A DNA stretch of 64,000 nt from positions 2,728,001-2,792,000 of the forward strand of contig NZ_CP036426.1 in NCBI RefSeq assembly GCF_007752535.1, written 5' to 3'. This DNA is from Tautonia plasticadhaerens. Its GTDB lineage: Bacteria; Planctomycetota; Planctomycetia; Isosphaerales; Isosphaeraceae. Every line of letters starts with the position of its first letter. The stretch's first letter is position 1. The translations under genes and the position numbers were made by a program. The notes under the pieces were generated by a model. The model saw only the letters and a program-made list of their open reading frames with translations, was not told where the DNA came from and made no database searches. Positions 1 through 64,000 of this stretch are shown one piece after another.

Positions 1-228
1 TCGGGCGGTCAGCGCCGCCAGGTCCTGGCCGGGACGCATGAGGGCGAGGTCGTCGTCGACCCGGATCTCGAAGTCGGCCAGGGCGCGGTCGAGCAGTTCT
101 CGGTGCTGGCCGGTCGAGAGGACGAGCACCTCGAAGCCGCTGCCCGGCCGCCGCAGCCGGCGGACGATCGGCGCCATCTTCACCGCCTCGGGGCGCGTGC
201 CCACCACGCACGCGACGGTCGTCGCCAT
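1..228 (-). CDS. wecB: UDP-N-acetylglucosamine 2-epimerase, N-terminal part (cut by window edge)
   Basis: The 76 visible residues start at an ATG at 228 and run off the left edge. They carry the family's signature start, GTRPEAVKMAPIV at residues 10-22, followed by a predicted beta strand and STGQH at about 39-43. WecB-family enzymes interconvert UDP-GlcNAc and UDP-ManNAc in the cytoplasm for surface polysaccharide synthesis. The rest of the protein, including the catalytic residues, lies outside the window, so activity cannot be judged. The identification rests on the N-terminal motif alone, but that motif is very characteristic. No partner polysaccharide gene is visible to the right. Confidence 0.85.
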   Translation of the reverse strand, partial: MATTVACVVGTRPEAVKMAPIVRRLRRPGSGFEVLVLSTGQHRELLDRALADFEIRVDDDLALMRPGQDLAALTAR

Positions 229-333
229 CGTCCCGGCCTCCTCGCCCCCGTCGCCGGGCGAGTCGAATCGCCCGAGGGGCGGGGGGATGATAGGCGAAGC
301 GGCGGGATCGGGCCAGTCGAATCGGCCGACCGC

Positions 334-534
334 TCAGGAGTCGGACTTCGAGCCCGACCTGCCCCGGCCGCCGCCGCCCGGCTTCTTGCCGCCTCCGTCG
401 TCCTTGTTGACGGTGGCCCAGGCCCGACGCTCGGCCTCGTCCTGGGGCACTCCCCGCTCCTTGTACCCTTCCTCGATGTGCTCGGCCTTGCGCTTCTGTT
501 TGTCGGTGTACTTGCTCTTGTCGCCCTGGGGCAT
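334..534 (-). CDS. Small basic hydrophilic protein (MPQGDKSKYT family)
   Basis: This is a 66-residue protein starting at an ATG at 534 with a GGAGG Shine-Dalgarno eight bases upstream. It is highly charged at the N-terminus (GDKSKYTDKQKRKAEHIEEG), has a short helical middle with RAWATVNK, and ends in a Gly/Lys/Arg-rich tail. Similar small proteins occur across proteobacteria and planctomycetes, often labelled 'plasmid stabilization protein' without functional proof; this statement is from memory of the family. It has no signal peptide or membrane segment. Real function is unknown; the tail suggests nucleic-acid contact, which is only an inference. Confidence 0.75.
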   Translation of the reverse strand: MPQGDKSKYTDKQKRKAEHIEEGYKERGVPQDEAERRAWATVNKDDGGGKKPGGGGRGRSGSKSDS

Positions 535-653
535 GATCCCGTCCTCCGGTCGAGTCCCAGCCCTTCGCCCGATCGCCGACCCGATCGGCGTCGGGGGCCC
601 GGACTGATCAGAGATGACTGGTGCAAGTCGCGGGCCGAGATGGGGAGAGCCGA

Positions 654-3047
654 TCAGGGAGACTCCAGCCGCCTCCGGAGCCGGGCGAACTTCTCGCGGA
701 GCGCATCGCCGCCGAGGTCGGGGTGGAGGGCGGAGGTGCCGTCGATCAGTCGCCGGGCGTCGGAGGGGCGGCCGGTGCGGTAGTAGGAGACGGCCAGGCC
801 GTATCGGGCCTCGAACCAGGGGGCCGAGCCGGGGGGGTGCGAGGCGATGATGGCGCGGTGGACGTCGGCCGACTGGGTGTAGAGGCCGAGGCGGTCGAGG
901 GCGTCGGCCAGGGGCCCGAGCAGCCCGGGGGGGAGCCGGGAGGGGAGCAGGTCGCCGGCCCAGGACTGGGCCGAGGCCCGGGCGCCGTCGAGGTCCCCGG
1001 TCTCGAGCTGGCCCCGGAGGCGGACCACCCGGGCCCGGGCCCGCAGGCCGGGGTCGAGCCCGTCGGGTCGCGCCAGCACGCGCTCGGCCAGCAGCCGGGA
1101 GACGCCGGCGATCCGACGGCGGGAGGGCTCGGCCGTGGCGGCGGCGGCGGCCCGGTCGAGCCGCTCGGCCAGGGCGATGATCTCCCCGGGATCGGAGCGA
1201 TCCAGCTCCTCCCTGGCCTCGCGTTCGGCCTCGGCGGCCTGCTGGTCGAGGGCCAGGGCGACGATCCTGAGCCGTCGGGCACGGTCCCGTCGGGCGGCGT
1301 CGGACTCGGATGCGACGAGGCGGTCGAGCCGTCCGAGGGCCTGGCCGATCTCGGCCGACCGGAGCCCGGGGATCAGCTCCAGCTCGGCCCGGGCCAGGTC
1401 GAAGGCGTTGCGATCGCCGGGGTCGGCCGCCTCCTCGGCGAAGGAATCCAGCGCCGCCCGGGCCCGGAGCAGCCGGGCCCGGGCCTCGTCCTCCTTGCCC
1501 TCGACGAGCAGCGATTGCACGGCGTCCCGGTGAAGCTCGACAATCGCCATCCTCGACTCCCGCCACCGGGGGTGCGAGCGTGGCACGGCCGACCAGAGGG
1601 CGATGGCGTCCGCCTCCCGGGCCTCGGAGGCCTGGAGCCGGCCAAGGATCCAGCGGGCCTCGGAGGCCGACGGGTCGTCCGGGAAGGCGGCGATGTGGTC
1701 CTCCAGCGCCTGCTGGTAGGCCGGCTTCGCCCCCGACCCGCCCTGGGAGGACGCCAGCCTCCCCAGCGCCAGGGCGTGCAGCAGGCTGGCGTTGGCCCGC
1801 TGGTCGTCCGGGGCGGGGCTGCCGGGCGTCCGGGCGAGCTCGGCGAGCGGGCCGAGGGCCTCGGCGGCCCGGTCGAACCGCCCGGCTCGCACGAGGATGG
1901 CGGCGGCCCGGTAGCGCATCACCCAGGCCCGCCCGGGATCCCCGAGCCGCTCGGCGTGGTCGGCGCCGAGCTGGTTGACCCGGACCGCCTGGCCCACGTC
2001 CCCCCGGGCCAGGTGCCCCTCGGCCAGCAGCTCCCAGAGGCCGGGGTCGTCGGCGTCGTCCGGCTCGACGATCGAGGCGGCCAGCCTCGCCAGGGCGGGG
2101 GAGGCCTCGGGGCGGTCGGCGTCCCGGAGGCGACGGACCCGGGTGATCGCGTCCTCCTCCACCGCCGACCGCTCCCGGCCCGGGAACAGGTCGATCCACT
2201 GCCGGGCCCGGACCCGGACCGCCCGGACGTCCTTCGACGGCCGGTCCAGCCCCGAGCGCTCGATCGCGACGATCGCCTCCTCGAATTGCTTCCGGGCCAG
2301 CAGCAGGTCGAGCTGCACGTCCAGCCGCTCCGCCTCGCCCGGGCCGGGCATGTCCTCGGCCTGCCGGAGCGCCTCCTCGGCCTCCCCCAGCTCTCCCAGC
2401 TCGACCAGCAGCCTCGCCCTGAGCAGCGTCGCGTGGCCGGCCAGGGGGGGATCCAGGGGCAAATCCTTGAGGCGACCGAGGGCCTGCTGCCGGGCGTCGA
2501 GCGCCCGGCCCGGGTCGTCCTCCAGGTCGCCGCGGTCGGCCAGGGCCTGGGCGAACCGGAACCGGATGTTCTGCGCCGTCAGGTCACCCTCGGGCCTCCC
2601 CCGGGTCTGGGTCCAGAGGCGTCGGAGCCGGGCGATGGCGTCGTCCAGCGCCTCGATCGCCCGGGCCCGGGCCTCGGGGTCGGCCGGGGAGCGTTCGAGC
2701 TGGGCGATCCAGGTCCGGCCCTCGGCCCATCGGTAGACGGCCGCCTGGAGGTCGACCGCGTCGGCGATCGGGTTGCCGGGGTCGACCATGAGCAGGGCGT
2801 CGAGCAGGTCGACCGCGGCGTCCCAGCGCGAGGCCCTGCGGCCGGCCTCCGGCTCGGCCTGGGCGGCGGCGTCGAGCCGATCGGCCGCGTCGAGCGCGTC
2901 CCTCGCCCGCTCCTCCCGGTCGATCGACGCCTCGACGAACCGCCTGCGGGCCGACTCGACGAGTTCCCTCACCTGGCGGTCGTCGAGCCGGTCCGGGTCC
3001 TGCACCGCCGGGACCAGCATCGCGACCAGGATCGCGCCGATTGCCAT
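654..3047 (-). CDS. Large TPR-like alpha-helical repeat protein, probably exported
   Basis: This 797-residue protein has an ATG at 3047 and a strong AAGGAG site at 3055-3060. The first 16 residues (MAIGAILVAMLVPAVQ) form a short hydrophobic leader, suggesting export or membrane anchoring. The rest is almost entirely Ala/Arg/Glu/Leu-rich helix pairs with recurring A-x-x-x-L-G-D/R-x-x-E-A patterns typical of degenerate tetratricopeptide repeats. No enzymatic motif was found. Such proteins usually act as scaffolds for protein complexes. It is divergently transcribed from the PaaK-like gene and stands alone. TPR assignment is from sequence character, not a profile match. Confidence 0.8.
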   Translation of the reverse strand: MAIGAILVAMLVPAVQDPDRLDDRQVRELVESARRRFVEASIDREERARDALDAADRLDAAAQAEPEAGRRASRWDAAVDLLDALLMVDPGNPIADAVDLQAAVYRWAEGRTWIAQLERSPADPEARARAIEALDDAIARLRRLWTQTRGRPEGDLTAQNIRFRFAQALADRGDLEDDPGRALDARQQALGRLKDLPLDPPLAGHATLLRARLLVELGELGEAEEALRQAEDMPGPGEAERLDVQLDLLLARKQFEEAIVAIERSGLDRPSKDVRAVRVRARQWIDLFPGRERSAVEEDAITRVRRLRDADRPEASPALARLAASIVEPDDADDPGLWELLAEGHLARGDVGQAVRVNQLGADHAERLGDPGRAWVMRYRAAAILVRAGRFDRAAEALGPLAELARTPGSPAPDDQRANASLLHALALGRLASSQGGSGAKPAYQQALEDHIAAFPDDPSASEARWILGRLQASEAREADAIALWSAVPRSHPRWRESRMAIVELHRDAVQSLLVEGKEDEARARLLRARAALDSFAEEAADPGDRNAFDLARAELELIPGLRSAEIGQALGRLDRLVASESDAARRDRARRLRIVALALDQQAAEAEREAREELDRSDPGEIIALAERLDRAAAAATAEPSRRRIAGVSRLLAERVLARPDGLDPGLRARARVVRLRGQLETGDLDGARASAQSWAGDLLPSRLPPGLLGPLADALDRLGLYTQSADVHRAIIASHPPGSAPWFEARYGLAVSYYRTGRPSDARRLIDGTSALHPDLGGDALREKFARLRRRLESP

Positions 3048-3089
3048 CGTCTCGCTCCTTGGGTTCCTCGGCCCGTTTCCCCAAGTCTA

Positions 3090-3112
3090 CAGCCCGGCGC
3101 AAGGCCGGGCTG
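3090..3112. other. Perfect 9-bp inverted repeat in the divergent intergenic region
   Basis: CAGCCCGGC and GCCGGGCTG are separated by five bases. The repeat lies between the divergent TPR-like gene and the PaaK-like gene, so it could be an operator or an RNA hairpin in one of the two leaders. There is no T-tract. Function is not established. Confidence 0.35.
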
Positions 3113-3226
3113 CCCGGTCTCCCCGCCGGGGGATCCCGCGGAGGGGCGGCACGAGGCCCCCCGGCGCCTTATGCTTCATGCTCCGGGGGTCCGGGGCGAT
3201 CGGTTTCGGCCGGGGGAGCTTCAGCG

Positions 3227-4630
3227 ATGGGGATCGATCCGGGACCCGGACGCCCGACCTCGCCGACGACGTCGATCGTCGAGCCCCGATCGGCGATCGA
3301 GGGGCTGGAATGGCCAGCCGTGCCCGACCCGACGGCCTCCCGGGTGCTGGCGCTGGCCTTCCAGCTGGAGCATTCGCAGTGGTGGCCGCCGGGGACGCTC
3401 CTGGATCATCAGCTCCGGCAGGCGGGCCGGGTCGTCGAGCACGCCCGACGAACGAGCCGATTCTACGCCGGACGGTTCGACGGGCTGGATCTGGGTCCCG
3501 GCCCCCCGAGCCTCGACCAATTCCGGTCCCTGCCGACCCTGGACCGGGAGACGGTGCAGCGCGAGGGCCCGGCCCTCCGGAGCACCTCCCGTCCCCGGTC
3601 CCACGGCGAAATCCTCACGATGCACACCTCGGGCTCGACCGGCCGGCCGACCGAGGTGCAGGCGACCGGCCTGTCCTGCCTGTTCCTGATGGCCCACACC
3701 CTCCGAGACCACCTGTGGGGGCGTCGGGCGTTCTCCGGCTCGATGGTCCTGATGCAATCGGCCTCGGGCCGGTCGGCGGAGGGCCGATTCCCGGGGTGGT
3801 TCCGGGGGATCGCCACCGGGCCGGCCCGGGTCGTGGACGTCACCCGACCGGTCGGCGAGCTGCTCGACCTCCTGATCGAGGAGGATCCGGACTACCTCCA
3901 GGTCCATCCCTCCACGCTCGGCGCCCTGCTGGATCGGTCCTTAAGGGCCGGGGTCGCGCCGGGCCGCCTGAAGCAGGTCAAATGCTTCGGCGAGGTGCTG
4001 GGGCCGACGACCCGGGAGCGATGCCGGGTGCAGTGGGGGGCCGAGGTCCGAGACTGTTACGCGTCGGAGGAATGCGGGCCGATCGCGTTGCAGTGCCCCG
4101 AGTCGGGGGACCTGCACATCCAGGCCGAGAGCACGCTCGTCGAGGTCCTGGACGACCGGGGAGAGCCTTGCGGGCCGGGAGAGGTGGGCCAGGTCCACGT
4201 CACCCCGCTGCACAACTTCGCGATGCCGCTGATCCGGTACGGGCTGGGGGACTACGCCGAGGTCGGCGCCCCGTGCCCGTGCGGGAGGGGGCTCCCCACG
4301 CTGCGACGGGTGGTCGGCCGGGTCCGGCACCTGGTGAGGCTGCCCCGCGGCGATCGCATCCATCCCGAGTTCGACGAGGAGGCCCTGAGGGCGATCGCCG
4401 ACATCAGGCAGTACCAGTTGACCCAGGTCGAACCGGAGAGGATCGACGTCTCCCTCGTGGTCGAGGGCGGGCCGCTGGACGACGACCGGGAACGACTCCT
4501 CTGCGACCACTTCGACTCGGCCTTCCGCCACCGGTTCCGCTACCGGGTCCGATACCTCGACGAGATCCCCCGGACCCCCCGGGGCAAGTTCGAGGTCTTC
4601 CGCTGCGAGGTCGACGACCCCCGACCTTGA
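3227..4630 (+). CDS. Phenylacetate-CoA ligase-like adenylate-forming enzyme (PaaK family)
   Basis: The 467-residue protein starts at an ATG at 3227, eight bases after GGGGGAG. The ATP/AMP-binding P-loop HTSGSTGRP lies at about residues 130-138. Further family features are an FGE segment, a YASEECGPIA segment and RYGLGDYAE, followed by the cysteine-rich CPCGRGLPTL typical of PaaK-like enzymes. The C-terminal lid domain ends in PRTPRGKFE with the conserved catalytic-loop lysine. Members activate aryl or other carboxylic acids to acyl-AMP and then CoA thioesters. No other aromatic-degradation gene lies nearby, so the substrate is unknown; it may be a capsule- or polyketide-type PaaK homologue. 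Confidence 0.85.
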   Translation: MGIDPGPGRPTSPTTSIVEPRSAIEGLEWPAVPDPTASRVLALAFQLEHSQWWPPGTLLDHQLRQAGRVVEHARRTSRFYAGRFDGLDLGPGPPSLDQFRSLPTLDRETVQREGPALRSTSRPRSHGEILTMHTSGSTGRPTEVQATGLSCLFLMAHTLRDHLWGRRAFSGSMVLMQSASGRSAEGRFPGWFRGIATGPARVVDVTRPVGELLDLLIEEDPDYLQVHPSTLGALLDRSLRAGVAPGRLKQVKCFGEVLGPTTRERCRVQWGAEVRDCYASEECGPIALQCPESGDLHIQAESTLVEVLDDRGEPCGPGEVGQVHVTPLHNFAMPLIRYGLGDYAEVGAPCPCGRGLPTLRRVVGRVRHLVRLPRGDRIHPEFDEEALRAIADIRQYQLTQVEPERIDVSLVVEGGPLDDDRERLLCDHFDSAFRHRFRYRVRYLDEIPRTPRGKFEVFRCEVDDPRP

Positions 4631-4631
4631 T

Positions 4632-4663
4632 GGGGTGATCGGCCCCGCTAAGGGCCGATCCCC
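4632..4663 (+). terminator. GC-rich hairpin just after the PaaK-like gene (possible terminator without T-tract)
   Basis: A 9-bp stem, GATCGGCCC (4637-4645) with GGGCCGATC (4652-4660) around a six-base loop, is extended by flanking GGGG/CCC. It starts two bases after the stop codon. There is no run of T after it, so intrinsic termination is uncertain. Confidence 0.4.
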
Positions 4664-4735
4664 TGGGATGGCGAGCCAGAGGGCCTCCGGGTACGATGAG
4701 GCTTTCGCCGACCGATTGGGGGGGAGGAGATCGCC

Positions 4736-5215
4736 GTGCGCGTCGGGATCGGACACGACACCCACCGCCTCGTCGAGGGGAGGCCCTTGATCCTGGGGGG
4801 CGTCCGGATCGAGTTCGAGCGCGGCCTGGCCGGGCACTCCGACGCCGACGTCGTGCTCCACACCGTGGCCGACGCCCTGCTCGGCGCCGCCGGGATGGGG
4901 GACATCGGCGAACTCTTCCCCGACACCGACCCGAAGTGGGAGGGGCTCGACAGCGGAGAGCTGCTGGCCGATGTCGTCTCCCGGGTCCTCGCCGCCGGCT
5001 GGTCGCCGGTCAACTGCGACCTGATCATCCACGCCCAGCGCCCGAAGCTGCTGGCCCACAAGCCCGCCATCCGGGCCAACGTCGCCCGCCTGCTCGGCCT
5101 GCCCGAGGAGGCCGTGAACGTGAAGGCCAAGACCGGCGAGCACGTCGGCCCCGTCGGCCGGGGGGAGGCGATGTGCTGCGAGGCGGTGGTGCTGGTCGAC
5201 CGGGCGGGGGGCTGA
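4736..5215 (+). CDS. ispF: 2-C-methyl-D-erythritol 2,4-cyclodiphosphate synthase
   Basis: IspF closes the cyclodiphosphate ring in the non-mevalonate (MEP) isoprenoid pathway in the cytoplasm. The 159-residue length is normal. The start is GTG at 4736, placed by the GGGGGGAGGAGA site at 4720-4730. Motifs seen are GIGHDTHRL (metal-binding D8 and H10), GHSDADVVLH with the third metal ligand, GAAGMGDIGELFPDTDPKW, and the C-terminal KAKTGEHVG/GRGEAM block. A small membrane-protein gene follows four bases after the stop codon. Confidence 0.97.
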   Translation: MRVGIGHDTHRLVEGRPLILGGVRIEFERGLAGHSDADVVLHTVADALLGAAGMGDIGELFPDTDPKWEGLDSGELLADVVSRVLAAGWSPVNCDLIIHAQRPKLLAHKPAIRANVARLLGLPEEAVNVKAKTGEHVGPVGRGEAMCCEAVVLVDRAGG

Positions 5216-5219
5216 CGCC

Positions 5220-5483
5220 ATGACGATCCGAATCGGCCTCATCTCCCGGCACCGGCTCCGGTTCACCATCGGCACGATGATGGCGATCATTGCGGTGATT
5301 GCCACTGTGCTGGCGATCGCCTCGGACGCGGCGAGGGGCGGGTGGTTCGGACTGGCCTCGCTCTCGATCGTGAGCCCGGTCGCCCTGGCCTACCTGGTCC
5401 TCTTCGCCGTGCCCCGGACCTTAGTCCGGCTCCTCCTCTGGCTGATCCCCTGCCTCCGCGCCGAGGACGAGGACCCGCTCTGA
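5220..5483 (+). CDS. Small membrane protein of unknown function
   Basis: This 87-residue protein begins four bases after the ispF stop codon. It has two hydrophobic segments, at about residues 17-34 (TIGTMMAIIAVIATVLAI) and 45-75, and a short acidic C-terminus. The RLRFTIGTMMAIIAVIA start resembles a membrane-anchor pattern common in planctomycete small proteins, which is an impression rather than a profile match. It may be translationally coupled to ispF. No function can be assigned. Confidence 0.6.
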   Translation: MTIRIGLISRHRLRFTIGTMMAIIAVIATVLAIASDAARGGWFGLASLSIVSPVALAYLVLFAVPRTLVRLLLWLIPCLRAEDEDPL

Positions 5484-5544
5484 ACACCAGGTCACATCGC
5501 CCCTCGGCCCGCCTCGCGAACCCCCGACCGGAACGACCCCGACC

Positions 5545-7029
5545 ATGCCCATCCGCGTCTACAACACCCTGACCCAGGCCAAGGAGCCGCTCCAGACCGT
5601 CGTCCCCGGCAAGGTGGGCATGTACGTCTGCGGGCCGACGGTGTATTCGAAGAGCCACATCGGCCACATGGTCGGGCCGGTGATCTTCGACACGATCAAG
5701 CGGTTCCTCGCCCACAGCGGGTACGAGGTCACCTGGGTCGTCAACATCACCGACGTCGACGACAAGCTGATCGTCCAGGCCAACGCCGAGGGGACGACCG
5801 TCAAGGAACTGGCCGGGCGGGTCACCGAGGACTACCTCGCCTGCCTCGACGCCCTGGGGGTGACCGGCATCGACCACATGCCCCGGGCCACCGAGCACAT
5901 CGACGGCATCATCGGCATCACCCGCGGCCTGATCGACAAGGGCTACGCCTACCCCGCCGGGGGGGACGTCTACTTCGACGTGAGCAAGGCCGCCGAGTAC
6001 GGCAAGCTCTCGCACCGGAACCCGGAGGAGCTGCAGTCCGGCTCCCGGGTCGAGCCGACCGAGAAGAAGAAGCACCCCGGGGACTTCGCCCTCTGGAAGG
6101 GCTCCAAGCCCGGCGAGCCCTCCTGGGAGAGCCCCTGGGGCCCCGGCCGCCCCGGGTGGCACATCGAGTGCTCGGCCATGAGCATGGAACTCCTGGGAGA
6201 GCACTTCGACATCCACGGCGGCGGCCTGGATCTCGTCTTCCCGCACCACGAGAACGAGGTGGTGCAGTCCGAATGCTTCTCGGGCAAGCCGTTCGCCTCG
6301 TACTGGCTGCACAACGGGCTCCTGACAAACAAGGGCCGGAAGATCAGCAAGTCGGACCCCGACACCGTGGTCCTGATGGCCGACCTGCTCGGCCAGTACC
6401 AGCCGGACACGCTCCGGGCGCTCCTGCTCTCCAGCCACTACCGCCGCCCGATCGACTTCAGCCCCGGCCGGCTGGACGAGGTCGAGCGCGGCCTCCGCGC
6501 CTTCTCCTCGCTGTTCGACCGCTTCGAGCGGCTGTCGGGCCGGTCGTTCTACGACCTCGACTCCCCTCCGAGCCGGGAGGCCGGCGATCGGCTCGCCTCC
6601 GGTGACCTTCCCCCGGAGGTCGCCGACCACCGCTCCCGGTTCCTGGAGTCGATGGACGACGACTTCAACACCGGGGGGGCCCTCGGCGAGCTGTTCGAAC
6701 TCGTCCGGGCCCTCAACCGGTTCGCCGACTCCGAGCAACTCGAGAGCAAGAAGGGGGACGCAAACGCCCTGGCCCCCTGGATCTCGGGGATGACCGTCCT
6801 CCGGGAACTCTCCCTGTTGCTCGGCCTGTTCCTCCGCCCCCCGGCCGCGTCCGGGGCCGACTCCGGGGGCCTGACCGGTCCCCTGATCGAGCTGTTCATC
6901 GAGCTAAGGGCCCAGGCCCGCAAGGACCGCAACTTCGCCCTTGCCGACCAGATCCGGGATCGCCTCGCCGCCCTCGGCGTGAAGCTGGAGGACCGGCCCG
7001 ACGGCACCGGCTGGAAGTTGGAGGGCTAA
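5545..7029 (+). CDS. cysS: Cysteinyl-tRNA synthetase
   Basis: This class I aminoacyl-tRNA synthetase charges tRNA-Cys with cysteine. The length of 494 residues is typical. The HIGH motif is at residues 38-41 (SHIGHMVGP) and the KMSKS equivalent is KISKS near residue 267. The zinc site that discriminates cysteine is intact: C29 in MYVCGPT, C209 in HIECSAMS, H234 and E238 in FPHHENE. The C-terminal DALR-like anticodon-binding helices are present. No T-box or other leader structure is visible in the short upstream gap. Confidence 0.97.
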   Translation: MPIRVYNTLTQAKEPLQTVVPGKVGMYVCGPTVYSKSHIGHMVGPVIFDTIKRFLAHSGYEVTWVVNITDVDDKLIVQANAEGTTVKELAGRVTEDYLACLDALGVTGIDHMPRATEHIDGIIGITRGLIDKGYAYPAGGDVYFDVSKAAEYGKLSHRNPEELQSGSRVEPTEKKKHPGDFALWKGSKPGEPSWESPWGPGRPGWHIECSAMSMELLGEHFDIHGGGLDLVFPHHENEVVQSECFSGKPFASYWLHNGLLTNKGRKISKSDPDTVVLMADLLGQYQPDTLRALLLSSHYRRPIDFSPGRLDEVERGLRAFSSLFDRFERLSGRSFYDLDSPPSREAGDRLASGDLPPEVADHRSRFLESMDDDFNTGGALGELFELVRALNRFADSEQLESKKGDANALAPWISGMTVLRELSLLLGLFLRPPAASGADSGGLTGPLIELFIELRAQARKDRNFALADQIRDRLAALGVKLEDRPDGTGWKLEG

Positions 7030-7175
7030 TCCTCCGGGATCCCCGTCGAAGACTCCCCGGGGGATCGTGAACCGGGGCGGGGGTCGGGCGACTGACTCCC
7101 CGGTTGACTTGCCGGTCGCAGGCGGGAGGATCCCAGGAGGGGGGGAGTGCCCCCCCTCCAAGGAGACACGCCCCG

Positions 7176-7709
7176 ATGTTCGTCCGATTGCTGCTGCTCC
7201 TGACCATCGTCCCCATCGCCGAGTTGTTCGTGCTCCTGCAGGTGCACGGCGCGATCGCCGAGCGGTACGACTTCAAGACGGGCTTGCTCGTCACCGTCGG
7301 CGCGATCCTCTTCACCGGGGCACTCGGCGCCTACCTGGCGAGGCGCCAGGGGCTCGGGGTGATCCGGGAATTGCAGCGGTCGATGGCCGAGGGGAAGTTC
7401 CCGGGGCGGACGCTCCTCGACGGCGCGATGGTCCTGGTCGGCGGCGCCATGCTGCTGACCCCGGGCTTCCTGACCGACCTGGTCGGCCTCAGCCTGCTGA
7501 TCCCGTTCACCCGGGACGCCTACCGGAGGGTCTTCTCCGCCTGGCTCTCCCGGAAGGTCCGGCGGGGGGAGGCATTCGTCCGGTTCGGGCCGGGGCCCGG
7601 GTCGGGGATGGGGCCCTGGCCGGGATCGGGCGACCCGAGGGCCCCGGGCCCGTCGTCCGCGAGGGGGCGCGTGATCGATGTCACTCCCGAAGACCAGGAC
7701 CGGGCCTGA
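7176..7709 (+). CDS. fxsA: FxsA family membrane protein
   Basis: The 177-residue protein starts at an ATG at 7176 with AAGGAGA at 7160-7166. FxsA proteins are small inner-membrane proteins first known for relieving F-plasmid exclusion of phage T7; their native role is unclear. The protein has the expected N-terminal hydrophobic segment (VRLLLLLTIVPIAELFVLL), the GALGAYLARRQG block, and GGAMLLTPGFLTDLVGLSLLIPFTR, the family's most conserved stretch. The C-terminus is a Gly/Pro-rich cytoplasmic tail. Its 3' end overlaps the next gene by 32 bases. Confidence 0.9.
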   Translation: MFVRLLLLLTIVPIAELFVLLQVHGAIAERYDFKTGLLVTVGAILFTGALGAYLARRQGLGVIRELQRSMAEGKFPGRTLLDGAMVLVGGAMLLTPGFLTDLVGLSLLIPFTRDAYRRVFSAWLSRKVRRGEAFVRFGPGPGSGMGPWPGSGDPRAPGPSSARGRVIDVTPEDQDRA

Positions 7710-8424
7710 CGCCGTCTCGACCGGGCCGATCCTGAGGCTCGACGCGGTCGGCCGGACGTTCCGGATGGGGGAGGTCGAGGTCGAGGTCCTCCGGGACGTC
7801 AACCTGGAGATCGACCCCGGCGAGCTCGTCGTCATCGTCGGCCCGAGCGGCTCGGGCAAGACGACGCTCCTGAACCTGATCGGCGGGCTCGACCAGCCGA
7901 CCGTCGGCCGCGTCTGGTTCCGGGACCGCGAGTTGTCGCGCTGCTCATCCCGGGAACTCGGCGCCTTCCGCCGGGACGAGGTCGGCTTCGTCTTCCAGTT
8001 CTTCAACCTCGTGCCCACCCTGACGGCCCGGGAGAACGTGCAGGTCGCCGCCGAGCTGGTCGACGACCCGATCGACGTGGACGAGTGCCTCCGGATGGTC
8101 GAGCTGGCCCCCCGGGCCGATCATTTCCCGTCCCAGCTCTCCGGCGGCGAGCAGCAGCGGGTCGCCATCGCCCGGGCCCTGGCCAAGAACCCGGAGCTGC
8201 TGCTCTGCGACGAGCCGACCGGCGCCCTCGACTACGAGACGGGCAAGGCCGTGCTGTCGATGCTCTGGGACGTGAACAGGCGTCTGGGGAAGACCGTGCT
8301 CATCATCACCCACAATCAGGCGATCGCCCGGATGGCCGACCGCCTGATCCGGATCCGGTCGGGCCGGATCGTCGAGGACGTGCCGCAGGGGCACCCGGCC
8401 CGGCCCGAGGAGGTGACCTGGTGA
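7678..8424 (+). CDS. ABC transporter ATP-binding protein, LolD/MacB type
   Basis: This 248-residue ATPase has Walker [10 protein letters not shown] at 55-63, a Q-loop in [18 protein letters not shown], the signature [15 protein letters not shown] near 154, Walker [13 protein letters not shown] and the H-loop ITHN. The QFFNL and EPTGALD variants are typical of LolD/MacB/FtsE-type ATPases that partner with FtsX-fold permeases. The next gene is such a permease, overlapping by four bases (GTGA). The start at 7678 lies inside the fxsA end; a start further downstream is possible. Confidence 0.92.
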
Positions 8425-10805
8425 GGCCCTCGGCCCTCGACCGCAAGCTCTGGCGCGACTTGCGCGGCTCCGGCGTCGTGGTGCTGGCGATCGCCAGCAT
8501 CATCGCCGTGGGGGTGGCCTGCTTCGTCGCCATGCGGTCGGCCTACCACAACCTCGGCGAGGCGAAGGACCGGTACTACGCCCGGTGCCGGATGGCCGAC
8601 TTCTCGGTCGAGCTGAAGAAGGCACCGCTGTCCGACGTCTCGATCCTGGGGTCGCTGCCGGGGGTGACGGAGATCCGGCCTCGCATCCAGCAGTTCGTGA
8701 CCGTCGACCTGGAGGGGGTCGACGCGATCATCAACGGCCAGGTCCTCTCGCTGCCCGACGAGCACCGGCCGATCATCAACGACATCGTCCTCAAGCGCGG
8801 GGGCTATTTCACCGGGAGGCTCGAGGACGAGGTGATCGTCAACGACGCCTTCGCCCGGCACCACGGGCTGGGGCCCGGGGACCCGGTCCACCTGATCATG
8901 AACGACCGCCGCCGGGAGTTCCGGGTGGTCGGCACGGCGATCAGCAGTGAGTTCGTCTACCTGCTCGGCCCCGGGTCGATCGTGCCCGACCCGGCCCGGT
9001 TCGGCGTCTTCTACCTGAAGCGGAGCGACCTGGAGGCGGCCTTCGGCTTCGAGGGGGCCTGCAACCAGGTGGTCGGCCGGCTCTCCCCGGGGGTCCGGGA
9101 CCGGCCCGATGCGCTGCTCGATCGCGCCGAGCTGCTGCTGGAGGACTTCGGCGTTGCCTCGACCACGCCGAGGCGCGACCAGATCTCCAATCGGTTCCTC
9201 AGCGACGAGATCCGGCAGCTCGGCACCTTCGCCTTCGTCATGCCGGCCATCTTCCTGGCGGTGGCGGCCCTGGTCCTGAACGTCCTGATGGGACGACTGA
9301 CGGAGCAGCAGCGGACGACGATCGGCACGCTCAAGGCATTGGGATATACCGACGGGGCGTTGTATCTCCACCTGCTCAAGTTCGGGGTGGTGGTGGGGCT
9401 GATCGGCGGGCTGGTCGGCTGCGGGTTCGGGCACCTGCTGGCGGGGCTGATGACGGGGCTCTACCGGCGGTTCTTCGAGCTGCCGAGGCTGGAGAACCGG
9501 GTCTTCCCGGGCGTCATGGCTTCGGGCGTGGCGATCAGCGTCGCCTTCGCGCTGGTGGGGGTCGCCCGGGGGGCCCGAGGGGTCCTCTCGCTGGAGCCGG
9601 CCGAGGCGATGCGGCCGAAGCCGCCGGAGGGATCCCGGGTGACCTGGCCGGAGCGGATCCCGTGGCTCTGGCGGGCGATCGGCACCGGGTGGCGGATGAT
9701 CCTGCGGAACATCCTCCGAAACGGCCGGAGGAACCTCGTCGGCGTGGTGGCCTCGATGATGGCCGCCGCGCTGCTGGTGACCTCGCTGATGGGGGGGGAC
9801 GCGATCGACCGGGGCGTCGAGGTCCAGTTCTCGCTGATCCAGCGGAGCGACGTCGACCTCGGCTTCCGGGACACCCGGGGCCGGGCCGCCCTGCTGGAGG
9901 CGAGCCGCCTGCCCGGGGTCGACCTCGCCGAGCCGATGCTCAACGTCGGCTGCACCTTCCGCAACGGCCCGTTCGAGAAGCGGGCCGCCGTCACCGGCCT
10001 GGTCCCGGGGGCCCGGCTGACCTCCCCCCGTGACGCCGAGGGCCGCCCCGTGGCGGTCCCCCGGGCCGGGCTCGCCCTGGGGAAGACGCTGGCCGAACAC
10101 CTGAGGGTCGGGCCGGGCGACCTCGTCGTCTTCGAGCCGACCGAGGGGAGGAGGGAGCCGATGGCGGTCCCCGTCGTCGCCATCGTCGACAGCTTCATCG
10201 GCCTGGCGGCCTACGCCGACCTCGGCTACCTGAGCGGGCTGATCGACGAGGAGTTCGCCGTCAGCGGCGTCCAGCTCCGGGTCGACCCCCGGCCCGGGCC
10301 GCGCCGGGAACTGTTCCAGGAACTGAAGCGGCTGCCGGCGGTCCGGTCGGTGGGCGTCCGGGAGGAGATGATCGCCAGCATCCGCAAGGCGGTGGTCGAC
10401 ACCAACGCGGCGGCCACGGCGATGATGATCGCCTTCGCCGGGACGATCTTCTTCGGGACGACGCTCAACGCCTCGCTCGTCGCCCTGGCCGAGCGCCGCC
10501 GGGAGGTGGCGACGCTGCTGGTCCTGGGGCACGAGCGGTCGGCCGTCGGCCGGCTGTTCCTGGGGGAGACGCTGGTCATCAACGGCATCGGCACGCTGCT
10601 GGGCCTGCCCGCGGGCCGCGCCCTGTTCTGGGCCCTGATCCGGACGGCCCAGACCGACTCGTTCCGGATCCCGACCGCCTCGCCGTGGTCCTCCTTCGCC
10701 TGGACATTGGCCGTCGGCCTGGCGTTCAGCCTGGCGGCGCACGCGGTGGTCGCCCGGTCGATCGCCCGGCTGGACCTGCAGGAAAGCATGAGAATCCGCG
10801 AATGA
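8421..10805 (+). CDS. ABC transporter permease with two FtsX domains
   Basis: This 794-residue inner-membrane protein starts at a GTG overlapping the ATPase stop codon (GTGA). It has an N-terminal transmembrane helix at about residues 15-35, a periplasmic MacB-like domain, and a first FtsX three-helix block at about 270-400. A second helix plus periplasmic domain follows, and a final FtsX block covers the last 130 residues (TTLNASLVALAERRREVATLLVLGHE). The duplicated FtsX layout matches exporters and lipoprotein-release systems rather than importers. Substrate is unknown; the ATPase-permease-adaptor order suggests a MacAB-like or DevBCA-like exporter. Confidence 0.9.
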   Translation: MRPSALDRKLWRDLRGSGVVVLAIASIIAVGVACFVAMRSAYHNLGEAKDRYYARCRMADFSVELKKAPLSDVSILGSLPGVTEIRPRIQQFVTVDLEGVDAIINGQVLSLPDEHRPIINDIVLKRGGYFTGRLEDEVIVNDAFARHHGLGPGDPVHLIMNDRRREFRVVGTAISSEFVYLLGPGSIVPDPARFGVFYLKRSDLEAAFGFEGACNQVVGRLSPGVRDRPDALLDRAELLLEDFGVASTTPRRDQISNRFLSDEIRQLGTFAFVMPAIFLAVAALVLNVLMGRLTEQQRTTIGTLKALGYTDGALYLHLLKFGVVVGLIGGLVGCGFGHLLAGLMTGLYRRFFELPRLENRVFPGVMASGVAISVAFALVGVARGARGVLSLEPAEAMRPKPPEGSRVTWPERIPWLWRAIGTGWRMILRNILRNGRRNLVGVVASMMAAALLVTSLMGGDAIDRGVEVQFSLIQRSDVDLGFRDTRGRAALLEASRLPGVDLAEPMLNVGCTFRNGPFEKRAAVTGLVPGARLTSPRDAEGRPVAVPRAGLALGKTLAEHLRVGPGDLVVFEPTEGRREPMAVPVVAIVDSFIGLAAYADLGYLSGLIDEEFAVSGVQLRVDPRPGPRRELFQELKRLPAVRSVGVREEMIASIRKAVVDTNAAATAMMIAFAGTIFFGTTLNASLVALAERRREVATLLVLGHERSAVGRLFLGETLVINGIGTLLGLPAGRALFWALIRTAQTDSFRIPTASPWSSFAWTLAVGLAFSLAAHAVVARSIARLDLQESMRIRE

Positions 10806-10823
10806 TCGGCCCCGGGCCGATCA
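10803..10823 (+). other. 9-bp GATCGGCC-type hairpin at the permease stop codon
   Basis: TGATCGGCC and GGCCGATCA pair perfectly around CCG, and the TGA of the 5' arm is the permease stop codon. It could be a weak terminator or an mRNA-stability element between the permease and adaptor genes. The stem core recurs after the PaaK-like gene at 4637-4660. Confidence 0.4.
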
Positions 10824-10850
10824 CGCCTGGCCGAAGCGCTGGAGCCCGAC

Positions 10851-12224
10851 ATGAGCACGAGAACGATCGTCGTCCTGGCCGTTGTCGGCCTGGCCGCCGC
10901 CTCGGCGGCGGTCGCCGGGCTCGGGCCGCTGGACGGCGGCCCGGCCGTCGACGCGGCGAGGGCCCGGCCGGGGCCGATTCGGGAGTTCGTCGACGAGCAG
11001 GGCAAAACTCGGCTGCCCCGGACGTACCTCGTCTCCATGCCCTACGAGGGCCGGATCGCCCCGATCGGCCTGGAGGAGGGGGACCGGGTCGAGGCCGGGC
11101 AGGAGGTGGCCCGGCTGGTGCCCGAGGACCTGGAGATCCGGGTGGCCGAGGCGACCGCGGCCGTCTCCCGGCTCGACGCCGCGATCCGGGAGGCGGAGGA
11201 CACCCGGGTCGAGGAGGCGCTCATCGGCCAGGTCGAGGAGTTCCTCCGGTCGGTCGACCGCACCGTCGAGGCGGCCGACGAGCAGGTGAAGGCCGGGGAG
11301 GCGGTCCTCGGCTTCGCCGACTCGAACCTCCGACGCCGTCGGGCCCTGGCCCGGCGGGACGCCGCCTCGGAGGAGGACCTCAACCGGGCCGAGATGGAGC
11401 AGGCCCAGGCGGCCGTCGACTACCGGACCGACGTCCTCACGGCCAGCGCCCTGCGGTCGATGCAGGCGGCCTTCTCGCTCACCCCGATGATCATCCGCCG
11501 GTATATCGAGACGAAACAATTAAACGTCTCCGTGCTCGAACGCGAGAAGGCCGAGGCGGAAGCCCGGCTGGAGCAGGTGCTCCTGGACCGGAGTCGGGGG
11601 ACCCTGACCAGCCCGGTCGACGGCGTCGTGCTCGCCCGGGAGGTGAGCAACGAGCGGCTGCTCCAGGCCGGGGCGACGCTCCTGGAGATCGGCGACCTGA
11701 CGACGCTGGAGGTGGAGGCCGAGGTGCTCACGCAGGAGGCCGCCCGGGTCGAGCCGGGCCAGCCGGTCGAGCTGCTCGGCGCCTCGGCCGGCGGCGACCC
11801 GGTGCCGGGCTCGGTCCGGAGGGTCAACCCGGCCGGGTTCACCAAGCTCAGCTCCCTGGGGGTGGAGCAGCAGCGGGTGACGGTCGTCGTGGCGATCGAC
11901 CCCGAGGCGCTGGGACGCCTGCTGGAGCGGGGACACCTCGGCGTCGGCTATCGGGTGGACGTCCGGATCCTGACGGCGGAGAAGTCCCGGGCGCTGCTCG
12001 TGCCGAGGCCGGCCCTGTTCCGGGGGCTGGACGGCCGCTGGGAGGTCTTCGCCATCCGGGGGGGCAGGGTCGAGCGGAATCCGGTGGCCGTCGGCCTGAT
12101 GAACGACCGCTGGGCCGAGGTCCGGGACGGCCTGGCCGAGGGCGACCTCGTGATCCCCGCCCCCGAGGCCGACCTGGAACCGGGCATGAGGGTGCGGCCG
12201 GTCGTGTCGGCGGCCGGGGCGTGA
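10851..12224 (+). CDS. HlyD-family periplasmic adaptor (membrane fusion protein)
   Basis: The 457-residue protein has an N-terminal signal anchor at about residues 5-24. A lipoyl-like half motif (MPYEGRIAPIGLEEGDRVEAGQEVARL) is followed by a long Glu/Ala/Arg helical hairpin at about 100-240. The second lipoyl half is TSPVDGVVLAREVSNERLLQAGATLLEIGDL, then a beta-barrel domain. This is the standard adaptor architecture that bridges an inner-membrane pump to an outer-membrane channel. It is the third gene of the ABC export set starting at 7678. No outer-membrane factor is adjacent. Confidence 0.9.
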   Translation: MSTRTIVVLAVVGLAAASAAVAGLGPLDGGPAVDAARARPGPIREFVDEQGKTRLPRTYLVSMPYEGRIAPIGLEEGDRVEAGQEVARLVPEDLEIRVAEATAAVSRLDAAIREAEDTRVEEALIGQVEEFLRSVDRTVEAADEQVKAGEAVLGFADSNLRRRRALARRDAASEEDLNRAEMEQAQAAVDYRTDVLTASALRSMQAAFSLTPMIIRRYIETKQLNVSVLEREKAEAEARLEQVLLDRSRGTLTSPVDGVVLAREVSNERLLQAGATLLEIGDLTTLEVEAEVLTQEAARVEPGQPVELLGASAGGDPVPGSVRRVNPAGFTKLSSLGVEQQRVTVVVAIDPEALGRLLERGHLGVGYRVDVRILTAEKSRALLVPRPALFRGLDGRWEVFAIRGGRVERNPVAVGLMNDRWAEVRDGLAEGDLVIPAPEADLEPGMRVRPVVSAAGA

Positions 12225-12369
12225 GCCCTCGTGGCCGTCGCCGGATTCCCCGATGGAAGGAAATGGCCGGGCACCTTGAACCGCGCCTACAGTAACCCCG
12301 GCACGCCCCGGACGCGTCGATCCGGGGCCGCGACCACGAGGCATCACCCCGGATCGAGGAAACTCAGCC

Positions 12370-12579
12370 ATGGCGACCGACCTCGCCGACACCCGGACCT
12401 GGCCCGACCTGGCGATCGGCCTGTACGACAGGCTCACCGGCCGCGGCTCGGAGATCATCTACGAGTTCGACAACTTCGAGCTGTTCATCCCCAGCAGCGC
12501 CTCAGAGCAGGCGGCCCACGCCAAGTGGCGGATGAACGGCACGCTGCGGATCCGCACCCGAGACAACGCGAACGGGTGA
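12370..12579 (+). CDS. Small conserved-looking protein of unknown function
   Basis: This 69-residue soluble protein starts at an ATG at 12370 after GAGGAAA. It has a well-formed composition (DLADTRTWPDLAIGLYDRL, then a mixed alpha/beta stretch with EFDNFELFIPSS and a basic end RTRDN). It has no signal peptide, membrane helix or known motif. The next small gene begins eight bases after its stop, so the two are probably co-transcribed and may act together. I do not recognise the family. Confidence 0.65.
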   Translation: MATDLADTRTWPDLAIGLYDRLTGRGSEIIYEFDNFELFIPSSASEQAAHAKWRMNGTLRIRTRDNANG

Positions 12580-12586
12580 TGATGCG

Positions 12587-13003
12587 ATGGACCGCCCGCT
12601 GGAGATCGAGGGGGAGCTGCAGCTCGATTACGAGGGCGGCTCCGCCCAAATCCACATCCGGGACGAGACGGTCGACGTCGAGTTGCCCGGTGCCCGGTCG
12701 GCCCTGGCCCTGACCCGGCAAGTCTCCCCCTCGATCCGCAGGGACGGACTCCGACGCGCCGACGCCGCCCTCCGGGGTGCCGGGCTCGTCGGCCGGATCC
12801 GGATCCGGGGGCGGACCGTCGCCCGGATCGGCGGCAATGCCGAGCCGGGACCGCTGGCCCGGCTGCTGGGGGTCGACCCGCTGGCCCTGAGCCTCTTCTC
12901 ATTCCTCGGGGCGGCGCTCGACCGCCGCAAGGCCACGACAACGGCGGGTCCCCCGGGGATGGGCGGCCCGGGTGATCCCCCCACTCCCGCACGGGGCGGG
13001 TGA
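12587..13003 (+). CDS. Unknown protein paired with the preceding small gene
   Basis: This 138-residue protein starts at an ATG eight bases after the previous stop. The first 45 residues alternate charged and hydrophobic residues in a beta-like pattern (EIEGELQLDYEGGSAQIHIRDE). The middle is basic (RRDGLRRADAALRGAGLVGRIRIRGRTVARIGG). A short hydrophobic stretch (DPLALSLFSFLGAAL) comes before a Pro/Gly-rich tail. No known domain is evident. The arrangement suggests a two-gene unit with 12370-12579. Confidence 0.6.
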   Translation: MDRPLEIEGELQLDYEGGSAQIHIRDETVDVELPGARSALALTRQVSPSIRRDGLRRADAALRGAGLVGRIRIRGRTVARIGGNAEPGPLARLLGVDPLALSLFSFLGAALDRRKATTTAGPPGMGGPGDPPTPARGG

Positions 13004-13116
13004 CCCCTGCCGGATGGCGAATGTCGGGGCCGGGTGCCGGCAATCGCCCCTCGTCGGGATCGCCGACCCCACCCTCATCCCCTCGCCCATCACCCTCGTC
13101 CGGACGCGACCGAGCC

Positions 13117-14688
13117 ATGAAACCGATCCTCGTCACCGGCGCCACCGGCTACATCGGCGGTCGGCTCATCCCGATGCTGCTCGAGCGTGGGTACAGCGTC
13201 CGATGCCTGGCACGCGACCCGAAGAAGCTGGAGGGGAGGCCCTGGACGGATCGGGTGCAGGTCGTCCGGGGAGACGTGCTCGACCCGGACTCGCTCCGGG
13301 CGGCGCTGGTCGGCTGCCCTTCGGCCTACTACCTCGTGCATTCGATGGTGGCCGGCGAAGGCTCGTTCATCGACCGCGACCGCGCCGCCGCCCGCAACTT
13401 CGCCTCGGCGGCCGAGTCGGCCGGGCTGGACCGGGTCGTCTACCTCGGCGGCCTCGGCCGGAGGGCCGACGACCTGTCTCCCCACCTGGCGAGCCGGCAG
13501 GAAGTAGGGGACATCCTCCGGGGGGGGGCGGTCCCCGTCACCGAGCTCCGGGCGGCCATGATCATCGGCTCGGGCAGCGCCTCGTTCGAGATGATGCGGT
13601 CGCTCATCAAGCGGCTGCCGGTGATGATCTGCCCGAGGTGGGTCAGCACGAGGAACCAGCCGATCGCCGTCCGGGACGTGCTCGCCTACCTCGTCGGCTG
13701 CCTGGAGGAGCCGAGGACCGCCGGGCGGACCCTCGACGTCGGCGGGCCGGACATCCTGACGTACAAGGAGATGATGATCCGCTTCGCGGCGATCCTCGGC
13801 CTGAGGAGGAGGATCGTCGTCGTGCCGGTGCTCACGCCGACGCTGTCGGCCTACTGGATCAACCTGGTGACGCCGATCCCGGCGGCCCTGGCCTTCCCGC
13901 TGGTCGAGGGCCTGAAGTCGGAGGTCATCTGCCAGAACGACGGGATCCGAAGGCTCGTGCCGATCACCCCCACCCCCTTCGGCGAGGCGGTGCAGCGGGC
14001 CCTGGACAAGGTGGCCGAGAACGACGTCTCGACCCGATGGGCCAACGCCGCCCTCCCGAGCCGGGCCGCCCTGCTCCGGCGGCCGAAATTCGAGCCCGAT
14101 TCGTTCCCGCTCCGCGACGTGCAGCGCAAGGAGGCCGACGCCCCCGCCCCGGCCCTCTTCGACCGGGTCAAGCGGATCGGGGGATCGACCGGCTACTACT
14201 ACGGTGACGCCCTCTGGCGGATCCGGGGTGCGATGGACCGGGTCGTCGGCGGCGTCGGCCTGAGGAGGGGGAGGCGGGATCCGGTCCGGATCTACATCGG
14301 CGACGCCCTGGACTTCTGGAGGGTCGAGGATTTCGTCCCCGGCCGTCGCCTGCTGCTGCACGCCGAGATGCGGGTGCCGGGCGAAGCCTGGCTGGAGTTC
14401 CGGGTCGACCCGATCGGCGAACGGCGGTCGGTGCTGACGCAGACGGCCTACTTCAAGCCCTCGAAGTTCTGGGGCCGGCTGTACTGGTACGCGAGCCTGC
14501 CGGCCCACCTGTTCATCTTCTCGGGGATGGCGAGCAGCATCGTCCGGTCGGCCGAGGCCGCCTGCGACAGCCGGCCCCCACCCCGCGACGACGAGGAGGA
14601 CCAACCGACGGCCGGCAAGGCCGGGCCGCCGATGGTGATCGACCAGCCCGAGGGGAGGGCGACGACGGCGGGAGGCGCGAGCCGGTAG
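13117..14688 (+). CDS. SDR/NmrA-like NAD(P)-binding protein with C-terminal DUF2867
   Basis: The 523-residue protein starts at an ATG at 13117. Residues 1-250 form an atypical short-chain dehydrogenase domain, with nucleotide-binding GATGYIGGR at about 8-16 and strand-turn segments VRGDVLDPDSL and YYLVHSM. Residues from about 355 onward (GYYYGDALWRIRGAMDRVVGG, then WRVEDFVPGRRLLLHAEMRVPGEAWLEF) match my memory of DUF2867. This fusion is a known architecture often annotated as 'SDR family oxidoreductase / DUF2867'; the substrate is unknown. The tail is low-complexity and charged. Confidence 0.85.
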   Translation: MKPILVTGATGYIGGRLIPMLLERGYSVRCLARDPKKLEGRPWTDRVQVVRGDVLDPDSLRAALVGCPSAYYLVHSMVAGEGSFIDRDRAAARNFASAAESAGLDRVVYLGGLGRRADDLSPHLASRQEVGDILRGGAVPVTELRAAMIIGSGSASFEMMRSLIKRLPVMICPRWVSTRNQPIAVRDVLAYLVGCLEEPRTAGRTLDVGGPDILTYKEMMIRFAAILGLRRRIVVVPVLTPTLSAYWINLVTPIPAALAFPLVEGLKSEVICQNDGIRRLVPITPTPFGEAVQRALDKVAENDVSTRWANAALPSRAALLRRPKFEPDSFPLRDVQRKEADAPAPALFDRVKRIGGSTGYYYGDALWRIRGAMDRVVGGVGLRRGRRDPVRIYIGDALDFWRVEDFVPGRRLLLHAEMRVPGEAWLEFRVDPIGERRSVLTQTAYFKPSKFWGRLYWYASLPAHLFIFSGMASSIVRSAEAACDSRPPPRDDEEDQPTAGKAGPPMVIDQPEGRATTAGGASR

Positions 14689-14776
14689 CGTCGGCCGGGA
14701 CGAGGCCCTACCCTGGGACGCATCGATCGCCCTAGGTCCGGCGATCGCAGGCCCCCTGGAAGGGAGTTCCCCCACG

Positions 14777-15682
14777 ATGCCCCCGATCTCCCGACGCTCG
14801 TTCCTCGGCGCCGCCGCGACGACCGCCGCCGCCTCGGCCCTCGGCCCGGTGCCGGTCGCCCGGGCGATCGACCCGATCCGACGCACCCGCCCCAGCCACC
14901 TGAAGCTGAGCATCGCCGCCTACTCCTACCGGCAGTTCCTCACCGGCGACCAGCCGACGATGGACCTGTTCGACTTCGTCGACCTGGCCGCCGACATGGG
15001 GCTGGACGCGGTCGAGCCGACCTCCTATTACTTCCCGGCCGACGTGTCGGACGAGTACCTGCACGCGCTCCGACGCCACGCCTTCCTGCTGGGGCTGGAC
15101 GTCTCCGGCACGGCGATCGGCAACGACTTCTGCGTCGCCCCCGGCCCGGAGCGGGAGGAGCAGCTGGAACTGGCCCGCTCCTGGATCGACCGCGCCGCCG
15201 CCCTGAACGCCCCGGTCATCCGCGTCTTCGCCGGCCGGACGCCGAGGGGGGACAGCGAGGAGGAGGCCGTCGCCCGGGCGATCGAGGGCTTCAACGCCGT
15301 CCTGCCGTATGCCGAGGAGAAGGGGGTGGTGCTCGCCCTGGAGAACCACGGCGGGATCACGGCCACGGTCGACCAGATGATGAGGCTGATCGAGGGGATC
15401 GACCACCCCTACTTCGCCGTCAACCTCGACACGGGGAACTTCCACACCTCGGACCCCTACGGCGACCTCGCCCGGATCGCCCCCTATGCGGTGAACGTGC
15501 AGGTGAAGACCGAAATCGCCCCGGAGGGCGGGCCGAAGCGGGAGGCCGACCTGTCGAAGCTCGTCGGCATCCTCCGGGACGTGAAGTACTCCGGCTACGT
15601 CGTCCTGGAGTACGAGGCGAGCGACGACCCGATGACGGCCATCCCCCGGCACGTCGAGCAGCTCCGGGGGCTGGTCGGCTGA
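14777..15682 (+). CDS. Tat-exported sugar phosphate isomerase/epimerase-like (AP endonuclease family 2 fold)
   Basis: The 301-residue protein begins with a twin-arginine leader, SRRSFLGAAATTAAASAL, cleaved probably near ARA-ID (residues 30-31). The mature part shows TIM-barrel xylose-isomerase-like features: a strand-end Glu (DAVEPTSYY), VLALENHGG with conserved Glu, Asn and His, the metal-site motif AVNLDTGNFH, and a final VVLEYEA. These fit metal-dependent sugar isomerases or epimerases of the IolE/YcjR group. Planctomycetes carry many exported paralogues, probably acting on carbohydrate breakdown products in the periplasm; the exact substrate is not evident. Confidence 0.88.
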   Translation: MPPISRRSFLGAAATTAAASALGPVPVARAIDPIRRTRPSHLKLSIAAYSYRQFLTGDQPTMDLFDFVDLAADMGLDAVEPTSYYFPADVSDEYLHALRRHAFLLGLDVSGTAIGNDFCVAPGPEREEQLELARSWIDRAAALNAPVIRVFAGRTPRGDSEEEAVARAIEGFNAVLPYAEEKGVVLALENHGGITATVDQMMRLIEGIDHPYFAVNLDTGNFHTSDPYGDLARIAPYAVNVQVKTEIAPEGGPKREADLSKLVGILRDVKYSGYVVLEYEASDDPMTAIPRHVEQLRGLVG

Positions 15683-15718
15683 CCCCGGGATCGGCCGCGA
15701 CCGGGGACCGGGCCCGAT

Positions 15719-15748
15719 TTGCCCGGGACGCCCCGGCTCGGCTACAAT
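15719..15748 (+). promoter_or_regulatory. Candidate sigma-70 promoter for dprA
   Basis: TTGCCC (15719-15724) and TACAAT (15743-15748) are separated by 18 bases, about 77 bases upstream of the dprA GTG. Four of six and five of six positions match the consensus. No experimental support. Confidence 0.5.
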
Positions 15749-15824
15749 CCCGGCCGCCCTCCCCGGAGGCCGGACGGGATCGCCGCCGGCCCCGGGAGTT
15801 TGCCCCGAGACCCCGAGGCCGACC

Positions 15825-16946
15825 GTGCCCGACCCCGGAGACGATCGCGCGCTGCTCGACCTGATCTGCCTGACGATGACCCCCGGGGTCGGGCCGCTCA
15901 CCAGCCGGGCCCTGATCGAGCACTTCGGCGACGTGGGGTCGATCCTCTCCGCCTCGCTCGCCGAGCTGAAGCGGGTGCCCGGCGTCGGGCCGAAGCTGGC
16001 CGAGAAGATCGCCTCGGGCCGCAAGGACCTCGACCCCCAGGTCGAGCTGGAACGCTGCCGACAGCGGGGCGTGCGGCTAATCCCGTTCGATTCGCCCGAC
16101 TACCCCGAGTCGCTGAAATCGATCCCCGACCCCCCGCTGCTGCTCTACGTCCGGGGGGAGCTGACCCCGGCCGACCAGCTCGCCATCGCCCTGGTCGGCG
16201 CCCGGAAGTCGACCCCCTACGGGATGAGGGTGGCCGAGCGGCTGGCGGGCTCGCTGGCCCGGGTCGGCCTGACGGTCGTCTCGGGCTTGGCCCGGGGGAT
16301 CGACGCGGCGGCCCACCGGGGGGCGATCCGGGCCGGGGGGCGGACGATCGCCGTGCTCGGCAACGGGCTGGGGTCGATCTACCCGCCGGAGCACGGCCCG
16401 CTGGCCGATGAGGTCGCCGCCCACGGCGCCGTGATCAGCGAGCACGCGATGGAGCAGCAGCCGCTGGCCGGCCTGTTCCCGCAGCGGAACCGGCTGATCG
16501 CCGGGCTGAGCCTGGGGGTGGTGGTCGTCGAGGCGGCGCCCCGGAGCGGGTCGCTGTCGACGGCGTCGCACGCGATGGAGCAGAACCGGGAGGTCTTCGC
16601 CGTGCCCGGGCCGATCGACAGCCTCGCCAGCCGGGGCTGCCACGCCCTGATCCGGGACGGGGCCCGGCTGGTCGAGACGGTCGACGACATCCTGGAGGAA
16701 CTCGGGCCGCTGGCCCGGGCGGTGCAAGCGACCCCCGAGTCCCCGGCCGTGCGGCACCCGGCCGAGCTGTCGCTCTCGGAACACGAGCGTGCGCTTCTCG
16801 GCCACCTGGACGACCTGCCCCGGGGGATCGACGAGCTGATCGTCCGGACGGGCCTCGCGCCGTCGCAGGTCATGGCGACGCTGGCCGTCCTGGAGATGCG
16901 ACGGCTGATCCGAAGGGCCGCGGGGAACCAGTTCAGCCGGGTCTGA
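15825..16946 (+). CDS. dprA: DNA-processing protein DprA
   Basis: DprA protects incoming single-stranded DNA during natural transformation and loads RecA on it. The 373-residue protein starts at a GTG at 15825. An N-terminal helix-hairpin-helix region (ALIEHFGDVGSILSASLAELKRVPGVGPKLAEKI) precedes the Rossmann-like core. That core carries VGARKSTPYGMRVAERLA, VSGLARGIDAAAHRGA, AVLGNGLGSIYPPEH, FPQRNRLIAGLS and EAAPRSGSLSTASHAMEQNREVFAVPG, all hallmark segments. A C-terminal winged-helix domain follows. No other competence gene is in the window. Confidence 0.96.
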   Translation: MPDPGDDRALLDLICLTMTPGVGPLTSRALIEHFGDVGSILSASLAELKRVPGVGPKLAEKIASGRKDLDPQVELERCRQRGVRLIPFDSPDYPESLKSIPDPPLLLYVRGELTPADQLAIALVGARKSTPYGMRVAERLAGSLARVGLTVVSGLARGIDAAAHRGAIRAGGRTIAVLGNGLGSIYPPEHGPLADEVAAHGAVISEHAMEQQPLAGLFPQRNRLIAGLSLGVVVVEAAPRSGSLSTASHAMEQNREVFAVPGPIDSLASRGCHALIRDGARLVETVDDILEELGPLARAVQATPESPAVRHPAELSLSEHERALLGHLDDLPRGIDELIVRTGLAPSQVMATLAVLEMRRLIRRAAGNQFSRV

Positions 16947-16988
16947 TCCGGGGACACCCGGCCGGCGCGGGTCGCCCGACGCCCCGGA

Positions 16989-18218
16989 TCAACGGCGGGG
17001 GCCGCTCCCGCCGGGCCCGGCCCGGATGCCCCGCCCCCGGGCCAGGGACCGGGAGCAGGCGCCGAGGGCGGCGATGAGGACGAGGGTGATCGAGGCGGGC
17101 TCGGGGACGGCGTTCGGACCCGACCCGCCCGGGACGCCGCCGCCGTCTCCGCCGTCGTCGGGGTCGGTCGTGCCGCCGTCGGACCCCCCGAAGTCGCTCG
17201 GGCGGAGCAGGAAGGCCCGGGAGATGCCGCCGAAGGTGCCGGTGCCGACGATCAGGCCGTCGGCGTTGATCGCCGAGGCGACCTGGAGGATCCAGCCGGT
17301 GTCGGGCTCGAGCAGGGAATTCAGGTCGACCATGCCCCCCTCGGCGGTCCAGAGGAAGGCCCTCGAGCCGCCCCCCATGGAGGACAGGCCGACCACGTGC
17401 CCCAGGGCGTTGACGGACAGGCCCTGGCTGGAGTGGCCGCCGGGCAGGACCCCCAGGGCGGCCAGCTCGCCCGCCCGGCCGATGAAGGCGATCTCGGAGC
17501 CCGACGAGTCGGTCGCGTGTCCGGTGATCAGGCCGTCGTCATTGATCGCCCGGGCCACGCTGGCGCCCCCGCCGGGCAGGGTGCCGGCGAAGCGGATCCC
17601 CTGACCGTCGGCGATGAAGGCGCGGTTGATCCCCCAGCGGTCCTGGGCCTGGCCGACCACGTGCCCCAGGCCGTTGATGCCGAAGGCCCGGCTCGACTGC
17701 CCGCCGGGCAGGAGCCCCAGCTCGACGAACTCCCCACCGGCGTCGATCCGGAAGGCGACGGCCCTGCCGTCGGCCCGGTTGCCGGTGCCGGCGATCTCGC
17801 CGCCGTCGTTGATCGCGACGGCCTCGCTCCAGCTGCCGCCGGGCAGGGTGCCCAGGTCGGCCATCTCGCCCCCGTCGGCCCGGAAGGCCCGGGGACGGCC
17901 GGTGTCGTAGTCGCTGACGCCGACCACCACGCCCCCGCCGTTGATCCCCAGGCCGCTGCTCCTCCCCGACAGGCCGGCGAGCGATCCCAACCCCACGATG
18001 CCCCCCCCGGCGTCCCCCCGGAAGGCCTGCATCACCCCCTCGGAGTCGGCGGCGCCGGCGATCGCGCCCGAGGCGTTGATCGCTATCCCCATGCTCCGGG
18101 TCAGGGAGCCCGAAGGGCCGAGGTCCGTGATCGCATAGGGCGAGAGCGTCCCGGCCTCGACCCGAGGGGGCATCAGCCAGGCCACCATCACCAGGACGAG
18201 CGGGGCCAGCCTTCGCAT
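16989..18218 (-). CDS. HAF-repeat extracellular protein with PEP-CTERM anchor
   Basis: The ATG at 18218 gives 409 residues, with a signal peptide (RRLAPLVLVMVAWLMPPRVEA). A TTG at 18263 would give a longer form without a better signal. The mature part is a run of about seven to eight repeats of roughly 40 residues, each with an A-IN--G-I-G pattern and LG-LPGG (for example LGTLPGGSWSEAVAIND). This is the HAF family, probably a beta-propeller-like fold. The C-terminus has VPEPAS, a hydrophobic helix and an Arg-rich end, the exosortase sorting signal. The exosortase is not in this window. Confidence 0.88.
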   Translation of the reverse strand: MRRLAPLVLVMVAWLMPPRVEAGTLSPYAITDLGPSGSLTRSMGIAINASGAIAGAADSEGVMQAFRGDAGGGIVGLGSLAGLSGRSSGLGINGGGVVVGVSDYDTGRPRAFRADGGEMADLGTLPGGSWSEAVAINDGGEIAGTGNRADGRAVAFRIDAGGEFVELGLLPGGQSSRAFGINGLGHVVGQAQDRWGINRAFIADGQGIRFAGTLPGGGASVARAINDDGLITGHATDSSGSEIAFIGRAGELAALGVLPGGHSSQGLSVNALGHVVGLSSMGGGSRAFLWTAEGGMVDLNSLLEPDTGWILQVASAINADGLIVGTGTFGGISRAFLLRPSDFGGSDGGTTDPDDGGDGGGVPGGSGPNAVPEPASITLVLIAALGACSRSLARGRGIRAGPGGSGPRR

Positions 18219-18393
18219 GACGACACACCAATCTCGGCGCCGATCACAGTCTCCTGAAACCAACCATCACTCAAACCTATCCCACCCCGTGATCGCACAA
18301 CAAGGAAAAAATCAATGAAATCGGGCGCCTTCCAATGATTGCACGCATTGATTTCAGCTCCCGGGCGTCGGGCGGGGGGCGGGTCCGGGTCCC

Positions 18394-18423
18394 TTGTTCG
18401 GCGTCGGGTGGGGGCCGTATAGT
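18394..18423 (+). promoter_or_regulatory. Candidate sigma-70 promoter for the 18480-21914 operon
   Basis: TTGTTC (18394-18399) and TATAGT (18418-18423) lie 18 bases apart, 57 bases upstream of the first ATG. The surrounding 18240-18340 stretch is unusually AT-rich for this genome, as expected for a divergent promoter region. Confidence 0.55.
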
Positions 18424-18479
18424 TCAACGATCCGCCCTCGGTCGGTTCGGACGGAGCCGGTGCCGGAGCCCCCCCGATC

Positions 18480-19319
18480 ATGCCCCCTCGCCTGGTCTCG
18501 CTCGGGATCCTCGTCTTCTGGGCCGTCTCGGCCTCCAGCCTGCTGGTGCGGGACGTGCTGCCGGATCTGCTGGTCGGCCCGCCGCCGGACCTCCGGGACA
18601 TCGCCCGGGCCGGGGAGCGGGACGCCTCGTCGCGCTGGACGCTGCTGGTGGGCGACCCCGTCGGCGACCCGGGGGACCTCCGGGCCGTCGGCCAGGCGAC
18701 CACCGAGACGACGAGTCGGGGGGACGGCCACGTCCGGTTCGGGAGCACCGTGACCTTCGACGCGGGGGCGCTGCTGGAGCAGACGCCGCTGAGGTCGGCC
18801 GGGGGGGAGCGGCTGGAGGTCACCAGCGTGCTGGACGTCGACGGCTCGGGCAACCTCAGCGGGCTCCGGTCGGAGGTCCGGGTCGAGGGCGACGAGGACT
18901 CGCTGCTGGTGCTCGAGGGCCACCTGGAGGACGACTCCATCGCGATCACCGCGCGGGGGCCGATGCTGATCTTCGGCAAGCGGACCTTCCGCTTCCCCTA
19001 TCAGGCCCGGGGGATGGTGCAGAACGCGATGGCGCCGCTGGACCGGATCCCGGGCCTGCACGTCGGCCAGCGCTGGGAGAGCCGGGTGGTCAGCCCGCTG
19101 ACCGGTCGGGTGGAGGTGGTGCACGTCGAGGTCACCGACCGCAACGTGATGGTCCCCTGGGGGGACGAGCTGGTGCCGACCTTCCTGCTCGTCTCCCGGA
19201 TGAACACCGGGATGGGGGAGGCCCGCGCCCGGACCTGGGCCCGGGCCTCCGACGGCCTGGTGCTCCGCCAGGAAGTGCCGCTGGTGCTGGTCACCCTGAT
19301 GCTGGAGCGCCAGCCCTGA
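18480..19319 (+). CDS. Unknown exported or membrane-anchored protein upstream of an ABC exporter
   Basis: The 279-residue protein has an N-terminal hydrophobic segment (LVSLGILVFWAVSASSLLV), then a soluble region that is mostly beta-like with alternating polar and hydrophobic residues. It includes GMVQNAMAPLDRIPGLHVGQRWESRVVSPLTG and ends with LVLVTLMLERQP. I do not recognise a family. It shares the promoter region and strand with the ABC ATPase that starts 46 bases after its stop, so it may be an accessory component of that transporter. No cysteine lipobox is seen. Confidence 0.7.
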   Translation: MPPRLVSLGILVFWAVSASSLLVRDVLPDLLVGPPPDLRDIARAGERDASSRWTLLVGDPVGDPGDLRAVGQATTETTSRGDGHVRFGSTVTFDAGALLEQTPLRSAGGERLEVTSVLDVDGSGNLSGLRSEVRVEGDEDSLLVLEGHLEDDSIAITARGPMLIFGKRTFRFPYQARGMVQNAMAPLDRIPGLHVGQRWESRVVSPLTGRVEVVHVEVTDRNVMVPWGDELVPTFLLVSRMNTGMGEARARTWARASDGLVLRQEVPLVLVTLMLERQP

Positions 19320-19365
19320 CGCCCGACCCGAACGACGACCGCCGGGCCGACCCGGGGAGGCGGCG

Positions 19366-20166
19366 ATGATCGAGCTGATCGGCGTGACGAAGGCCTTCGG
19401 CCGCAAGCGGGCCGTCGACGGGCTGGACCTGGCGGTCCGCCCCGGCGAGCTGTTCGCGTTCCTCGGGCCCAACGGCGCCGGCAAGACCACGACGATCAAG
19501 ATGATCTGCGGGCTCCTGTCCCCCTCCGGCGGCATCGTCCGGATCGGCGGCTTCCCCGCCTCCAGCCGGGAGGCCCGCCAGCTGATCGCCTACGTCCCCG
19601 ACCAGCCTTACCTGTACGAGAAGCTCACCGGCCGGGAGTTCCTCCGGTTCGTCGTCGAGATGTATGGGCTGGAGCGCCGCCGGGCCTCGGCGAAGATCGA
19701 GGAGCTGGTCGACGTCTTCGAGATGGGGGACTACGTCGACGAGCTCTGCGAGAACTACTCGCACGGCATGAAGCAGCGGGTCGTCTTCGCCTCGGCCCTG
19801 GTGCACGAGCCGAGGGTGCTGATCGTCGACGAGCCGCTCGTGGGGCTCGACCCCCGGAGCGGCCGGATCGTCAAGGATCTGTTCCTCTCCCAGGCCCGAT
19901 CGGGCGTGGCCGTGCTGATGTCGACGCACCTGCTGTCGATCGCCGAGGAGCTGGCCGACACGATCGGCATCATCGACCGGGGCAAGATGCTGATGACCGG
20001 CTCCCTGGCCGAGATCCGGGAGCGTTCCCAGATGCACGGGCCGCTGGAGGACCTGTTCCTGAAGCTGACCGGGGGGGACCGCCCCCGACCGTCGGCCTCC
20101 CGCAACGGCTCCGCGACGGCCGAAATCGACACCGAGCCGATCGAGCTGGGGGACCGCCAGCCGTGA
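19366..20166 (+). CDS. ABC transporter ATP-binding protein (ABC-2 exporter type)
   Basis: This 266-residue ATPase has Walker [10 protein letters not shown] at 34-42, a signature variant YSHGMKQRVVFASAL near 130-145, Walker B VLIVDEPLVGLDP, and the H-loop MSTHLL. The CcmA/NatA-like profile is typical of ABC-2 exporters. A 20-30 residue C-terminal extension (RPSASRNGSATAEIDTEP) is unusual but low-complexity. The downstream permease begins at a GTG overlapping its stop codon, so the pair is translationally coupled. Confidence 0.92.
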   Translation: MIELIGVTKAFGRKRAVDGLDLAVRPGELFAFLGPNGAGKTTTIKMICGLLSPSGGIVRIGGFPASSREARQLIAYVPDQPYLYEKLTGREFLRFVVEMYGLERRRASAKIEELVDVFEMGDYVDELCENYSHGMKQRVVFASALVHEPRVLIVDEPLVGLDPRSGRIVKDLFLSQARSGVAVLMSTHLLSIAEELADTIGIIDRGKMLMTGSLAEIRERSQMHGPLEDLFLKLTGGDRPRPSASRNGSATAEIDTEPIELGDRQP

Positions 20167-21914
20167 CCAGACGCCCCGACGCCCCTCCCCCCCCGCCGAT
20201 GGCCCCCCCCCGCCGGGTCGCCCGGGGGTTCGGCTTCCTCCGCGGCCGGCTGATGGCCAACCACGGCAGCATCCTCCTCTCGCAGTCGCTGCTGAGGCTC
20301 TCCACTGTCGTCGTCTGCTCGGCCGTCTTCTGGGCCGGCCTGTTCCTGCTCTTCTTCGAGGGCTTCCGCTTCCTCGACGACTACGTCCAGGTCACCAACG
20401 AGATCGTCGAGTACCTCTTCAGCGTCTTCTTCCTGTCGCTGCTGATCATGCTCCTCGCCTCGACGGGCATCATCCTCTATGCGTCGCTCTTCCGGAGCCG
20501 GGAGGCGTACTTCCTGCTCGCCACCCCGGCACCGGAGGACCGGGTCTTCTCCCACAAGTTCATCGAGGCCATGGCCTTCTCCTCCTGGGGCTTCCTGCTG
20601 CTGGGGAGCCCGATGATGGTGGCCTACGGCATCACCTCGATGGCCCCCTGGCCGTTCTACCCGATCGCGCTGGCGTTTCACCTGGCCTTCGTGGCGATCC
20701 CCGGGGGCGTCGGCGCGGTGGCGGCGATCCTGCTGGCGAACCTGCTGCCCCGGCAGCGGAAGACGGTGCTGGTCGGCTCCGGGGTGCTGGTCGTGGCGGG
20801 GCTCGCCTACACGGGGTTGCAGGTCTGGACGACGCCGGGGTCGACCCTCTCCAGCGAATGGATGAACGCCCTGCTCGGCCGCCTGGAGTTCAGCACCAAC
20901 CACCTGCTGCCCAGCCGATGGATCGCCGCGGGGCTGCTCCGGTCGGCCCGGGGGGAGTGGGGGGACGGCCTGTTCTACCTGATGGTGACCGCCTCCCACG
21001 CGATGCTCGCCTACCTGGCGGCGGCGGTGGTGGCGAGGGACCTCTACCGGGTCGGCTACGGCCGGGTGCTCGGCGGCCGGTCGGCCCGCCGCCACTTCGG
21101 CTGGTACGGCGCCGACGCCGCCTTCCACCGCCTCTTCGGCTTCATCGCCGAGCCGATCCGCCTGCTGATCCTCAAGGACCTCCGCACCTTCCGGAGGGAC
21201 CCGACCCAGTGGTCGCAGTTCCTGATCTTCTTCGGGCTGCTGGCGTTCTACTTCGTCAACATCCGACGGCTCGGCTACGACGTGCAGAGCCCCTACTTCC
21301 GCAACCTGCTGGGCTTCCTGAACCTGGCGGTCACGGCCCTGATCCTGTCGACCTTCACCAGCCGGTTCATCTTCCCGATGCTCTCGCTGGAGGGGCGCAA
21401 CCTCTGGCTGCTGGGGCTGTTCCCGGTGCCGAGGCGGTCGATCATCTGGGGCAAGTTCGCCTTCGCGGCGGGCATCTCGCTGGTGGCCACCGAGGTCCTG
21501 ATCCTGCTGAGCGGCCTGATGCTCAAGGTCGGCGGCGTGATGCTCGCCCTGCACGCGGCGATCGTGGCCGTGCTCTGCTTCGGGCTGTCGGCCATCAGCG
21601 TCGGCCTCGGCGCGAGGCTGCCGAACCTCCGCGAGGAGGACCCCTCCAAGATCGCCGCCGGCTTCGGCGGGACGCTGAACCTGCTGGTCAGCCTCGCCTT
21701 CATCGTGCTGGTGATCGGCCCCCCGGCGGTCCTCAGCCACCTCTACTTCGCCGGCCGGGGCTCGGACATCTACCAGGTGATCGGCCGCCGGTCGGAGGGG
21801 GTGCTCCACACCCGATTGCTCCTCGCCGCGGGGGTCAGCCTCCTCGTCGGCGCCGTCGCCACGATCGTCCCCATGCGGATCGGCATCCGGGCCTTCGAGC
21901 GGATGGAGTGCTGA
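20163..21914 (+). CDS. Large ABC-2-type permease, polytopic membrane protein
   Basis: The 583-residue protein starts at a GTG at 20163 (GTGA overlap). About twelve hydrophobic segments are visible, including LSTVVVCSAVFWAGLFLLFFEGF, SVFFLSLLIMLLASTGIILYASLF and VALALHAAIVAVLCFGLSAISVGLG-like stretches. A charged cytoplasmic loop (ILKDLRTFRRDPTQWSQFLIFFG) sits before the second half. This layout is seen in large planctomycete ABC permeases that partner a CcmA-like ATPase. The cargo is unknown. Confidence 0.85.
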   Translation: MTRRPDAPPPPPMAPPRRVARGFGFLRGRLMANHGSILLSQSLLRLSTVVVCSAVFWAGLFLLFFEGFRFLDDYVQVTNEIVEYLFSVFFLSLLIMLLASTGIILYASLFRSREAYFLLATPAPEDRVFSHKFIEAMAFSSWGFLLLGSPMMVAYGITSMAPWPFYPIALAFHLAFVAIPGGVGAVAAILLANLLPRQRKTVLVGSGVLVVAGLAYTGLQVWTTPGSTLSSEWMNALLGRLEFSTNHLLPSRWIAAGLLRSARGEWGDGLFYLMVTASHAMLAYLAAAVVARDLYRVGYGRVLGGRSARRHFGWYGADAAFHRLFGFIAEPIRLLILKDLRTFRRDPTQWSQFLIFFGLLAFYFVNIRRLGYDVQSPYFRNLLGFLNLAVTALILSTFTSRFIFPMLSLEGRNLWLLGLFPVPRRSIIWGKFAFAAGISLVATEVLILLSGLMLKVGGVMLALHAAIVAVLCFGLSAISVGLGARLPNLREEDPSKIAAGFGGTLNLLVSLAFIVLVIGPPAVLSHLYFAGRGSDIYQVIGRRSEGVLHTRLLLAAGVSLLVGAVATIVPMRIGIRAFERMEC

Positions 21915-21986
21915 CGGCCCATCCCGCATCGCCCCCGGGCGCTTGCCGGCCCCCGAGCCCTGACGCCCTCCCGGACGCACCCTCGA

Positions 21987-22012
21987 CCCGATCGGCGGCG
22001 CGGCCGATCGGG
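21987..22012 (+). terminator. 10-bp GC hairpin after the ABC permease (possible terminator)
   Basis: CCCGATCGGC and GCCGATCGGG form a perfect stem around GGCGCG, 73 bases after the permease stop and before the mqnA promoter. No T-tract follows, so it would be an imperfect intrinsic terminator. Confidence 0.45.
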
Positions 22013-22035
22013 CCGGACGCCTCCCTCTGGCGGCC

Positions 22036-22064
22036 TTGTTGGGACGGGGCCGGGCGCCTATAAT
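22036..22064 (+). promoter_or_regulatory. Strong sigma-70 promoter for mqnA
   Basis: TTGTTG (22036-22041) and a perfect TATAAT (22059-22064) are separated by exactly 17 bases. This is the best consensus promoter I found in the window. The expected start site near 22071 falls inside the palindrome at 22068-22083. Confidence 0.75.
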
Positions 22065-22067
22065 CCG

Positions 22068-22083
22068 TTCAGAAGTTTCTGAA
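22068..22083. promoter_or_regulatory. Candidate operator palindrome at the mqnA transcription start
   Basis: TTCAGAA-GT-TTCTGAA is a perfect 7-bp inverted repeat with a two-base centre. It sits four bases after the -10 box, where a bound repressor would block initiation. The sequence is AT-rich in a GC-rich genome. The regulator is not identified. Confidence 0.55.
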
Positions 22084-22926
22084 ACCGCAACCCGTCCTGT
22101 CCAAGGGGGGAGGCCCCGGGTTTGTTGCCGATAAGCCAGTCGGGATTCCGCCCGAGACCGCTCCGGGTGGGTGCCGTGAGGTACCTGAACGCGAAGCCGC
22201 TCTATTTCGGGCTCGGGGCGATCGCTCCCGGGGTCCGGCTGGAGATGGACCTGCCGAGCCGGCTGGCCGACCGCCTGGGCTCCGGGGCGCTGGACGTGGC
22301 GTTGATCCCGTCGGTCGAGTATCTTCGGGGGGCGCAGCTCGGCTACCGGATCCTGCCGGGGTTCGCCATCGCCTCCGGCGGGCCGGTGCGGAGCGTCAAG
22401 CTCTACAGCCGGGTGCCGTTCGACCGGATCGACCGCCTCGCGCTGGACGAAGGGTCCCGGACCAGCCAGGCGCTGGCCCGGGTCTGGTTGGCCGAGGCCC
22501 ACGGGGTCCGGCCAACGCTCGTCGAATCCCTGCCGATGGGGGTGCCGGTGCAGGAGAGCACGGCCGATGCCGTCCTGCTCATCGGCGACCGGGCGATGCG
22601 GGACCCGGACGAGCCCTTCCACGCCGTGGTCGACCTGGCCGAGGCCTGGAAGGGCCTGACCGGCCTGCCCTTCGTCTTCGCCCTCTGGGTGGCCCGGGAG
22701 GGCGTCGACCTGGGGGATTTGCCCGAGATCCTCGCCCGGTGCCGCTCCGAGGGCCTGGCCCACGTGGACCGGATCGCCGACGAGGTCGGGCCGGGGCTCG
22801 GCCTGACCCGGGGCGAGTGCATCGACTACCTGACCCGGAATATCTCGTACGATCTGGGCGAGTCGGAGGTCACCGCCCTCCGCCTGTTCGCCCGGAAGGC
22901 CGCCGCGCTGGGGCTCGCCCCGGAGG

Positions 22927-24057
<1,131 letters not shown>

Positions 24058-24153
24058 GGCGAGGCGCCTCGCCTCGACGGTTCGGACCGACATCCCGAGG
24101 CCCGCTCGACCGCCCGGTCGGTCGGGCCTCGGCGGTGCTCAAGGGGGCGATCC

Positions 24154-24182
24154 TTCCAGGCGAGGGGCGCGGCCGCTAAAAT
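24154..24182 (+). promoter_or_regulatory. Weak candidate promoter for the NatA-like operon
   Basis: TTCCAG (24154-24159) and TAAAAT (24177-24182) are 17 bases apart, about 70 bases before the ATPase ATG. The -35 box is poor; the -10 is five of six. Confidence 0.35.
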
Positions 24183-24252
24183 GGCCTAGATTCCCACATC
24201 GGGCGGCACCAAGGCGCCCTCCCTTCCCCCTTCGCCCGGTCGAGCGGCCCCG

Positions 24253-25011
24253 ATGATCCAGGTCGAGCACCTCAGCAAGGCGTTCCTCGACTACCGGAGG
24301 GGCTGGATCCCCGCGGTGGACGACGTGAGCTTCGCGTGCGAGCCGGGGGAGATCTTCGGCCTGCTCGGCCCCAACGGGGCGGGCAAGACGACCACGCTCC
24401 GGATCCTGAGCACGGTCCTGAGGCCCACCGCCGGCCGGGCGATCGTCGCCGGGCACGACGTGGTGGCCGAGCCGGGGGAGGTCCGCACCCGGATCGGCTT
24501 CATGTCGGCCAACACCGGCGTATATGATCGCATGTCGGCCTGGGAACTCGTCGAATACTTCGGCCGGCTCTACGGCATCGAACGCGAGCCGCTCCGGGAG
24601 CGCATGGAGCGGCTCTTCGGCTGGCTCCAGATGGACGACTTCCGCGACGTGCTCGGCTCGAAGATGTCGACCGGCATGAGGCAGAAGGTCTCGATCGCCC
24701 GCACGATCGTCCACGACCCGCCGGTCCTGATCTTCGACGAGCCGACCTCGGGGCTCGACGTGCTGGTGGCCCGGGCCGTCATGCTGAAGATCGCCGAGCT
24801 GCGGGACCGGGGCAAGACGATCATCTTCTCCACGCACTCGATGCAGGAGGTCTCCAAGCTCTGCGACCGCGTCGCCATCATCTACAAGGGCCGGCTCCAG
24901 GCCGAGGGCCGGCCGACCGAACTGCTCGACCGCTTCGGCCAGCCCGACCTGGAGGAGCTGTTCTTCCACCTCGTCGAGCGGGCCGACCTCGGGGCCGTCG
25001 CCCCGACGTGA
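24253..25011 (+). CDS. NatA-like ABC ATPase
   Basis: The 252-residue ATPase has Walker [10 protein letters not shown] at 39-47, signature [15 protein letters not shown] near 138, Walker [14 protein letters not shown], and the H-loop STHSMQE. The MSTGM signature is typical of NatA/CcmA-type exporters. The downstream gene encodes a NatB-type permease fused to a CPBP protease, the usual partner. NatAB homologues export Na+ in Bacillus, but substrate assignment by homology is unsafe. Confidence 0.92.
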
Positions 25012-25209
25012 GCCGGGGGCCCGCCGATCGGCCCCCCGGGTGCCGGGGCCGCGCTCTCCGGGGACGGGAGGCGTCCGGGGCCCGGGGACATCCGTCGCCG
25101 GTCCCACGGCCCGCCATCCAGCATCGCCCGCCGGCCACCGGCCCTCGGCCATCGGCCGCCCGACCCGGGCGCCGGCCGATCCCCGCAAACCCACCGAGCC
25201 CGCCGTACC

Positions 25210-27405
25210 ATGAGATGGTCCCGAATCCGACTGATCTTCGGCAGGGAGCTGCGTGACCAGCTCCGAGACCGCCGGACCCTCTTCATGATCTTCGGCCTGC
25301 CTGTGCTGCTCTACCCGATCCTCGGCTTCACGGTGAAGGAGCTGACCGCGGCCTTCGAGCAGAAGCCGAGGAACGTGGTCGTCGTCGGTGCCGAGCACCT
25401 GCCGGAGCAGCCTCCGCTGCTCCAGGAGGACGGGGCGGGGGGGGTCGGATTCGCCGGGGAGCTCTCGGCCGAGTTCGCCCCGGCGCCGATGTTCGTGCGG
25501 GCCGCCTCCTCGGAAGGCCCCTGGGGGGACCCGGAGCAGCAGCTGCTCGCCATGAGGAGGGGGCAGGTCGACGTGGTCGTCGAGATCCCCGGGGACGTCC
25601 GGGAGCAGATCGAGGCCGTGCAGCGGCCGACGATCAAGATCGCCTACCTCCGGTCCGACGAGCAGAGCCTGGCCACCTACCGGGACGTGGAGGAGATCAT
25701 CGCCCGGTGGCAGGACGCGATCGTCTCCCGGCGCCTCGCCGCCGACGAGAAGCCGGCCGAGTACGTCTCCCCGGTCGAGGTCGAGGGGGTGGATCTGGCC
25801 CGGCAGGTCACCGGGTCGTCCGCCTCGGGGGCGAGCATCTGGGCCCGAATCTTCCCGTTCCTGCTGGTGATGATGGCCCTCACCGGCGCCTTCTACCCGG
25901 CCATCGACCTCTGCGCCGGCGAGAAGGAGCGGGGGACGATGGAGACGCTGCTGATCAGCCCGGCCTACCGCAGCGAGATCGTCGTCGGCAAGTTCCTGAC
26001 CGTCATGGCCGCCAGCGCCGCCACGGCGCTGCTGAACCTGGCGAGCATGGGATTGACGATGGCCGTGCTCGGCCGGCAGCTCGCCGGCAGCCTCGGGCCC
26101 GGGGCCGAGGCGGGGCCGGGCTCCCCGCTCGACGAGCTGAGCCCGCCGTCCCTGACGGCCCTGGCGTGGATGGTCGTGCTGCTGATCCCGCTCTCGGGCT
26201 TCTTCAGCGCCGTCTGCCTGGCGCTGGCGGTGCTCGCCCGGAGCATGAAGGAGGGGCAGTATTACATGACGCCCCTCTACCTCGTCACCCTGCCCCTGAT
26301 CTTCCTCACGCTGATGCCCGGCGTGGAGCTGAACCCGTTCTACAGCCTGGTGCCGGTCACGGGCGTCTCGCTGCTCCTGAAGAAGCTGATCCTGGAGCAG
26401 TACGGCGAGGCGCAGTCGTACATCCTGCCCGTGCTGCTGTCGACGACCGTCTACGGCCTCGTCGCCCTGCGGTGGGCGGTCGGCCAGTTCCGGAGCGAGC
26501 AGGTGCTGTTCCGGGAGGCGGAGCGGTTCGACCTCGCCCTGTGGTTCCGGCACCTGGTCCGGGACCGGGGCCCGGTCCCCTCGGGGGGGCAGGCGATGGC
26601 CTGCTTCGCCCTCATCATCGCGCTGTCCTGGTACACGCAAATCCTCATCTCCGGGGCCGACCCGCTTGCCGGGCTGGCCCTGGGGCAGCTCGTCTTCATC
26701 CTGATGCCCCCGTTGGCGATGGCCCTGGTGTTCACCTCCAGCCCGAGGCGGACGCTCCGGCTCTCCTGGCCGGGCTGGTTGCCGCTGGCGCTGGGGGTCG
26801 GCCTGGCGGCGGCGCTCAACCCGGTGTCGAGCGAGCTGAGGCCGATCGTGATGGAGCTGTTCCCGATCCCCCCGGCGATCGAGCGGGCGTTGGAGGGGCT
26901 CCAGGAGGCGATCCCCGACCTCGCCACCGCGGTGCTGCTGCTGGCCGTCATCCCGGCGATCTGCGAGGAGGTGGCCTTCCGGGGCTACATCCTCTCGGGC
27001 CTGGAGACGGCGGCGTCGCGGTGGACGGCGATCGTGCTCTCGGCCTTCCTGTTCGGGTTCCTGCACGTGCTCATCAGCCTCTTCCAGCAGTTCTTCAACG
27101 CCACGCTGCTGGGCCTGGTGCTCGGCTGGATGGCCGTGCGGACGAGGAGCCTTCTGCCGGGGATCGCCTTCCACCTGACCAACAACGCCCTGGCCGTGCT
27201 CGGCCCGAGCCTGGCGGCCGGCTGGCTCTACCGGGACCGGGAGCTGTTCCTCTACCGCTGGCCCTGGGTGGCGCTGGGCGTGGTCGGCTCGGCGGCGATG
27301 CTCCTGGTCCTCTCCCGGGTCGGCTCCCCCGAGCCGGAGTCGGCCCCCCCGGCCGGGGCCCCCACCGGTCGGGAGACCCTCCCCTCCGACGCCGACCGAC
27401 GATGA
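25210..27405 (+). CDS. NatB-type ABC permease fused to a CPBP intramembrane protease
   Basis: The 731-residue protein has two parts. Residues 1 to about 420 are an ABC-2 permease (RELRDQLRDRRTLFMIFGLPVLLYPILG at the start, a long extracytoplasmic domain, then several helices with GEKERGTMETLLISP). The C-terminal part is a CPBP-family membrane protease, with EEVAFRG near residue 586, FLFGFLHVLISLFQQ, and HLTNN near 656, the expected glutamates, histidine and asparagine. The cytoplasmic loops are basic. It is paired with the preceding ATPase. The fusion recurs in planctomycetes as I recall; the protease substrate is unknown. Confidence 0.9.
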   Translation: MRWSRIRLIFGRELRDQLRDRRTLFMIFGLPVLLYPILGFTVKELTAAFEQKPRNVVVVGAEHLPEQPPLLQEDGAGGVGFAGELSAEFAPAPMFVRAASSEGPWGDPEQQLLAMRRGQVDVVVEIPGDVREQIEAVQRPTIKIAYLRSDEQSLATYRDVEEIIARWQDAIVSRRLAADEKPAEYVSPVEVEGVDLARQVTGSSASGASIWARIFPFLLVMMALTGAFYPAIDLCAGEKERGTMETLLISPAYRSEIVVGKFLTVMAASAATALLNLASMGLTMAVLGRQLAGSLGPGAEAGPGSPLDELSPPSLTALAWMVVLLIPLSGFFSAVCLALAVLARSMKEGQYYMTPLYLVTLPLIFLTLMPGVELNPFYSLVPVTGVSLLLKKLILEQYGEAQSYILPVLLSTTVYGLVALRWAVGQFRSEQVLFREAERFDLALWFRHLVRDRGPVPSGGQAMACFALIIALSWYTQILISGADPLAGLALGQLVFILMPPLAMALVFTSSPRRTLRLSWPGWLPLALGVGLAAALNPVSSELRPIVMELFPIPPAIERALEGLQEAIPDLATAVLLLAVIPAICEEVAFRGYILSGLETAASRWTAIVLSAFLFGFLHVLISLFQQFFNATLLGLVLGWMAVRTRSLLPGIAFHLTNNALAVLGPSLAAGWLYRDRELFLYRWPWVALGVVGSAAMLLVLSRVGSPEPESAPPAGAPTGRETLPSDADRR

Positions 27406-28700
27406 GCACGCCCGACGACCTCACCCTGGCCGCCCGGGTCGTCCTCCCCGTCGAGGGGGGGCCGATCGCCGGCGGCCTGGTGACGATCCGGGAGGGGCGG
27501 ATCGCCGCCGTCGGGGGGCCCGGCGACCGGTCGGCCGACCTGGACCTCGGCAACGTCGCCCTTATCCCCGGCCTGGTCAACGCCCACACCCACCTGGAAC
27601 TCTCCCCCCTCGACGGCGAGGCCGGGCGGGACGACCCCGCCTCCTGGCCCGAGGACGAGGTCGACTGGCTCCGCCGGGTGGTCGCCCACCGGATCGGCCG
27701 GTCGCCGGAGGCCCTCCGAGACGCCGTCGGCCGCAACCTCGACGACGCGATCGACGCGGGCACCACCCTGCTGGCCGACACCACCACCGCCGGCCTGAGC
27801 TGGCCGCTCGTCTGCTCGGCCCCCCTGCGGGCGGTCGTCTTCGCCGAGCTGATCGGCCTGAAGCGGATGCGGGGGCTGGAGACCAACCGACACGCCTGGG
27901 ACTGGATCGGCTCGATCGGGCCGGTCGACCAGGTCGTCGCCAACGCCCGACCCGGCCTCAGCCCGCACGCCCCCTACAGCACCGCCGGGTGGCTCTACCA
28001 CCGGTCCGCCGCCGGGGGCATGCCCCTCTCGACCCACCTGGCCGAGCTTCCCGAGGAGCTGGAGCTGCTCCGGACCCGGGGGGGCCGGCTCCGCGAGTTC
28101 CTCGAAGGGCTCGGCGCCTGGGACGACGACTGGGAGCCGATCAGCCCCGAGCCGGCCGACTACATCCGCCAGGGCGGACTCCGGGAGGCCGACTGGATCG
28201 TCGCCCACGGCACCTACCTCGACCCGGCGGACTTCTGGCAGCTCCGCCCCGAGGCCGCCCCGGACGGCCACCGGGTCGCCGTGGCCTATTGCCCCCGGAC
28301 GCACGCCCGGTTCGGCCACCGGCCTCACCCGTTCCGGGAGATGCTGGAGCACGGCGTGGTCGTCTGCCTCGGCACCGACAGCCGGGCCTCGACGCCGAGC
28401 CTCAGCATCCTGGACGAGATGCGGTTCCTCCACGCCCGGCACCCCGGACTCGGCGGCGCGCTCCTGCTGACCATGGGCACCCTCTTCGGCGCCTGGGCAC
28501 TGCGGGCCGAGACGGTCACCGGCAGCCTCAAGGCCGGCAAGTCGGCCGACCTCGCCGTCGTCCCGCTGCCGGATCGGGACGACGCCGACCCCTATGACCT
28601 GTTGCTCGGTACCGACCTGCAGGTCGTCGCCTCCGCCTTCGAGGGCCGCTTCCGGGCCGACCCGGGCTGGAAGGCCGGGGCCGACCTGCCCCGGGCCTGA
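27402..28700 (+). CDS. Amidohydrolase; possible aminodeoxyfutalosine deaminase (MqnX-like)
   Basis: The 432-residue metal-dependent hydrolase starts at an ATG overlapping the permease stop codon (ATGA). It has the N-terminal NAHTHLELSP metal motif near residue 61, a THLAE segment, HGTYLDPAD, and GTDSRASTPSLS, as in the TrzN/SsnA/MqnX group of the amidohydrolase superfamily. These enzymes deaminate nucleoside-like substrates. Its closeness to mqnA-mqnC makes aminodeoxyfutalosine deaminase a reasonable guess. Other deaminases of the same clan cannot be excluded from sequence alone. Confidence 0.8.
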   Translation: MSTPDDLTLAARVVLPVEGGPIAGGLVTIREGRIAAVGGPGDRSADLDLGNVALIPGLVNAHTHLELSPLDGEAGRDDPASWPEDEVDWLRRVVAHRIGRSPEALRDAVGRNLDDAIDAGTTLLADTTTAGLSWPLVCSAPLRAVVFAELIGLKRMRGLETNRHAWDWIGSIGPVDQVVANARPGLSPHAPYSTAGWLYHRSAAGGMPLSTHLAELPEELELLRTRGGRLREFLEGLGAWDDDWEPISPEPADYIRQGGLREADWIVAHGTYLDPADFWQLRPEAAPDGHRVAVAYCPRTHARFGHRPHPFREMLEHGVVVCLGTDSRASTPSLSILDEMRFLHARHPGLGGALLLTMGTLFGAWALRAETVTGSLKAGKSADLAVVPLPDRDDADPYDLLLGTDLQVVASAFEGRFRADPGWKAGADLPRA

Positions 28701-29286
28701 TGGCCGATCCGCTCCCCATCCTCCTCCCGGTCCGGGCGGTTGGGTTCGTTTTGCGCCGCGCAGCGGCGGGAATCGATCTCCACTCGGCCCGCCCCGGTCG
28801 TCCGAGAGGAACGAGGCGGTGCGCCCGGAAGACGCCGGGTGGTGCGCCCCGGTACGCGCCGGGCATCGGGGAGATTATCCGTTCTGGAGAACGAGTTGCG
28901 CCGATCGAACTGGGTTCGCTCCGCGTCGTTCCCCCGGCCGATTGGCTTCGCTTCGCGCGGCGATCCCGGGCCGATTGGCTTCGTTTCGCGCGGCGGTTCT
29001 CCGGCGAGTTGGCTTCGTTTCGCGCCGAGGTCGGCGGGCGATCGGGCCGGGAGTCATCACCCGCGACGGCTGGTGGGGACGCAGCAACGTTCGGGTTCTC
29101 AAAGAAGACGCGGCCCGGGCTCGCCCGACGACGCGAAACGCGTCGGCGAGGCGTCCCAGACCGGCGTACGGGGGGCGCCCACGCCTAAATCATCGTGGAA
29201 CGCGGCGATTTCAGTCACAAGAATCGTCGGATGGCACGGGAGGGGACGCCGGCGCCATCCTTCACCGCGTCACCGGGGCGGGGCGA
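28701..29286. other. Gene-free stretch containing a short-repeat array
   Basis: This region lies between the convergent amidohydrolase and bTHX genes. It holds the repeat array described separately, and a perfect 7-bp hairpin (CGACGCG-AAA-CGCGTCG) at 29129-29145. I see no convincing gene, although open frames exist through it because of the high GC content. Confidence 0.6.
28738..29030 (+). repeat. Short tandem repeat array 1 (TTGGCTTCGTTTCGCGCGGC-type units)
   Basis: One isolated unit at 28738-28761 and four clustered units starting near 28910, 28941, 28974 and 29008 share the core TTGGsTTCGyTtCGCGCsG. Spacing in the cluster is 31, 33 and 34 bases. The same unit in reverse orientation forms array 2 at 58474-58613. 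The sequence between cores is not conserved. It is not a CRISPR. Confidence 0.8.
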
Positions 29287-29418
29287 TCAGCCCTCGGCCG
29301 GCGTCGAGGCGGCGGCCTTGGCCCTGTCCTGTCGGATCTTGCGAGGCTTGGGGCGGCTCTTGCCGTACGACTTCCGGAACAGCTTGCCGCGCTTGGTCCG
29401 CTTATCGCCCTTGCCCAT
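29287..29418 (-). CDS. Small ribosomal protein bTHX family
   Basis: This 43-residue, strongly basic protein starts at an ATG at 29418. Its MGKGDKRTKRGKLFRKSYGK start matches bTHX, a small 30S-subunit protein first known from Thermus that binds near the head of 16S rRNA. The C-terminal 20 residues (PKPRKIRQDRAKAAASTPAEG) are a basic then low-complexity extension. It has its own candidate promoter and stands between unrelated genes. Assignment is from the conserved N-terminal half. Confidence 0.85.
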   Translation of the reverse strand: MGKGDKRTKRGKLFRKSYGKSRPKPRKIRQDRAKAAASTPAEG

Positions 29419-29506
29419 CGGCGGGTCGTCCTTCGCTTCGATGATCGTTCGTCGGGCCGGCCTCCCGGGGGTCGGGCGGGCCCGGTTGATTTCGTGGGAA
29501 GCCGCC

Positions 29507-29535
29507 ATCATACCAGCGGCCCGGCGGAGATTCCA
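29507..29535 (-). promoter_or_regulatory. Candidate sigma-70 promoter for the bTHX gene
   Basis: On the minus strand TGGAAT (29530-29535) and TATGAT (29507-29512) are 17 bases apart, about 90 bases upstream of the bTHX ATG. The -10 box matches five of six positions. Confidence 0.45.
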
Positions 29536-29563
29536 GGCCGCTCGTCCTCGGATAGCGACGTCC

Positions 29564-30826
29564 TCAGGGGCGCGGGGGAGGTCCCGGCTGCGCCGGAGGG
29601 TCGGGGGCGAAGGGCTCGGCGTCCTCGACGGGGTCGTAGAGGTCCTCCCAGGGGGTCCCGTCGACCTCCCGTCGGAGCAGCAGGTAGATCCGGGCGAAGG
29701 CCGACCAGAAGAAGCTGAACGCCCAGGCGTAGGCGACCAGGCCGACGCACCGGATCCAGACGCCGAGGAAGGTGTCCGGCCGAAGCCGGGGGAGGTCGTC
29801 GAAGGAGGGGGGCGGCGCGTTGCCCCGGGAGTCGAGGGCCCGGGAGATCGCCCGGAGCCGGTCGGGATCGGGGACGCCGATCGCGGGGGACCGAGACCGG
29901 AACCCGGCCTCGACCCACCGGTCTTCCCCTCCCAGGGCGAAGGCCCAGGACGCCAGGTGGACGACCAGGCCCGCGAACAGCCCGACGAGCAGGACCCCGA
30001 CCGTGCCGAGACCCCACGAGCCGAGCACCGCCAGGGCGTAATGGCCCGCCCGGCGACGGGCATAGGAGAAGGCCCGGCCCAGGGCCTCGAACCCGTCCTC
30101 CCCCTCGACCGCCACGGTGAGCACCATCAGGGGCCAGGTGAAGGCGACCCCCAACACCAGCATCGCCGAGGGCACCGCCAGCAGGATCGGCACGATCGCC
30201 AGCGCCGACGCGATCCCCCCGGAGAGCTCCGACCCCCACCGGCCGATCAGCCCGAGCACCGCCCCCGGGATCGCCAGGCCCGCCACCAGGGCCAGCGGCC
30301 CGAGCGGGGCCGTGACCAGCGAGGCGACCCGTCGGCCGACGAACCGGAGGGCCGAGCCGATCCCGAGGCCCTCGCCCCCCGGGGCGGCCGCGCCGACCGC
30401 CGCCATCCGGGCGATCGCCCCGCCGACCAGCCCCCAGACGAGCACCACCCAGGCCAGCTCGACCAGCGACCGGGCGAAGACGGCGTTCCCCCGACCGATC
30501 GCGAAGAGGCCTCGGAGCGGGTCGAGGAGCACGAACCAGGGATCGGCCGCGATCGAGGAGGCCGATCCCAGCCCGGCCCCCCACCCCTGACCCTCCGAAA
30601 TGCCGGGGGCGAGCCGCCATCCGAGGCCGACGCCCGTTTGCTCCCCCGGGAAGATCACCCGGGACGCCCAGGTCCCCAGCCGGGTCAGGACTACCCCGAC
30701 GACCGCCATCGCCAGCGACTTCGGGGCCGAGGCCGCCGCCAACGCCCCCGACAACCGGAGCCAGGCCGGGCTCGGGCCGCCGTCGGGCGGGGCAGGGGAG
30801 GGCGGTTGGGGATGATCAGCGGGCAA
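29564..30826 (-). CDS. Polytopic membrane protein of unknown function
   Basis: A TTG at 30826, nine bases after GGAG, gives 420 residues. An ATG at 30709 (381 residues) is the alternative, which would drop a Pro-rich cytoplasmic leader (HPQPPSPAPPDGGPSPAW). About seven hydrophobic segments follow, including SLVELAWVVLVWGLVGGAI, GPLALVAGLAIPGAVLGLIG, ALAIVPILLAVPSAMLVLG and GTVGVLLVGLFAGLVVHLA. The C-terminus is acidic and proline-rich. I recognise no enzymatic motif. The upstream gene on this strand is manA, 158 bases away. Confidence 0.75.
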   Translation of the reverse strand: MPADHPQPPSPAPPDGGPSPAWLRLSGALAAASAPKSLAMAVVGVVLTRLGTWASRVIFPGEQTGVGLGWRLAPGISEGQGWGAGLGSASSIAADPWFVLLDPLRGLFAIGRGNAVFARSLVELAWVVLVWGLVGGAIARMAAVGAAAPGGEGLGIGSALRFVGRRVASLVTAPLGPLALVAGLAIPGAVLGLIGRWGSELSGGIASALAIVPILLAVPSAMLVLGVAFTWPLMVLTVAVEGEDGFEALGRAFSYARRRAGHYALAVLGSWGLGTVGVLLVGLFAGLVVHLASWAFALGGEDRWVEAGFRSRSPAIGVPDPDRLRAISRALDSRGNAPPPSFDDLPRLRPDTFLGVWIRCVGLVAYAWAFSFFWSAFARIYLLLRREVDGTPWEDLYDPVEDAEPFAPDPPAQPGPPPRP

Positions 30827-30984
30827 GGGCAGGGCTCCGGGGGAGGGGGGACGGATCGAACCTGGCGACGGTCCCGGCCCGGCCGTCCGGAGGGCCTCCT
30901 CGGCCCCGCCGATCCTCGACGGGCCATCGAGGGCCTCGGACCGGGCCTCGGGATTCGGATTCCGACATCGATCTCGGCCGGCGA

Positions 30985-31980
30985 TCAGGGCAGAGTGCAG
31001 GCCAGCACGGTCGCCTCCCCGGCCTCGGCGGTCATCGTGCAGGAGCCGATGGAGGCCGGCAGCAGGAGCGTCTCGCCGAGGCCGACCGGGTACGACTCGC
31101 CCCCGTAGGACACCGAGGCCGAGCCGCCGAGCCCGACCAGGGCGGTGAACCGGGAGCGGTCGGCGGCGCCGACCGAGGCCGGGCCGGTCACCCGGAGCCG
31201 GTCCAGGAGGAAGTACGGGCACCGGACGAGGTGTTCGAGGGTCCCGCCTTCCATCGGCTCGGGCCGGGTCCGGACGGGATCGACGGGCCCCCCGGAGAAG
31301 TCGGTGACCTCCAGCGCCTCGGCGACGTGCAATTGCCGGGGACGGCCGTCGGGCCCGAGGCGTCCCCAGTCGAAGACGCGGAAGGTGGCGTCGGACATCT
31401 GCTGGACCTCGGCCAGCATCACCCCGGCGCCGATGGCGTGTACGGTCCCCGCCGGGATGTGGATGCAGTCCCCCGGCGTCGGCTCGAAGGAGTGCAGGAA
31501 CTCCTCGACGCGGCCCGACCCTAGCGCCTCGGCGAACCGGGGCCGCGTCACCCCCTCCTTGAGCCCGGCGTAGATCCGGCTGCCCGGGTCGGCGGCGATC
31601 ACCACCCAGGACTCGTTCTTGCCGTTGTCGTCGGCCAGGCGTCGGCCCTGGGCGTCGTCCGGGTGGACCTGGACCGAGAGCACCCGGTTGGCGTCGATGA
31701 ACTTCACCAGCAGGGGGAACTGGTCCCGGGGGGCGAGGCCCGGCCCGAGCAGCTCGGGGCCCCGGCCGACGACCAGGTCGTGCAGGGTCGAGCCGTCGAG
31801 CGGGCCCCCCCGGACGACGCTCCGGCCGTGTCGGTGGTCGGAGAGCTCCCAGGACTCGGCGTAGTCCGACTCGGGGCCGATCGGCTTGTGCAGCAGGTCC
31901 CCCAGGCGTCGGCCCCCCCAGATCAGGCGCTTCAAAATGGGGTCGAAGCGCAGGGGGGTCAGCGGTCCTTCGGTGTTCAT
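30985..31980 (-). CDS. manA: Mannose-6-phosphate isomerase, class I
   Basis: ManA interconverts mannose-6-phosphate and fructose-6-phosphate with a zinc ion in a cupin barrel. The ATG at 31980 gives 331 residues; an ATG directly before it at 31983 is equivalent. The N-terminus (RLIWGGRRLGDLLHK) is typical of the short bacterial class. Zinc ligands are seen in QVHPDD (104-109), KNESW (about 120) and AGTVHAIGAG (about 180). The catalytic-region EVQQMSDATFRVFDWGR is also conserved. A good promoter lies upstream. Confidence 0.95.
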   Translation of the reverse strand: MNTEGPLTPLRFDPILKRLIWGGRRLGDLLHKPIGPESDYAESWELSDHRHGRSVVRGGPLDGSTLHDLVVGRGPELLGPGLAPRDQFPLLVKFIDANRVLSVQVHPDDAQGRRLADDNGKNESWVVIAADPGSRIYAGLKEGVTRPRFAEALGSGRVEEFLHSFEPTPGDCIHIPAGTVHAIGAGVMLAEVQQMSDATFRVFDWGRLGPDGRPRQLHVAEALEVTDFSGGPVDPVRTRPEPMEGGTLEHLVRCPYFLLDRLRVTGPASVGAADRSRFTALVGLGGSASVSYGGESYPVGLGETLLLPASIGSCTMTAEAGEATVLACTLP

Positions 31981-32046
31981 CACGGGTCTCGTCTCGTCGG
32001 CTCGAGGCGACCTCGGCGGCCCGCCCGGCGGGGAGGGGCTGCCCGA

Positions 32047-32075
32047 CTTGTACGGGAGTCCCGCCGCCTTGTCCA
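32047..32075 (-). promoter_or_regulatory. Candidate sigma-70 promoter for manA
   Basis: On the minus strand TGGACA (32070-32075, five of six) and TACAAG (32047-32052) are 17 bases apart, about 67 bases upstream of the manA start. Confidence 0.55.
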
Positions 32076-32244
32076 GCCGGCGACGCCCGGGGGTGCCCCC
32101 CCGGTCGCCGGGTTCCGCTCATCCCGGGCGGCCGGATCGGCCGATCATCCGGATCGGCGGGGACCGTCCTGCTCGGGGGTCGATCGGTCGTAAGACGTCG
32201 GCCGACCGGGGCGGGACCGCGACGAGAGGACCGGAGGAGGAGCC

Positions 32245-33849
32245 GTGACGAATCGAACCGCGATCGGCAGGATCGCCCCGGTCCTGGCGGCCTTGCTCGC
32301 GCCGGGGGCCGCCGAGGGGAGGCAGGACTCGGGGCCGGCCGGCCAGGTCGAGATCGGCGCGCCCGGCTTCGAGTCCCCGGTCAGCTCGAGCCTCGGCCAG
32401 ATGCCGGGTTCCGGGGGGAACCTCGGCGGCAACGCGCCCGGCTCCGACCGGCCGGTGATCGGGGGGGGGACCGGGGCCTCGGGCCGGGTGCCGCCGAGCC
32501 TCTCGACGCCCGGGGGGGACCAGTTCCAGGACCTCGGCGGGGCCGGGATGGGGCTGGTCCCGGGCCTGCCGGAGCCCTCGGTGCCGATCTTCGGCCCGAT
32601 GACGATCTCCGACATCGAGGACGAGGGGCCGCCCGACGGCCTGACGCTGGACCAGGCCGTCGCGCTGCTGGTCCGCAACAACCTCACCCTCCGCAGCCGG
32701 TTCTTCGAGCTGCCCAAGGCCCGGGCCGACATCCTCACCGCCAGCCTGTATCCGAATCCCTTGCTCTTCTACGACGCCCAGCTCGTGCCCTACGGCAATT
32801 ACTCCGAGGAGCAGCCGGGGGGGCCGGTGCAGCACGACCTGAACATCCAGCACCCGATCGACCTGACCAACAAGGTCGGCGCCCGGACCCGGGTGGCCGA
32901 GCGGGCCTACACGGTCCTGGAGGCCCAGTACCGGGACGCCGTCCGGATCGAGATGGACAACCTGTATCGCACCTACCTCGGCGTCCTGCTGGCCCGGCGG
33001 GCGGTCGACTTCTCCCGGGCGGCCGTCACCGGCCTGGAGTCGTTCCTGGAGACGGTCCGGGACCGGCGGCAGGAGGAGCTGGCGACCGAGGTCGACGTGA
33101 ACCAGATCCTGCTGCTCCGGGAGCAGGCGATGATCGGCCTGGAGGACGCGATCCAGTCGGAGCGGGCCGCCAAGATCCGGCTCGGGACGCTGCTGAACCT
33201 GCCGCCGTCGCAGGCCGAGCAGATCCCGATCCGGGGCACCTTATTCAAGACCGAGACGCCGGACCCTCCCCTGGGAGCGGCGCTCGTCCGGCTTGCCCTG
33301 GAATCCCGGCCCGACCTGGCCGCCTTCCGGATGGGGGTCGACCGCAGCCGGGCGGACCTGGATCTGGCCCTGGCCAACCGCCTGGCCGACGTCTACATGC
33401 TCTACCAGCCCTTCACCTACCAGGACAACGACGTCGGCGTCGGCGAGCAAGGCTCGTACTCCTGGGCCCTCGGCCTGACGGTCCCGCTGCCGCTCTACAA
33501 CCGCAACCAGGGGAACATCCAGCGGGCGAAGCTGAACGTCGAGCAGACGAAGGTGGAGCTGACGAGCCAGGAGCGCCAGGTGGTCGCCGAGGTGATCCAG
33601 GCCGAGCGCGAGTACCTCGTCTCCCGGGCCGCCGCCGAGCGCCTCCGCCAGGTCTCCCGCCCCGCCGCCGAGCAGATCCTCGAGACGGCCAAGCTCCGCT
33701 ACCGGGCCGGCGAGCAGGACCTGCTCTACGTCCTCAACGCCTACCGGGAGTACAACGGCTTCGTCCGCCAGTACCTCTCCACCTGGCTCCGATACCGCCG
33801 GGCCATGCTCTCGCTGAACACGGCCGTCGGCCGCCGGATCCTGCCCTGA
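32245..33849 (+). CDS. Outer-membrane efflux channel, TolC/CzcC family
   Basis: The 534-residue protein starts at a GTG at 32245, directly after GGAGGAGG. A signal peptide (GRIAPVLAALLAPGAAEG) and a long Gly/Pro-rich linker precede the channel domain, which starts with LTLDQAVALLVRNNLTLRSRF. Two long helical hairpin repeats follow, with ADILTASLYPNPLLFYD and later SRADLDLALANRLADVYMLYQ and SWALGLTVPLPLYNRNQGN, the usual duplicated OEP pattern. It is the channel partner for the adaptor and pump at 35430-40382, despite one opposite-strand gene between them. Confidence 0.92.
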   Translation: MTNRTAIGRIAPVLAALLAPGAAEGRQDSGPAGQVEIGAPGFESPVSSSLGQMPGSGGNLGGNAPGSDRPVIGGGTGASGRVPPSLSTPGGDQFQDLGGAGMGLVPGLPEPSVPIFGPMTISDIEDEGPPDGLTLDQAVALLVRNNLTLRSRFFELPKARADILTASLYPNPLLFYDAQLVPYGNYSEEQPGGPVQHDLNIQHPIDLTNKVGARTRVAERAYTVLEAQYRDAVRIEMDNLYRTYLGVLLARRAVDFSRAAVTGLESFLETVRDRRQEELATEVDVNQILLLREQAMIGLEDAIQSERAAKIRLGTLLNLPPSQAEQIPIRGTLFKTETPDPPLGAALVRLALESRPDLAAFRMGVDRSRADLDLALANRLADVYMLYQPFTYQDNDVGVGEQGSYSWALGLTVPLPLYNRNQGNIQRAKLNVEQTKVELTSQERQVVAEVIQAEREYLVSRAAAERLRQVSRPAAEQILETAKLRYRAGEQDLLYVLNAYREYNGFVRQYLSTWLRYRRAMLSLNTAVGRRILP

Positions 33850-33922
33850 CCGGGGGCGGGGTCGGGGATGGGCGTGCCCGACCCCGGCCTCCCCGACGGC
33901 CTGCCTTCCGGGCAATTCGCGA

Positions 33923-35185
33923 TCACTCCCCCGCCCGTCGGCGGTAGAACCGCAGCCACTCGCCTCCCTGGCGTTCGGCGAGGCCCGAGAAGGCCGCATC
34001 GATCGCCACCCTCGGCGGCGACCCGGCCCGTTCCAGCTCGACCCCCTGGAGGACGAGCCGCTCGGTCTCCCCCTTCCAGTCGCCGGTCGCCTTGCCCCGG
34101 GCCAGCGCGGCGAAGTACCAGACGCGGGCGTCGTCGGGCTCCTGCTCCAGCAGCTCGAAGAACGTGTCCCGGGCCGCCGAGAACTGGTCGGATCGGAACT
34201 GCCGAATGCCCTGCTCCAGGGCCGACTCGTCCTCGTCGTCCTCCCCGGCGCCCGGCCGGAGGACCCGTCGGAGGTTCGTCGAGTCGTCGGGGCCGGCGTC
34301 GGAGGTCGGCCCGGCCTCCGGGGCCCCGCCGCCCTCGTCGCCGGGCGACCCGAGGCCGCCGCCGATCAGCCCGCCGGCCCCGCCGCCGAGCCCGCCCCCC
34401 GGGGCGGCGGCGTCGACCCGGTCGCTGATGGTCGTCAGCCGGGATTCCACCTGGTCCAGCAGGTCGGACATCTCGTCCAGCCGATCGGACCGCTGCTGGA
34501 GCTGCTGGGCCAGGCCCTCGACGCCCTGGGCGTCCCCCTCGATCGCGTCGAGCCGCTCGGAGACTTCCGAGAGCCTCGTGGCCATCTGCTCCACCTGCGA
34601 GCCGGAGGCGGGGTCGGGGCGACTGCTCAGCTCCTCCCGGAGCCGGGCGACCTGCTCGGCGAGCTGGTCGATGCGTTCGGACTGCTGCCGGGCCATCGAG
34701 CCCGAGTCGCCCATGCCCCCCGCGCCGTAGGCGCCGGGCTGCTCGCCGGCGGGCAGACCCTCCGGGCGATCCTGGGAGGGGTCCCCGGCCATCGACGTTC
34801 CTCGATCGCCCGAGCCCCCGGGCTCGGCATCCTCGGCCGACCCCGGGCCCTCGCCCTCCCCCTCGGCCTGGGCCCCCCCCGACCCGGACGAGCCGCCGAG
34901 GAAGGCGCCATAGGCCCAGGCGCCGAGCAGGCCGAAGATCAGGGCCAGGGCCGCGGTGATGGCCAGGTTCATCACGCTCACGGAGCCCCCCGAGCCGCCC
35001 CCACCCGCCTCCCGACCGCCCCCTCCTCGGTCCCGATCGCCGTGCGGACCGGCGCCTTCCCGGGGGCCGACGCCCGGGGGGGCGTCGGCGGGGGAGACAC
35101 CCTCGGCGCCCTCGGTGACGATGTACTGGCTCCTCGATTCGTCGATGATCTCGTCCCGTCGCGGCTCGTCTCGTTCCCCTGCCAT
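33923..35185 (-). CDS. Membrane-anchored coiled-coil protein with C-terminal TPR-like domain
   Basis: The 420-residue protein starts at an ATG at 35185 with GGGGGGAG just before it. It has an acidic and Gly-rich cytoplasmic N-terminus, one transmembrane helix at about 71-93 (VMNLAITAALALIFGLLGAW), then a Glu/Gly-rich linker. A coiled coil follows at about 165-260 with heptads (RIDQLAEQVARLREELSSR, RLSEVSERLDAIEG). After a Gly-rich stretch, residues 335-420 look like a TPR unit (FSAARDTFFELLEQEPDDARVWYFAALARG). It lies antisense inside the metal-efflux set. Function unknown; a sensor or scaffold role is speculation. Confidence 0.75.
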   Translation of the reverse strand: MAGERDEPRRDEIIDESRSQYIVTEGAEGVSPADAPPGVGPREGAGPHGDRDRGGGGREAGGGGSGGSVSVMNLAITAALALIFGLLGAWAYGAFLGGSSGSGGAQAEGEGEGPGSAEDAEPGGSGDRGTSMAGDPSQDRPEGLPAGEQPGAYGAGGMGDSGSMARQQSERIDQLAEQVARLREELSSRPDPASGSQVEQMATRLSEVSERLDAIEGDAQGVEGLAQQLQQRSDRLDEMSDLLDQVESRLTTISDRVDAAAPGGGLGGGAGGLIGGGLGSPGDEGGGAPEAGPTSDAGPDDSTNLRRVLRPGAGEDDEDESALEQGIRQFRSDQFSAARDTFFELLEQEPDDARVWYFAALARGKATGDWKGETERLVLQGVELERAGSPPRVAIDAAFSGLAERQGGEWLRFYRRRAGE

Positions 35186-35429
35186 GGTCTCCCCCCGCTG
35201 TGTCGGCCCGGAAGGCGGGGCCCCCGTTCGCCGGCCCGACCGACGGGCCGCCGGGTCCCCACACCCCGTATCCATGCAGATCGGATGCCCTGGGCACCGG
35301 GGGCAATCGGCATCGAACTTGCACGAACTCGCATCCAGATTCACTTGAACCGAGTGGTGGGCAGTCGGCGCCCCGGCCGTTCGACCTGCGCGCACCCCGG
35401 CGTGGTCCCCGAGACGTGCGAACATCCCC

Positions 35430-37151
35430 ATGAATACCTTCGATCGAAGACTCCCGGCCCGCCGCGTCGCCGTCGTCTCGGGCGCGGTGGCGGCGCTGCT
35501 GGTGGTCGGGTTCCTGCTGATGGCCTGGGGCCCCTGGTCCGGAGGGCCGGAGGGGGGATCGGGCGAGGGGGAGGAGTCCGCCGGCGAGCAGGAGACGAGC
35601 CCGCAGCGGGCCGGCGTCATCGCCGTCACCGGGGAGCGGCAGCGGGCGCTGGGGATTCGGACCGCCGAGGTCCGCACCGGGGTCGTCTCCCAGGTCTTCG
35701 ACGCGCCCGGCCAGATCGTGCCCGACGAGGCGAGGCATGCCTACATCACGCCGAGGGCCCCGGGCGTGGTGCGCAGCGTCTCGGTCCAGATCGGCCAGCA
35801 GGTCGAGGAGGGGCAACTGCTGGCCCAGGTCGACAGCCAGGAGGTGGCCGACGCGAGGCTGCACCTGATCGACGCGCTGCAGCAGCTGGAGATCGCCCGG
35901 GCCCGGCTCAACTGGCAGCAGACGATCTACGAGAACGCCCTGGACATGATCGAGGCCCTGGAGCGGGACACGCCCCCGGAGGAGATCCAGGAGGCCTTCG
36001 CCGACCGCCCCGTCGGCGAGACCCGGGAGCGGCTGATGCAGGCTTATGCGCAGCTCTACCTGTCGGGCTACGAGGAGGACCTCTACGAGAACCTCAAGGA
36101 CCGGGACGCCGTCGCCCCGGCCCGGTACCGCGTCGAGCAGGCCGAGTTCGAGAAGGACCAGGCCATCTTCCGGGGGCTGATGGACCGCATGGCCTACGAG
36201 GTCACGCTCGACTACACGCTCGCCCGCCAGCGGCTCCGGGAGGCCCGGACGGCCGTCAAGGTCGAGCTGGAGACCCTCCGGGTGCTCAACGCCTCCCCCG
36301 ACGAAATCCTCCGCCGGTTCGAGTCCGGCGAGCTGACCCGGGACACCCCCGAGGGCACCGCCGAGGCCACACTCCGCCAGGCCGCCGAGGCGGCCACCGA
36401 CCCCTCCCGGGAGGTCGAGCAACTGCGACGGGAGCAGGGGGAGACGCCGGTGAGCACCTACGACATCCGGGCCCCATTCTCCGGCACCGTCCTGGAGCGC
36501 GGCCGGATCGTCCCCGGCGTGGTCATCGACGGCCAGGAGCAGCTCTTCACCATGGCCGACCTGCACGAGGTCTGGGTCGAGGCCCACGTCCACGAGGGGG
36601 ACTTCTTCCTCCTCCAGCAGGCCGAGGGGGGCACGATCGCGTTCACCACGGCGGCCTACCCCGGCCGCGTCTTCGAGGGCCGGGTGCTCTACACCGGCGA
36701 CCTCGTCGACGAGAAGAGCCGGACCATCCGCATGATCGCCCAGGCCGACAACCCCGACCGCCTGCTCAAGCCGGGCATGTTCGTCGAGATCCGCGTCCGG
36801 GCCGAGGACCCGCAGGAACTGCCGCTCGCCCCCTCCTCCGCCATCCTCACCGAGGGGGACGAGCGACTCGTCTTCGTCCAGACCGGCCCCGAGCGGTTCG
36901 AGCGACGGGCCATCCGCACCGGCCGACGCGACGAGCAGGAGGACGTCGTCGCGGTCCTGGAGGGCCTGGACGAGGGGGACCGTGTGGTCGTCCACGGCGC
37001 CTTCGAGCTCAAGGCGGAGATGATCGCCGAGGGCGAGAGCCGCACCTCGGTCCTCGGCCGGGAAGGGGGCGAGGCCGGCCCCGGCGCCCCCACCGGGCCG
37101 GACCGGGGCGGCCGGACGGATGACGGCGGCGGGCCGGGCGCCGGCGACTGA
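35430..37151 (+). CDS. Heavy-metal RND efflux adaptor (CzcB/CusB-like)
   Basis: The 573-residue adaptor has a signal anchor at about 12-32. The first lipoyl half is TPRAPGVVRSVSVQIGQQVEEGQLLAQVDSQEV, a very long helical hairpin runs from about 130 to 330, the second half is IRAPFSGTVLERGRIVPGVVIDG, and a beta-barrel domain contains VWVEAHVHEGDF and YTGDLVDEKSRTIRMIAQ. The hairpin is longer than in most CzcB proteins. It sits 36 bases before the pump gene, so they are one operon. The C-terminal 30 residues are a Gly/Asp-rich tail with no His-rich metal motif. Confidence 0.92.
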   Translation: MNTFDRRLPARRVAVVSGAVAALLVVGFLLMAWGPWSGGPEGGSGEGEESAGEQETSPQRAGVIAVTGERQRALGIRTAEVRTGVVSQVFDAPGQIVPDEARHAYITPRAPGVVRSVSVQIGQQVEEGQLLAQVDSQEVADARLHLIDALQQLEIARARLNWQQTIYENALDMIEALERDTPPEEIQEAFADRPVGETRERLMQAYAQLYLSGYEEDLYENLKDRDAVAPARYRVEQAEFEKDQAIFRGLMDRMAYEVTLDYTLARQRLREARTAVKVELETLRVLNASPDEILRRFESGELTRDTPEGTAEATLRQAAEAATDPSREVEQLRREQGETPVSTYDIRAPFSGTVLERGRIVPGVVIDGQEQLFTMADLHEVWVEAHVHEGDFFLLQQAEGGTIAFTTAAYPGRVFEGRVLYTGDLVDEKSRTIRMIAQADNPDRLLKPGMFVEIRVRAEDPQELPLAPSSAILTEGDERLVFVQTGPERFERRAIRTGRRDEQEDVVAVLEGLDEGDRVVVHGAFELKAEMIAEGESRTSVLGREGGEAGPGAPTGPDRGGRTDDGGGPGAGD

Positions 37152-37187
37152 GCCGGCGCCACGCCGCGACACGATGGGACATCGACG

Positions 37188-40100
37188 ATGGTTGACGGAC
37201 TGATCCGATCCGCCCTCACCCACCGGGGGCTCGTGCTGCTGCTTCTGATCGCCCTGATCGCCTCCGGCGTCTACTGCGCCCTGAACCTGCGCATGGGCGC
37301 CCAGCCCGACATCACCCCCCCCCTGGTGGCGGTGCTGACCGACGCGCCTGCCCTGAGCCCCGAGGAGGTCGAGCAGTTCATCACCATCCCGATCGAGAAC
37401 GGGCTGAACGCCATCCCCAAGATCGAGGAGATCCGCTCGATCTCCCAGCAGGGCCTCTCGGTCATCCGCGTGATCTTCACTCGCGGCACCGACATCTACT
37501 GGGCCCGCGCCCAGGTCTCGCAGCAGCTGGAGCAGATCCGCGGCCAGATCCCCGAGGGGTTCGGCAACCCCCGGATGGGGCCGATCACCACCGGCCTCGG
37601 CGAGATCGTCCAGTTCGAGCTCCGCAACGCCCCCGGCGCCGAGGACCCGAAGTCCCCGATGGAACTGCGGACGATCCTCGACTGGGAGGTCGCCCTCCCG
37701 CTCCGGAGCGTGCCCGGCGTCGTCGGCGTCAACTCCTTCGGCGGCCTGCTGAAGACCTACCGCGCCGAGGTCGACCCGAACCGACTGCTCGCCCGGGGCA
37801 TCCCGATGGACGACGTCTACTCCGCCCTGCGCAACAACAACGCCAACGCCGGCGGCGGCTACTACCAGCGCAACGGGGAGGTCCGCATCATCCGCGGCGA
37901 GGGCCTGATCCGCACGACCGAGGACATGGACCGCATCGTCCTGGACACCACCGACGACGGCACGCCGATCTCCATCCGGGATGTCGGCCGCTCGGCCATC
38001 GCCCCCATGCTCCGGCAAGGGGCCGTCACCCGGGACGGCCAGGGCGAGGCCGTCATGGCCATCACCTACATGCTGCTGGGCGAGAACGCCCGGGTGGTCG
38101 TCGGCCGGGTCGAGGAGAAGCTCGAGGAGATCCGCGGGAAGCTGGAGCCGATGGGCGTCGAGATCGAGGTCTTCTACAATCGCGGCCGGCTGATCGAGAC
38201 GACCCTGCACACCGTCGGCGAGAACCTCGTCATCGGCGGCATCCTGGTGATCGCCGTCCTGCTCTTCCTGCTGGGCAACTGGCGGGCGGCGCTGATCACC
38301 GCGGCGGTCATCCCCCTGTCGATGGTCTGCGCCATCGACGCGATGTTCATGGCCGGCATCGCCGGCAGCCTGCTGTCGCTCGGGGCGATCGACTTCGGCC
38401 TGATCGTCGACAGCTCGGTGATCGTCGTCGAGAACATCGTCCGGAGGCTCTCGCTGGCCGACGAGGACGACTCCAAGCTCGGCGTCGTCTTCGACGCCGC
38501 CCGGGAGGTGAAGACGCCGGTGCTCTACGGCGTCGGCATCATCACCATGGTCAACCTGCCGATCCTGGCGCTGATCGGCGTCGAGGGGGCCATGTTCCGG
38601 CCGATGGCCCTGACGCTGATCTTCGCCCTCTCCGGCTCGATGCTCCTGTCCCTGACGCTCGTCCCCGTGGCCGCCGCCTCCTTCCTGAAGATGGGCGAGC
38701 GCGAGCAGGAAACCTGGCTGATCCGCCAGGCCAAGAAGCTCTACACGCCGGTCTTGCCCTGGGTCCTCGACCACCCCTGGCCGGTCATCTTCGCCTTCCT
38801 CATCGCCCTGGCGGCGAGCATCCCGCCGGTCTTCATCATGGGGTTGGAGTTCATCCCCCAGCTCGACGAGGGGGACATCACCATCGTCATGACCCGGCCG
38901 GCCAGCGCCTCGCTGGAGGAGGGCATCGAGCAGTCCACCCGCTTCGAGCAGGCGGTGCTCGAGCGCTTCCCCGACAAGGTCGAGTCGGTCCTCTGCCGCA
39001 CCGGCCGCCCCGAGATCGGCCTCGACCCCGCCCCCCTGAACCGCACCGACGCCTTCGTCTTCCTCAAGGAGTACGGCGTCTGGGACCGGGACGCCGACGG
39101 CGAGCCCGACCCCGACGACGACATCAAGAACAAGGACGACCTCATCAAGGCCCTCGAGGAGCTGTGCGCCTACCAGCTCCCCGGCACCAAGCTCAACTTC
39201 AGCCAGCCGATCGAGGTCCGCTTCGACGAGATGATCTCCGGCGTCCGGGGGGACGTCGGCATCGCCCTCTTCGGCCCCGACCTCGACGTGCTGCACCGCA
39301 AGGCCGGCGAGATGGCCGAGATCCTCAAGACCGTCGAGGGGGCGGCCGACATCAAGGCCCGGCCCATCCGAGGCCTGCCGTACCTCCGCGTCGTCGTCGA
39401 CCGCCAGCAGATCGCCCGCTACGGCATCAACGTCAAGGACGTGCTCGACGCCGTCCGCGCCATGGGGGGCTACACCGTCGGCCAGGTCGTCGTCGGCAAG
39501 CGACGCTTCGACCTCCAGGTCCGCTACGAGCTGGAGGATCGCAACGACGTCGAGTCGATCGGCGAGATCAAGATCGCCGACGCCCGGGGCCGGATGATCC
39601 CCCTGCGCGACCTCTGCGACCTGAGGATCGAGGACGGCATCTACGAGATCCGCCACCGCGACCGAGAGCGCCGGGCCCTGGTCCAGTGCAACGTCCGGGG
39701 CCGCGACCTCGCCGGCTTCGTCGCCGCCGGCAAGCGGGCCTTCGACGAGCAGCTGGAGCTGCCCCCCGGCTATCGGGTCGAGTGGGGAGGGGTCTACGAC
39801 AACCTCCAGTCGGCCAGCCGTCGGATGACGATCGTCCTGCCGCTGTCGCTGCTGCTGATCTTCCTGCTGCTCTACGCCACCTTCGGCTCGATGAAGCTCG
39901 GCCTCCTGATCTTCCTGTCGATCCCCTTCGCCACCACCGGCGGCATCTGGCTGCTGTTCCTCCGGGGGATCGACTTCAGCATCTCGGCGGGCATCGGCTT
40001 CATCTGCCTGGCCGGCGTCTCGGTCCTCGACGGCCTAGTGCTCGTCTCGGCGATCCGGGACCGCCTGACCCAGGGGGGCGAGTCGATGCGAGACTCCATC

Positions 40101-40382
40101 TACGAGGCCTCCATGGAACGCCTCCGCCCGATCCTCATGACCGGCCTGGTCGCCAGCCTCGGCTTCGTGCCGATGGCCTTCAACACCGGCATCGGCGCCA
40201 CGGTCCAGCGCCCCCTGGCCACGGTGGTCGTCGGCGGCATCGTCACCAGCACCCTGATGAAGCTCCTCCTGCTGCCGGCCATCTATCACTGGTTCGACCC
40301 CGGCCCCCCGGCCGACCCGTCGGACGGGGACGGCTTCGACGGCCCCGGGCCCGATGATGACGACGGGGATCACGCCCCCTGA
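37188..40382 (+). CDS. czcA: CzcA-type heavy-metal efflux RND pump
   Basis: This 1064-residue trimeric inner-membrane pump exports divalent metals from the periplasm or cytoplasm using the proton gradient. Its fourth helix region reads GAIDFGLIVDSSVIVVEN, placing D402, D408 and E415 at the positions known to be essential in Cupriavidus CzcA. Other features are the N-terminal SALTHRGLVLLLLIALIASG, the docking domain around QPDITPPLVAVLTDAPALSP, and the second half GVYDNLQSASRRMTIVLPLS. The C-terminal tail is Asp/Gly-rich. Which metal is exported cannot be told from these motifs alone. Confidence 0.94.
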   Translation: MVDGLIRSALTHRGLVLLLLIALIASGVYCALNLRMGAQPDITPPLVAVLTDAPALSPEEVEQFITIPIENGLNAIPKIEEIRSISQQGLSVIRVIFTRGTDIYWARAQVSQQLEQIRGQIPEGFGNPRMGPITTGLGEIVQFELRNAPGAEDPKSPMELRTILDWEVALPLRSVPGVVGVNSFGGLLKTYRAEVDPNRLLARGIPMDDVYSALRNNNANAGGGYYQRNGEVRIIRGEGLIRTTEDMDRIVLDTTDDGTPISIRDVGRSAIAPMLRQGAVTRDGQGEAVMAITYMLLGENARVVVGRVEEKLEEIRGKLEPMGVEIEVFYNRGRLIETTLHTVGENLVIGGILVIAVLLFLLGNWRAALITAAVIPLSMVCAIDAMFMAGIAGSLLSLGAIDFGLIVDSSVIVVENIVRRLSLADEDDSKLGVVFDAAREVKTPVLYGVGIITMVNLPILALIGVEGAMFRPMALTLIFALSGSMLLSLTLVPVAAASFLKMGEREQETWLIRQAKKLYTPVLPWVLDHPWPVIFAFLIALAASIPPVFIMGLEFIPQLDEGDITIVMTRPASASLEEGIEQSTRFEQAVLERFPDKVESVLCRTGRPEIGLDPAPLNRTDAFVFLKEYGVWDRDADGEPDPDDDIKNKDDLIKALEELCAYQLPGTKLNFSQPIEVRFDEMISGVRGDVGIALFGPDLDVLHRKAGEMAEILKTVEGAADIKARPIRGLPYLRVVVDRQQIARYGINVKDVLDAVRAMGGYTVGQVVVGKRRFDLQVRYELEDRNDVESIGEIKIADARGRMIPLRDLCDLRIEDGIYEIRHRDRERRALVQCNVRGRDLAGFVAAGKRAFDEQLELPPGYRVEWGGVYDNLQSASRRMTIVLPLSLLLIFLLLYATFGSMKLGLLIFLSIPFATTGGIWLLFLRGIDFSISAGIGFICLAGVSVLDGLVLVSAIRDRLTQGGESMRDSIYEASMERLRPILMTGLVASLGFVPMAFNTGIGATVQRPLATVVVGGIVTSTLMKLLLLPAIYHWFDPGPPADPSDGDGFDGPGPDDDDGDHAP

Positions 40383-40474
40383 CGCCCCCCCGGTCTCCCT
40401 TGCGGCAGGACGGGGGATGGGAAACAATGGGGAAATTGGCCCTCCCATCGGGACCGAACCGACGGACGAGACTT

Positions 40475-42025
40475 ATGCGACGGCCCCGGACGTCCGCCCC
40501 GCCGCCGATCCCGGCGGCCGTCCTGCTCGCGCTGATGATCCCCCTGGCCGTCGAGGGCCGGGCCCAGCCCGTCGGCGGGCCGGTCGTCGGCACGAAGGGC
40601 TCGAAGGTCTACCACGACCTCGACTGCGGCTCCGCCCGGCGACTCTCCGGCCCGAACCGGGTCCCCTTCGCCACCCCCGGGCTCGCCGAGGCCTCCGGCT
40701 TCCGGGCCTGCCGCTCCTGCGAGCCGGACGAGGCGATCCGCATGGTCTCCCTCTTCGCCGCCCGACCTCCCGGGCAGGGCGAGGGCGAGGGCGACGACGG
40801 GGGCGAGGGCGAGGACGGCGGGCCGAAGTTCTCGACCCACGTGGCCCCGGCCCTCGTGGCCAACTGCGTCCGATGCCACAACGCGGACGACCGCCGGGGC
40901 GGATTCGACCTCTCCACCTTCCGGGCCCTGATGGCCGGCGCCGACTCCGGGCCCGTCGTCGCGCCGGACGCGCCCGCCGAGAGCGAGCTGCTGCGGAGGA
41001 TCACGGGGGAAGCCACCCCGAAGATGCCCCCCGGCGACACCGACCTCGCCCCCGAGACGATCGCGAGGATCGAGGCCTGGATCGCCGCCGGGGCCCCGCT
41101 CGACCCCGGGGCCGACCCCGGCGCCCCGATCTCCGAGCTCGCCGCCTCCCCCGAGCAGCTCCGCGCCCTCGAACTCGCCCGGCTCTCCGACGACGACCGC
41201 CGCCTCCTGCTCGTCGAGGCCGCCAACCGCCGATGGGCCCAGGCCGGCGCCCCCGGCGAGCCGGCCCTGGCCGCCGGGGACCGCACCCTGGTCTTCGGCG
41301 CGCTGCCCGAGGCCCGCGCCGGGACGCTCTCGAAGACGCTCGACCGGGCCCAGGAGACGGCCCGGGCGCTGCTCTCCCGGCCCGGGATGCCCGCCCTGGC
41401 CGGCCCGATGGCGCTGAGCGTCTACGTCTTCGACGACCGCAACCACTACGCCGAGTTCGCCCGGACCGTCGCCGGCCAGGAGCCCGCCGAGGGGGAACGG
41501 GCCCGGGCCGACCTCTCCGGGGAGGCACCGTACCTGGCCGCGCTCGACCCCCTCGGCGGCCGGGAGGAGTCGGAGTTCGGCGAGGGGGGGACCGGGAGGG
41601 GGCTCGACGCCCTGCTCGTCGAGCAGCTCGGCGCCGGCGCCGTCTCGGCCGCCGGTGCCGAGGCCCCGCGCTGGCTGGCCCTCGGCTACGGCGCCCTGCT
41701 CGCCTCGAAGCTCGAACCCCGGGGGGCCGAGGTCGCCCGGCTCCGGGCCGGGGCCGTCCGGGCCTATCAGGTCGGCTGGACGACCAAGGCCGGCGAGGCC
41801 CTCGGCGACGTGCTCGACCCCGACGAGACCCGGGCCCTCGGCTTCAGCCTGCTGGAATGGCTCTCCGCCGCCAACCCCCGGGCCGTCGGGCCGTTCGTCC
41901 GGGGGATGCTCGGCGGCCGGGACCGCCTGGACGACGGCATCCAGCAACTCTTCGGCGCCAGCCGGGAGCAATTCCTCTCCGCCTGGGGCCAGTGGGTCGC
42001 CGCCCGATACGGCCGAGGACGCTGA
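40475..42025 (+). CDS. Exported cytochrome-like protein with Ada-type Cys motif and degenerate peptidase-like domain
   Basis: An ATG at 40475 gives 516 residues with a signal peptide (AAVLLALMIPLAVEGRA); an ATG at 40427 is a longer option. Residues 38-82 look like the Ada zinc-binding module (KVYHDLDC, then FRACRSCEP). Residues 125-145 carry one haem motif, CVRCHNADDRRGGFDLSTF, as in planctomycete-type cytochromes. The last 250 residues resemble DUF1570/peptidase-MA proteins (APRWLALGYGALLAS), but the expected HExxH is replaced by VEQLG, so peptidase activity is unlikely. This combined reading is an inference from motif memory. Confidence 0.75.
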   Translation: MRRPRTSAPPPIPAAVLLALMIPLAVEGRAQPVGGPVVGTKGSKVYHDLDCGSARRLSGPNRVPFATPGLAEASGFRACRSCEPDEAIRMVSLFAARPPGQGEGEGDDGGEGEDGGPKFSTHVAPALVANCVRCHNADDRRGGFDLSTFRALMAGADSGPVVAPDAPAESELLRRITGEATPKMPPGDTDLAPETIARIEAWIAAGAPLDPGADPGAPISELAASPEQLRALELARLSDDDRRLLLVEAANRRWAQAGAPGEPALAAGDRTLVFGALPEARAGTLSKTLDRAQETARALLSRPGMPALAGPMALSVYVFDDRNHYAEFARTVAGQEPAEGERARADLSGEAPYLAALDPLGGREESEFGEGGTGRGLDALLVEQLGAGAVSAAGAEAPRWLALGYGALLASKLEPRGAEVARLRAGAVRAYQVGWTTKAGEALGDVLDPDETRALGFSLLEWLSAANPRAVGPFVRGMLGGRDRLDDGIQQLFGASREQFLSAWGQWVAARYGRGR

Positions 42026-42029
42026 TCCC

Positions 42030-42533
42030 ATGTCCGATCCCGAGTCCGAGGTGGGCGCCCCGGGGCCCGACCGCCGCCCCTCCGCCGCCGACCCCTACTT
42101 CATCCCCTCCGGGGCCGGCACCCGCCACGCCCCGTTCCCCGGCGTCGAGCTGTTCGTCTCCGCCGGCAGGGGCCTGATGCTGTCCGTCGTCGAGTTCCAG
42201 CCCGGCGGCGTCGTCCCCGAGCATGCCCACCCCCACGAGCAGATGGGCTACCTCGTCTCCGGCCGCCTGGAGTTCACCGTCGGCGGCCTGACCCGGATCC
42301 TCGGCCCCGGCGACCTCTGGCGGATCCCCGGGGGCGTCCCCCACCGCGTCGTCGCCCTCGACGGCCCCGCCGTGGCCCTCGACGCCTTCCACCCCATCCG
42401 GGAAGATTACCTCCGCCACCCGTCCCCCTGCCCGTCCTGCGGGACCCTCCTCGAAGGGCACGGCGTAACCTGCTGGCACTGCGGCCGATCCGGGCAGGGC
42501 GGCCCGGTCGACCCGCCCCCCGCCCCCCGCTGA
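42030..42533 (+). CDS. Cupin-domain protein with a C-terminal zinc-ribbon-like motif
   Basis: The 167-residue protein starts four bases after the preceding stop codon. A cupin barrel at about 40-125 carries the metal motif EHAHPHEQMGYLVSGRLEFTVGG and the second histidine block in IPGGVPHRVVAL. The C-terminus has CPSC and CWHC, a four-cysteine zinc-ribbon pattern, then a Pro-rich tail. The pairing of cupin and ribbon is unusual; the ribbon could bind a protein or nucleic acid. Substrate is unknown. It may be co-transcribed with the cytochrome-like gene. Confidence 0.85.
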   Translation: MSDPESEVGAPGPDRRPSAADPYFIPSGAGTRHAPFPGVELFVSAGRGLMLSVVEFQPGGVVPEHAHPHEQMGYLVSGRLEFTVGGLTRILGPGDLWRIPGGVPHRVVALDGPAVALDAFHPIREDYLRHPSPCPSCGTLLEGHGVTCWHCGRSGQGGPVDPPPAPR

Positions 42534-42583
42534 ACCCCCCTCCACGGCGAGGGAAACCCGCCCGACCGGCGACGGCAAGGAAC

Positions 42584-42612
42584 TTGCAACAGTCGCGCTC
42601 CTCGGCTACATC
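42584..42612 (+). promoter_or_regulatory. Weak candidate promoter for the 42646 membrane protein
   Basis: TTGCAA (42584-42589) and TACATC (42607-42612) are 17 bases apart in an AT-richer stretch just upstream of the gene; the -10 box is poor. Confidence 0.35.
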
Positions 42613-42645
42613 ATGAATCTTTCGTGAATAAACCGCATAGGAGCG

Positions 42646-43371
42646 ATGATGGCCAGCACCACCCTGGCGCCCGGGGCGCTCTCCCGGGCCGCACATTTCG
42701 TCCGACGCGAACTGCGGGATTCCCGGATCCTGCCCTTCCTCCTCCTGCTCATCGGGACCGACCTCCTCCTGTGCTCCCTCCATCTCCTCCATTATTTCAC
42801 CAATCGGTTCAACCACCCGAACTGGAACCTGACGAGGGAGAAAGGCACGGGGGAATACTTCCAGTACCTGAAATACCTCTGGTGCTGCTGGATGCTGCTG
42901 ACGGTCTTCTCCCGGCGGCGGGAGGCCAGCGACGTGGCGTGGGCCGGGCTGATGGCCTACCTGCTGCTGGACGACTACAAGGGGATGCACGAGAAGACCG
43001 GCAGGCTGATCGTCGAACGAGTGGGGTTCGAGCCCTGGCTCGGGCTGCGGGGGCAGGAATTCGGGGAGCTGTCCTATGTCCTGCTCGTCGGCTCGGTGAT
43101 CGCGCTCGTGTTGGTCGCCTCATACCGGTACTCGGGCCGGCGGGCGCGGGCCGACTTCGCCGTGCTAGGCGCCCTGATGTTCGGGATGCTCGTGGCGGCG
43201 GTGGGCGTCGACACCCTGCACATCCTCGTGCTGAAGGACCGGATCCTGGAGCCGGTGCTCGGCATGCTCGAGGACGGCGGCGAGATGATCATCCTCAGCC
43301 TGATGACCGTCTACTGCTTCCACATGGCCTTGCGATCGCGGGACGACCGACCCGAGCCGATCCCCGGGTGA
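42646..43371 (+). CDS. Membrane protein of unknown function
   Basis: The 241-residue protein starts at ATGATGG after TAGGAGCG. It has about five hydrophobic segments: ILPFLLLLIGTDLLLCSLHLL, YLWCCWMLLTVF, SYVLLVGSVIALVLVA, FAVLGALMFGMLVAAVGV and MIILSLMTVYCFHMAL. The loops contain HYFTNRFNHPNWNL and DDYKGMHEKTGR. Several histidines lie close to the membrane (residues 46, 49, 56 and after), which could hint at metal or haem contact but this is only a suggestion. No family recognised. Confidence 0.7.
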   Translation: MMASTTLAPGALSRAAHFVRRELRDSRILPFLLLLIGTDLLLCSLHLLHYFTNRFNHPNWNLTREKGTGEYFQYLKYLWCCWMLLTVFSRRREASDVAWAGLMAYLLLDDYKGMHEKTGRLIVERVGFEPWLGLRGQEFGELSYVLLVGSVIALVLVASYRYSGRRARADFAVLGALMFGMLVAAVGVDTLHILVLKDRILEPVLGMLEDGGEMIILSLMTVYCFHMALRSRDDRPEPIPG

Positions 43372-43569
43372 CCCCTCGGCCGTCACCCCGGGGGCGGCCA
43401 CCGCGAGGGTGAGATCCGCCGCGACGGCCCACGCCGGGATGCAGCCCGCCCCCCGAACGCGGGGCCATCCGGCCGACTCGGGCTGGCACGCCCGTTGCTC
43501 CCTCCATCCCGGGCCGGGCGCCCCCGATGTCCCCCGGGGAGATCACGCTCGGCGCCGGGAGGGGAGCCG

Positions 43570-43824
43570 ATGCCGGACGTCGTCATCTACACCAAGAGTT
43601 GGTGCTCTTACTGCCAACGGGCGATGGACCTGCTCCGCCGCAAGGGTGTCGAGTACACCGAACTCGAAGTCTCCCGCGATGACGCATTGGAGGCCGAGAT
43701 GGTCTCCAGGGCGGGAGGGCGTCGCACCGTGCCCCAGATTTTCATCGGCTCGGCCCACGTCGGGGGCTGCGACGACCTCCATCGGCTCGAGGCCGAGGGC
43801 CGACTGGACGCATTACTCCGCTGA
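43570..43824 (+). CDS. grxC: Glutaredoxin, GrxC type
   Basis: The 84-residue protein starts at an ATG at 43570 with GGAGGGGAG just upstream. It has the dithiol active site WCSYC (C12 and C15), the cis-proline motif TVPQIFIG, and the GGCDDL glutathione-binding block. The length and motifs match class I GrxC, which reduces glutathione-mixed disulphides in the cytoplasm. Its 3' end overlaps the convergent HD gene by 12 bases. Confidence 0.95.
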   Translation: MPDVVIYTKSWCSYCQRAMDLLRRKGVEYTELEVSRDDALEAEMVSRAGGRRTVPQIFIGSAHVGGCDDLHRLEAEGRLDALLR

Positions 43825-44469
43825 CCCCGGATCGTCGGCGGGGGAGCGGGCCGAGGCCAGGGCCCCGATCTCGCGGGCGAGGTTCGCACGCGCCCCGGCC
43901 TCGTACCGCTCGAAGAACGGCGCCGTGCGGTAGATCCGGGGCCGGGACGCGAACCCCTCCAGCACCCGGAGTCGCCCCTCCCGGTACGCATCTTCGGGGA
44001 CGTGGGCGTACTCGGCCCGGATTTGCCGCCCGTACTCCTCGAAGCGCCCGGGAGGCTGGCCGAGGATGGACAGGTCGATGTCGACCATCAGCGTCTCGTC
44101 CCTCCCGGCCGGCCCGACCTCGTGCGAGGTGACGAGGATCAGCCCGGCGACCCGGGCGATCACCTCGCCCGAAACGCCGCACCGGCCCAGGACCGACCGG
44201 GCCAGCTCGACGCTCCTCCGCTCGTTCCCGGGGGAGGCGGGGTCATAAACCGCGTCGTGGAACCAGAGCGCCGCCTCGACCTCGGCGGGGCGGTCGGCCA
44301 GGGCCCGGGACCGATCCAGTTCGGCGAGGCAATCGGCGATGTGTCGATCGGAGTGGTAGGCCCGGGCCGGCTCTCCATAAGCCGCCGCCAGCCGCGCGAA
44401 CCCCGAGGCGTCCGGCGAGGCGGCGCCGAGGGCCCGGAGGCACCGGAGATAGCGTTCGGGGTCGAGCAT
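43813..44469 (-). CDS. HD-domain metal-dependent phosphohydrolase-like protein
   Basis: An ATG at 44469 gives 218 residues. The metal ligands of the HD fold are visible: YHSDRHIADCL, ALWFHDAVYDP with the HD pair, ERRSVELA, TSHE, and a late VDIDLSILGQPPGRFEEYGRQIRAEYAHV motif. This arrangement matches a family of uncharacterised predicted HD phosphohydrolases often wrongly labelled as NMDA-receptor subunits. The substrate is unknown, possibly a nucleotide. It converges on and overlaps glutaredoxin by 12 bases. Confidence 0.88.
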   Translation of the reverse strand: MLDPERYLRCLRALGAASPDASGFARLAAAYGEPARAYHSDRHIADCLAELDRSRALADRPAEVEAALWFHDAVYDPASPGNERRSVELARSVLGRCGVSGEVIARVAGLILVTSHEVGPAGRDETLMVDIDLSILGQPPGRFEEYGRQIRAEYAHVPEDAYREGRLRVLEGFASRPRIYRTAPFFERYEAGARANLAREIGALASARSPADDPGSAE

Positions 44470-44498
44470 CGTGGGGGAGGCCCGGCCCGGGGCCGGGT

Positions 44499-45050
44499 TC
44501 ACGACCGTCGGGCGACGGGATCGCGGTCGACGTTGGTCATCGCCGAGGGCTCGCCGTCGATCGGCCCCGGGATCACGGAGAACGAGCCGTCGGTCTCCAG
44601 CACGACCGCGGCGACCTGCTCCATGGAGCCGGCCCCGCCCTGGCGGACCGCCTGGAGGATGTCGGCCTCGATGACCCGGGCGCCCCGCATCGCGCCGCGC
44701 AGCAATCGACCGTCCCGGACGAGCAGCACCGGCTCGGATTTGATCAGCCCGGCGACCCGATCGGAACGGGTCGCCAGCCAGGTGATCAGCCATTGCAGGG
44801 CGATCAGCAGGGCCAGCGCCGTGATGCCCTCGACCAGGGCCGTCTGCTTCGAGAGCAAGATCGTGGCCAGCGTCGACCCGAGCGCCACCGTGACGACGAA
44901 GTCGAAGGCATTCATCTTCGACAGGGTCCGGTTGCCGGTGATCCGCATCAGCAGGACCATCGCCAGGTAGGCCGAGGTGCCCACCAGGGCCACGCGGGCC
45001 GGGCCGCCCCAGCCGTCGAAGAACCAGGGGACGATCGTGTCGCCGTTCAT
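44499..45050 (-). CDS. DUF421 (YetF-type) membrane protein
   Basis: The 183-residue protein has three N-terminal membrane helices (VALVGTSAYLAMVLLMRI, FVVTVALGSTLATILL, GITALALLIALQWLITWLA) and a soluble C-terminal domain. The family marker RITGNRTLSKMNAFDFVVTVALGS is present, as is LLVRDGRLLRGAMRGARVIEADILQAVRQGG. DUF421 proteins are small membrane proteins of unknown biochemical role, sometimes linked to sporulation or stress. The start is an ATG at 45050. Confidence 0.9.
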   Translation of the reverse strand: MNGDTIVPWFFDGWGGPARVALVGTSAYLAMVLLMRITGNRTLSKMNAFDFVVTVALGSTLATILLSKQTALVEGITALALLIALQWLITWLATRSDRVAGLIKSEPVLLVRDGRLLRGAMRGARVIEADILQAVRQGGAGSMEQVAAVVLETDGSFSVIPGPIDGEPSAMTNVDRDPVARRS

Positions 45051-45193
45051 GAGGGGGCACCTCGCGGTAGGGCCGCATCCCGGCCTCGCCGATCGGGTCG
45101 CCCGGCGTCCCGGCGGCCCGAATCGGATGGCCGGGGAGGGGAGTGGGCCCCGGGGGGACGGATCCCCCCGGGGCCGGGTCGACCGAGCAGGGC

Positions 45194-45394
45194 TCAGTTG
45201 CCCACGGCGTCGTCGACGGCCTGGCCGGCCTCCTCGGCCGGGCCGGCGGGGTCGAGGGCATCCCCGACGTCGCTGGCGGCGTTGTCGATGTTCTCGCCGG
45301 CCTCCTCGACCGGGCCCTGGCTCTCGCAGCCGACGAAGATGGCAACCGCAGCCGCCAGGGGCAGGACGCGGACGAGGTCGATCAGTCGGGACAC
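45194..45394 (-). CDS. Small lipoprotein of unknown function
   Basis: A GTG at 45394, preceded by AGGAG, gives 66 residues. The N-terminus is a signal with the lipobox FVGC, so Cys22 or 23 would be lipidated. The mature peptide is acidic and Ala/Glu/Asp-rich with repeated EEAG...DNAASDVGDAL segments, resembling entericidin-like or stress-response small lipoproteins (CsbD-like composition). No defined domain. It could be involved in envelope stress, by analogy only. Confidence 0.65.
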   Translation of the reverse strand: MSRLIDLVRVLPLAAAVAIFVGCESQGPVEEAGENIDNAASDVGDALDPAGPAEEAGQAVDDAVGN

Positions 45395-45519
45395 GGTGCA
45401 GTCTCCTGGGTCATGTTGGGGTGACGCGACTCGGCCGGCGAAATCCCCCGGCCGGGTCGCCGGGACAGCGTAACGCAAGTGCCGGGCCGAGGTCCACGCC
45501 ACTCCGGGGGATGGCCGCC

Positions 45520-46533
45520 TCAGAGGGACCGGTCCACGGCCTCGGCCACCCGACGGCACTCGGCCATCATCCGCTCGAAGGCCGAGGGGGTGATCGTCTG
45601 GGCGCCGTCGCTCATGGCGTGCTCGGGGTCCTCGTGGACCTCGACCATCAGGCCGTCGGCCCCGGCGGCGATCGCCGCCCTCGCCATGGGGGGGACCAGC
45701 GGCGCCTTGCCGGTGCCGTGGGACGGGTCGACGACCACCGGCAGGTGCGTCTTCGCCTGCAGGTAGGGGACCGACGCCAGCGGCAGCGTGAACCTCGTGT
45801 GCTCCTCGAAGGTGCGGACCCCCCGCTCGCAGAGGATCACCTGGTCATTGCCGCGATCGAGGATGTACTCGGCCGCCAGCAGGAACTCCTCCATCGTCGA
45901 GGCCATGCCGCGCTTCAGGAAGGCGGGCTTGCCCGACTCGCCGACGGCCGTCAGCAGCTGGTAGTTCTGCATGTTCCGGGCGCCGATCTGGAGCACGTCG
46001 GCGTACTCGGCCACCACCGCCACGTGCTCCGGCGCCATCACCTCGGTGACGATCGCCAGGCCCGTCTCGTCCCGGGCGGTCGCCAGCATCTTCAGGCCGT
46101 CGACCTTGTGCCCCTGGAAGCTGTAGGGGCTGGTCCGGGGCTTGTAGGCCCCCCCCCGCAGGCCGGTGGCGCCCAGGGCCTTGAGCGTCCTGGCGATCGA
46201 GACGATCTGCCCCTCGCTCTCCACCGAGCAGGGCCCGGCGATCACGCCGATCCTCTTGCCGCCGATCTCCAGCGAGCGGGCCCGGACGACCGTCCGCTCC
46301 GCCTTCAGCTCCGACGAGGCCCGCTTGTAGGGGGCCATGATCGGCAGGACCTTCACCACGCCGGGGCTCGGCTCCAGGGTCTCGACCAGCCCCGGCCGCT
46401 CCTCGCCGATGGCGGCGATCACCGTCTGGTGCCGGCCGACGATCACCTGGGGCTGGAGGCCCAGCTGCGAGATGTGGTCCCGGACGTGGGAAATCTGGTC
46501 CTCGGTCGCGTCCGGCTTCATGACGACAATCAC
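45520..46533 (-). CDS. aroF: 3-deoxy-7-phosphoheptulonate synthase (DAHP synthase), type I-beta
   Basis: DAHP synthase condenses phosphoenolpyruvate and erythrose-4-phosphate, the first step of the shikimate pathway. A GTG at 46533 with GAGGGCGG upstream gives 337 residues, the typical length of the Thermotoga-type enzyme with an N-terminal ferredoxin-like regulatory domain (residues 1-70). Catalytic-region motifs are AGPCSVES, GGAYKPRTSPYSFQG, QIGARNMQNY, LKRGM, CERGVRTFE and VDPSHGTG. The N-terminal domain mediates feedback by Tyr or Phe in relatives. Upstream lies an attenuator-like leader with an aromatic-rich peptide. Confidence 0.96.
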   Translation of the reverse strand: MIVVMKPDATEDQISHVRDHISQLGLQPQVIVGRHQTVIAAIGEERPGLVETLEPSPGVVKVLPIMAPYKRASSELKAERTVVRARSLEIGGKRIGVIAGPCSVESEGQIVSIARTLKALGATGLRGGAYKPRTSPYSFQGHKVDGLKMLATARDETGLAIVTEVMAPEHVAVVAEYADVLQIGARNMQNYQLLTAVGESGKPAFLKRGMASTMEEFLLAAEYILDRGNDQVILCERGVRTFEEHTRFTLPLASVPYLQAKTHLPVVVDPSHGTGKAPLVPPMARAAIAAGADGLMVEVHEDPEHAMSDGAQTITPSAFERMMAECRRVAEAVDRSL

Positions 46534-46655
46534 GGCGATCCGCCCTCTTCGATGGGTTCGATGCGATGCTCGGCCCGCCGGCCGCCACGATGCGACCGGC
46601 CCCGGCCCCGCCACTCCGAATCGAACGACGGTGCGAACGATGACGCAACGAAACG

Positions 46656-46691
46656 AAAAAAGCCCCGAGACCTTCGCAGGTCTCGGGGCTT
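46656..46691 (-). terminator. Intrinsic terminator (attenuator) in the aroF leader
   Basis: A perfect 13-bp stem, AAGCCCCGAGACC (46691-46679) with GGTCTCGGGGCTT (46672-46660), encloses a TGCGAA loop. A run of six T bases (46661-46656) ends the structure on the minus strand, the same strand as aroF. It lies 122 bases upstream of the aroF GTG and 31 bases downstream of the leader-peptide stop codon, so it would terminate transcription before aroF. Confidence 0.9.
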
Positions 46692-46722
46692 GGGTGATTC
46701 TCCGGCTCGACATGCGGTCGAG

Positions 46723-46848
46723 TCACAATCCCGTACGTGCCCGGCGACCTGCGGCCGTCCGCTCGGTAAACGAACGGCCCCACCACCGATACCCGAAGGT
46801 AAAGGAGAAGGGGTAGCGGCCGGGGCTCGCGGCGGGCCGATCCAACAT
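46723..46848 (-). CDS. Aromatic-rich leader peptide of aroF
   Basis: An ATG at 46848 preceded by CTGGAGACGA encodes 41 residues, ending in TGA at 46723. Residues 12-27 read YPFSFTFGYRWWGRSF: two Tyr, four Phe and two Trp in 16 positions. The peptide has no signal or domain and is too short for most gene finders. Its stop codon lies 31 bases before the intrinsic terminator upstream of aroF. The likely role is a ribosome-stalling sensor of charged aromatic tRNAs. This is inferred from the classical trp/phe attenuator pattern. Confidence 0.85.
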   Translation of the reverse strand: MLDRPAASPGRYPFSFTFGYRWWGRSFTERTAAGRRARTGL

Positions 46849-46925
46849 TCGTCTCCAGGAATCAGGACAAGAGCATGCGTCGACGGCTCGACGCGATTCG
46901 ATCCGGTTAGAACGAGAGAGAGGGT

Positions 46926-46953
46926 GCTCGGGCCCGGCGCCCCGGGCCCGAGC
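46926..46953 (-). other. Perfect 12-bp GC hairpin in the aroF leader (possible upstream terminator)
   Basis: GCTCGGGCCCGG pairs perfectly with CCGGGCCCGAGC around GGCG, followed on the minus strand by ACCCTCTCTCTCGTTCT. The pyrimidine tail is not a clean T-tract, so termination may be partial. It separates the 11-codon ORF from the aromatic leader peptide. Confidence 0.5.
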
Positions 46954-47000
46954 GACCCACCCGCCGCATGGGCCGGCGGGGCATCGGAAGATGCGGCTGC

Positions 47001-47019
47001 CCGACGGGCAACCCGTCGG
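47001..47019 (-). other. Hairpin directly after the 11-codon ORF
   Basis: CCGACGGG-TTG-CCCGTCGG is a perfect 8-bp stem beginning seven bases after the stop codon of the 11-codon ORF. Further small hairpins follow at 46981-46994 (GCATC/GATGC) and 46960-46980 (CCCGCCG/CGGCGGG). The cluster suggests a structured RNA. Confidence 0.5.
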
Positions 47020-47025
47020 CTGCCG

Positions 47026-47061
47026 TTAGGCGAGCCGCCTCTGGTTGTCGCTGCTACACAC
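47026..47061 (-). CDS. 11-codon ORF with an ultra-strong Shine-Dalgarno in the aroF leader
   Basis: GTG at 47061 begins a reading frame that encodes MCSSDNQRRLA and stops at TAA (47028-47026). The preceding bases 47077-47063 read GAAAGGAGGTGATCC, a 15-base perfect complement of the 3' end of 16S rRNA, with seven bases between GGAGG and GTG. No family is known to me. It may be a regulatory uORF; its link to aromatic metabolism is not evident from the codons, which include one Cys and two Ser but no aromatic residue. Confidence 0.55.
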   Translation of the reverse strand: MCSSDNQRRLA

Positions 47062-47062
47062 A

Positions 47063-47077
47063 GGATCACCTCCTTTC
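47063..47077 (-). promoter_or_regulatory. 15-base perfect Shine-Dalgarno
   Basis: GAAAGGAGGTGATCC is fully complementary to the canonical 16S rRNA tail GGATCACCTCCTTTC. Most genes in this window have 4-7 base sites, so this is exceptional. It precedes the 11-codon ORF at the correct distance. Confidence 0.75.
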
Positions 47078-47204
47078 AAAACCGGTCCCCCCTGTTCCCG
47101 CGGGAGTCCAGCCTCGGACGGGTCAGGGCTCCAGTTTGCCGCGCCACGTTCACGCGGCCCGTAGAGGCCGACCCCGCGTGTGCTCGCGAAGGGCCGACAC
47201 GGAT

Positions 47205-47233
47205 ACGATATCCCCCGGGTGGGGTCGAATCAA
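47205..47233 (-). promoter_or_regulatory. Candidate sigma-70 promoter for the aroF leader transcript
   Basis: On the minus strand TTGATT (47228-47233) and TATCGT (47205-47210) are separated by 17 bases. The -35 box overlaps the last bases of the spondin gene. A start near 47198 would give a leader of about 660 bases before aroF. I found no better promoter closer to the aromatic leader peptide. Confidence 0.5.
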
Positions 47234-48132
47234 GACCCCCGGCCCTCCCGGCCGATCGACCGCATCCCTCGGCGTCTCGAACGGGAGGCGAGGGCGACGA
47301 TCCCCGCCGCCCCCAGACCGCAGAGGGCGACCGAGGACGGCTCGGGCACGACCGCCAGGCGGAACCGGGCCACCTGATATCCGGGGCCCGCGAACTGGGC
47401 GTCGGCGAACCGAGGATCGCCCAGGATCGGCCCGCCGTCGAGGAACCCCCCGGCCAGCTCGACCGTGCCGTCCTCGTCCACCCCGGTGTCGGGCGTCGCC
47501 TGGCCGAAGAAGGCGGTGTTGGCCATCAGCTCGTCGTTGACCTCCGTGCCGGCGTCGAGCACCTGGGAGCCGAGCACCAGGAACTCGAACACCCCCGGCG
47601 TGCCGGTGTTCCCCAGGAAATTGCCGAGGTCGTCGAACAACTCGAACGCCATCGGGTCGCCGTTGGCGATGAAGAAGTCGTTGCTCGGCACGATCATCGA
47701 CGCGTAGCTGAAGAACCGGCTCGCCCCCGACATCGAGTCGATCGAGAACTCGATCGATGCCGAGCCCCCGGGGGCGATCACCGGGGCCCCCGGGAAGCCC
47801 GGCCCGGCCCCGTCCCCGAAGAGGACCCCCTGCAGGCTGCCGTTGGCGGTGGCGTCGAACAGGTCGTCCAGGGGGCCGGGATTCCCGTCCTCGGCGATCC
47901 GCTCCAGCGCCTCCGAGGCCGGGGCCCCGCGGTCGTACAGGTCGAAGTCGCCGTCGTGGAACCCGAACCAGACGGGCGTCAGATGTACCCCCCCGGTCGG
48001 CGAGAGGTTCTCGACCGTCAGCCTCAGGGTCGTCGACGAGCCCAACGCCGGCCCCCCGGCGGCCATCCCCAGGACCAGGGCCAGCACCCCGATCCCCATC
48101 CCCGGCGAGGCGATCCGATTGGCGATCATCAC
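47230..48132 (-). CDS. Spondin-domain secreted protein with PEP-CTERM anchor
   Basis: The ATG at 48132 gives 300 residues (a second ATG follows directly). A signal peptide (GIGVLALVLGMAAGGPALG) precedes a spondin-type domain with LRLTVENLSPTGGVHLTPVWFGFHDGDFDLYDRG and SIEFSIDSMSGASRFFSYASMIVPSNDFFIANGDP. The tail VPEPSSVALCGLGAAGIVALASRSRRR is a PEP-CTERM sorting signal. Such proteins are exported and anchored or processed by an exosortase. The gene ends at the promoter of the aroF leader. Confidence 0.9.
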   Translation of the reverse strand: MMIANRIASPGMGIGVLALVLGMAAGGPALGSSTTLRLTVENLSPTGGVHLTPVWFGFHDGDFDLYDRGAPASEALERIAEDGNPGPLDDLFDATANGSLQGVLFGDGAGPGFPGAPVIAPGGSASIEFSIDSMSGASRFFSYASMIVPSNDFFIANGDPMAFELFDDLGNFLGNTGTPGVFEFLVLGSQVLDAGTEVNDELMANTAFFGQATPDTGVDEDGTVELAGGFLDGGPILGDPRFADAQFAGPGYQVARFRLAVVPEPSSVALCGLGAAGIVALASRSRRRGMRSIGREGRGS

Positions 48133-48362
48133 GCTGCTGCTCCTCGTCTTCCTTCATCCTCGGTCGCGGAGCCCGACCCGGCTCGAGCCGGGAGGGGAGA
48201 TCGGAGCGGACGGCGATCGGCGACGCCGGGGCGGCTCCCGCCCGGCCTCGGCGCGGACCCTCGACGAGACGGCCCGTCGCGGCACCCCCGCGCCGATGGC
48301 CGTCCGCTCGTCCCCCCGTTGGTCGCCGACCCCGCCCGGATCCTGACCTGTTTTCCCCCGGA

Positions 48363-48647
48363 TCACCGATCTTTCAGCTGCCGCCGGATCCGATCCTTCA
48401 GCTCCTCCGGCATCCCCGGGCCCGATCCCGGCAGCCCGTCTCGCCCCCCGGCCCGGCCCAGGGCCTCCCGGAGCACCAGCAGCTGGCGTCGGTAGCGTCG
48501 GCAGGCGACGCAGTAGACCAGGTGCGACCGGTAGGCGGCCCGCTCGACCGGGGAGAGCCGCTCGTCGAGCGACCGGCTCACCAGCTCCGAGATCCCCTCG
48601 CAGGGCAGGTTCAGCAGGCGCCAGGCGTGCCGGAGGCGTCGCACCAT
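48363..48647 (-). CDS. Zinc-finger anti-sigma factor
   Basis: The 94-residue protein has the ZAS zinc-binding motif H42-x3-C46-x2-C49 (SHLVYCVACRRYRRQ) after a helical start, and a C-terminal helix PEELKDRIRRQLKDR. There is no transmembrane segment, so it is probably a soluble anti-sigma factor that holds the ECF sigma factor of the upstream gene 58 bases away. Release by redox or ligand signals is typical of the family; the signal here is unknown. Confidence 0.85.
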   Translation of the reverse strand: MVRRLRHAWRLLNLPCEGISELVSRSLDERLSPVERAAYRSHLVYCVACRRYRRQLLVLREALGRAGGRDGLPGSGPGMPEELKDRIRRQLKDR

Positions 48648-48705
48648 CGCGAGTCCACGCTCGATCGGGTTGGGGTTGGGTCGGGCTGGACGGCCCGGGG
48701 AAGGC

Positions 48706-49380
48706 TCAGAGCCCCTCGAACCATCGGCGTTCGAGGCAGTCCCGGAGCAGGAGCCGGGCCCGGTGCATCCGCTTCCAGAAGCTTTCCGGGGAGATCGACA
48801 GCTCCCGGCAGACCTCCGGGCCGTCCCGGTCCTCCAGCTCCCGGAGCAGGAACGTCTCGGCCAGGTGGTCGGGCATGGCCCCGAGGCAGCCCCGCAGCGT
48901 CTCCCAGAACTCGGCCGATTCCAGCGCCAGGCCGGGGTCCCCCCATCGCTTCGGGCCCCGCTTCCAGAACCCGAGCCGGTCGAATGGGCCTCCCGATCCG
49001 GGGCGATCCCGGTCCGGCGTCGCCTCTTCGACGGGCCGTTCCCGGCGACGACGCCTGAGGTGGTCGCCGATCTTGTGCTTCAGGATCGCCAGCAGCCAGG
49101 TCCGCTCCGAGGACCTCCCGTCGAACCGATCGTGCCCGCCGAGCGCGGCCAGGAACGTCTCCTGGACGACGTCGGCCGCCGCCTCGGGGTGCCGGAGCCG
49201 GAGCAGGGCCCAGCGATAGAGGGCGTCGCCGTGGCGATCGACCCAGCCTTCGGGGTCGGCGGCCGGGGCGGGAGGGGCGGGCTCGGGGTCGGTCGGGGCA
49301 CGGGCCCGGTCCGAGGGCCTTGCCTCAGCCGGTCGGTTCGTCGCCGGTCGGGAGTGGGTCGCCTCCGGTCGGCTGCTCAT
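48706..49380 (-). CDS. ECF-type RNA polymerase sigma factor
   Basis: The 224-residue protein has a 45-residue Pro/Ala-rich start, then sigma region 2 (YRWALLRLRHPEAAADVVQETFLAALGGHDRFDGRSSERTWLLAILKHKIGDHLR) and region 4 (LPDHLAETFLLRELEDRDGPEVCRELSISPESFWKRMHRARLLLRDCL; the first residue is M in the sequence). The linker is enriched in Arg and Gly. The start overlaps the end of the upstream HD gene by 56 bases; a start further inside is possible. The anti-sigma gene follows directly, so the pair is probably an autoregulated unit. Confidence 0.9.
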   Translation of the reverse strand: MSSRPEATHSRPATNRPAEARPSDRARAPTDPEPAPPAPAADPEGWVDRHGDALYRWALLRLRHPEAAADVVQETFLAALGGHDRFDGRSSERTWLLAILKHKIGDHLRRRRRERPVEEATPDRDRPGSGGPFDRLGFWKRGPKRWGDPGLALESAEFWETLRGCLGAMPDHLAETFLLRELEDRDGPEVCRELSISPESFWKRMHRARLLLRDCLERRWFEGL

Positions 49381-50017
49381 CGCGATGCGAACCGCCCTCG
49401 ATCCCCGACAGTACGCCCAGGCCCCCGCGGGCCAGCCGTTCGAGCCGGGCGTCGCCGTCGACCAGGCCCAGCCCCTCGATCGACGACCGGGCCATCGCGA
49501 TTATTTGGTCCCGCCCCGCGTTGAACCGCCCCCAGACCTCCCGGCCTTCGGCCAGGTCCGCCGCGATGCTCCCGAGGTTGTGCAGCTTGTCGGCCAGGAC
49601 GATGGCCTTCGCCTCGATGGGGGCCGAGCGGAGCAATTCGAGGTGCTCCCGCTTCCGGTCGGCCCAGGGGCGCTTGCGCCCTTCGGCGTCGAGCTTCTCC
49701 TCCGAGCAGTGCCCGACCAGGTCCGCGACCCGGGCCCCGAATCGCCCCCGGACGTCGTCCAGCGTCGCCTCGGTATCCTCGACCACGTCGTGCAGCAGGC
49801 CGGCGATCACCACGTCCTCGTCGAACCCGAGCCGGTCGAGCATCCAGGCCACCGCGATCGGGTGCTGGATGTACGGGACCCCGCTCGACTTCCGGTGTTG
49901 CCCGTCGTGCCAGGCTGCCGCCCATCGGATCGCCAGGTCGAGCCGGGGGGACAGCGGCCCGACCCCGGTCGGCCCCGAGTCGTCCGACGCCGGTCCCCGG
50001 CCCGTCGCCCCGGTCAC
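49325..50017 (-). CDS. HD-domain protein related to the RelA/SpoT hydrolase domain
   Basis: A GTG at 50017 gives 230 residues. The HD-hydrolase pattern is clear: AAAWHDGQHRKSSGVPYIQHPIAVAWMLDRLG, then AGLLHDVVEDTEATLDDVRGRFG, and AIVLADKLHNLGSIAADLA. These correspond to the manganese-binding HD domain of ppGpp hydrolases (MESH1-like). No synthetase domain follows, so it may hydrolyse (p)ppGpp or another nucleotide, but this is not proven. Start overlaps the stop of the upstream hydrolase gene by four bases. Confidence 0.88.
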   Translation of the reverse strand: MTGATGRGPASDDSGPTGVGPLSPRLDLAIRWAAAWHDGQHRKSSGVPYIQHPIAVAWMLDRLGFDEDVVIAGLLHDVVEDTEATLDDVRGRFGARVADLVGHCSEEKLDAEGRKRPWADRKREHLELLRSAPIEAKAIVLADKLHNLGSIAADLAEGREVWGRFNAGRDQIIAMARSSIEGLGLVDGDARLERLARGGLGVLSGIEGGSHRDEQPTGGDPLPTGDEPTG

Positions 50018-50874
50018 GAGACCGCCCGTCGCACCACCCCCACGTGCCGGGCGATCCGCCGGGAGACCTCCGCCCGGTGGCTCAGGAACCCGAGGTGCCC
50101 GGCCCCCTCGATCGTCGCGAACCGGGAGTGCGAGAGCGACCTCGCCAGGGCCTCCTGCCGGTCCGGCGGCACGACGACGTCCTTCGAGCCCGCCAGGACC
50201 AGCGTCGGCGCCTCGACCCGCCAGAGCCGGTCGGACGCGTCGAACGACTCCAGGGCCCGGAGGCGGTCGGCGATCACCCCCTGGTCGGTCTCCCAGATCC
50301 GCCGGACGACGAAGTCGGGCAGGGGGCCCGGCTCGGGCTTGCCGCCGTGGAGCAGGTTGAAGAACTGGTTGATGAACGGGTTGTCGTCGGGGATCGGGAA
50401 CCGCTCCAGGACCCTCCGGGCCATCGTGGCCGCCCAGCGTCGGCCGAACTGCGCCTCGGCCCCCGAGAGCACCAGGCTCCCGAACCTCCCCGGCGCCTCG
50501 ACCGCCAGCTCCAGGGCCACCGCCCCGCCATAGGAGACCCCCACCAGCCCCGGCCGCTCCAGGCCCAGCCGGTCGATCGCCTGCAAGAGCGACTTGGCCT
50601 CGTCGGCCACCCCCACCCCCGAGCACCTCGGCAGGATCGCCCCGTCCCCCGAGAGGCCGACCAGGTGGACCTCGTGCCTCCGGGCCAGCCTCCGGGCCAG
50701 CGGCATCAGGAGCTTCCACCCCCCGGCCAGGCCCGGCACCAGCACGACCGGCTCGCCCCGGCCCAGCCGGACGACCTCATGCGAGCCCCCCGATCCCTCA
50801 ACCTGTCGGCACGTGATCGGGCTCCACTCAGTCTCCCACCTCGACGCCGTCCGCCACTTCGCCGATCGTCGCAT
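50014..50874 (-). CDS. Alpha/beta hydrolase
   Basis: The 286-residue protein has the core alpha/beta-hydrolase features: VVLVPGLAGGWKLLMPLARRLA with the oxyanion region, the nucleophile elbow GVSYGGAVAL (Ser in G-x-S-x-G), the acid region VLAGSKDVVVPPDRQEAL and the catalytic His in GAGHLGFLSHRAE. The first 30 residues before EVVRLGRGEP are unlike the family, so the true start could be a downstream GTG. Its substrate is unknown. It is the first gene of the hydrolase-HD-sigma-antisigma string. Confidence 0.85.
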   Translation of the reverse strand: MRRSAKWRTASRWETEWSPITCRQVEGSGGSHEVVRLGRGEPVVLVPGLAGGWKLLMPLARRLARRHEVHLVGLSGDGAILPRCSGVGVADEAKSLLQAIDRLGLERPGLVGVSYGGAVALELAVEAPGRFGSLVLSGAEAQFGRRWAATMARRVLERFPIPDDNPFINQFFNLLHGGKPEPGPLPDFVVRRIWETDQGVIADRLRALESFDASDRLWRVEAPTLVLAGSKDVVVPPDRQEALARSLSHSRFATIEGAGHLGFLSHRAEVSRRIARHVGVVRRAVS

Positions 50875-51455
50875 CGAACCACCATCCTCGAAGAGCCGAG
50901 TTGCCCGGTCCCGGGAGCTGCCGCGTCTCGAACCGATCCCTCGTCCGTTGAAGCGCCCCAGGTCATCGACTCGATCGGACGCGTCGTCTCGGTGACGAGC
51001 CCGAGCGGCGACCCAGGACCGCCTCCCTATTCGCAGCTTCGATGCCCTCGCCGCTCGCGAGGTGGCGAGATTATCGACACCGCCATCCTCCGCGCGACAT
51101 CGCTCGATTTTTCGCTAGCGAATGTCGGCGCCGAAAAGCCGACAGCGCGGGCTCATCGCCCAATCCCAAGGAATGCAGCGAACACCGTCACCCCAAATCT
51201 AGCAACACAAACCTCTTACGGACGACCACAGGGACAGTCACCTACAACCTCCAAATTAACCATAATCTATACCGTCATCAAATTACCCAAATTATCAAAC
51301 GTGTGACGTGAAATGGATTTCGGACCTAACCGACGCGATCGGGATGGCGAACCGACCTGGTGCGTTGATTTTCGGCGCCGAATCGCTATCGTGAATCCTG
51401 GGTTTGCACCGAAGGCCACGTCCGCCGAGCCATCTCGCACCCCGAGGCGACCGCC
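50875..51455. other. Long divergent intergenic region with AT-rich patch and palindromes
   Basis: No gene is convincing here. The stretch 51140-51330 is markedly AT-richer than the rest of the window. Palindromes TTCGCTAGCGAA (51111-51122) and TCGGCGCCGA (51125-51134) lie close together. A second TCGGCGCCGA core, inside TTCGGCGCCGAA (51371-51382), falls in the spacer of a candidate promoter for the downstream activator. It is probably a regulatory region for the divergent genes. Confidence 0.55.
51365..51392 (+). promoter_or_regulatory. Candidate promoter with an internal palindrome for the sigma-54 activator gene
   Basis: TTGATT (51365-51370) and TATCGT (51387-51392) are 16 bases apart, and the spacer contains the perfect palindrome TTCGGCGCCGAA (51371-51382). 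This arrangement would let a bound repressor block polymerase. I saw no sigma-54 -24/-12 element here. Confidence 0.45.
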
Positions 51456-54400
51456 ATGACCGACGAGTCGGGGCCCGACCGGCCCGGACGCCGACCTCCG
51501 TTGCCGGACCTCTCGCACCGGTCCGCGGTGATCGTGGCGACGCTCGGCGTGCTGGTTTACTCCGCGGCGGTGCTCTGGGTCGTGGCGACCTCCGGGGACG
51601 TCGGCATCCGATGCGTCTTCGGCACGGCGCAGAAGGAACAGATCGGGCAGGAGGAGTATGACTGGTACGACGCCGAGCGGGGGCCGGGGGCCCACCTGGC
51701 CCCCGGCATCGGCGACCAGTTGACCCGGATCGCCTCGGCCGACGGCTCCTGGAGCTTCGACATCGAGCAGGGGGACTACACGGCCGTCATCCGGGCCCAG
51801 CGTCGGATCGGGGAGTCGGCCCGGGGCCGGGAGGTCCGGGTCGACTGGATCCCGGCCGGGGGGCCGATCGATGGGGAGCCGGTCCGGGCCGTCGCCAAGG
51901 TGCGGTCCCGGCCGATCGCCACCTACGTCTGGTCGTTCGTCTGGCTGGCGCTGGAGCTGGTGCTCTTCGGTATCGGGGGGATCGTCTCGTGGCGGAGGCC
52001 CAACGACCGGGCGGCCCGGGTCTTCTTCTGGCTCTGCGTGGTGACCGTCGGCGCCTACATGGGCGGCTACCACTGGTCGGAGATCGTCATCAACCGCCCG
52101 CTCATCTTCGGCTTCGTGCCGATGGCGATGGCGGTGCCGATCGTCAGCCTGCACTTCTACCTCGTCTTCCCCCGCCCCAGCCCGCTGATGCTGCTGCACC
52201 GCCGTCGGGTGCTGGCCTGGCTCTACGGCGTGCCGGTCGCCTGCGTGGCGATACTCTGGGCGGCGATGGTCTGGCTCTCGTTCTCGGGGGAGGCCGGCGG
52301 CGTCTCCGGCCCCCCGGGCGCGGCGGTGGTGGGCCGTCGGCTGATGGCGCAGGGGATCATCAAGTGGGTGGCCCTGGGCTACGTCGCCTACTCGGTGGCG
52401 ATCTTCGCCCTCTGCATCGCCTGCCTGATCTACAGCGACCGCCGGGCCCGCAACCGGGCCGAGCGCAACCAGGTGCGCTGGATCCTGCTGGCCTCGCTCG
52501 TCTCGACCGTCCTGATCGGCTACCTGATGCTGATGACCTGGGAGGACACCGCCGTCCTCGGGCTCGACAGCGCCGCCTGGCCCATGTACGTCGTGAGCCT
52601 GCTCTATACGTCCGCCTACGCGGTGAGCATCACCCGGTATAAGCTGATGCAGGCGGAGGAGATCTTCCACCGGAGCGTCCGCTACCTGCTGGTCAGCCTC
52701 GGCCTGAGCCTGCTCTACTCGCTCGTCCTGGTGGTGGGGGCCGTGGCGGTGGGGTACTCGCTGCAGGACGACCAGACCAGCCGGGAGGCGACGGTGGTGA
52801 TGATCACCGCCCTGGTGATCCTCGTCCTCTCGGGGGCCGTCCGGCGGCGGTTCGAGCAGGCGATCGACCGCCGCTTCTTCCGCGAGAAGTCCAAGTTCGA
52901 CCAGGCGATGCGGAAGATGAGCCAGGCGGTCGACCGCCTGGTCGACCGCCGGACCCTGGGCCGCCGGCTGCTGGAGGCGGCCGCCGAGGTCCTCGGCCTG
53001 GACTGGGGGGCGATCTACCTCCGCGAGGCCCCCGGCCGGCCGCTGACGGCCGTCGCCAGCCTCGGGCCCGAGCCGGAGCAGGCGACCCTGCCCGACGACG
53101 GCCCGATCGTCCGTCGCCTGCGGTCCCGGCCCACCCTCCGGCTGCCCGGCACGATGGGCCGGGCCCCCGTCGACCCGATCGCCGACGCCCTGATCGCCCT
53201 CGGCGGCGAGGTCGCCGCGGCCCTCTCCTCCGACGGCGAGCTGGCCGGCGTCCTCATCCTCGGGCCGAAGCGCAACGGCATGCCCTACGACGACGAGGAG
53301 CTGGTCTTCCTCGCCGCCCTGGCCTCGGTCGCCGTGCTGGCCCTGCACTCGGCCTCGATCCACCGGACACTGGAGGAGCTGAACCGGGAGCTGCGCGACA
53401 AGGTCGAGAAGATCGCCGAGCAGCAGCGGCGGATCCTCATCCTCCAGGACCAGCTCATGGGGGGTCACGGCGCCGCCTCCGGTGTCGACCGCCCGCCCGC
53501 CCCGGTCGGCCCACCGGCCCCGGAGCCGGACCCCGAGGCCCTGGAGCGGATCCGGGGGACGAGCCCCGCCATCCGTCGCGTCCTGGAGACCGTCCGCAAG
53601 GCCGCCGCCAGCCCGTCGGCCGTGCTGATCCTGGGGGAGAGCGGCACGGGCAAGGAGCTGATCGCCGAGGCGATCCACGCCGCCAGCCCCCGGTCCGGCG
53701 GGCCCTTCATCAAGGTCCACTGCGCCTCACTGGCCCCGGGGCTGCTCGAATCCGAGCTGTTCGGGCACGTCAAGGGGGCCTTCACCGGCGCCGACCGCGA
53801 CCGGGTCGGCCGCTTCCAGCAGGCCCACGGCGGCACCCTCCTGCTCGACGAGATCGGCGACGTGGGCCTCGACGTGCAGACCAAGCTGCTCCGCGTCCTG
53901 CAGACCAAGACCTTCGAGCGCGTGGGCAGCTCGCAGCCGATCACCGTCGACGTCCGGATCGTCGCCGCCACCCACCGGGACCTGCCGGCGATGATCCGAT
54001 CCGGCCGGTTCCGGGAGGACCTCTACTACCGCCTCAACGTCATCAGCATCGTCTCCCCCCCGCTCCGGGTCCGCCGCGACGACGTCTTCGAGCTGGCCGT
54101 CACCTTCCTCCGGCGCTTCGCCGAGCGCTCCGGCAAGCCGATCACCCTGCTCGAGGACGACGCCATCGAGGCCCTGACCGCCTACGACTGGCCCGGCAAC
54201 GTCCGCGAACTGGAGAACGTGATCGAGCGTGCCGTCGTCCTGGCCGAGGGCCCGTCGATCACCCGGGACGACCTGCCCCCCGACCTGTTCGGCCCCTCCT
54301 CGGCCTACCGGCTCCGGCGTCGGGCGGCCGCCGCCGCCCCCGGGGGCCGCCGGGGGCGTCCCCGGCGCCTCGCCTCCCCCGCCGGCTGGGACGCCCCGGG

Positions 54401-54572
54401 CCCCGACCCGGCCGACCCCGAGCTCGACGCCTTCGAACGCCACCAGCTCCGGGACGCCCTCGCCGAGGCCCGGGGCAACAAGAGCGAGGCCGCCCGCCTG
54501 CTCGGCCTGCCCCGCAGCACCCTCGTCAGCAAGCTCAAGAAGCACGACCTGATGGACCCCGACGGCGGATGA
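51456..54572 (+). CDS. Membrane-integrated sigma-54 transcription activator (TM sensor, GAF, AAA+, Fis HTH)
   Basis: This 1038-residue protein couples an N-terminal membrane module to a bacterial enhancer-binding protein. Roughly ten hydrophobic segments lie in residues 25-470, with an extracytoplasmic domain at about 48-150. A GAF-like region covers about 500-640, then a coiled-coil linker (RELRDKVEKIAEQQRRIL). The AAA+ domain has Walker A GESGTGKE near 726, the sigma-54-contacting GAFTGA near 774 and Walker B-like LLLDEIGD. A Fis-type HTH (NKSEAARLLGLPRSTLVSKLKK) closes the chain. The all-in-one architecture without a separate kinase is unusual. Confidence 0.92.
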   Translation: MTDESGPDRPGRRPPLPDLSHRSAVIVATLGVLVYSAAVLWVVATSGDVGIRCVFGTAQKEQIGQEEYDWYDAERGPGAHLAPGIGDQLTRIASADGSWSFDIEQGDYTAVIRAQRRIGESARGREVRVDWIPAGGPIDGEPVRAVAKVRSRPIATYVWSFVWLALELVLFGIGGIVSWRRPNDRAARVFFWLCVVTVGAYMGGYHWSEIVINRPLIFGFVPMAMAVPIVSLHFYLVFPRPSPLMLLHRRRVLAWLYGVPVACVAILWAAMVWLSFSGEAGGVSGPPGAAVVGRRLMAQGIIKWVALGYVAYSVAIFALCIACLIYSDRRARNRAERNQVRWILLASLVSTVLIGYLMLMTWEDTAVLGLDSAAWPMYVVSLLYTSAYAVSITRYKLMQAEEIFHRSVRYLLVSLGLSLLYSLVLVVGAVAVGYSLQDDQTSREATVVMITALVILVLSGAVRRRFEQAIDRRFFREKSKFDQAMRKMSQAVDRLVDRRTLGRRLLEAAAEVLGLDWGAIYLREAPGRPLTAVASLGPEPEQATLPDDGPIVRRLRSRPTLRLPGTMGRAPVDPIADALIALGGEVAAALSSDGELAGVLILGPKRNGMPYDDEELVFLAALASVAVLALHSASIHRTLEELNRELRDKVEKIAEQQRRILILQDQLMGGHGAASGVDRPPAPVGPPAPEPDPEALERIRGTSPAIRRVLETVRKAAASPSAVLILGESGTGKELIAEAIHAASPRSGGPFIKVHCASLAPGLLESELFGHVKGAFTGADRDRVGRFQQAHGGTLLLDEIGDVGLDVQTKLLRVLQTKTFERVGSSQPITVDVRIVAATHRDLPAMIRSGRFREDLYYRLNVISIVSPPLRVRRDDVFELAVTFLRRFAERSGKPITLLEDDAIEALTAYDWPGNVRELENVIERAVVLAEGPSITRDDLPPDLFGPSSAYRLRRRAAAAAPGGRRGRPRRLASPAGWDAPGPDPADPELDAFERHQLRDALAEARGNKSEAARLLGLPRSTLVSKLKKHDLMDPDGG

Positions 54573-54589
54573 TCCCCGCCCCCGTCCCT

Positions 54590-54645
54590 GCATCGGCCTC
54601 CCCGATGACTCGACGGACGGGGCGACTCGGTCCCGAGGCCGATGC
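54590..54645. terminator. Possible bidirectional terminator between convergent genes
   Basis: GCATCGGCCTC (54590-54600) and GAGGCCGATGC (54635-54645) are perfect 11-base complements 34 bases apart, between the activator stop and the convergent deacetylase stop. No T-tract follows on either side. Confidence 0.4.
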
Positions 54646-54661
54646 CTCGGCGGATCGGGCC

Positions 54662-55594
54662 TCAGTTCGAGGGGGAGGATGGCGCCAGGGCCGGGCAGGC
54701 CCGGCTCGTCAGCCCACCCTTGGAGTAGGTCTTGCCGACCCCGGCCAACTGGGAGACGGTGACGAGCTCGTAGACGGTGCAGAGGACCCTGAGGGCCCCG
54801 ACCGACGCCACGCCGGGCAGGCTCGCCCCGCCGAAGTTCCCGAGCATGGCGACCATGGTATTCTTCTGGATGTCATGCAGCAGGATATTAACACCCGGCT
54901 TCGTGTTCAACAGGACGTAATCGTAGATCGCCTTCGCCGGGCTCTCCCAGTCCCTCGGGTCGACGTCCCAGCCGACGACGGCGTAGTCCAGTCCCGCGAT
55001 GTGCTGGATCCGATCCTCCCGGAAGGTGTCGACCCACCCGTAGGGCGGCCGCATCACCCGGGGCGCCTTGGCCTGGCCCACCACCGCGACGATCGCCTCG
55101 TGGGCCCGCCTGACGTCCTCGATCACCGCGTCGATGTCCGCGAAGGACGGCCTGCAGTAGCCCGTGTGGTCCCAGGAATGGTTGCCGACCTCGTGGCCCG
55201 AGTCGGCGACCCGCTTGAGGATCTGGGGATGGCGCCCCGCCATCTCGCCGACGACGAAGAACGTGGCCTTGGCCCCCCACCAGTCCAGCCCGTCGAGCAG
55301 GGGCGCCGTCAGGCTCGCGTGGGGGCCGTCGTCGAAGGTGAGGGCGATCCTCGGGCTGCCGACCTTCGCCTGCAATTCCCGCCACGTCCGCTCGTCCACG
55401 ATGCCGAGGGTCTCTAGGGGCACCGGCGGGCTGAGGGCCTTCTGGAACTTGATGACGGCCTCGAGGGTCCCGTCCCCGAAATGCCCGTCAGGTTTCAGCC
55501 TCCGGGCCGGACTCCCCTCGATGTTCAACAACATCTGGAGGATGATCACATCGAAATCCTGCTGGAACTCCCCCTTCCTCAGCGGCAGCGGCAT
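54662..55594 (-). CDS. Polysaccharide deacetylase with N-terminal peptidoglycan-binding-like domain
   Basis: An ATG at 55594 (after GGGGGA) gives 310 residues; an ATG at 55654 is a longer option. Residues 15-75 resemble a peptidoglycan-binding domain (LQMLLNIEGSPARRLKPDGHFGDGTLEAVIKFQKA). The NodB homology domain follows with ALTFDDGPH (metal-binding Asp), VGNHSWDHTGY (His pair), RPPYGW, and LLHDIQKN. These enzymes remove acetyl groups from peptidoglycan, chitin or exopolysaccharide. There is no obvious signal peptide with either start, odd for a wall-active enzyme. Confidence 0.9.
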   Translation of the reverse strand: MPLPLRKGEFQQDFDVIILQMLLNIEGSPARRLKPDGHFGDGTLEAVIKFQKALSPPVPLETLGIVDERTWRELQAKVGSPRIALTFDDGPHASLTAPLLDGLDWWGAKATFFVVGEMAGRHPQILKRVADSGHEVGNHSWDHTGYCRPSFADIDAVIEDVRRAHEAIVAVVGQAKAPRVMRPPYGWVDTFREDRIQHIAGLDYAVVGWDVDPRDWESPAKAIYDYVLLNTKPGVNILLHDIQKNTMVAMLGNFGGASLPGVASVGALRVLCTVYELVTVSQLAGVGKTYSKGGLTSRACPALAPSSPSN

Positions 55595-56142
55595 GGGCGG
55601 ATCCCCCTGATTGAGGCGACCGGCCGGCGGCCCCGGGCCCCGGCACCCAATCAAACATCGTCAAATCCTCGCTCGTCGCGACACGCGATCGGCCGGATGA
55701 CCCCGGGCCCGGCCCGACCCCGACGACGCCCCGATTCCGGGGCCGATCCCACGTGGATCGGGCCGCACGACTCCGATCAAAATCGATCGATCATTCCATC
55801 GTCGACGAGGGCGAGGAGGCCCGCCTTCCCCTCGGCCCCGACCGGGAATCCGGCATCAACCCCGGCGGCCCCGTGCCCCGGCAGGCGAGAACACCGGCCC
55901 GTCGCGAAGCGGGGGATCGGGGCCGAGGGGACGCCGCCGCCGGGTCGAGATCGCCGGTCGGGCGGGGCCTCGAACCCACCCGGGCCGACCAGCGATCGAC
56001 CTCGGCTCCCGGCGCGACCCCCGCATCCCCGGCCCCGGGGACGGACCCGAGCGGCGCGCCCCTCCCGAGAGCCCCCCCAATGAGCCGAGCCACGCCGGCC
56101 GCCCTTCAAGGACGTACGGGAGCCGCACGAGCCTCGGGAATC
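55595..56142. other. Gene-free stretch
   Basis: This 548-base region lies upstream of the deacetylase and downstream of the GNAT gene (both minus). I see no gene or RNA. A small AT-rich patch at 55781-55800 contains ATCGATCGAT. No strong promoter was found. Confidence 0.5.
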
Positions 56143-56613
56143 TCACCCCTCCGGCCGCTTCGACATCCGGAAGTTCCGGAACGAGACGCCCCGGAGGACC
56201 ACCTCCTGGGGCGACCGCACCTCGAAGCCTCTCCGCTCGAAGAAGGGCCGGGCCGTGAGGCTCGCCTCGGCGGACAACTCGGCGATCCCGAGGCGGCGGG
56301 CCTCCTCCTCGACCACCTCCATCAGCCCGGAGCCGACCCCCATCCCCTGGTGATCCGCCGAGACGTAGAACCGGTCGATGTGGCCGTCGGGCTCCAGCTC
56401 GGCGAAGCCGGCGAGCCTCCCCTCGACCTCGGCGACCGCCACGAACCGGCCCGAGAACCGGGAGGCCCAGGCCCCCGGGTCGATCTCGTCCGAGGCCCAG
56501 GCCCGGATCTGTTCGGGGCCGTAATCCCTGGCGTTGACCCGACGGATCGTGTCTCGGAACAGGTCCAGCAACGCCGGGGCGTCTTCCGGGCGGTACGGTC
56601 GGATCCGGACCAT
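56143..56613 (-). CDS. GNAT-family N-acetyltransferase
   Basis: The 156-residue protein has the GNAT fold pattern: IRPYRPEDAPALLDLFRDTIR at the start, strand FVAVAEVEGRLAGFAEL, IDRFYVSADHQGMGVGSGLMEVVEEEARRLG with the acetyl-CoA P-loop Q-G-M-G-V-G-S-G, and AEASLTARPFFERRGFE. It resembles the YafP-type acetyltransferases. The substrate cannot be deduced. It is a single gene between the deacetylase and the DUF1501 gene, all on the minus strand. Confidence 0.92.
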   Translation of the reverse strand: MVRIRPYRPEDAPALLDLFRDTIRRVNARDYGPEQIRAWASDEIDPGAWASRFSGRFVAVAEVEGRLAGFAELEPDGHIDRFYVSADHQGMGVGSGLMEVVEEEARRLGIAELSAEASLTARPFFERRGFEVRSPQEVVLRGVSFRNFRMSKRPEG

Positions 56614-56754
56614 CGCAGCTCCTCCGAGGGGCCCCGGGCCTGCCCCATCGACGGGGCCTCCTGCCGGGGAACACGGCCTGAGCCCACCTCACCCGGCCTC
56701 CGGCCGCCCGCTCCCCCGCAGACGGGGGCGAGGGTCGGGGATCCGGTCGTCCGG

Positions 56755-58155
56755 TCAGACTGCCTCCCCGGTGTACAGCTCCTCGATCGGCGAGCCGGTC
56801 ACCAGCCGGATCGGCCGGCCGAGCATGTCGACGACCTCGGCCTGGCCGTCGATGCCGAGCGCCCGGTAGATCGTCGCCGCCAGATCCGCCGGGGAGAACG
56901 CCCGGGTGGCCGGGTAGGCGCCCGATTTGTCCGACCGGCCGATGACCTGGCCTCCCCGGACCCCCGCGCCGGCGAAGGCGGCCGAGAAGACCTGGGGCCA
57001 GTGGTCGCGCCCCACGATCGTCTGCCCGGGCAGGGTCGACAGCTTCGGCGTCCGGCCGAACTCCCCGGCCAGGACCACGAGCGTCTCGTCGAGCAGGCCC
57101 CGGGCCTCCAGGTCGTCGATCAGGGCCGAGACGCCCCGGTCGGTCGGCGGCAGCAGGTCCTCCCGCAGGCGTCGGAAGATGTCGGCGTGCGAGTCCCAGG
57201 TCTGCACGCGCCCCAGGTTCACCTGGACGATCGGGATCCCCGCCTCGATCAGCCGCCGGGAGAGCAGCAGCGACTGGCCGAACATGTGGCGGCCGTAGCG
57301 GTCCCGGAGGTGCTCCGGCTCCTCGTCCAGGTCGAAGGCCCGGCCGACCTCGCCGCTGGAGAGCATCGAGTACGCCTGCTGCCGCTGCTTCGAGAACGAC
57401 TCCGACTGCGCCCTCGCCTGCCAGGCCTCCCCTTGCGAGGCGATCGCCTCGGCCAGGGCCCGGCGGCCCCCCAGCCGCTCGACGCTGAACCCCTCGGGCA
57501 GGGCCAGGTTCTCGACCTCGAAGTCCTCGCGGTTGGGATCCTGGGTGAGCTGCCAGGGGTCGAACTTCGGCCCGAGGAACCCGGCGTGCTGGCCCGGCCA
57601 GGTGAGCGGGCCTTCCATCAGGTAGGTCGGCAGCATCACGCCGCCCGGCAGGCCGTCCTCGCGGGGCCTCAGGTACGACATCGCCGAGGCGTAGCAGGGG
57701 TAATCGGTCCGGGAGGCGACCTTGTCGAAGAAGGCCCCCGGCTGCTCCTGCCCGGTCATCACCCAGTGCGTCGCGTTCAGGTGGTTGTTGTGCTTATGGG
57801 ACATCGTCCGGACGACGGCGAGCCGGTCCGCCCGCCCGGCGAGCATCGGGATGTGCTCGGCGAACCGGACCCCCGGCACGCTCGTCCCGATCGTCCCGTA
57901 CTCGCCCCGGATCTCCGCGGGCGCCTCGGGCTTGGGGTCGAACGTCTCGTGGTGGCTCGGCCCCCCGGTCTGGAAGACGAGGATCACCCCCTTCGCCCGC
58001 CTCGGGCCCGGGCCCCCGGCCCCCGGCCCCGCCTCGCCCGCCCTCGACCGCGCCGCCAGCAGGCCGGGCAACCCCAGGCCGACGAACCCCGAGAACCCGA
58101 CCTGGAGGAACTCCCGGCGGACGACCCCGAACGGGTGACGATGCCCGAATTGCAT
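56755..58155 (-). CDS. DUF1501 protein with twin-arginine leader
   Basis: The 466-residue protein has the start VVRREFLQVGFSGFVGLGLPGLLAARSRAG, a Tat-like leader. The body has the alkaline-phosphatase-superfamily pattern of DUF1501: VFQTGGPSHHETFDPKP, RTMSHKHNNHLNATHWVMTG, QTWDSHADIF, LLDETLVVLAGEFGRTP, and GRDHWPQVFSAAFAGAGVRGGQVIG. Such proteins are extremely common in Planctomycetes and are usually partnered with DUF1549/DUF1553 (PSD1/PSCyt) genes; no such partner is adjacent here. The reaction is unknown, possibly a sulfatase-like hydrolase. Confidence 0.94.
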   Translation of the reverse strand: MQFGHRHPFGVVRREFLQVGFSGFVGLGLPGLLAARSRAGEAGPGAGGPGPRRAKGVILVFQTGGPSHHETFDPKPEAPAEIRGEYGTIGTSVPGVRFAEHIPMLAGRADRLAVVRTMSHKHNNHLNATHWVMTGQEQPGAFFDKVASRTDYPCYASAMSYLRPREDGLPGGVMLPTYLMEGPLTWPGQHAGFLGPKFDPWQLTQDPNREDFEVENLALPEGFSVERLGGRRALAEAIASQGEAWQARAQSESFSKQRQQAYSMLSSGEVGRAFDLDEEPEHLRDRYGRHMFGQSLLLSRRLIEAGIPIVQVNLGRVQTWDSHADIFRRLREDLLPPTDRGVSALIDDLEARGLLDETLVVLAGEFGRTPKLSTLPGQTIVGRDHWPQVFSAAFAGAGVRGGQVIGRSDKSGAYPATRAFSPADLAATIYRALGIDGQAEVVDMLGRPIRLVTGSPIEELYTGEAV

Positions 58156-58812
58156 GGCGACCTCCCCCGGTCGACCCCCGGCCGCCCTCGGCGGCGGCCC
58201 GGGGGCCGATTGTTCAACTTCGGTTGAGCGTAGCCCGGTCGACCGGCCGGGGCAAGCGGAATCGACCTCCGGCGTCTCCCCCCGGCGAATCGCCGCCTCC
58301 CCTCCCGGAAAAAGTGACTGGAACCGCCCCGATCTTCGATATTATGGTCAATCCCGTCCCCTCGGGAGCTGCCCCCCTTGCGCCCCCGATTCGGGCCGGA
58401 CCCGGGGGCCTCCCCCGTGCGGTTCGAACCCCGAGCCGCCCCGGACGGTCCGGGAAGATGAGGACTCCGCCCCGCGAAACGAACCCAATCTCCTCGCGCG
58501 AAACGAACCCAATCTCGCCGAGGTCGCCGCGCGAAACGAACCCAGTCGCGCCAAGATCGCCGCGCGAAACGAACCCAATTCCCTGAGTCGACGGCCCGCG
58601 AAACGAACCCAATGCCGCGAGATGAGGTCCGGTGGCGGTTGACGGAGCGAACCCATTTCCGCCGGCGCACCGCACGACAACCCCAATTAAATTCAGGACT
58701 TGCGACCGACCCCCCGGACCACTCCCCGGCGCACCGACCGGCGCCGGGCCCCGGCCGACGCCCCCCGGGGCCTCCTCCTGAGCGAACCCAGCACGCGGAA
58801 GACCGCCCGCCC
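58156..58812. other. Divergent gene-free stretch with a short-repeat array
   Basis: Between DUF1501 (minus) and valS (plus) there is no convincing gene. The stretch holds array 2 of the short-repeat family and an AT-rich patch near 58310-58350 (TATTATGG) that could serve as a promoter region. Open frames through the array are created by the 33-base period and are unlikely to be translated. Confidence 0.6.
58474..58613 (-). repeat. Short tandem repeat array 2 (GCGAAACGAACCCAAT units)
   Basis: Five units of GCGAAACGAACCCAAT start at 58474, 58498, 58531, 58564 and 58598; the third reads CAGT at its end. A sixth degenerate copy is near 58645-58655. Spacing is 24, 33, 33 and 34 bases. The core is the reverse complement of the units in array 1 at 28738-29030, with C in place of G at one position. 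Intervening bases vary. Confidence 0.85.
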
Positions 58813-61662
58813 ATGAGCATCGCCGAGCAGCTCCCCAAGCAGTACGACCCCCAGGACGCCCAGGCCCGCTGGTATCCCTTCTGGGTCGATCGCGGCTACT
58901 TCCACGCCGACCCGGGCCGATCGGCGAAGCCCTACGCCATCGTCATCCCGCCGCCGAACGTCACCGGGGCCCTGCACCTGGGGCACGCCCTGAACAACAC
59001 GCTCCAGGACGTCCTCATCCGATGGCGTCGGATGCAGGGGTACGACGCCCTCTGGATGCCCGGCACCGACCACGCCGGCATCGCCACCCAGGCGGTCGTC
59101 GAGAAGCGGCTCTTCACCGAGGAGAAGAAGACCCGGCACGACATCGGCCGGGAGGCGCTGGTCAACCGCATCTGGGCCTGGAAGCACGAGTACGAGGCCC
59201 GGATCCTCGGCCAGCTCCGCCTGATGGGCTGCTCCTGCGACTGGGACCGGACCCGGTTCACCCTCGACGACATGTGCGCCCGGGCCGTCCGCGTCACCTT
59301 CTTCAACCTCTTCAAGGCGGGGAAGATCTTCCGGGGCAAGCGGCTGGTGAACTGGGACACCCAGCTCCGGACGGCGGTGGCCGACGACGAGATCGAGTAC
59401 AAGGACACCGAGGGCCACCTCTGGACGATCCGGTACCCCGTCACCGGGTCCGACTCCGAATCCCTCCAGGTCTCCACCACCCGGCCCGAGACGATGCTCG
59501 GCGACACCGCCGTCGCCGTCCACCCGGGAGACGATCGCTACAAGCACCTGATCGGCCGGACGGTCGACCTGCCCCTGACCGGGATGCAGATCCCGATCAT
59601 CGCCGACCCGATCCTGGTCGACCCCAAGTTCGGCACCGGCTGCGTGAAGGTCACCCCCGCGCACGACCCGAACGACTACCAGACCGGCCTGCGGCACGGC
59701 CTGCCGATGGTCAACCTGCTGAACCCCGACGGCACCTACAACGAGAACGCCAACGCCTACGCCGGCCTCGACCGCCGGGAGGTCCGCAAGCGCGTCGTCG
59801 CCGACCTGGAGGCGCAGGGGCTCCTCGTCAAGGTCGAGCCCTACACCAACCGCGTCGGCTACTCCGACCGCTCCAAGACCCCGATCGAGCCGTACCTCTC
59901 CGACCAGTGGTTCGTCCGGATGGGGGACGGCGAGGACGGCTCACCCGGCTTCGCCCAGCAGGCGATGGACGCCGTGACCTCCGGCCGGCTGAAGATCCAC
60001 CCCGAGCGCTATGCCAAGAGCTACCTCGACTGGCTCGGCGAGAAGCGAGACTGGTGCATCAGCCGGCAACTGTGGTGGGGCCACCGGATCCCCATCTGGC
60101 ACGTCGGGGGCACCGCCACCTGTTCCGAGGTGGACCTGAAGCGTGCCTTCGCCGGCCGGGACGACGTGACCTGGCGCGAGTCCGAGTCCGGCGGCTGGCT
60201 CATCTGCGCGCTGAACGACCTGGACCCGAAGCAGTTGCCCGGCTTCGCCTTCCAGGACCTGGAGCAGGACCCCGACGTCCTCGACACCTGGTTCAGCTCC
60301 GCCCTCTGGCCGCACTCGACGCTCGGCTGGCCCGAGCAGACGCCCGAGCTGGCGAAGTACTACCCGACGAACGTCCTGTCGACGGCCCGGGACATCATCA
60401 CCCTCTGGGTCGCCCGGATGGTCATCTTCGGCCAGTTCAACATGGGCGACGTGCCGTTCAAGGACGTCTATATCCACCCGGTCATCCAGGACGGCGACGG
60501 CAAGCGGATGTCCAAGTCGGCCGGCAACGGCGTCGACCCGGTCGACATCATCGAGCTGTACGGGGCCGACGCCCTCCGGTTCACCCTCGCCTCCTCGGCC
60601 ACCGAGACGCAGGACCTGCGGATGCCGGTCGAGCCGACGATGCTGCCCGACGGCCGCACGGTCAACACCTCCAAGAAGTTCGAGGAGGGCCGCACCTTCC
60701 CGAACAAGTTCTGGAACGCCTCCCGGTTCGCGATGATCAACCTGGAGGGATATGACCCCGAGTTCCTCCCGGGGGAGTTGCAGGGCACCGGCCCGGTGGA
60801 CCTCTGGATCCTCGGCGGCCTGGCCCGGACCACCCGGGAGGTGACCCGGGCCTTCGAGTCCTTCCAGTTCGCCGAGGCCTCCCGGATCCTCCGGGACTTC
60901 ACCTGGAACGACTTCTGCGACTGGTACGTCGAGCTGGCCAAGCGCCCCCTCCGCTCGGAGGACGCCGTCACCCGGCAGACGACCCAGCACGTCCTGGTCA
61001 CCGCGCTGGACACCCTCTGCCGCCTGCTCCACCCGATCATCCCGTTCGTCACCGAGCAGGTCTGGCAGGCCCTCAACCAGGTCGCCCCGAGGCGCAAGGA
61101 CCCGGTCGCCCTGGCCGCCGAGCCCGCCGCCGAGAGCGTCTGCGTCGCCCCCTGGCCGACCTTCCCCGACTCCTGGGGTTGGCCCCAGTCCGACGAGTGG
61201 GTCGCCCAGCTCCGGGAGAAGGTCACGGCCCTGCGCAACCTCCGGGCCGACCGCAACGTGCCCGCCTCGGCCAAGATCGCGCCGACGATCGTCGCCTCGG
61301 GCCGGACCGCGATGATCCTCGGCCCCTTCACCACCGACATCATGGCCCTCACCGGCGCCGAGTCGCTGCGGATCGTCGAGGCCTTCGAGAAGCCGGGCAA
61401 CGCCGCCGTCGCCGTGCTGCCCGACGCCGAGATCGTCCTGCCGATGGAGGGGCTGATCGACCCGAAGGTGGAGGTCGAGAAGCTGGCCAAGTCGAAGCTC
61501 GACCTGGAGAAGCAGCTCGGCGGCGTGAGGGCGAAGCTGGGCAACGCCTCGTTCGTCGAGCGGGCCCCGGCCGAGGTCGTCCGGCAGCAGCGCGACCGCC
61601 TCGCCGAGCTGGAGGCGCAGCACGCGGCGGTCGCCTCCCGGCTGGCCGAGCTGGGCGGCTGA
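58813..61662 (+). CDS. valS: Valyl-tRNA synthetase
   Basis: This 949-residue class I synthetase charges tRNA-Val. The HIGH motif is HLGH at 55-58 in PPPNVTGALHLGHAL, and the KMSKS motif is RMSKS near residues 564-568. The CP1 editing domain is present (STTRPETMLGDTAVAVHP, KFGTGCVKVTPAHDPNDY). The anticodon-binding region and the C-terminal coiled-coil arm (KLDLEKQLGGVRAKLGN, RDRLAELEAQHAAVASRLAELGG) complete the protein. The ATG at 58813 is supported by the MSIAEQLPKQYDP start. No T-box is seen. Confidence 0.97.
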   Translation: MSIAEQLPKQYDPQDAQARWYPFWVDRGYFHADPGRSAKPYAIVIPPPNVTGALHLGHALNNTLQDVLIRWRRMQGYDALWMPGTDHAGIATQAVVEKRLFTEEKKTRHDIGREALVNRIWAWKHEYEARILGQLRLMGCSCDWDRTRFTLDDMCARAVRVTFFNLFKAGKIFRGKRLVNWDTQLRTAVADDEIEYKDTEGHLWTIRYPVTGSDSESLQVSTTRPETMLGDTAVAVHPGDDRYKHLIGRTVDLPLTGMQIPIIADPILVDPKFGTGCVKVTPAHDPNDYQTGLRHGLPMVNLLNPDGTYNENANAYAGLDRREVRKRVVADLEAQGLLVKVEPYTNRVGYSDRSKTPIEPYLSDQWFVRMGDGEDGSPGFAQQAMDAVTSGRLKIHPERYAKSYLDWLGEKRDWCISRQLWWGHRIPIWHVGGTATCSEVDLKRAFAGRDDVTWRESESGGWLICALNDLDPKQLPGFAFQDLEQDPDVLDTWFSSALWPHSTLGWPEQTPELAKYYPTNVLSTARDIITLWVARMVIFGQFNMGDVPFKDVYIHPVIQDGDGKRMSKSAGNGVDPVDIIELYGADALRFTLASSATETQDLRMPVEPTMLPDGRTVNTSKKFEEGRTFPNKFWNASRFAMINLEGYDPEFLPGELQGTGPVDLWILGGLARTTREVTRAFESFQFAEASRILRDFTWNDFCDWYVELAKRPLRSEDAVTRQTTQHVLVTALDTLCRLLHPIIPFVTEQVWQALNQVAPRRKDPVALAAEPAAESVCVAPWPTFPDSWGWPQSDEWVAQLREKVTALRNLRADRNVPASAKIAPTIVASGRTAMILGPFTTDIMALTGAESLRIVEAFEKPGNAAVAVLPDAEIVLPMEGLIDPKVEVEKLAKSKLDLEKQLGGVRAKLGNASFVERAPAEVVRQQRDRLAELEAQHAAVASRLAELGG

Positions 61663-61692
61663 TGCGTCGGCGATCCCCCCGCGCCGGGCTCG

Positions 61693-61721
61693 TTGACCGG
61701 CCGGGGGGGCACCCGTATCAT
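61693..61721 (+). promoter_or_regulatory. Sigma-70 promoter for the DUF151 gene
   Basis: TTGACC (61693-61698) and TATCAT (61716-61721) are separated by 17 bases. Each box matches five of six consensus positions. The expected start near 61728 would give a leader of about 34 bases before ATG 61762. Confidence 0.65.
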
Positions 61722-61761
61722 CGAATCGAGAACGGATTGTGACTCGCGGCGGCCGGGGACC

Positions 61762-62202
61762 ATGTCCATCCCGGCCCACCCGCGCCGGCCGGACGGGGCG
61801 ATTGCCGTGGCCATTCAGATGGCGCTGTCGCGCATCATCATCAGCGAGACGGGCGAGCAGCAGATCATCTACCTCAAGGAGGTGGGCGGCGAGCGCACCT
61901 TCCCGATCGTCATCGGCATCTTCGAGGCCACCAGCATCGACCGCCGGGTCCGGGGGATCGTCCCGCCCCGCCCCCTGACGCACGACCTGCTGGCCCGGGC
62001 CGTCGAGCAGCTCGGCGGCGAGATCCAGGACATCTACATCAACGACCTCCGCGACCACACCTATTTCGCCCAGCTCCGGATCCGCCACGACGGCGAGCTG
62101 ATCGAGGTCGACAGCCGCCCCAGCGACGCCATCGCCGTGGCCGTGACCGTGGACGCCCCGATCTACGTCTCCGAGGAGGTCATCGAGGAGGCCGGCCGCT
62201 GA
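61762..62202 (+). CDS. Bifunctional nuclease family protein (DUF151)
   Basis: An ATG at 61762 gives 146 residues; a GTG at 61807 would match the usual family start better, since the conserved part begins VAIQMALSRIIISETGEQQIIYL. Conserved blocks are FPIVIGIFEATSIDRRV, RPLTHDLLARAVEQLGGEIQDIYINDLRDHTYFAQLRI and EVDSRPSDAIAVAVTVDAPIYVSEEVIEE. DUF151 proteins have been described as DNase/RNase in plants and Thermotoga relatives. Its substrate here is unknown. A strong promoter supports a standalone gene. Confidence 0.92.
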   Translation: MSIPAHPRRPDGAIAVAIQMALSRIIISETGEQQIIYLKEVGGERTFPIVIGIFEATSIDRRVRGIVPPRPLTHDLLARAVEQLGGEIQDIYINDLRDHTYFAQLRIRHDGELIEVDSRPSDAIAVAVTVDAPIYVSEEVIEEAGR

Positions 62203-62497
62203 GCCGGGGCGGACCGGCCCGGGCCGGGCCGGCCCGATTCCCGTCGGATCGGACTGGATGCCCGCAACTGTTCGTGCGACCATCTCCAGCCGAAGAGGAG
62301 AGCGGCCCCCGGAGGCGGGGCCGACCGGGAGGACTCCGCAAGGATTCGCGTCCCCGACGACGTGCGTCGGGATCGCGCTGGCATGGAGCGAACTGCCCGC
62401 GGGGCTGATCGGGCGTCACCTGCCGGGGCGCCGGATGCACGGGCGCGGCGGCGAGCAAATCCGAGCGGCCGCCGCCGGGGAGGGAGGGGGGCCGCGA

Positions 62498-63274
62498 TCA
62501 GCCGGGCGGGTGGTCGCGGAGCGTCCCCCGCAGGTCGGCCTGCCAGGTGCGGCCGGTGTGCAGGTCGAGCAGGGTGAGCCAGCCGCCGCCGTAGCAGCAG
62601 GTGTCGATGCAGAGCAAGTGCCCCAGGTCGAGGACCTCGCCGTCGCGCTGGGCGGTGTGGCCGAGGATGACCGGCTTGCCCGATCGGTGGGGGCCGGGCT
62701 CGTAGTCCCGCAGCGAGGTCCAGTGCAGCAGGTCCAGCGGCTGGGAGGCCATCGGCAAACCGGGTTCGTAGCAGGCGTGGGCGAAGATGAGGCGGTCGGT
62801 CTCGTACCAGTCGGAGAGCCGGTCGAGGAACTCGACGTGCTCGGGGGGCACCGCGTCGAGCCCGCCGTAGGAGTCGATCGTCTGCAGGCCCCCGCAGCCG
62901 AGCCAGGTGGACAGCCCCGGCACCGACCACGGCTCGGCGAACACCCCGGGGGCCTCGTCGAACAGCTCCAGGGCCTGGGAGAACATCAGGTCGTGGTTGC
63001 CCCGCAGCGGGACGAGCCGGCAGCGCGACCCCAGGTCGATCAGGCGGTCGACCACCCCCCGGCTGTCCGGGCCCCGGTCGACGTAGTCCCCCAGCGTCAC
63101 CAGCGTGTCCCCCGGCCCCACGCCCGCCGCCTCCACCACCGCGTCGAGCGCGGCGAGGCAGCCGTGCACGTCGCCGAGGGCCAGCAGGCGCCCCGACCGC
63201 TCGTCTCCCGATCCCGGTCCCGTTGTTGGCATCTCGGCCTCGGGGAGCTCGTCCCTGGGGGCGAGGGGCCGCAT
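62498..63274 (-). CDS. Serine/threonine protein phosphatase-type metallophosphoesterase
   Basis: An ATG at 63274 gives 258 residues; an ATG at 63232 is the alternative. All PPP-family metal motifs are visible: LALGDVHGC, VTLGDYVDRGPDS, PLRGNHDLM, and later HACYEPGLP and VILGHTAQ. This is the bacterial PPP/ApaH-like phosphatase fold with two metal ions. It could dephosphorylate proteins or cleave diadenosine polyphosphates; the sequence does not decide between these. It stands alone on the minus strand. Confidence 0.93.
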   Translation of the reverse strand: MRPLAPRDELPEAEMPTTGPGSGDERSGRLLALGDVHGCLAALDAVVEAAGVGPGDTLVTLGDYVDRGPDSRGVVDRLIDLGSRCRLVPLRGNHDLMFSQALELFDEAPGVFAEPWSVPGLSTWLGCGGLQTIDSYGGLDAVPPEHVEFLDRLSDWYETDRLIFAHACYEPGLPMASQPLDLLHWTSLRDYEPGPHRSGKPVILGHTAQRDGEVLDLGHLLCIDTCCYGGGWLTLLDLHTGRTWQADLRGTLRDHPPG

Positions 63275-63409
63275 CCTCTCGATGGCCCCCCATGAACCTT
63301 ACGCCCCGCGCCGGAGTCGTGACGCCCGGCACGCCCCTGGAATGACCGGCACGCGTGCCATAGCCTAGGACGACCCCCGAACCCGACCGTATCGACCGGA
63401 GCCGGACCG

Positions 63410-64000
63410 ATGGCCCGCACCCGATCCAGCGAACCGACGCCCCCGACCCCCGAGCCCCCGGCGGACCCGTCGGGCCGGCGATCGAGGGCCGACATGGCCC
63501 CCACCCCACCCGTCAACGCCCCGAGGGAGAACGACGAGGTCAACGTCGCCATCGCCGCCTCGGCCGACTCCGGCGGCGGCACGATCACCGCCCGCAAGGC
63601 CGGCGGCCTCCGCGACGTGGGCATGAACGTCGACCCCCTGCAGGTCGGCCTTCCGGCGGCCCTGCAGCACCTGGCCAAGGGGGTGAACATCGCCTTCCAG
63701 ACCGACTACGGCGAGAACTACCTGGAGGCCGTCTACCAGGCCGCCGTCGTCTTCGACGACGAGATCCGGATCGTCCACAAGGAATACTTCGGCTTCGGCC
63801 AGTCCTGGTTCAGCCAGTTCGGCAAGCTGATCCGCTCGATGCAGCTGACCTTCGACGGCCCCGACCCCGCCAGCCCCGAGGGCCAGCGCCGGCTCCGGGA
63901 GAACGGCCCGGCCACCATCCGAGGCATGCTCAACCTCTTCGGCCGCAAGCTCGACCTCGTCGCCGAGTACGAGGACCGCGTGCCCGCCTACGTCGAGCAG
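63410..64000 (+). CDS. Unknown protein, truncated by the right window edge
   Basis: An ATG at 63410 opens a frame of at least 197 codons that runs off the end. The first 45 residues are Pro/Arg-rich and disordered-looking. The folded part contains VNVAIAASADSGGGTITARKAGG, then GVNIAFQTDYGENYLEAVYQAAVVFDDEIRIVHKEYFGFGQSWFSQFGKLIRSMQ and a helical end (RRLRENGPATIRGMLNLFGRKLDLVAEYEDRVPAYVEQ). Codon use fits a real gene. I do not recognise the family. Confidence 0.75.
   Translation, partial: MARTRSSEPTPPTPEPPADPSGRRSRADMAPTPPVNAPRENDEVNVAIAASADSGGGTITARKAGGLRDVGMNVDPLQVGLPAALQHLAKGVNIAFQTDYGENYLEAVYQAAVVFDDEIRIVHKEYFGFGQSWFSQFGKLIRSMQLTFDGPDPASPEGQRRLRENGPATIRGMLNLFGRKLDLVAEYEDRVPAYVEQ

Follow-up and report, generated by a model that had tools for sequence, protein, structure and literature searches.

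In leader-peptide attenuators of the trp and ilv type, a short ORF precedes alternative hairpins and a terminator. The planctomycete RNA that we describe here, which lies in a 64,000-nt stretch of the Tautonia plasticadhaerens genome (the window), likewise has a short ORF and then alternative hairpins and a terminator. It differs from these attenuators in having no run of regulatory codons, in its Shine-Dalgarno (SD) sequence of 13–15 nt, and in apparently standing alone in many families. The peptide encoded in the window, MCSSDNQRRLA, and its relatives contain no aromatic runs (a few have a single F, Y or W), and a same-strand position directly upstream of a biosynthetic gene was found in the Isosphaeraceae (the family of the window's genus, hereafter the family) and not in the other families tested.

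Searched against Rfam 15 at the gathering score, the window gave no match, and 15 relatives matched only unrelated tRNA. The nearest family is the Caulobacter sRNA CC2171 (RF01867), which is named in tables of PMC11701678 and PMC5596092; Caulobacter leader ORFs are treated in PMC4117421. The CC2171 consensus opens with a full SD and GUG, as the window RNA does. It scores 28.9 bits in the window and 31.5 in one relative from another family (L148) against a cut-off of 75, reaches that cut-off in none of 45 family genomes, and gives weak matches in 6/14 control genomes, for example Bacillus, one of them above the cut-off. Since the score is well below the cut-off and the resemblance is mostly that of the SD, we rejected homology and treat CC2171 as an analogue. 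CC2171-like units are also present on alphaproteobacterial plasmids (L110–L114 and L117), with a full or near-full SD, a mini-ORF mostly beginning MSHC, and a terminator-like hairpin. These copies resemble the planctomycete RNA in those three elements and in lacking a common downstream gene; they differ in their MS(H/N)C... peptides, mostly about 24 aa long, and in that no counterparts of the P1 and P2 hairpins described below were seen.

Extended SD sites and a uORF, rbfL, which acts on rbf translation, have been reported in Staphylococcus aureus (PMC13009471). The likeness lies in the extended SD-aSD helix and in the GUG-started short leader ORF with a regulatory effect; the difference is that rbfL is a leader acting on rbf translation, and the excerpted text of that paper describes no comparable family of structured RNAs. 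The Rhodopirellula-1 motif is likewise a candidate structured RNA, listed for Proteobacteria and Planctomycetes in a table row that gives no Rfam number (PMC2864571). We also considered tmRNA (RF00023) and rejected it: ARAGORN finds none in the window, and the tmRNA of this genome lies elsewhere. Among the matches listed in a search of titles and abstract openings of open-licence papers, none describes this RNA.

The SD site and the RNA around it

The elements of the RNA are arranged in the order promoter, P0, P1, P2, SD, an ORF of 10–18 codons, a stem around the stop codon and a terminator-like hairpin. In the window they are as follows.

47228–47233, minus strand: -35 element TTGATT, in a TTGA block conserved in the 5' alignment of relatives
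47205–47210, minus strand: -10 element TATCGT, 17 nt from the -35, in a conserved TA.A.T block
47160–47198, minus strand: P0, putative 5' end of the RNA, from the duplex calculation and minimum-energy fold
47138–47160, minus strand: P1 hairpin, loop with ACG; for 7/7 pairs, some sequence has both sides changed
47088–47131, minus strand: P2, long hairpin with the near-invariant loop CGAGGCUGGACUCC, from alignment and covariation
47063–47077, minus strand: SD, complementary to the whole 16S 3' tail, from window and genome motif search and 16S comparison
47026–47061, minus strand: mini-ORF, GTG to TAA, 11 codons, MCSSDNQRRLA, from translation and relatives
47033–47042, minus strand: strand s and a weak second SD-like site within the ORF, AGAGGCGGCT, -6.6 kcal/mol, not above shuffles
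47012–47017, minus strand: GACGGG box, 11 nt past the first stop-codon base, from the spacing in relatives
46993–47002, minus strand: strand c, GGGCAGCCGC, able to form a stem with s that encloses the stop codon, from pairing in relatives
46926–46953, minus strand: terminator-like hairpin T1, T tail weak in the window, from comparison and fold

The initial annotation had read a 15-base perfect SD, closely followed by an 11-codon GTG frame, from the letters of the window, and both observations hold. The SD reads GAAAGGAGGTGATCC, with no mismatches and no other exact copy in the window. The 13-mer AAAGGAGGTGATC occurs four times in the 9.4 Mb genome (the reversed control pattern does not occur); three of these are 16S 3' ends in antisense, and the fourth is this site. 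Read on the rRNA strand, the 16S genes terminate in CCTGCGGTTGGATCACCTCCTTTC, so that the SD is the exact 15-base complement of the 16S tail of this very organism. Beyond this match the flanks of the site do not resemble 16S, which rules out an rRNA fragment. Seven nucleotides separate AGGAGG from the GTG start (47061–47059), and the frame runs to a TAA at 47028–47026; its translation, VCSSDNQRRLA*, becomes MCSSDNQRRLA when the initiator V is read as M.

The objection that the site might lie in untranscribed DNA fails, since a promoter is conserved upstream of the SD. A generic sigma-70 scan found none there, and the promoter is visible in the alignment of relatives only; where the window has TATCGT, many relatives have TATAGT or TATACT. 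At the other end, the tail of T1 is T-rich in several relatives (e.g. L006, L012, L013, L031).

Sequence comparison supports the hairpins. Across 34 family sequences, 96.7% of P1/P2 cells are paired, as opposed to 85.9% in shuffled and at most 49.6% in slid versions, and changes on both sides are seen at 14/18 pairs, against no more than 8 pairs in the slid versions. (L016, which has an insertion, was omitted from A1 and A2, and three more close relatives from A2.) The predicted fold of the window RNA lies 5.5 sd below that of dinucleotide shuffles (z -5.5). It is thus well supported by sequence comparison that the SD site forms the core of a conserved, structured RNA that carries a translated-type mini-ORF, and is not merely part of a frame.

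Distribution and conservation

A covariance model built from 31 family sequences (R1) matches 42/45 Isosphaeraceae genomes, including all 26 near-complete ones, with one match per genome except in G014, where a weak second copy sits directly beside the first (G014:C250:26424-26753). R1 also matches 22/392 sampled Planctomycetota genomes. After the model was rebuilt with newly found sequences (R2), it matched 65/392, once each; 18 non-family sequences found with R1 went into R2 and hence match it by construction. All 43 loci that were matched by R2 and not by R1 were inspected. One, L225, is an antisense 16S end and was dropped. The other 42 have an SD of 10–13/13 bases (scored as the best match within the stretch), a start close behind, and 10–15 codons, or 18 in L187. 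The element is thus present in at least 64/392 Planctomycetota genomes, and since stricter filters were applied, the family and phylum counts are lower bounds. In 25 genomes of other phyla the sole R2 match was marginal (E 0.09). An earlier pattern search found the element in 4/148 genomes, a count that its too narrow spacer makes no measure of absence. By these model matches and alignments, it is a structured RNA family spread across Planctomycetota, as a rule in single copy per genome; in many planctomycete genomes it would be an additional RNA gene that has apparently escaped annotation.

For the frame itself, 123 extracted elements were reduced below 93% identity to 68 distinct RNAs, which also served for the anti-SD, second-SD, s:c and 5'-masking tests. 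Of these, 32 are R2 matches without an ORF-length filter, and the other 36 had been preselected for an ORF of 7–17 codons and the box G(A/G)CGGG. Outside the 68 stand L187 (18 codons), L189 (12 codons, box unmatched) and L158, where the nearest ATG gives a longer frame and an overlapping GTG gives 12 codons (by eye). The extraction pattern also missed seven distinct family sequences (L011, L015, L018, L019, L035, L066, L095); in an added check, all 29 distinct family elements had frames of 10–11 codons.

The frame ends after 10–15 codons in 68/68 RNAs, including 32/32 that were unselected for the ORF, while the other two reading frames give 9–16 codons in 4/68 and 3/68. Starts are GTG (50), ATG (14) or TTG (4). 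Because the stops vary as well (TAA 34, TAG 19, TGA 15), it is the stop itself that is kept and not a fixed triplet. AAAGGAGGTGATC is matched at 12–13/13 positions in 61/68 RNAs, its SD core having been required by part of the search patterns. A G(A/G)CGG(G/A) box follows the stop in 66/68, and in 30/32 of those unselected for it, at 6–15 nt after the first stop base; 33 of the 66 have it at 11 nt, 20 of these being family members. Eleven nucleotides past the stop is about as far as a ribosome holding the stop codon in its A site would extend. Motif and frame therefore recur in relatives, neither absent nor frame-broken, which supports the initial annotation's view of a ribosome-loading ORF.

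Comparison of 35 non-identical sequences, the window's included, showed ORF length varying by whole codons. The peptides include MCSDNQRRLA, MCSSDNQRRLA, MCSENQGRLA, MICDNQRRLA, MSLCDNQRRPY, MRIEDQRWSS, MNHDNQRWLP and similar ones. Between families the peptide is poorly conserved, unlike the start, length and stop of its frame. This pattern points to the ribosome's own presence on the RNA as what carries the function.

A possible ribosome-operated switch

Both ends of the mini-ORF can take part in pairing. A segment of P0, CACACGCGGGGTCGGCCTC, can pair with the SD and start codon; in the window this duplex has an energy of -28.9 kcal/mol (z -4.3), and the same pairing is present in the minimum-energy fold. 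Masking by the 5' end reaches p<=0.05 in 8/23 family RNAs vs 1/45 outside the family, with z values of -4.2 in L031 and -5.1 in L085. In the genus of the window, the SD and start are predicted to be masked by the RNA's own 5' end. Other partners are seen elsewhere. A 3' anti-SD ranks <=5 of 100 in 11/68 RNAs (2/68 for the upstream control), and an internal anti-SD beyond the stop stem is good in some RNAs (e.g. L160, L167, L209, L216) but was rejected as a general feature. Pairing of the start region with the 3' part has p<=0.05 in 0/23 family and 6/45 other RNAs. These calculations support SD masking in some lineages, with partners that would differ by lineage, and many RNAs are non-significant. 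Masking of this kind would explain the need for so strong an SD.

At the stop codon, the stretch of the ORF that pairs best with the anti-SD ends 5–9 nt ahead of the stop in 62/68 RNAs. Outside the family this second SD-like site averages -9.5 kcal/mol (n=45) and beats 90% of base shuffles in 27/45; 22/23 family RNAs, among them that of the window, have a weak version (-5.9 to -6.6 kcal/mol) that is not above shuffles. The site is suggestive only, because it overlaps strand s, and pairing of that strand alone could explain it. Strand s consists of the last codons, and strand c usually lies 20–31 nt beyond the stop. Their pairing has p<=0.05 in 22/68 RNAs (4/23 family, 18/45 other) and is achieved by very different sequences; the window's own s:c pairing is not above shuffles (p 0.59). 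Both s and c can alternatively pair with the strand immediately 3' of the stop, so alternative folds exist.

As the best reading of these features, we infer that a held ribosome would operate the RNA. A 30S subunit would compete with the folding of the RNA itself for the very strong SD and bind there; the ribosome would translate the mini-ORF and halt at its stop, with the second SD-like site behind it and a hairpin ahead; and, so placed, it would open the s:c stem and alter the fold. The peptide would be of little importance, the presence of the ribosome being the signal or the purpose. Many species would appear to make the RNA free-standing, and in the window's lineage it would stand at the head of the transcript region of aroF, with the aromatic attenuator as an independent unit behind it. 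We put forward such a ribosome-operated switch, built on a structured RNA family, tentatively, its chances falling a little short of even.

A wider proposal, possible though on the unlikely side, is that this is a new, phylum-wide class of free-standing RNAs that sense or store ribosomes, with a maximal SD at the start and a second SD-like site holding the ribosome at the stop. Ribosome availability, or termination and recycling, would then set fold and activity, rather than an amino acid or ligand, and the RNA would have been recruited into the aroF leader region in Isosphaeraceae. Regulation through the ribosome's own presence on the RNA would be an unusual logic. The RNA also offers a concrete test object for the joint action of strong SD pairing, SD-like pausing and termination.

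aroF and the competing explanations

An alternative to the ribosome-operated switch, in line with the 16S-tail titration among the initial annotation's suggestions, is that the RNA acts as a decoy or sponge, binding the 16S tail and tying up 30S subunits, with the ORF incidental. The near-complete SD match in 61/68 RNAs (the core partly preselected) would suit such a role, as would the promoter conserved in the family and the hairpin with a T-rich tail that follows 14/16 RNAs of other families (by eye). We consider it unlikely, however, since mere tail binding would need no conserved start, frame and stop, and since the element is kept at a single copy per genome with rare exception.

The site has also been regarded as basically an aroF leader, and this concerns the region downstream of T1.

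46723–46848, minus strand: aromatic leader peptide MLDRPAASPGRYPFSFTFGYRWWGRSFTERTAAGRRARTGL, from ORF reading
46660–46691, minus strand: terminator of the aromatic attenuator, T-rich, from a terminator scan
45520–46533, minus strand: aroF (DAHP synthase), from the ORF and comparison with relatives

The gene is presumably aroF, named from its likeness to the DAHP synthase family; by comparison with relatives its start is probably the GTG at 46533, an ATG lying at 46521. The leader peptide contains YPFSFTFGYRWW, with Y, F and W codons, and similar peptides are found in many relatives. Positions 46848–46660 (minus strand) thus look like a separate, classical aromatic attenuator of aroF downstream of the structured RNA, which agrees with the earlier suggestion that the mini-ORF is distinct from the aromatic leader peptide. 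Loci were collected with the aroF product, taking the best 80 of 562 stretches encoding a relative. Upstream of aroF, the SD element recurs with the same frame in Isosphaeraceae-type loci and is absent in more distant ones. Three more distant planctomycetes (L033, L034, L036) encode a short aromatic peptide (such as FGFAGFFYFGWY) just upstream of aroF; the SD element pattern was not matched upstream of aroF in these.

Could translation of the mini-ORF control read-through of T1 into aroF in cis? Within the family, aroF lies downstream of the RNA in 27/30 loci, the contig ending within about 0.6 kb in the other three. In L019, L023 and L027, no more than about 50 nt separate T1, with its T tract, from the aroF start, which leaves little room for a promoter and makes it probable that aroF is read through there from the RNA's promoter. 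L031 has a promoter-like TTGAGA-18-TAGGAT after its T-rich T1, so that there the RNA would be a separate unit. Against control of aroF as the general function, no aroF match was found in 20 loci of other families (L148-L167), and in 11 of those genomes each aroF-like gene is either separated from the RNA by some 70 kb or more or located on a different contig. Judged with a simple ORF rule, the next downstream ORF in 12 fetched loci is convergent in 8, co-directional in 3 and unclear in 1. The mini-ORF moreover has no aromatic codon repeats, and the T1 tail in the window is weak. Outside the Isosphaeraceae, in the families tested, the element mostly looks like a standalone RNA gene unlinked to aroF; the view that it is basically an aroF leader is not supported, and we find the attenuator explanation distinctly unlikely.

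That the product of 10–18 aa is itself functional would be in keeping with the conserved translation signals, with a within-family pN/pS of 0.63 (18 frames), a possible sign of mild peptide constraint, and with a short basic core that recurs near the C-terminus (e.g. NQRR, SRRGG, KRRW). The peptides differ strongly between families, however, and the core that they share falls on RNA strand s, so a micropeptide gene is decidedly improbable. A chance match or stray rRNA fragment has next to no chance of being correct: one R2 match, L225, is indeed an antisense 16S end, but here the flanks are unlike 16S, the hairpins covary, and conservation refutes it.

One further feature concerns the loop of P1, upstream of the SD. 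In L148, L149, L157 and L158 it reads CGACGGG or UGACGGG, as in the box after the stop, so the same recognition hairpin may be present twice in RNAs with this match.
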